A DNA stretch of 21,012 bases, from IMG/VR virus record IMGVR_UViG_3300033571_011686, positions 1 to 21,012 of that record; one strand, 5' to 3'. Each line of letters opens with the position of its first letter. The first letter of the stretch is position 1. This DNA comes from a virus. Both the position numbers and the translations under genes were made by a program. Shown piece after piece: positions 1 through 21,012 of the stretch. The notes below the pieces were generated by a model, which made no database searches, had not been told where the DNA came from, and saw only the letters and a list, made by a program, of their open reading frames with translations.

Positions 1-546
1 ACGATCTTTGAAGTCGCCAGCATAATTATCTGAATACTCAATATTATTTAGTATGACAGGAATGTCCATGACAATATCAACCTCTGGTATCAACTTACAT
101 GTAGTTGTCCAGTCAGGAGTGAAATATGGAAGGACCTGTTCAATAATCTTTGTTCCATCTTCTACGTTCTTGGCATAAATGAAAACTTTAAAATCAAGAT
201 TATATGGTACTGGTGCATACTGATATTTGAACTTGTTCTTGTCGTCTTGTCTGGCAAATGAAACTTTATTGATTGTTGGTAGCTTACGATCGCCATCGTA
301 TCTTATCTTGCCCATTTCAAAAGAAATAATAGGCAATGAAGTTACAGCATCATCTCTGTCGATTCCTGGATCTTGCATTATACGTGCAAGCATCTTATCC
401 TTCGGGCCATAAGTAATCGGCACCTTCATAAGGTTGACAACGTTACCTTCTTTGTCTGTGCGTGTGATACGGATGTTGTTGAGTAATGTACCCATGAGGA
501 TAACGTATTTGCGAATGAGTCCGAAATAAAATGGACCACCAAACAT
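1..546 (-). CDS. 15: T4 gp15-like tail sheath stabiliser / tail completion protein (partial, 3' end outside window)
   Basis: In T4, gp15 caps the finished tail tube and sheath and provides the surface that joins the neck. Translating the minus strand from the ATG at 546 gives an open frame of 182 codons that reaches the window edge without a stop. The N-terminus (MFGGPFYFGLIRKYVILMG, then LLNNIRITR) matches T4 gp15 (MFGYFYNSSFRRYATLMG, then LFSNIQIKR). Later segments VPITYGPKDK and IIEQVLPYFTPDW match the T4 motifs VPITYASKEH and IVEQILPYFQPHF. The ATG overlaps the gp14 stop by one base (TAATG), and AAGGAG lies seven bases upstream, so this start is well supported and translation is probably coupled to gp14. 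The C-terminal third is missing only because the window ends. The 13-14-15 order is that of T4. Confidence 0.9.
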   Translation of the reverse strand, partial: MFGGPFYFGLIRKYVILMGTLLNNIRITRTDKEGNVVNLMKVPITYGPKDKMLARIMQDPGIDRDDAVTSLPIISFEMGKIRYDGDRKLPTINKVSFARQDDKNKFKYQYAPVPYNLDFKVFIYAKNVEDGTKIIEQVLPYFTPDWTTTCKLIPEVDIVMDIPVILNNIEYSDNYAGDFKDR

Positions 547-1268
547 TATATCACTCCTTCACTAAATGGGTCTTTGACATCAAAATCAATAAACGTGTTA
601 CCTTCGTCTTGTATATCTTCGTTGTCAGCATTTGGCACAATATCCTCAACTGAAGCATGTTCAAGAATCAGATAGTTACCATCGTCAGTGGTTAACATAT
701 TCTTATCTTCGTCCATAATAGACCAATTGAATATATCTGTATCGTGTTTCTTGGCTATACGGTCAATCTCAGGAATGCCAGTGTTGAACTTCTCATTAGA
801 ATAATCAAACACTTCACAGGTCATTTCCCATGTCTGAAGAGCGCCCAACTGATAGAACATCTCATATTTGTTAACATAACGAATAATAAAACAACGTTGG
901 TTCAAAGGAAAATAGATAATATCTCCTTCGTTCGGTCTTATCTGTTTTGTTTCAAACTCAACCTCTTCATTAAATACTCTGCGAGCAACAGAGAATACAA
1001 CTTGGTTACGGATTTCAACACCGAACTTAGATAAGAACTCACCATCTCCAGAGAATCCATCAATAGACTTAATATACATCTCGATTGGATAAGCGTGGTC
1101 GTATGATGATATATCGTCAGCGCCATACACTGGATCGTAGTTGTTCAATGTTCTTGGAACATAGAACATGTCTTGTCCGTAAATTTTTATTGATTCAATA
1201 ACAAGGTTCTCAAGAAGAAGCTGTTCTTGAGATGCTTTGAAGTTGTTAAAGAAAAAAGAAGTAGCCAT
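546..1268 (-). CDS. 14: T4 gp14-like neck protein
   Basis: In T4, gp13 and gp14 form the collar that closes the filled head and docks the tail. The 240-aa product compares with 256 aa in T4. Shared segments include LVIESIKIYGQDMFYVPR (T4: LVAESIQMRGVECYYVPR) near residues 22-39, the KFGVEIRNQVVFSV strand near 81-94, and the EGDIIYFPLNQRCFII...FYQLGALQ stretch near 114-145 (T4: EGDLIYFPMDNSLFEI...FYQLGQNA). The C-terminus is acidic, ending close to DPFSEGVI. The start is one base beyond the gp13 stop (TGA-T-ATG), with an AGG upstream as a weak ribosome site, which suggests coupling to gp13. The stop overlaps the gp15 start. Nothing appears truncated. Confidence 0.92.
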   Translation of the reverse strand: MATSFFFNNFKASQEQLLLENLVIESIKIYGQDMFYVPRTLNNYDPVYGADDISSYDHAYPIEMYIKSIDGFSGDGEFLSKFGVEIRNQVVFSVARRVFNEEVEFETKQIRPNEGDIIYFPLNQRCFIIRYVNKYEMFYQLGALQTWEMTCEVFDYSNEKFNTGIPEIDRIAKKHDTDIFNWSIMDEDKNMLTTDDGNYLILEHASVEDIVPNADNEDIQDEGNTFIDFDVKDPFSEGVI

Positions 1269-1269
1269 A

Positions 1270-2007
1270 TCAGCCTATCATATCTGTTGCAGGTAAGCTG
1301 TAAGTGAAAATCATTTCTTTTTCCAAAGCATCTCGTTCGGCTGTGGCTTCGTCAAATATTTTCTGTCCATTAAACGTCAAACCACCAGGCATCTTCATGC
1401 CCTCAAACTTTTTAAGATTCTGTCCCCACTGTTGCTTAATAAGACATGCAGCATATCTCAGTAACCAACGATCGTTCCAAGCCTTAGTATAAATGTTAGG
1501 ATCAACAATCTGATAAGCCTCAACAATCATATATCTGTCAGCACCAATACGATCCCAGTCCATATCCAGATATAACTTATTATTGTTTCGATTGTAACGA
1601 ATAGGCTGCTTACCAACTAACATCTGTTCAAGAAACTGAATATGACTCATAGCCATATAATAAGGAATCATGGAAACTGAAGTAAGCGTATAAAGATCGT
1701 TCAATGCGATCTGGTATCGAATATTGAATAGGTTGTTGGTACCGATAGCTGCACCAATATCAAAAATAGAAACAGCCCCGATAATGTTATCAGGGAGAAT
1801 AATATAACGATTCTGAACATCATCTGGCGTCAAAAGGTGCTTGTAATAAATCTTATCAGAACCATCAAAATGATAGTCCCAGTAATACGCCAGAGCCTCA
1901 TCGATACGGTCGTCTATCTGATCGTCATCGACATTGATCTCAACTACTGGCTTGCCAAGACGTCTAAGGCAGTTTTCTTTGAACTCATCTTTATTCTTCG
2001 GGACCAT
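1270..2007 (-). CDS. 13: T4 gp13-like neck protein
   Basis: Head-completion and neck protein that acts with gp14 at the portal side of the capsid. The 245-aa product is shorter than T4 gp13 (309 aa), but both ends are conserved. N-terminal LRRLGKPVVEINVDDDQIDD followed by YWDYHFDG matches T4 [20 protein letters not shown] and YGEYHFDG. Near the C-terminus, the GMKMPGGLTFNGQKIFDEA segment and the following glutamate-rich helix match T4 GMMLPGGVTIDGQRLIEEA. The size difference lies in the middle, where T4 carries extra loops. The gene overlaps the end of the upstream Cys-rich gene by 17 bases. The upstream AGAGAG is a modest ribosome site. The stop is TGA, one base before the gp14 start. Confidence 0.92.
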   Translation of the reverse strand: MVPKNKDEFKENCLRRLGKPVVEINVDDDQIDDRIDEALAYYWDYHFDGSDKIYYKHLLTPDDVQNRYIILPDNIIGAVSIFDIGAAIGTNNLFNIRYQIALNDLYTLTSVSMIPYYMAMSHIQFLEQMLVGKQPIRYNRNNNKLYLDMDWDRIGADRYMIVEAYQIVDPNIYTKAWNDRWLLRYAACLIKQQWGQNLKKFEGMKMPGGLTFNGQKIFDEATAERDALEKEMIFTYSLPATDMIG

Positions 2008-2209
2008 TATTCTGCTCTCTTTTTAGTTCTTCCCATTTATTTAGGGGGCAATCCACAAAGGGAAAAAGAGTTTTTACCATCATATTACATCCACAGATCT
2101 GGCATCTATAGGCTTCTGCCAGGTATTGGTCACATTTCTCGCATAGTTTTAACCTATCATTCGCCAGCTTTTTCTTTCTCTCTATCATGTTATTTATTTT
2201 CATTGGCAT
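1991..2209 (-). CDS. Small Cys-rich protein, probable zinc-binding domain
   Basis: A 72-aa protein of unknown role. Seven cysteines lie in the pattern C23-x2-C26-x9-C36-x2-C39-x-C41-x12-C54, and the last is in a CPLNKW motif. Four or more of these in paired CxxC knuckles indicate a compact zinc ribbon or similar metal-binding fold. Short phage proteins of this CxxC...CGC...CPxxKW type are known, generally without an assigned function. The N-terminus is strongly basic (ERKKKLANDRLK) and likely helical, compatible with nucleic-acid or protein contact; that is inference. The start at 2209 has GAGG four bases upstream; ATG codons at 2203 and 2188 are alternatives. It overlaps the end of the SGNH-like gene by 20 bases and the start of gp13 by 17, so it belongs to the same transcript. 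Confidence 0.75.
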   Translation of the reverse strand: MPMKINNMIERKKKLANDRLKLCEKCDQYLAEAYRCQICGCNMMVKTLFPFVDCPLNKWEELKREQNNGPEE

Positions 2210-2981
2210 ATTTCCTCAATAACTCGGGGATATAAACCGATTCATCTTCGTTCTGATTCTCATACAGTTCCATGTATTTCTTATATATTAGATCTGCTGC
2301 GAACATATTCTCCATCTCGTTCGGATAGGTCTTGTCCGGCAACAGAGTCCCAGAATATCCTCGTTTCATATTACCGAGCGTTGTATCTCTGAACACGTAT
2401 TGTTTTATGTCTCTGAACTCGTTTGGATAACATGGAGTAATCCAGCCGTCAAACATCAAATATCGACAACCAGATTTATCAAGATTATAGCAGCAGCTGG
2501 ACAACATAACCTTGAACATATCATCAAACCATTTATAACTGAAGAACGACTCATAGGCCATACTCATAAACTGTCTGACATAAGGATCTGATGTAGCATC
2601 AACCAATCCAACACACATAGACTTGACACGACAACCATCATCTTCCTCGAAACAGTCAAGCATTTTCTTTAATCTTGATTCTGTATCTTCGTGTGTGTTT
2701 GGTTCTTCATTATACACTGCTTCGTCGGTAACACCCATTTCAAATCTGTAAGAGTTGGTCCACTGAATAGCAACAATATCTTCTGACTTCAAATCAAGAT
2801 TCTGTATTTTTCTGGCAATCCTCCAGTTACTTGCTCCGGGAAATGAAAAATCAACAAGTTCTTGATTTAACTTTTTTGACAGCAAATATGGCCATGCACG
2901 TTTCTTGCTTTCTTCGAGGCTCATACCATCAAGATAAAACTTTGATCCAAAAGAAGCACTGTCGCCAAAAGTGTATAACAT
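2190..2981 (-). CDS. SGNH/GDSL hydrolase-like protein, apparently lacking the block V histidine
   Basis: The N-terminus MLYTFGDSASFG carries the GDS signature (block I nucleophile serine, residue 8) directly after a short hydrophobic strand, as in SGNH-fold esterases. FPGASNWRI (near residues 47-55) fits the conserved Gly/Asn region. In active members the C-terminal block V is usually DxxHPN. Here the corresponding stretch is DKTYPNEMENMFAADLI (near 216-232), with tyrosine where histidine is expected. It may therefore be a binding protein or an altered enzyme rather than a normal esterase. I chose the ATG at 2981 (263 aa) over an in-frame ATG at 2999. It gives TAA-T-ATG spacing from the upstream gene, a GGAG six bases ahead, and a start right at the core strand. 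A role in modifying or binding surface glycans is plausible but not shown. Confidence 0.7.
   Translation of the reverse strand: MLYTFGDSASFGSKFYLDGMSLEESKKRAWPYLLSKKLNQELVDFSFPGASNWRIARKIQNLDLKSEDIVAIQWTNSYRFEMGVTDEAVYNEEPNTHEDTESRLKKMLDCFEEDDGCRVKSMCVGLVDATSDPYVRQFMSMAYESFFSYKWFDDMFKVMLSSCCYNLDKSGCRYLMFDGWITPCYPNEFRDIKQYVFRDTTLGNMKRGYSGTLLPDKTYPNEMENMFAADLIYKKYMELYENQNEDESVYIPELLRKYANENK
2191..2198 (-). promoter_or_regulatory. Weak late-promoter-like box (AATAAATA) upstream of gp13
   Basis: AATAAATA on the minus strand, inside the first codons of the 72-aa Cys-rich gene. The predicted start near 2185 would give a leader of nearly 180 bases before gp13. T4 has late promoters in this gene region, but this match lies in AT-rich coding sequence and lacks the leading T, so it is only a candidate. 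Confidence 0.25.
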
Positions 2982-2982
2982 A

Positions 2983-3765
2983 TTATTCTCCAAATCCAAA
3001 TGGGCATTTCTTCTGCCGCTTATCGTTTCTGTTCACCAATGACATAGTTCTACGCCATCCCATAGATGTGCCTGTTACATTATATGTTTTTAATCTGAGT
3101 TCTTCTTCTGACACAATATGATTATGTATCTTGATTTTCTTTTCTGTCAATGGAATAAACTGAGCCAATGCTTGACCCATTGGAATCAAAAACTGCTGTG
3201 GAACTTTCTTCTTGACTGTAAAGAATATGTTGCTGCCTGTTTGATAATGGAAGTTCACAACCCCAGGAAGAATATGAAAATCATAGTTCTCCAATGACCA
3301 CTGCGCAGGAATCTGAACAAATGGAATATTTTCTTTTGTCTGTATGATCCACGGACTATTCAGTTTAATAATATAATGATCCATGAATCCTGGCTCTACC
3401 TGATCGTTCTTATGTAGAATAGGATCTTTGCCATTTGAATAATGATAAGATATGGATTCTTCTGTGATGTTCATAACAAAATCACACCAGTTTTCCAGTA
3501 TGAATCCCCTACTATACAGTTCATGAAATCCAGGACAAGACTTAATAGTCCTAAGAGACAACTGCCAGTTGAAATCTATATGTCCACCATCGTCCGTTTT
3601 ATACTGTGGCCATTTTGTGTTTGATGGTTGTGTGCCCAGAACCTTATCATACCATTCTGGCTTTGCCTTCGGAGATTTAACTATTGGAGTGAACTTGTAA
3701 GCATCATTGTTTGATGTGAAACAATCAACATCGATCACAGAAGATCTATGAAAAAACGAAAACAT
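2983..3765 (-). CDS. Uncharacterised phage protein (resembles DUF6065-type proteins)
   Basis: A 260-aa soluble protein without signal peptide or membrane segment. Recognisable stretches are PIVKSPKAKPEWYDKV (near 27-42), TIKSCPGFHELYSRGFIL followed by ENWCDF (near 73-96), SPWIIQT (137-143), and FTVKKKVPQQFLIPMGQALAQFIPL (near 182-206). Cyanophage genomes carry proteins with a comparable series (K-S-xx-PxWW, T-x-K-x-C-G-F, IPxGxPLxQ), which I recall as a domain of unknown function. The family name is tentative. Many tryptophan, tyrosine and histidine residues suggest a beta-rich fold. The start at 3765 has GGAGA about ten bases upstream. The stop TAA is one base before the chosen start of the SGNH-like gene, so the two are probably translated together. 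This is the first minus-strand gene after the inverted 86-aa gene. Confidence 0.65.
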   Translation of the reverse strand: MFSFFHRSSVIDVDCFTSNNDAYKFTPIVKSPKAKPEWYDKVLGTQPSNTKWPQYKTDDGGHIDFNWQLSLRTIKSCPGFHELYSRGFILENWCDFVMNITEESISYHYSNGKDPILHKNDQVEPGFMDHYIIKLNSPWIIQTKENIPFVQIPAQWSLENYDFHILPGVVNFHYQTGSNIFFTVKKKVPQQFLIPMGQALAQFIPLTEKKIKIHNHIVSEEELRLKTYNVTGTSMGWRRTMSLVNRNDKRQKKCPFGFGE

Positions 3766-3782
3766 AATATAATCTCCAATAC

Positions 3783-3790
3783 TATAAATA
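3783..3790 (+). promoter_or_regulatory. T4-type late promoter box (TATAAATA) for the plus-strand gene
   Basis: An exact match to the T4 late promoter box TATAAATA on the plus strand, in the 54-bp gap between two divergent genes. In T4 the box covers about -13 to -6, so transcription would start near 3796. That leaves a leader of about 24 bases containing AAAGGTG before the ATG at 3820. Position, strand and spacing all fit a dedicated late promoter for the 86-aa gene. Confidence 0.7.
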
Positions 3791-3819
3791 AGTCATATTC
3801 TATATTATAAAGGTGAACA

Positions 3820-4080
3820 ATGACAAAGACAACTACTATTACTATGCCCACGTATGACGATTATGAAGTTGATTTAGGCGAAGATAAAGAGGGCAGATAT
3901 CTTCTTCAAAAATATTATCTCAACCATAAACTTATTCTTGAGATATTTATATATTATAATACACACAAAGCTGAGAACATTGTGGAAGCTGATCCAAATA
4001 TCAATTTTGTGATGAGATGGCCAAAGAAAGCTGTGTTCAAACAATACGACGAATCTGGAAACTTAATCAGTACCACCTGA
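3820..4080 (+). CDS. Small uncharacterised late protein, the only plus-strand gene
   Basis: An 86-aa acidic protein with no recognised family. It alternates predicted strands (EGRYLLQKYYLNHKLILEIF) and ends with VFKQYDESGNLISTT. The YDESGNLI stretch resembles short turn motifs of beta-repeat proteins, but one copy proves nothing. It is likely real: it has an exact late-promoter box 30 bases upstream, an AAAGGTG ribosome site with good spacing before the ATG, and it fills a slot where no minus-strand gene exists. Its 3' end overlaps the 3' end of the convergent glycine-rich adhesin gene by 14 bases (4067-4080). Its orientation against an otherwise uniform operon suggests it was inserted or inverted. 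The function is unknown. Confidence 0.72.
   Translation: MTKTTTITMPTYDDYEVDLGEDKEGRYLLQKYYLNHKLILEIFIYYNTHKAENIVEADPNINFVMRWPKKAVFKQYDESGNLISTT
3944..3951 (-). promoter_or_regulatory. Possible minus-strand late promoter box (TATAAATA)
   Basis: An exact TATAAATA on the minus strand, inside the coding sequence of the plus-strand 86-aa gene. It points toward the 260-aa gene that starts at 3765. The predicted start site near 3938 would give a leader of about 170 bases antisense to the 86-aa gene. The stretch is AT-rich and coding (codons for IFIYYN), so a chance match is possible. No closer minus-strand box was seen upstream of 3765. Confidence 0.4.
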
Positions 4081-4741
4081 TTCTGGCATATCCATTAGCG
4101 CCTGATGATGCAGGTGGAGCACATTCACCACCGCCTCCACCGCCTCCTCCTCCACCGACATAAACGCCGATTGTGGAGAAATATGCAGGTGCTCCTGGTT
4201 CGTCAAAACGGAATGTTCTGGAAAGGTATCCACCGGATCCACCACGATTACATCCGTAGCCTCCTGCACCACCACCGCCTGTTCTGATGTTGCCGCCAGA
4301 ACCGTTACCATCACGACCACTGCCAGGACAGTAGTTTCTACCGCCACCACCGCCGTTGTATCCACCTTCTGCAGCTACTGCTCCGTTGACACCAAAATAC
4401 GACCAACCACCAGCGCCTCCGGCACCACCACAGTATCCGTAACACCATCCGTCATTACCACAGTATCCTGTGGCTCCTGCACCTGCTGCCCATAGTTCGA
4501 TTGTCATAAACTGATAACGCTGAACACCAAAATATTGCCAGCCACCATTGAATCCAAACTCAACCTGTCCAGGAACAATCCAAGTTTTGTTGTATCCTTT
4601 TGACATTGAAACAGGACCAGATGGAACACCTAACAGTTCTCTGGTGTTCTTGTCGCCAAGATTTGCTCTGGCGTTTGATGGTTTCAATAACTCTACAGAT
4701 ATATTTCCTATCGATAATAGACCTGATGATGGTGTCGTCAT
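4067..4741 (-). CDS. Cysteine-containing glycine-rich tail fibre / adhesin protein
   Basis: A 224-aa protein. The first 50 residues (GLLSIGNISVELL..., then ELLGVPSGPVSMSKGYNK) are an N-terminal module common in phage tail and fibre proteins, where GVPSGxxSMSxxYGK is typical. From about residue 83 (ELWAAGAGATG) a glycine-rich body follows, with a run of ten glycines at 196-205, ending in NGYARIRWY. This resembles the receptor-binding poly-glycine domains of T4-like adhesins such as gp38, which pack as polyglycine II helices. Unlike the other glycine-rich proteins here it has six cysteines (94, 100, 104, 138, 164, 207). The start lies one base past the stop of the S74 gene, with GGAAAA upstream. 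The TGA stop overlaps the end of the convergent 86-aa gene. Confidence 0.75.
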   Translation of the reverse strand: MTTPSSGLLSIGNISVELLKPSNARANLGDKNTRELLGVPSGPVSMSKGYNKTWIVPGQVEFGFNGGWQYFGVQRYQFMTIELWAAGAGATGYCGNDGWCYGYCGGAGGAGGWSYFGVNGAVAAEGGYNGGGGGRNYCPGSGRDGNGSGGNIRTGGGGAGGYGCNRGGSGGYLSRTFRFDEPGAPAYFSTIGVYVGGGGGGGGGGECAPPASSGANGYARIRWY

Positions 4742-4742
4742 T

Positions 4743-5714
4743 TTATTTTTCCGATTTCAATTGATCTATTTCGTTCTTTAAATGTTTAACTGCTTCAATA
4801 AGCAATGGCACAAGTTTGTCGTACCTAACAGCCTTTATACCGTTTTCTCTGGTAACTACTGCTTCTGGTAGAACTTTTTCAATGTCTTGAGCAATAACAC
4901 CAACGTCGTGTTTTCTGACAAAATAGTTATCCTCACCACCACGCTCATCAATATATGACTGAACCCAATCAAACTCAACGCCTTGAATATACATTATCTT
5001 ATCAATAGCATTTTCAATCGGTGTAATATTTTCTTTCAGATTACGGTCAGAAGAGAAGAATGCAGTAACGTCGCCAGTTGCTCTGAAATCACCAGTAGCA
5101 CCAGCGGCAGGAGCGCCAACACCAACTGAGTTGAACTGAGCGTTCAATGACACGCTGGTGAAGTTTGTAGATGATCCAGCGACACTGATGTTCCATGTGC
5201 CGAATGCGCCTGTGCCATCTTTTTGAACAATGGCGTCACCAGGAGCTACCTGTCCAGATGCAAGGCCTACGTTTCTGATTGCCGAATCGCCCAATGAAAG
5301 GTTAGCACGTGCTGCTGCTTTGTTTGGAATATCAGCAAGGTTCTGATCACGAACAAGAGGAGGAGGACCACCAGCGCCCCAATAAAGGTTGTTGCCGTCT
5401 GACATCAAAAACGATCCAGGAGTTCCAGGAGATCCTGCAGCGAAAATGGTTGCGCCGTTATTGAAAATAAGATCAGAGCTACTGTTTAACGTAATAGGGG
5501 CAGAATAATATTGTGCAGCGTTCCATGTGAATGAAAAATAAGTATTAACTTGGCCAGACTCAGAAGCCCACATAACAGCAGAACCGTTTGACGTCAGTCG
5601 TTGTCCTGGCGCTCCTAATGTTCCCTGTGCAGAGATACCTACGTTATTTACTATCTTTAATACAGAATTGGATACTGTCAATCCATTCTTGACTACGAAA
5701 TCTCTATCGGCCAT
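4743..5714 (-). CDS. Tail fibre protein with C-terminal S74 intramolecular chaperone
   Basis: A 323-aa protein. Residues 1-17 (MADRDFVVKNGLTVSNS) form an N-terminus typical of cyanophage fibre proteins. Residues near 122-150 (NLADIPNKAAARANLSLGD, then SAIRNVG) match the common tail-fibre repeat. The last about 100 residues are a peptidase S74 / intramolecular chaperone domain: SSDRNLKENI at 221-230, VGVIAQDIEKVLPEAV near 271-286, then VRYDKLVPLLIEAVKHLKNEI. In this family the domain drives trimer folding and then cuts itself off with a serine-lysine dyad; S222 and K227 have the expected spacing. The final helix is a probable trimeric coiled coil. The ribosome site AGGGAA precedes the ATG at 5714. 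Confidence 0.9.
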   Translation of the reverse strand: MADRDFVVKNGLTVSNSVLKIVNNVGISAQGTLGAPGQRLTSNGSAVMWASESGQVNTYFSFTWNAAQYYSAPITLNSSSDLIFNNGATIFAAGSPGTPGSFLMSDGNNLYWGAGGPPPLVRDQNLADIPNKAAARANLSLGDSAIRNVGLASGQVAPGDAIVQKDGTGAFGTWNISVAGSSTNFTSVSLNAQFNSVGVGAPAAGATGDFRATGDVTAFFSSDRNLKENITPIENAIDKIMYIQGVEFDWVQSYIDERGGEDNYFVRKHDVGVIAQDIEKVLPEAVVTRENGIKAVRYDKLVPLLIEAVKHLKNEIDQLKSEK

Positions 5715-5833
5715 GGTTCCCTATCCCCATTGGATGTTTTCAAAAGAATACTTATTATGCTCTTTACTATATTTTTTACTTTACTTGTTTTTCAATATAC
5801 GTTATAATCATTACTGTCTGTTGATAGTAGTAA
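5715..5833. other. Intergenic region, largest gap in the window
   Basis: 119 bases between two minus-strand fibre genes, clearly more AT-rich than its surroundings. No (N)ATAAATA late box is visible. A sigma70-like promoter can be read on the minus strand (separate entry). A weak six-base inverted repeat, ATTACT (5810-5815) with AGTAAT (5829-5834), lies just past the end of the upstream gene. It has no U-tract and low GC, so it is not a convincing terminator. A plus-strand frame here encodes a hydrophobic stretch that I regard as spurious. Confidence 0.5.
5766..5795 (-). promoter_or_regulatory. Possible sigma70-like promoter upstream of the S74 fibre gene
   Basis: On the minus strand, TTGAAA (5795-5790) and TATAGT (5771-5766) are 18 bases apart. 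Each hexamer is one mismatch from the bacterial consensus. Transcription would start near 5759, about 45 bases ahead of the ATG at 5714. The region is AT-rich, so a chance match is quite possible. Confidence 0.3.
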
Positions 5834-6193
5834 TCATTCAGGTTCAACAGCATCAGTCCTAGTAACCTCAGGAGTAACAGTAACGATACCCTCGAATACT
5901 CTACTGATGTTTCCTGTTAATGTCTCCGTAAGCTGCACATCATAAACATATCTACCTGCAGGTAGTTCACCAGGACCAGAAGTAACAGCATCCATTCTTA
6001 ATATGATCTTACCAAGAGTAGGAACTATCTCTGTTACAAAGTCAGTTGCAAATACAGAAGTATACCATTTCCTTAACTGTGATTTTGCCGTATATCCTGT
6101 TAGATCTCTTGGATCACCGTTCTCGTCCACGAGCTCGAATGATGTTTCATAGGTAGTTCCCTGATCAATGACAAGATTAACCTTTCTTGACAT
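5834..6193 (-). CDS. Small beta-rich virion structural protein
   Basis: A 119-aa protein. The N-terminal KVNLVIDQGTTYETSFEL, the DLTGYTAKSQLRKWY stretch near 37-51, and the PAGRYVYDVQLTET...VFEGIVTVTPEVTR ending near 84-112 form a pattern I recognise from cyanophage and other tailed-phage structural proteins, often next to fibre and baseplate genes. The fold is probably an Ig-like or BppU-like beta sandwich, though the exact role is unknown. The ATG overlaps the stop of the upstream 193-aa gene by one base (TAATG), which indicates translational coupling. The stop is TGA and is followed by the 119-base gap. Confidence 0.75.
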   Translation of the reverse strand: MSRKVNLVIDQGTTYETSFELVDENGDPRDLTGYTAKSQLRKWYTSVFATDFVTEIVPTLGKIILRMDAVTSGPGELPAGRYVYDVQLTETLTGNISRVFEGIVTVTPEVTRTDAVEPE

Positions 6194-6774
6194 TACAGCA
6201 AGCTCCTATTAACCTTGTAAGAAACACCACCAGTGACCGTAGGAGTAATATACAATCTTAGCTGTCCAGTGTTAATATTTGCAGAAACAACACCCAGCTG
6301 ACCATTGGTAGCTAACATAGAGTATTCTGTTGTCAATGCAATACCCAGATCTTGTAGGACAGAAATCTTAGAATATGAATGACTATTAGAACTTGTTGCT
6401 TTCAAATAAATCTTATAGTCAGCAGCATTAAACTGATTGATATCTAAAGTATCAACGATAGTTGCATTAGCACCTGTAACATTACCAATCTTAACACCAC
6501 CAGCTGCAGGAATCCATTGACCGTTTGCAGATAAAACATATCCTGATAAAATATCAGAACTTGTCGGAGGACTAATCATAACCTTTGTTGGAGAACCGTT
6601 ACCAACAGTAATCGTGCCAGCTTGAAAGTTACCTGTGATAGCAGAGTTACCAGTGGTCGGTAATGAGTTACAGCTGACTACCTGATTAGACATAGCCACT
6701 GCTAACTCATTTGTTCTGTTTCTCCAGAAATCAAACGTGCTTGTCAGTTCAGTATTTGCTACTTTAATAGCCAT
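6193..6774 (-). CDS. Probable fibre or virion structural protein
   Basis: A 193-aa protein with no enzymatic motif. The N-terminal third (KVANTELTSTFDFWRNRTNELA) is helix-like. The middle is a short repetitive segment rich in Gly, Thr, Ser and Asn (GNFQAGTITVGNGSPTKVM), followed by a typical fibre phrase (SGYVLSANGQWIPA). The C-terminal 80 residues (KIYLKATSSNSHSYSKISVL...GQLRLYITPTVTGGVSYKVNRSLL) look like a beta-sandwich that also occurs at the end of cyanophage fibre proteins. The gene abuts the preceding 67-aa gene (TAA then ATG with no gap) and overlaps the next by one base. Assignment to the virion is inferred from composition and neighbours. Confidence 0.7.
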   Translation of the reverse strand: MAIKVANTELTSTFDFWRNRTNELAVAMSNQVVSCNSLPTTGNSAITGNFQAGTITVGNGSPTKVMISPPTSSDILSGYVLSANGQWIPAAGGVKIGNVTGANATIVDTLDINQFNAADYKIYLKATSSNSHSYSKISVLQDLGIALTTEYSMLATNGQLGVVSANINTGQLRLYITPTVTGGVSYKVNRSLL

Positions 6775-6978
6775 TTATCCACCCTGTTTTTCTAGTATCT
6801 TCTGAAGCAATTGTTTGATCTCTGACAACTCTTCTTCAACTTTAGTAATCTTGTCTTCCTGATCTTCTGTTTTCCATCGGAGCTCTCTTGCTCTCTTATA
6901 CGCAGCAAGAGCTTCGTTATTAGTATTCAAAAGAGCGCCTTTGTTTGTTTCTGATCTCATAAAATCCCTACTAGACAT
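6775..6978 (-). CDS. Small coiled-coil protein, unknown function
   Basis: A 67-aa protein. The first 28 residues are polar (SSRDFMRSETNKGALLNTNNEAL) and the rest is a charged helix. From about residue 40 the sequence DKITKVEEELSEIKQLLQKI has a clear heptad pattern of I, V, L and I/L, so a coiled coil is likely. Small proteins with the start phrase S-x-x-GALLNTxxxxLxxYKxxRE are known next to fibre genes in marine T4-like phages, where they may help fibre trimers assemble; this role is inference. The start at 6978 follows the TAA of the 1955-aa gene by five bases. The ribosome site is weak (AGG about 12 bases upstream), so expression may depend on the upstream gene. Confidence 0.7.
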   Translation of the reverse strand: MSSRDFMRSETNKGALLNTNNEALAAYKRARELRWKTEDQEDKITKVEEELSEIKQLLQKILEKQGG

Positions 6979-6983
6979 ATTTA

Positions 6984-9900
6984 TTAAGCCTGCAATGCGA
7001 TGGCTCTGACGTCGTCAATTTTTGGACACCAAATACCATTATCGCTGTTCAATACAATCTTGACTGCAAAAGTCTTGAACGTAACAAATTTAGATTCAGG
7101 AGCAATACCAACTTTAGTTTCTTTACCCTTGATTGGCGTTGCTTTTCTTCCTGCTGTCAACGAAGTGTCTGGACCATAATAAGTCAAGAAGTTACGATTT
7201 GTAGAATCAAGATAAGCTGAATACTCAATACCAGGTAGAGCAGGATTTACTGCCAGTCTTGTTTTTGGAACCGAGAACTCGAACTCTTTAAAGTCTTCAA
7301 GAAGGTTAACTGATGAATAAAGATCAGGAGCATTGCTTACCAGCTGAGTCCAGTTTTTATTCACAAACAAATCGCTATCTTCTCCGGACAAGAACTTAAC
7401 ATATACTGTGATATCACTACCAAACGGACGATAACCACTTACGTATACCTTAATATCCTCAGCGTCCTGTCCATCAGCAAGATCAATTCTCTGACTGATA
7501 TATCTGACATAAGAAGTTCCCTGTCTTGTATATTCCATCTTAAGAGCACTTTTATCATTGACAATATTTTCAATACACAAAGCGTTCTTACGAACAAGGT
7601 CAATAACAGGAGAAATATATTTGTTGCTTGTTTTCATAATACAACCAACAGAAAGTGATTTCTCTTGAAGAGCAGCTTCGTTAGATCTACTAAAAACAAC
7701 ACGCTCTTTGTCGACCATTTCCTTACCTGTATCGAAATCAAGTTCAATCCATTCAGCGTCTTTCAAGAGATTACGATCAGTTCCCTTATAGTTAACACCC
7801 AAGAATGTTCCTGAAGGAATAGCCGTAGCAAATCGTGGACAGATAGAATGAATAGGAGCATTTAACAGTTCTGTAATCTGCAACGTTGCAATAAGATTTC
7901 CACTGGTAAGCGAATTCGAACCTGTTGAAGGAGTTCTGAAGATACCAAGCCACTGATCAGTAGCAAAGTTTCCTGTAGAACTATCAATTGTCAACAGAAG
8001 ATTACCGATATCGATACCCTGCACGATACCTTTATGATCATTATCAACAATAGTAGGATCTGCACCACTTCTGATTAGTCTTATTTCATCGTTCACCAAT
8101 ATAGGTTTGTTACTGTCCTTAATAACTAAACTATTGAACTTAATATATTCATCGTTTTCGTTATTAAAGTATGCCAAGCCATCAACAATCTGATAGTTAG
8201 CTGCGTAGATATTAAACTTAATATCCTCTCTTGGAAGTGCAATCCACGATTTAGAGTTAGAAGATCTAAACAAATCGCCTATGTAAGGGTTACTAAACAC
8301 CTGAGCGCCTGTAGTAATGTCATAGTTACCGATCTCAGAAACCCACATAGTGTAATCGGGGTTGTTCGCGTCAGGACTTACGTAGAATGCGAAATCCTGA
8401 TTACTGTTAAGGAATACAGGATTATCGAACACAAACGTTGTTGCTTTCGAAGCATCGTCTGAAACAACAACAGCCGAAGCAGGTATCGAGCAAGAAGTAA
8501 GAATGTTAGTAGGATCTGGCAAGCCATTGACCATACCACAAACTTTAACATTGATACCAAGATTAGTTGATTTAGCTTTGAAGAACAAATCTATTTTTGT
8601 AATCATAACACCAGATTGTTCTTCCGGAGCTTCAATTCTGAACGACTGACCCAAAGGATCGTGCCAACGTCTTACGCTTTGAATAACACGATTTTCCGTC
8701 CACGTTTTAGTTTCGTAGCCAGGAGTCGTAGTAGTAACGTTGACGCCTCTCTTCGTAACAGCAATATTACTTGCCGTGAAGATGTCAGAAGCTCTACTGA
8801 CCGTTCCTTCCAAACCAGTAACGATTGAATCCTGATCAATAAGCAAGAACTCGCGATCGCCAGTTTTAAACTTACCAGGAGGAATAACAAACAGACCATA
8901 GATAGTTCCATCTGCATTCGTATATAATGGCGTACCACAAGGCTGTGTTCTTTTAACAATATCCTCTGGTTTACCAGAAGAGAATGCAACTGGATAGATT
9001 CTGTTTAAATCTGGTCCAAGATCAGTGTTAAGTTCGCCAGGAGCAACTGATGAGAACACTGGAGTTGAATCGAAGAATGCGTATACGCGACTGTTAGGTC
9101 TTAGACCAGTAGCAATAAACGCCACAGTTCTTGAGTTCATGAACGGCTGAATAGAAACGTCAGTAACAAACGGATCAATAGTGAACCGTTGTGTCAGCGG
9201 AATAGCCTGTACGTTAACAGCATTTCTTCTCTGATTGATAGTTGTAATATCGTCAAGCCAACCACCACCAAGACCAACACGAGTCCATGTAGAGCTCGTA
9301 GTCTCCCAAGCACCATAACGTGTGCCGAGAATAGTTGCACCAGTAGCATCTTCAATCTGTTCAATAAGAGCAGTCAAAGGTTGGAACAGATCGATATTAA
9401 CGTCCTGTGCAGGAAGAATAGTTTGATCTCTGTTGGTGTCATAGTTTGGATAAAGATCCAACTGTCCAAGGAACGACCAAGCATCCTGAGCGTTGTTACG
9501 AACCTTAGTAGCATAAGGTTGATCAATAATAAGCTCATGCGTGTATGGGAGAGTAAGGCATCTACCAGTCAGCTGAACATTAGTACTCTTGTCTTTGTCA
9601 TAAGCCAGATCAACACTCTGGCTCTTATACATAGGACGACCATAACCTCTGTTGATGTCAATGGCCCAACGATATTCAGTATCAGAAGTGTCAGAGAAAA
9701 TAAACGATGACATTGGATCGGCAAAGATACCGTTCTTAAATCTGTCGTTGTTCTGAGCGTCCTTGATTGATAGAGTCTGTGCTTTTTGTTCAAGCACATT
9801 CAACGTAGTATAATATTCAAGTCTTGATATACGTTGGTCAAGAATACCAATATCTCTCATGGTATAACCACGATTGTATATTGATCTTGTTTTAATCAGA

Positions 9901-12851
9901 TAATCAGATCTTCTGTATTTTGCTGATTCTTCTGGTGTGAGAGAAGGATATGGCGGTACGTAACCAATAGCAACTGGCATAACGTCAACGTCGTATAATG
10001 GGTCTCTCGGATTCTCATTCGGAACACCATTAACAACAACCATTTTACCTTTTGTATTGATACCGATAACATCTCTTCTACCAAGATAATATTCAATATC
10101 AGAAATAATATTTGTATCTGCTTCAACAAGGTAATCCAAACTCTTAGTATCAAACGTATTTGACTTTAGAGGATTAGTTGTTGCGCTTTCAAGAACAGTA
10201 GTAACTGTTGCTGTGTTAGTTTTAATAGCACGGAAATCAAGAGAATCTCTTAGATCGTATCTAACACCATTACCACCAGTATAAACAGGAATCTCAGCCC
10301 ATGCGATTTTGTCGTTTGGAATCCTATCCATTTCTGTTGTCGTTGGATAAGAGTCAACTGAGTAGAAACCAATACCGCTTGAATCGTCAGGAACAAACAC
10401 GTTCGATTTAACAACAACAAACGGTGTGCCTTTAAGAGCATTAGCAAACTGAGATTTTAGAACTAACTGCGAAGTTTCATAAGAAATATCTGTTTGACCA
10501 TTATCAAACGTGAACATATTTGTTACGTCATTAGTAGTGTCAAACGCTGTAGCACTGGAATAAACTGCTTCAATACTATAAACATCAGAGAATCCAAGAG
10601 GCCATGGACCTGTATATTTGTTTGGATGGTTCTCAAGATATAATTTAGTTATGACGCTTTTCTTTGCCAGTTTTCTTAGTGGTTGTGCACTCGTTCTGGA
10701 CATCTTATAGCGAACACTAACTTTAGGAGTGTTTGTGCCTTGCAGAAGCTGAACGCTGTTGTTACCAACACCACTGCAAATATTAAACGAAGATGTCGAA
10801 ATAACATTAGCATAACGTTCGCCACCACTGATGTTATCATATAGAGGAACTTTATATCCTGCTGGCCACCATTTAGAGAACGAAAGATTTGAACCTTGCT
10901 GCATGCCACCTATTGTTGTAATCTCAACTGCAGCGGCGTTAACGAATCTAATAACTCTTTCTTGCTTGCCATTGATTCGGATATATTCACCAGGAGTGAA
11001 ATAAGGAGCAATATTACCGAATGGTATTTCTGCGTATCTATAAGAAGTAGTGTTTGATGTTGCTCTATTACCAACAGTTACAGTAACACCAGGAATCTGA
11101 ATAGTCTCTACGCTATCTTTAAGCGTAACAATCATCTGACTCTCAAGAGCATCATTCAAACGACCAATACCATATCCAAGAATATCATCGCCACCTGGAT
11201 GCGAGCCAGTTACAGTAATAGAAATAGATCCATTAGAAGCAAGTTCGCCATCTGTTTGTTCAGTGAACTGAAAGTTTGTATTCCATACATCATTAGGACT
11301 TAGAGTTTTAAGACCTAATCTACCAAACGAACCAATAAGGGTGCTTTTGTCGTTTTGCGAAATAACTGCAGAGTTGCTAATATTTAAAACAATATCTGCT
11401 GCCATGTAGATAACGTTATTGTTCAACGCAGCAAAAGATTTAGCGTTAGTAGCAAAATCGTAACCAGAGAGCATAATAATATCTGTTATATAAATCTTAT
11501 ATTTTGCTTCAGGCGTACCAGGTTGGCCAGAATCATACAAATATGTTTTGATATTTGCTGTACCGATTCTGATAGTTCCTGAAGGAATACCAGCACCAAC
11601 ACCAGATACTGCTTTAAGAGGCTGATTGTAGATACCAACAGAAATATTAGATTGTTCGGTATTGAAATAACCTTCGAACTCTGTAACATAAACGAACGAG
11701 CCAAAGTTGGCCGTAACAATCTGATCTTTTAATATTCTGGTTGTTAAAGCTCTTGATGTCTCATATTTACCAGAAGCCAACCATTCTACCTGTGCGCCAT
11801 GAACATAACCCTTACCTGAACCTAACTGCCAAGCAAAGTTGGTGCTATTGGCTTCTGCAGGAATAGCAGATGCAAGAAACGGTTTAACTACGAAATCTCC
11901 AGCTTGATCAAACGTTCTCTGATCAATAAACGATCCAACATCACTATAAGGATCTGCTGATTTATCAAGGATAAGTTCGCCAGTAACATTCGAGAACGAA
12001 AACACAGCAAAAAAGAAATCATCATTACTGACTTCTTCTGTTTCTTTTGCTACAAGAACTGGATCAAGTCTTAAACGGTAAGCGCCTGGAGCGTTTTGGT
12101 TAGGATAACCAAGAGCATTATCATTCAATGAACCATCATCGTTGTCAGTTACGATTTCTTCGACAGTGTCGAAACCGATCATTGTGTTACCAACATTCTG
12201 ATCGAAATCTCTTACTACGATAGTCTGTTGATCAATCTGTTGGAAGAAACCTTTCTGGTATACAAGACCGTCTTCGATTTTGAAACCATAACCTCTACCA
12301 GTGGCAGGAAGCGTATCAGTTTCAACAATAACGTCGATTCTCAGAATAAGATTCTTTGGATCCAAAGCTCCATTCTTGTCTTGATTTTCATTATAAACAA
12401 GAATAGTTTCGTTTGAAATAAATGTCGTAGAACCACCAACAACATTATCAATATATTTTACATATAAACGATTGGTCTTGCCATCAGGATTAAGCAGTGA
12501 ACCTTCTACAGGAACAATACACTGAGCCTTGACACGTGAGTTCTGACCGACCAAAAGATAATCTTGTTTAATATCAAGAACAGTGGCTGTCGGGTTGTTT
12601 GTGAAGTTATCAACAACACGAACAAAACTTAGATTAGGAATAATAGTAGGAGCACAGCCTTCGATACGAGCACCATCTTTAAAGACGTGACCAGCAAACG
12701 ATTCAATCTGATTCTGAATCATTGACTGTGTTTGCGTAAGCTCTCTTGCCTGCAAAGCAACGGAAGGACGATAAAGAACCCTATAAAACTTCTTATTTGG
12801 ATCAAAATCGTCGAAAAATGGTGCTACGTTAAAATCAGTTTCTAAAGGCAT
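6984..12851 (-). CDS. Giant DUF4815 virion structural protein (baseplate-fibre component)
   Basis: At 1955 aa this is by far the largest gene. The N-terminus (DFDPNKKFYRVLYRPSVALQ, then ARELTQTQSMIQNQIE) followed by HVFKDGARIEG is the hallmark of DUF4815 phage proteins. Near residues 995-1045 the YTMRDIGILDQRISRLEYYT region is the helical segment usual in this family. Near residues 1390-1550, DPLGQSFRIEAPEEQSGVMI, then ITKIDLFFKAKS and VFLNSNQDFAFYVSP look like a jelly-roll or carbohydrate-binding-like domain. The C-terminal part is beta-rich. Such proteins sit after gp8 in T4-like cyanophages, where T4 has genes 9 and 10. It is probably a large baseplate-attached fibre or fibre adaptor, but equivalence to a T4 protein is not established. 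AGGGAT precedes the ATG, and a TATAAATA box lies 71 bases upstream. Confidence 0.85.
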   Translation of the reverse strand: MPLETDFNVAPFFDDFDPNKKFYRVLYRPSVALQARELTQTQSMIQNQIESFAGHVFKDGARIEGCAPTIIPNLSFVRVVDNFTNNPTATVLDIKQDYLLVGQNSRVKAQCIVPVEGSLLNPDGKTNRLYVKYIDNVVGGSTTFISNETILVYNENQDKNGALDPKNLILRIDVIVETDTLPATGRGYGFKIEDGLVYQKGFFQQIDQQTIVVRDFDQNVGNTMIGFDTVEEIVTDNDDGSLNDNALGYPNQNAPGAYRLRLDPVLVAKETEEVSNDDFFFAVFSFSNVTGELILDKSADPYSDVGSFIDQRTFDQAGDFVVKPFLASAIPAEANSTNFAWQLGSGKGYVHGAQVEWLASGKYETSRALTTRILKDQIVTANFGSFVYVTEFEGYFNTEQSNISVGIYNQPLKAVSGVGAGIPSGTIRIGTANIKTYLYDSGQPGTPEAKYKIYITDIIMLSGYDFATNAKSFAALNNNVIYMAADIVLNISNSAVISQNDKSTLIGSFGRLGLKTLSPNDVWNTNFQFTEQTDGELASNGSISITVTGSHPGGDDILGYGIGRLNDALESQMIVTLKDSVETIQIPGVTVTVGNRATSNTTSYRYAEIPFGNIAPYFTPGEYIRINGKQERVIRFVNAAAVEITTIGGMQQGSNLSFSKWWPAGYKVPLYDNISGGERYANVISTSSFNICSGVGNNSVQLLQGTNTPKVSVRYKMSRTSAQPLRKLAKKSVITKLYLENHPNKYTGPWPLGFSDVYSIEAVYSSATAFDTTNDVTNMFTFDNGQTDISYETSQLVLKSQFANALKGTPFVVVKSNVFVPDDSSGIGFYSVDSYPTTTEMDRIPNDKIAWAEIPVYTGGNGVRYDLRDSLDFRAIKTNTATVTTVLESATTNPLKSNTFDTKSLDYLVEADTNIISDIEYYLGRRDVIGINTKGKMVVVNGVPNENPRDPLYDVDVMPVAIGYVPPYPSLTPEESAKYRRSDYLIKTRSIYNRGYTMRDIGILDQRISRLEYYTTLNVLEQKAQTLSIKDAQNNDRFKNGIFADPMSSFIFSDTSDTEYRWAIDINRGYGRPMYKSQSVDLAYDKDKSTNVQLTGRCLTLPYTHELIIDQPYATKVRNNAQDAWSFLGQLDLYPNYDTNRDQTILPAQDVNIDLFQPLTALIEQIEDATGATILGTRYGAWETTSSTWTRVGLGGGWLDDITTINQRRNAVNVQAIPLTQRFTIDPFVTDVSIQPFMNSRTVAFIATGLRPNSRVYAFFDSTPVFSSVAPGELNTDLGPDLNRIYPVAFSSGKPEDIVKRTQPCGTPLYTNADGTIYGLFVIPPGKFKTGDREFLLIDQDSIVTGLEGTVSRASDIFTASNIAVTKRGVNVTTTTPGYETKTWTENRVIQSVRRWHDPLGQSFRIEAPEEQSGVMITKIDLFFKAKSTNLGINVKVCGMVNGLPDPTNILTSCSIPASAVVVSDDASKATTFVFDNPVFLNSNQDFAFYVSPDANNPDYTMWVSEIGNYDITTGAQVFSNPYIGDLFRSSNSKSWIALPREDIKFNIYAANYQIVDGLAYFNNENDEYIKFNSLVIKDSNKPILVNDEIRLIRSGADPTIVDNDHKGIVQGIDIGNLLLTIDSSTGNFATDQWLGIFRTPSTGSNSLTSGNLIATLQITELLNAPIHSICPRFATAIPSGTFLGVNYKGTDRNLLKDAEWIELDFDTGKEMVDKERVVFSRSNEAALQEKSLSVGCIMKTSNKYISPVIDLVRKNALCIENIVNDKSALKMEYTRQGTSYVRYISQRIDLADGQDAEDIKVYVSGYRPFGSDITVYVKFLSGEDSDLFVNKNWTQLVSNAPDLYSSVNLLEDFKEFEFSVPKTRLAVNPALPGIEYSAYLDSTNRNFLTYYGPDTSLTAGRKATPIKGKETKVGIAPESKFVTFKTFAVKIVLNSDNGIWCPKIDDVRAIALQA

Positions 12852-12865
12852 AGTTTATCCCTAAC

Positions 12866-14461
12866 TTATAGCTGAATGACCAGCTTAAACTCTTCTGTCT
12901 GAAAACCAGTTCTTGTAACTTTATTTATATTCTGAACATAGAGAGGATACAGGTCTTTTGAATATACGTCGGCTCTCTTTTCCACTGATATTTGGCTGAT
13001 CAGAACGCCGTTAGCATATAATATGTTCTCGCCATCTTTGAACGTTTGATCTCCGACAATAGAAAGCTCGGTGTTGCTTGCAGTAACAATCATTCCTCTT
13101 GAACTGCTCATCTCTCCGATAACAGTTTGACCAACAAGGGCTAACTGATTAACACCACAAACTAACAGCTGATTAATAGTGTTTCCTGTATACTTGACAC
13201 TCTTTGATGCGTCGCCCTGATCAAGTTTATAAGGATTTCTGATTAATCCTATTTTGTCATATGTAACATCGTCTGGTATTGTTCCAGTCTCGTTGTTGGC
13301 AAACTGAAATGATACGGCAAATCCCAGAACATTAAGCTCTGATTCAGGATCAGCGCCATGACCACCAGGAGGAGGAACAATAGCATAAAGATTAGCTGCT
13401 CTGCCATATGAAGGATTTGAATAAACACTTACGTTCGCCCATGAGACCTCTGAACCAGAATCAATAATAACAACCTTACTAATCGAGTTTGATGTTGCAT
13501 TGATTACTGAATAAGCCTTCGGTGACAAACCATCAGATTCAATAACGATTCTTGGTGAGATTGAATATCTCGTTGAACCAGGAATAATATTGTCGGTGTT
13601 TGCTTCACCATCTAATACGATAAATCTGCTCTTTGACTGTGTATAATAATCAGCGATTCTGAAAAGCTGTGCAGTGGCAGAAGAACTATTGTAGATATAA
13701 ATCGCATTGTTGTTGTAATATTGATCTTCGGCATAAGCATCGTTGCCTATTTCTAACACTGTAGAGTTGGTGAACGACTGGATAATACCATCATTCCACG
13801 TTCTATAATCAACACCACCATTAACAATATTGATAATATCAACACCACAGTATTTCTCTGATGTTGTTTGAATATCTTGATCGCCGTTAATAGGAGACAA
13901 ACCATCGCTCAGATTAAGATCGCCAGTAGAGAATCTGAACATGTTCTTATTTGATACAGTTGTAAGATATCTCCATTTATATCCATCAGATGTCTGAAAC
14001 GTGGTCTTTTGTGTTGGGTCGTTAATCGTTCCTGGATCAACTAATGATGGTGTGCCTTTTTTAGTAATCGGGTCGTAGTTGTTGTCAATGCATTTATAAA
14101 CGTAGTAACCACCACCGAAATCTTTGCCTTGATACACTCTCTGTGAATAAACGTAATAACCGCCTTCTTCAATAAAGTTCACAATGGTATTGTCGTATCT
14201 TTTATAAATCGTTCCTGATGTCCAGAGAGCTCTTTTGATCACCGGAGCAAAATTGTTGTACTGGAGCTTTTTGCCAAATACCATCTTCCAGTCGTTAAGA
14301 AAATTGATTGAATAATCATTGTTAACGATTGGTGGTATTGTGTCAAACGGAGGAGCCTGTGGGTCTGCAGCGAATGCATAATAACTGGACTGGCCGTCCA
14401 ATATATTTTCTAGCAAATCTTGAATGATAGCTTTTCTATAAGACGCTGTTAGTTTTCCCAT
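12866..14461 (-). CDS. 8: T4 gp8-like baseplate wedge protein
   Basis: In T4, gp8 is a dimeric component of the baseplate wedge beside gp7 and gp10. The 531-aa product is longer than T4 gp8 (334 aa), but the gp8 pattern is visible in the first 180 residues. A helical N-terminus is followed by LNDWKMVFGKKLQ, then APVIKR, then GGYYVYKCIDNN (T4: GWLVYRCLDV), and SDGYKWRYLTTVS (T4: GDGYVWEYLFEIP). The C-terminal 350 residues are beta-rich and include a PPPGGHGADPESELN segment, a composition seen in the extended gp8 of marine T4-like phages. The ATG at 14461 is preceded by GGAAG and by two late-promoter boxes. The giant DUF4815 gene follows after 14 bases. Confidence 0.85.
   Translation of the reverse strand: MGKLTASYRKAIIQDLLENILDGQSSYYAFAADPQAPPFDTIPPIVNNDYSINFLNDWKMVFGKKLQYNNFAPVIKRALWTSGTIYKRYDNTIVNFIEEGGYYVYSQRVYQGKDFGGGYYVYKCIDNNYDPITKKGTPSLVDPGTINDPTQKTTFQTSDGYKWRYLTTVSNKNMFRFSTGDLNLSDGLSPINGDQDIQTTSEKYCGVDIINIVNGGVDYRTWNDGIIQSFTNSTVLEIGNDAYAEDQYYNNNAIYIYNSSSATAQLFRIADYYTQSKSRFIVLDGEANTDNIIPGSTRYSISPRIVIESDGLSPKAYSVINATSNSISKVVIIDSGSEVSWANVSVYSNPSYGRAANLYAIVPPPGGHGADPESELNVLGFAVSFQFANNETGTIPDDVTYDKIGLIRNPYKLDQGDASKSVKYTGNTINQLLVCGVNQLALVGQTVIGEMSSSRGMIVTASNTELSIVGDQTFKDGENILYANGVLISQISVEKRADVYSKDLYPLYVQNINKVTRTGFQTEEFKLVIQL
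12922..12929 (-). promoter_or_regulatory. Late promoter box (TATAAATA) upstream of the DUF4815 gene
   Basis: An exact TATAAATA on the minus strand, inside the last codons of gp8 (QNINKV). The predicted start site is near 12916, giving a leader of about 65 bases before the ATG at 12851. It would let the giant gene be transcribed separately from gp8. It lies within coding sequence, so it could be chance, but the match is full-length. Confidence 0.5.
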
Positions 14462-14485
14462 TATTTCTTCCGTTTGTGTTTTTAA

Positions 14486-14493
14486 TATTTATA
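14486..14493 (-). promoter_or_regulatory. Late promoter box (TATAAATA) for gp8
   Basis: An exact T4-type late box on the minus strand in the 45-bp gap before gp8. The predicted start is near 14480, with an 18-19 base leader that carries GGAAG just before the ATG at 14461. This is the best-placed minus-strand late promoter in the window. Confidence 0.75.
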
Positions 14494-14500
14494 GCTGTTG

Positions 14501-14508
14501 TATTTATT
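14501..14508 (-). promoter_or_regulatory. Second late-promoter-like box (AATAAATA) upstream of gp8
   Basis: AATAAATA on the minus strand fits the relaxed NATAAATA late motif of cyanophages. It begins inside the TAA stop of the upstream glycine-rich gene (TAATAAATA) and lies 15 bases upstream of the exact TATAAATA. The predicted start is near 14495. The pair could act as tandem starts, or this copy could be incidental. Confidence 0.4.
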
Positions 14509-16807
14509 AGATTTTGAACGATCCAGATCCAGTGAAAGTATACCAATAAAATCCTTCTTTGTTTTCAAATATTGGATCGCCAGTTACTGTTGCTTGTGGT
14601 AGTTGGTTTGAATATTTTAATATAACAATACCAGAGCCGCCATTATAACCAGAAAAATATGGAGATAATCTGTCTCCATAATAACCTATTCCAGCACCAC
14701 CACCTCCTCCAGAGTTTGGTTCGCCGTTAGAACCTGCATAAGCATAACTACCACTTGTCGTCCAATACGCCGCAGATCCACCTCCACCAACTCCTCCTAT
14801 ACCATAACCAGATTGTATTGTTCCAGTTCCACCTCCACCTCCTCCATAAGTTCCAGGAAATCCATCTTTTGATGTTCCTGGTCCACCGTTACCACCATTA
14901 TTCCTTTGAGTGCTACTGGCCCCAGCACCAATTGCTCCACCTCCACCACCACCTTCAAATGCATATGCATACCCTGTTGTAAAAGCTCTACCACCAGAAT
15001 ACCCACTTCCAGAAAAACCAGCAATAGATGGGCTAGAAGTTGTTTTAGAAGATTTTCCTGGATTACATGTTGCTACATCTGATATTGAAGAAACTCCTCC
15101 ATCATCACCATTATTCCATACACCTTCATCGGCAAGTATTCCACCAGCACCACCAGCACCCACAGTAACAATGTATGTTTTGCCTTTTTCTAAATCAAAA
15201 TATCTTTTTTGGACATCTGAACCGCCACCACCAGCAGCACCACCATTATTTGTTCCACCACCGCCACCAGAAACTAATAATGCCTGTCCTAAATATGTTG
15301 GAGGTACTGGATTTTTTAATATGATTGATCCAGATCCAGTAAATGTGTAAACTCTCCAGTTATCATAATAAGAGATTTGTGGGTCTCCTGTTGTATCTGC
15401 TATTTCTGCTGATGCTGGTTCTTTAATGATTACTACACCAGAGCCACCTGGATTAGTTCTATCGCAAAGAATTCCCCACTGAGAACCACCACCTCCACCT
15501 GTGTTAACTACTCCAGCAACAAATCCAGGACAATCAGCTGTTGTTGGATAATAACTTCTTCCACCGCCACCTTTACCACCCATTCCTTCGTAGTGAGGAC
15601 TTGAACCAGAGTTTATATTTCCTACAGCTCCACCACCACCACCAAAATATTCTTCTACACCACGAATAAATGTTTGTTTTCCATCTCCACCATTAATGGG
15701 TATTCCTTGAACAGCATCATCACCTTTAGCTGCTGCGCCACCTCCACCAGCATGTCCTTCCCAAGCAGCAAAACTTCCTGGCTCATTATTAACATCGCCT
15801 CCAGGAAATCCTTGACCTTCAACACCAGATCCACCAACATAACTTGGTCCATTTTGACTTGCTGCTCCACTACCACAACCGCCATTTTTACCATTAGATC
15901 TTGCAGATTCATACTTGGAGAGACCACCTCCACCACCATAACAAATAATATCTCCAAAAGAACTATTTTCTCCATTAGATCCATCTAGATTATTTCTAAA
16001 ACTACCTGGAGCACCACCACTACCGATAATAATATTATATTGTTTTCCATATTCTGGAGTGAACTTTTCGTTTAATACACCACCAGCACCGGCACCAGAA
16101 CCTTCAAAACTACCACCACCTCCACCAGCAGCCATAAGATATTCATATTCATATGTTGGAGGAGGTGGAGGAGGTTCACCAGAAGTATAAAACAGTTTCC
16201 AAGTAGTTCCGTCTTTCGTCCATCCTTGTTTAATGGTTTGCCACACACCATTATTCTTAACAAAGAATCCACCAGAGCCAGCACCAACAGCACTTGCCAC
16301 TGTGTTATATTTTATTATTATGAGACCTTTGTGACCACTACTACCGTTTGAGCCTTTTGTGTTATCATTACTTTCTTGACCACCAATACCATTTTTGCCA
16401 AAATCACCAGCATTAAAAAGTTCATCGGATTGTTCTTTATAATCATGAACACCAGATCCTACCCAAAAACCAGCAGTTCCTCCTGGTGCACAAACAGAAG
16501 ATTCGTTTTCAAACCATGTTGATTCACCAGAGAATCCTGAGTCTGCCGAGAATGTTCCTCCGGCACCACCAGCACCTCCATTGCCTATATTATATTTGAC
16601 AAATGTTTCTAATCTTAAGGATACGTTTGTTTTTTTAGTGTGTATACCACTGCTACCGTTTGATCCTGCACCTCTGCCTTTGGCACATCCACCAGAGCCG
16701 CCACCACCTCCACCAACGACTTGAATTGAGTTGCTCTTGTTGTTCCAATCATTTGGAACAAACCATTCAAATCCATTGAAGAGATAGATGGTGGCGAATT
16801 TTGCCAT
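14507..16807 (-). CDS. Three-module glycine-rich adhesin / tail fibre protein
   Basis: A 766-aa protein of three glycine-rich modules. Module 1 (residues 1 to about 172) begins IYLFNGFEWFVPNDW, where other adhesins have a beta strand before the first glycine run. A tryptophan-rich insert (FVKNNGVWQTIKQGW, then TWKLFYTSGE) and a hexaproline hinge (16157-16174) follow. Modules 2 and 3 each begin YLMAAGGGGG- or ALLVSGGGGG-like and end with a GSGVVIIKxx strand plus a 21-residue TGDP...FTGSG linker (15329-15391 and 14522-14584). These glycine-rich domains resemble phage receptor-binding poly-glycine domains. It is probably a host-recognition protein at a fibre tip; the receptor is unknown. The ATG abuts the stop of the 132-aa gene, and no good ribosome site is visible, so coupling is likely. 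Confidence 0.8.
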   Translation of the reverse strand: MAKFATIYLFNGFEWFVPNDWNNKSNSIQVVGGGGGGSGGCAKGRGAGSNGSSGIHTKKTNVSLRLETFVKYNIGNGGAGGAGGTFSADSGFSGESTWFENESSVCAPGGTAGFWVGSGVHDYKEQSDELFNAGDFGKNGIGGQESNDNTKGSNGSSGHKGLIIIKYNTVASAVGAGSGGFFVKNNGVWQTIKQGWTKDGTTWKLFYTSGEPPPPPPTYEYEYLMAAGGGGGSFEGSGAGAGGVLNEKFTPEYGKQYNIIIGSGGAPGSFRNNLDGSNGENSSFGDIICYGGGGGLSKYESARSNGKNGGCGSGAASQNGPSYVGGSGVEGQGFPGGDVNNEPGSFAAWEGHAGGGGAAAKGDDAVQGIPINGGDGKQTFIRGVEEYFGGGGGAVGNINSGSSPHYEGMGGKGGGGRSYYPTTADCPGFVAGVVNTGGGGGSQWGILCDRTNPGGSGVVIIKEPASAEIADTTGDPQISYYDNWRVYTFTGSGSIILKNPVPPTYLGQALLVSGGGGGTNNGGAAGGGGSDVQKRYFDLEKGKTYIVTVGAGGAGGILADEGVWNNGDDGGVSSISDVATCNPGKSSKTTSSPSIAGFSGSGYSGGRAFTTGYAYAFEGGGGGGAIGAGASSTQRNNGGNGGPGTSKDGFPGTYGGGGGGTGTIQSGYGIGGVGGGGSAAYWTTSGSYAYAGSNGEPNSGGGGGAGIGYYGDRLSPYFSGYNGGSGIVILKYSNQLPQATVTGDPIFENKEGFYWYTFTGSGSFKI
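14522..14584 (-). repeat. TGDP linker repeat, copy 1 (766-aa gene, C-terminal)
   Basis: A 21-residue unit starting TGDP and ending FTGSG, at the very end of the protein and followed only by SFKI. It shares length, ends and an aromatic-rich middle with five other copies in the window. Confidence 0.75.
15329..15391 (-). repeat. TGDP linker repeat, copy 2 (766-aa gene, internal)
   Basis: A 21-residue unit from TGDP to FTGSG joining glycine-rich modules 2 and 3 of the 766-aa protein. The middle (ISYYDNWRVY) is aromatic-rich, as in copy 1. Confidence 0.75.
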
Positions 16808-17206
16808 TTATTTTTTGGGAGCTTTAGCTGCTGGATCTCTTGTCTCTACCCATTTAGTTGTTGCTTCATCCCAACGATATAGTTTGCCATCATCAGGCAT
16901 AGGTACAGGTGCTTCCCAACGAGCGTTTGCATCCAACACCCATGATTCGTATGGCTTCGGTGCAACAAAAGCACCATCGCTACCGATTTCTTTTCGGAAA
17001 GCATATCCTCTACCAGGATAGTTGTGCCTCTTGTTGCCATTGTAACTGCACTGAGCCCAGTTGGTGTTTTGACCTAATAGTTTTTTGCAGAATGCAATAC
17101 CAAGCGATTCCTGTTCAACACCTTTATCGTCAGTGATAACGCTGTTATTAACAACGATAACACGTTTTACAATAAAGTTCTCATCCAATTCAGCAAAATG
17201 TGCCAT
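16808..17206 (-). CDS. Small virion-associated protein of a family common in cyanophages
   Basis: A 132-aa protein. Its plan matches a family I recognise from cyanophage genomes: MAHFAELDENFIVKRVIVV, then DDKGVEQESLGIAFCKKLLG near 26-45, then a basic YPGRGYAFRKEIGSDGAFVAP stretch, then PKPYESWVLDANARWEAPVP near 83-102, and a WDEATTKWVE end. Members lie among fibre and structural genes; no biochemical role is known to me. A lysine- and alanine-rich tail (AAKAPKK) closes it. The ribosome site GAGGAAAC eight bases ahead of the ATG is one of the strongest in the window. It sits between two glycine-rich adhesins, which suggests an adaptor, assembly or accessory role; this is inference from position. 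Confidence 0.75.
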   Translation of the reverse strand: MAHFAELDENFIVKRVIVVNNSVITDDKGVEQESLGIAFCKKLLGQNTNWAQCSYNGNKRHNYPGRGYAFRKEIGSDGAFVAPKPYESWVLDANARWEAPVPMPDDGKLYRWDEATTKWVETRDPAAKAPKK

Positions 17207-17224
17207 GTTTAGTTTCCTCTTTTA

Positions 17225-18880
17225 TTAGAATGTTATAGATCCTGAACCTGTAAATGTTATTATGTTACGCCCATTTTTTGTTTCAATAACTGGATCTCCA
17301 GTGGTTTCTTTTGGTAGATCATATTCATCAGAATATACAATGATAACAGCACCAGAACCACCAGCAGCAGCAACATAAGTTCCATCAGTAGCACCTCCAC
17401 CACCGCTTCCAGTATTAATAGCGCCAACAGTAGCACTTCTTGTGTTCTGTTGCGCTCCATTACCACCTACTCCAGAACCACCAGCAGGAGAATTATTTCT
17501 TGATCCACCACCACCGCCACCAGCGTATACAATTCCATCTGGTCCTGTTATACCATTACCACCATTTCCATTAGTAGCCCCTACGCTATTGGCACCACCG
17601 CCACCACCGCCGTTATTATTAGAAGTACCATTGCCTCCTCTATTTCCTTGTCCAGCAACTGGAGCACCACCAGTACCATTTTCCTGACCACCACCACCAG
17701 AACCACCAGCTTTACCAGCAGCAGAACCGTTAATACCTCCGGCGCCACCACCTGTAGCAGTTGAACCGGATAAATCAGAATTTGATCCGTTTGTAGAAGT
17801 TCCGCCACCACCGCCAACTGTAGCAGTAAGAGTTGTTCCTGTGGCCACTGCTTTAGTGCCAGTTAAATAACCTCCTGCACCGCCACCACCCGAAAACTGA
17901 GAGCCTGATTGTCCACCACCACCGCCACCAGCAACCACAAGATAATCTACTGTTTTTGGTGCTCCTTGACCAACTTTAAACGTTCCTGTTCCATTGTATT
18001 GATAACAATGACCACCTGGTATTTTAGTATAAACAGGGTCGCCAGTAACAGTTGCTAATGGATATGTATCTGCGTATGTGATAATAACAACGCCATCTCC
18101 ACCTTTACCACCGTTGGCAGTATAGCCAGCACCACCGCCACCAGAACCTGTATTAACAGATCCGTCAGTGCCATTAGTGTTATAACCTCCATTACCACCG
18201 ATTCCTGAACCACCAGAAGCACCACCAGAACTACCACCACCACCGCCACCAGCGGCATAGAATTTAGCAGTGCTAGTAATAGAAGACTGAATACCTGCAG
18301 CACCAGCACCACCAGTATTTACGTTAGCTGCTGCACCATTACTAACAGGGCTACCGCCGCCGCCACCACCGCCACCATTGGCGCCACCACCGTTACCGCC
18401 AGCATTACCTTGACCGCTTGTGCCATTACCACCGACACCGTAATAATCTGTGCCACCACCACCAGAGCCACCAGTAGCGCCATTACGATCTGCAGGATCT
18501 CCAGCGCCTCTACCACCACCTTTAGCGACTAAATTATTGAATGAAGAATCTCCGCCATTAATTCCCAATGCACCATTAACTACACCACCGGCACCACCGG
18601 AACCAACAACCACGTTATATAAATTACCAATTTGAATAGTATCAACGCCTGACAAAAGTCCACCAGCACCACCACCGCCGCCTCCACCTACAGCACTTCC
18701 ACCACCATTATAACCACCACCACCACCACCACCGCCAGCAACCAGTAAATAATTTAATGAGACTTCTGTGGGTGTTGGTCCAGGACCATCACTGGTGAAC
18801 TGTAGCCACTGACCATTCTTCTTGATCCATCCACCTTTGGTAGTCAACCAAACGCCATTTTTTTTAATGCTCATTGACAT
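17225..18880 (-). CDS. Two-module glycine-rich adhesin (body of a stop-split gene)
   Basis: A 551-aa protein. The first about 40 residues (MSMSIKKNGVWLTTKGGWIK, then KNGQWLQFTSDGPGPTPTE) are a Lys/Trp repeat and proline hinge. Then come two glycine-rich modules, starting YLLVAGGGGGGGG and YLVVAGGGGGG, separated and ended by the 21-residue TGDP linkers. It is homologous along its length to the body of the gene that ends at 19144. There the same parts are fused to an N-terminal domain; here that domain is a separate 76-aa gene in the same reading frame, with only TAA-TGT between its last codon and this ATG. AAGG in the last codons of that gene serves as ribosome site; the ATG at 18874 is an alternative start. 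The probable role is receptor binding. Confidence 0.8.
   Translation of the reverse strand: MSMSIKKNGVWLTTKGGWIKKNGQWLQFTSDGPGPTPTEVSLNYLLVAGGGGGGGGYNGGGSAVGGGGGGGAGGLLSGVDTIQIGNLYNVVVGSGGAGGVVNGALGINGGDSSFNNLVAKGGGRGAGDPADRNGATGGSGGGGTDYYGVGGNGTSGQGNAGGNGGGANGGGGGGGGSPVSNGAAANVNTGGAGAAGIQSSITSTAKFYAAGGGGGGSSGGASGGSGIGGNGGYNTNGTDGSVNTGSGGGGAGYTANGGKGGDGVVIITYADTYPLATVTGDPVYTKIPGGHCYQYNGTGTFKVGQGAPKTVDYLVVAGGGGGGQSGSQFSGGGGAGGYLTGTKAVATGTTLTATVGGGGGTSTNGSNSDLSGSTATGGGAGGINGSAAGKAGGSGGGGQENGTGGAPVAGQGNRGGNGTSNNNGGGGGGANSVGATNGNGGNGITGPDGIVYAGGGGGGSRNNSPAGGSGVGGNGAQQNTRSATVGAINTGSGGGGATDGTYVAAAGGSGAVIIVYSDEYDLPKETTGDPVIETKNGRNIITFTGSGSITF
17240..17302 (-). repeat. TGDP linker repeat, copy 3 (551-aa gene, C-terminal)
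   Basis: A 21-residue unit TGDPVIETKNGRN...FTGSG at the protein end. It is nearly identical to copy 5 at the end of the paralogous gene (differences at V/I, N/H and I/V). Confidence 0.8.
17984..18046 (-). repeat. TGDP linker repeat, copy 4 (551-aa gene, internal)
   Basis: A 21-residue unit TGDPVYTKIPGGH...YNGTG between the two glycine-rich modules. It is the counterpart of copy 6, sharing the preceding ATV and the VYTKIPG core. Confidence 0.8.
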
Positions 18881-18883
18881 ACA

Positions 18884-19114
18884 TTATACCTTATACCAAA
18901 TCCAATTTTCATCGCCTTGATTAGGATCAGGATCTAGAGTGGATACAATAATCTTATCGTTCTGGAATGGAGTTTTACCTTCATCATCGGCAAACAATAT
19001 TTTTCGTGGTCCAAATGCAGCAGCACCAACAGAGATTGAACCATCTGTCTCGAGAGTCAGATTGTCTTTCTCACTAACTGGATGTTTGATTACTGTTGTT
19101 TGAAGTGTTGACAT
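18884..19114 (-). CDS. Small fibre N-terminal-domain protein (split from the following adhesin)
   Basis: A 76-aa protein. Residues 18-76 (NLTLETDGSISVGAA..., then PFQNDKIIVSTLDPDPNQGD, ENWIWYKV) align without gaps to the N-terminal domain of the fused paralog at 20803-20979; I count 33 identities in 59 residues. It therefore appears to be that domain as a free protein. The LTLETDGSISVG phrase looks like a virion attachment or beta-strand module of phage fibres. Its TAA is in frame with the following 551-aa gene, one codon before that ATG, so readthrough would yield a protein of about 629 aa. A late-promoter box (AATAAATA) and AAGGG lie upstream of the ATG at 19114, with a leader of about 18 bases. 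Function as a separate protein is unproven. Confidence 0.75.
   Translation of the reverse strand: MSTLQTTVIKHPVSEKDNLTLETDGSISVGAAAFGPRKILFADDEGKTPFQNDKIIVSTLDPDPNQGDENWIWYKV
18887..19063 (-). repeat. Duplicated fibre N-terminal domain, separate copy
   Basis: 59 residues homologous to 20803-20979, with conserved DGSI, PFQxDKIIVS and QGDENWxW motifs. Together with the shared downstream architecture it shows duplication of a whole adhesin gene. Confidence 0.8.
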
Positions 19115-19137
19115 TGTTTAACCCTTAATATCTGTGT

Positions 19138-19145
19138 TATTTATT
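19138..19145 (-). promoter_or_regulatory. Late-promoter-like box (AATAAATA) upstream of the 76-aa gene
   Basis: AATAAATA on the minus strand, overlapping the TAA stop of the upstream adhesin as TAATAAATA. The predicted start near 19132 leaves an 18-base leader containing AAGGG before the ATG at 19114. The geometry is almost the same as for the exact late box before gp8, which makes this more credible than the sequence alone. Confidence 0.55.
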
Positions 19146-21012
19146 ACCATGTTATAGTGCCGGAACCTGTGAAAGTTATTACGTGTCTACCATTTTTAGT
19201 TTCAATTATTGGATCTCCAGTAGTTTCAGTTGGCAATTCATATGTATCATCATAACCTATAATTACAATACCAGATCCACCAGTGTAGCTGTGAAAATTA
19301 CCTCCACCTCCTCCACCGCCGCCTGTATTTACTTGTCCATTAGTACCATCGTTAGTGTCATGATGTGTACCATTTCCTCCACCACCAACACCACCTTTGC
19401 CTCCAGTTTGACCAGCACCAGTAGATCCAGTTGTGGCCCCACCACCGCCTCCTGCATATGTAACAGATTCGCCTGAAATTAACGTAGTCTTTCCATCTCC
19501 ACCAGCTGCACCATTAAAATTATCAACTGCATCTGCACCAGGACCACCAGCACCACCACCACCGCCAGCTGCAGATGTTGTAGCACCAGGAGAACCCCTA
19601 CCTATTCCTCCATTATATCCTTGTGGTGGATCTAATGATGGAGTATTCCCTGCTCCTCCAGGTGAATTTTTGTTGGCACCACCGCCACCAGAACCACCAT
19701 CGAAACCAGAAGAAGGATTGCTTGGACCATAACCACCACCACCGCCACCAGATGCTGTGAATGCATAAAAACTACTATCTCCACCTTTTCCACTGCCAAT
19801 GGTGCCACCGCTCCCAATTGTAGCAGTGTATGTTGTTCCTTTTGTTATACTGAAAGTGCTTTCTATAAATCCACCTGCACCTCCACCACCACCGTTCGCA
19901 TCTGCACCATTACCAACAGTACCACCGCCACCACCACCAGCGACAATCAAACAATCTGCTAAACTTGGAATAGCTTCTCCGAATTTAATAGTACCAGAAC
20001 CATTAAATTGAAACTTATGGAATCCAGGTATTTTTGTATAAACTGGATCTCCAGTAACAGTAGCTTTTGGATATTTGTCTTGATAAACAATAATAACAAC
20101 ACCAGAACCACCATTAGCGACAGGAACTGCTAAATGTTCACAACCACCTCCACCGCCACCAGTATTTGGAGAACCTTGAAAACCATTCCCTCTTCCACCG
20201 CCACCAGCGCCTCCCTGACCATCTCCTTGACCAGCAGAACCACCGCCGCCACCACCAGCATAATAAACGTCAAGGAACTGTAGCCCTGCACCACCATCCA
20301 TACCTTGACCCATTATACCAGCACCACCACCGCCACCACCAGCATTACCTGCTGGGTTACGGGCTCCATCGTTACCTTGACCTTCTACGCCAGAACCACC
20401 TGGATCTGCTCCTGGAGAAGCAGCAGAATTACCACCAGCGCCGCCGCCAGAACCACCAGCGTTTCCTGGCCTATCTACGTGAATACCACCACCACCTCCA
20501 CCAGAGGCAGTTATACCAGCAAAACTACTAACACCACCTGTTCCACCTTTAGCATCATAAACATGAGTTCCACCAGCACCAACAGCAATATTATAAATTT
20601 GTTCTTCTAATACTGTGTATATGCCTGTTAAAAAACCTCCAGCACCACCGCCTCCTCCTACCCAGCCACCACCAGCACCACCACCAGCGACAACGAGATA
20701 TTGGATATTATAGGCAGATGGTGTTGGGCCAGGACCACCACCAGCACTAGCAAACTGTAACCAAACGTTATTTCTTTTGATCCAAGCCCCTTGATTAGAA
20801 GAAACATTAAACCATAACCAGTTTTCATCTCCTTGTGTAGGATTAGGATCTGCTATAGATACAATAATCTTATCAGCTTGAAATGGTATTTTACTATTTT
20901 TATCAGCAACAATGGGGGCATCAGGTGCTAGTGTACCTGCACCAAGAACAATAGAACCATCAGCATTAAGCGTGATGTTGTTCGATTGGTCTTTTCCTAC
21001 TATTCCAGAGCC
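19144..21012 (-). CDS. Fused N-terminal domain + two-module glycine-rich adhesin (5' end outside window)
   Basis: The frame is open to the right edge: 622 visible residues, so the true start lies beyond 21012. The ATG at 20313 is internal to a glycine-rich module and not the start. Visible residues 12-70 are the DGSI / PFQADKIIVS / GDENWLW domain, followed by WIKRNNVWLQF, a GPGPTPS hinge, glycine-rich module 1 (from YLVVAGGGAGGG), a TGDP linker (19993-20055), module 2 (from CLIVAGGGGGG), and a terminal TGDP linker ending GSGTITW. This is the same order as the split 76-aa plus 551-aa pair downstream. It is probably a fibre adhesin attached to the virion by its N-terminal part. The TAA stop is embedded in a late-promoter box for the next gene. 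Confidence 0.8.
   Translation of the reverse strand, partial: GSGIVGKDQSNNITLNADGSIVLGAGTLAPDAPIVADKNSKIPFQADKIIVSIADPNPTQGDENWLWFNVSSNQGAWIKRNNVWLQFASAGGGPGPTPSAYNIQYLVVAGGGAGGGWVGGGGGAGGFLTGIYTVLEEQIYNIAVGAGGTHVYDAKGGTGGVSSFAGITASGGGGGGIHVDRPGNAGGSGGGAGGNSAASPGADPGGSGVEGQGNDGARNPAGNAGGGGGGAGIMGQGMDGGAGLQFLDVYYAGGGGGGSAGQGDGQGGAGGGGRGNGFQGSPNTGGGGGGCEHLAVPVANGGSGVVIIVYQDKYPKATVTGDPVYTKIPGFHKFQFNGSGTIKFGEAIPSLADCLIVAGGGGGGTVGNGADANGGGGGAGGFIESTFSITKGTTYTATIGSGGTIGSGKGGDSSFYAFTASGGGGGGYGPSNPSSGFDGGSGGGGANKNSPGGAGNTPSLDPPQGYNGGIGRGSPGATTSAAGGGGGAGGPGADAVDNFNGAAGGDGKTTLISGESVTYAGGGGGATTGSTGAGQTGGKGGVGGGGNGTHHDTNDGTNGQVNTGGGGGGGGNFHSYTGGSGIVIIGYDDTYELPTETTGDPIIETKNGRHVITFTGSGTITW
19159..19221 (-). 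repeat. TGDP linker repeat, copy 5 (fused adhesin, C-terminal)
   Basis: A 21-residue unit TGDPIIETKNGRH...FTGSG at the end of the fused adhesin; it is the direct counterpart of copy 3. Confidence 0.8.
19993..20055 (-). repeat. TGDP linker repeat, copy 6 (fused adhesin, internal)
   Basis: A 21-residue unit TGDPVYTKIPGFH...FNGSG between the two glycine-rich modules; it is the counterpart of copy 4. Confidence 0.8.
20803..20979 (-). repeat. Duplicated fibre N-terminal domain, fused copy
   Basis: 59 residues homologous to 18887-19063 (33 identical by eye, no gaps), here continuous with the glycine-rich body. Confidence 0.8.

Follow-up and report, generated by a model that had tools for sequence, protein, structure and literature searches.

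A fibre-end gene and a separate glycine-rich adhesin gene probably underlie an apparently split adhesin in a phage tail region

The pair of open reading frames that looks like one adhesin gene interrupted by a TAA codon is very probably a pair of genes and not one broken gene: the first would encode a 76-aa fibre-end protein and the second a separate glycine-rich adhesin of 551 aa. The sequence analysed is an entire IMG/VR record of 21,012 bp (referred to here as the window). Judging from its gene content, the region is the tail region of a myovirus-like phage, since the neighbours of the pair include a baseplate-wedge-like protein and a 1955-aa DUF4815 protein. As the earlier note had described, the two frames are in one register with only a TAA and a TGT codon between them, and the downstream ATG has an AAGG of its own; at the junction, the minus strand reads TGG TAT AAG GTA TAA TGT ATG TCA ATG AGC. 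The sharing of a frame across such a tiny gap is not unusual here, since 5 of the 17 adjacent gene pairs in the whole window count as in frame under the measure applied, and 13 of the 17 intergenic distances are overlaps or gaps below 20 nt, tight packing being usual in this cluster. The features of the pair are as follows:

19122..19126, minus strand: AAGGG, Shine-Dalgarno sequence of the 76-aa gene, 7 nt before its ATG (from the sequence)
18884..19114, minus strand: 76-aa fibre-end gene, with the start segment MSTLQTTVIKHPVSEKDNLTLETDGSISVG and a C-terminal tip motif common to the C-termini of the relatives
18887..18979, minus strand: C-terminal tip motif, residues 46-76, ending ...WIWYKV (from the alignment)
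18889-18892, minus strand: AAGG, Shine-Dalgarno sequence of the 551-aa gene, within the Lys-Val codons of the upstream gene and 8 nt before the ATG
18884-18886, minus strand: TAA that ends the 76-aa gene; judged from the relatives, it marks a conserved C-terminus rather than a lesion
18881-18883, minus strand: TGT codon between TAA and ATG (from the sequence)
18878-18880, minus strand: ATG start of the 551-aa frame (from the sequence)
17225..18880, minus strand: 551-aa glycine-rich adhesin B with two Gly-rich blocks (PF21722, E 4.9e-33; phrog_2295, E 4.4e-64)
18797..18880, minus strand: N-terminal Trp-repeat of adhesin B (MSMSIKKNGVWLTTKGGWIKKNGQWLQF), defined by the alignment with L141 and presumed to be the attachment segment

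The identity of the TAA is revealed by the relatives. With the wedge-like protein as the first lead, we obtained the relatives L085-L088 (wedge-like protein about 45% identical at best), which are near-identical to one another at the junction: the protein before the adhesin ends ...SDKIIISSTEPDPAQGGQNWIWFKV, followed by a stop, and a glycine-rich gene comes next. A search with an alignment of the tip end added four more independent contigs, L139-L142, and a second scan returned the identical set. The comparison set thus consists of five independent lineages (L087, L139, L140, L141 and L142), none of them close. In all five, the C-termini of tail-fibre or other large proteins match the end of the 76-aa protein, DKIIVSTLDPDPNQGDENWIWYKV*. 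The alignment of seven sequences defines a tip motif with ten invariant positions (DK.I, P, QG, NW.W, V), and the 76-aa frame agrees with the relatives at every one of them. The stop follows directly after Lys-Val in L087, L139, L140 and L142, whereas L141 has one further residue before it. Since the upstream proteins closed by this motif in L139, L140 and L142 match tail-fibre or collagen-like tail families, the 76-aa protein, by sequence comparison, carries a segment that elsewhere closes a tail fibre at its C-terminus, and the TAA sits where that terminus normally lies. A glycine-rich frame of 267-528 aa (Gly fraction 0.30-0.36) begins 1-4 nt past the stop in each of the five relatives. Thus, the idea that an adhesin gene has been split by the TAA is not supported: the stop marks a gene end that five independent lineages have conserved, and the comparison of the junction in related phages, which the earlier note had called for, finds the adhesin unfused in 5/5 outside lineages.

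The combination of the tip motif with a coupled adhesin gene was found only in these five lineages. Scanning of the viral contigs with the 76-aa and 551-aa proteins alone gave no confirmed relatives, and the genome contigs yielded no confirmed match to the tip alignment. A degenerate tip-end pattern hit L156, L160 and L161, which are chance matches in unrelated genes; a near-exact junction pattern gave chance matches only (L165-L167), and no second copy or assembly of this phage was found with it. The 76-aa protein has no family match in Pfam, PHROG or NCBIfam (the NCBIfam search gave no matches at all), the tip motif matches nothing significantly among solved structures, and the predicted structure of the 76-aa protein is of low confidence (pLDDT 48). 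Searches against phages with tblastn and blastn returned nothing useful apart from weak matches to P-SSP7 at E 0.1: the 76-aa start (MSTLQTTVIKHPVSEKDNLTLETDGS) resembles the start of the tail fibre of this podovirus (MATLNATNLKHASSSSNNIVLAADGS), a phage of quite different type from the one carrying the 76-aa gene.

The beginning of the second gene is conserved as well. From its Met onwards, the 551-aa protein gives a gapless alignment of 56 residues to the start of the separately encoded adhesin in L141, and the ATG region is therefore, at the sequence level, a conserved gene start. In the window as in each of the five relatives, the Lys-Val codons contain an AAGG that lies 6-9 nt ahead of the adhesin ATG, and AAGGT is present at the corresponding codons in 5/5 relatives. 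The Lys codon at the tip end is AAG in all six cases, although AAA is the commoner Lys codon in five of the six. If the AAG fractions of the Lys codons (5/12, 15/31, 3/4, 17/41, 4/17 and 0.36) are multiplied, codon usage alone would give AAG in all six with a probability of about 0.005. This is modest evidence that the AAG codon may be kept for a second role as Shine-Dalgarno sequence. With the stop and the downstream start conserved as gene end and gene start, the proposal of two polypeptides is well supported.

The neighbouring paralog, adhesin A, has the corresponding parts in one frame:

19144..21012, minus strand: adhesin A, tip motif and Gly-rich adhesin in one open reading frame, 622 aa seen, with the 5' end off the contig
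20785..20808, minus strand: fusion joint in A (NVSSNQGA), where AAG GT- TAA is replaced by AAT GTT TCT

Adhesin A is 55% identical to the 551-aa protein B and open across the point matching the TAA. It reads ...WFNVSSNQGAWIKRNNVW, with AAT for AAG and TCT for TAA as compared to the two-gene form, and it lacks the stop, the AAGG Shine-Dalgarno sequence and a net 13 codons, among them the start and the first Trp-repeat of the 551-aa protein. The earlier statement that the paralog holds the same domains in fused form was thus correct as to the matching parts being in one frame, but the parts are not exactly identical. Since these elements are missing from A and the outside lineages are unfused in 5/5 cases, the simplest history that the sequences suggest is that the fusion in A is the derived state and the two-gene form the ancestral one. 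As the pattern in the relatives indicates, the two parts would have been fused when the stop was lost and a net 13 codons were deleted in frame.

The same data bear on the other ways in which the junction can be read. That a recent nonsense mutation or a sequencing error broke an ancestral fused gene resembling A, as the earlier note had considered, might seem attractive because both frames are in one register and the paralog is fused. It is very unlikely: four independent lineages have the stop at the homologous position and the fifth has it one codon further on, the fused paralog is itself probably the derived form, and the two-gene form possesses three things that A lacks, namely a Shine-Dalgarno sequence, a start and the full-length N-terminus of the adhesin, none of which a single base substitution in an A-like gene would create. 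Programmed readthrough of the TAA, which was proposed to place the tip motif on a minority of the 551-aa adhesins in a product of about 629 aa, relies on the frame common to both genes in the window and likewise in L087. The adhesin is in a different frame from the upstream gene in L139, L140, L141 and L142 despite the same gene order, and the two in-frame cases among six correspond to the chance expectation of one in three. Since it is out of frame in four of the five relatives, readthrough cannot be a conserved function. Moreover, a TAA with T as the next base, as here, terminates translation strongly. We consider readthrough extremely unlikely; as a private trait of this phage it is not supported, with nothing in the sequence to favour it beyond the common frame.

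The 76-aa frame might also be the decaying, non-functional remnant of a duplicated fibre/adhesin gene, so that only the 551-aa adhesin would matter. Duplication and decay are plausible since the locus has three related Gly-rich genes, and no stand-alone 76-aa form was seen among the relatives in the scans with the tip-end alignment. Such decay seems unlikely, as the 76-aa frame is intact and has a good Shine-Dalgarno sequence and start of its own, the ten invariant tip positions are kept, and the gene supplies the Shine-Dalgarno sequence of the next one.

We therefore return to two genes. The 76-aa product would be a minimal protein of the fibre end, in which the tip motif comes after a fibre-like start segment, and the 551-aa product a separate glycine-rich adhesin with the Trp-repeat at its N-terminus. 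Both proteins are probably made from one message by coupled initiation. Since the AAGG sits in the last two codons of the first gene, the second gene may be started by ordinary initiation or by termination-reinitiation coupling, as far as the signals in the sequence tell. The tip motif would form the end of a fibre or an adaptor, probably trimeric; adhesin B, probably also a trimer, would by analogy dock on this end through its Trp-repeat, and its Gly-rich loops would contact the host receptor. It is tempting to speculate that one virion carries two versions of the receptor-binding tip, a two-polypeptide version (76-aa adaptor and adhesin B) and a fused one (A), a possibility that we regard as rather doubtful. 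If true, the 76-aa protein would be a stand-alone adaptor to which the adhesin docks without a long fibre of its own. Our work describes a previously uncharacterised fibre-end motif to which adhesin genes are coupled in five phage lineages. It also sets right an easy misreading: the 'split' adhesin would be the ancestral two-gene state. This is a modest evolutionary point, and the locus may provide a natural case in which a fibre end and an adhesin became fused by in-frame deletion beside an unfused copy.

Further genes of the tail region are listed here:

14507..16807, minus strand: 766-aa adhesin C, in which a Trp-repeat links an L087-type adhesin block to a B-type adhesin (from sequence comparison)
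16808..17206, minus strand: 132-aa protein of phrog_7759, a frequent neighbour of Gly-rich adhesins (from PHROG and a locus survey)
12866-14461: baseplate-wedge-like protein (from a family match)

The 551-aa protein, paralog A and the 766-aa protein all belong to Pfam Gly_rich_2 (PF21722) and phrog_2295; they score 115.5, 132.6 and 114.2 bits, respectively, above the curated PF21722 cut-off of 24.3 bits. Adhesin C seems chimeric: its first ~170 residues are like the adhesin start of the L087/L139/L140 type (MAK...W.VP.DWN), and thereafter a Trp-repeat is followed by a 551-type Gly-rich adhesin, whereas the adhesins of L087, L139 and L140 have their Trp-repeats C-terminally. For the phrog_7759 protein, viral contigs contain at least 590 relatives, and an upstream Gly-rich frame ends within 60 nt of its gene in 24 of 73 usable loci and within 3 kb in 64 of the 73; the protein may act as a partner of the adhesin or as its chaperone. 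A 323-aa protein (4743-5714, minus strand) with a C-terminal Peptidase_S74 (endosialidase chaperone) domain (E 5.9e-16) is a further type of fibre protein in the tail region.

A sequence search against solved structures gave no match, and matches to phrog_863 are weak and limited to A and C. In an AF2 model of paralog A, the Gly-rich parts are confident (mean pLDDT 81) and the first 100 residues are of low confidence. The model strongly matches many predicted viral Gly-rich proteins. The nearest solved folds are the Bxb1 tail tip protein (9d93_Qa, PDB 9D93; E 3.5e-3, TMt 0.51) and gp24 of cyanophage Pam3 (7ypx_A; E 4.8e-3, prob 1.00, TMt 0.38), at weak Foldseek E-values of 0.0035-0.02. Pam3 gp24 is described as a trimer with a TNF-like domain and a Gly-rich lattice (7YPX, 7YFW; PMC9608196), and it differs from the adhesins described here in having a docking helix of its own and a single Gly-rich head. 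The arrangement of a fibre-end protein with a directly following, separate glycine-rich adhesin gene, present in the window and in the five relatives, is like that of gp37 and gp38 in T2/S16-type phages. The gp38 of S16 begins with helices, sits as a single monomer on a trimer and is attached through an N-terminal domain whose Trp residues are exposed (PDB 6F45; PMC6851490, PMC12892980). Adhesin B likewise has its Trp-repeat at the N-terminus. In contrast to the helices of S16 gp38, short strands are predicted, with low confidence, at the N-terminal end of A, and each adhesin has two Gly-rich blocks; moreover, the 76-aa 'fibre' is far shorter than gp37. The mark of gp38 is a polyglycine sandwich on a beta-helix that is recognisable against 6F45, and 6F45 is absent from the 50 best fold matches of the A model. 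The comparison is therefore one of gene arrangement and working principle, and not of membership. The phrog_2295/Gly_rich_2 proteins of aquatic phages such as Synechococcus phage Bellamy belong to the same domain family as the adhesins of the window, but the tip motif with its coupled adhesin gene is confined to the five lineages found here. Finally, in-register deletions that fuse neighbouring fibre genes have been observed directly for ltfA and ltfB of the T5-like phages DT57C and DT571/2 (PMC4728585). The ltf proteins are unrelated to those described here and their fusions were found in laboratory-grown stocks (PMC4728585), but at both loci neighbouring fibre genes occur as two proteins or, after an in-frame deletion, as one.
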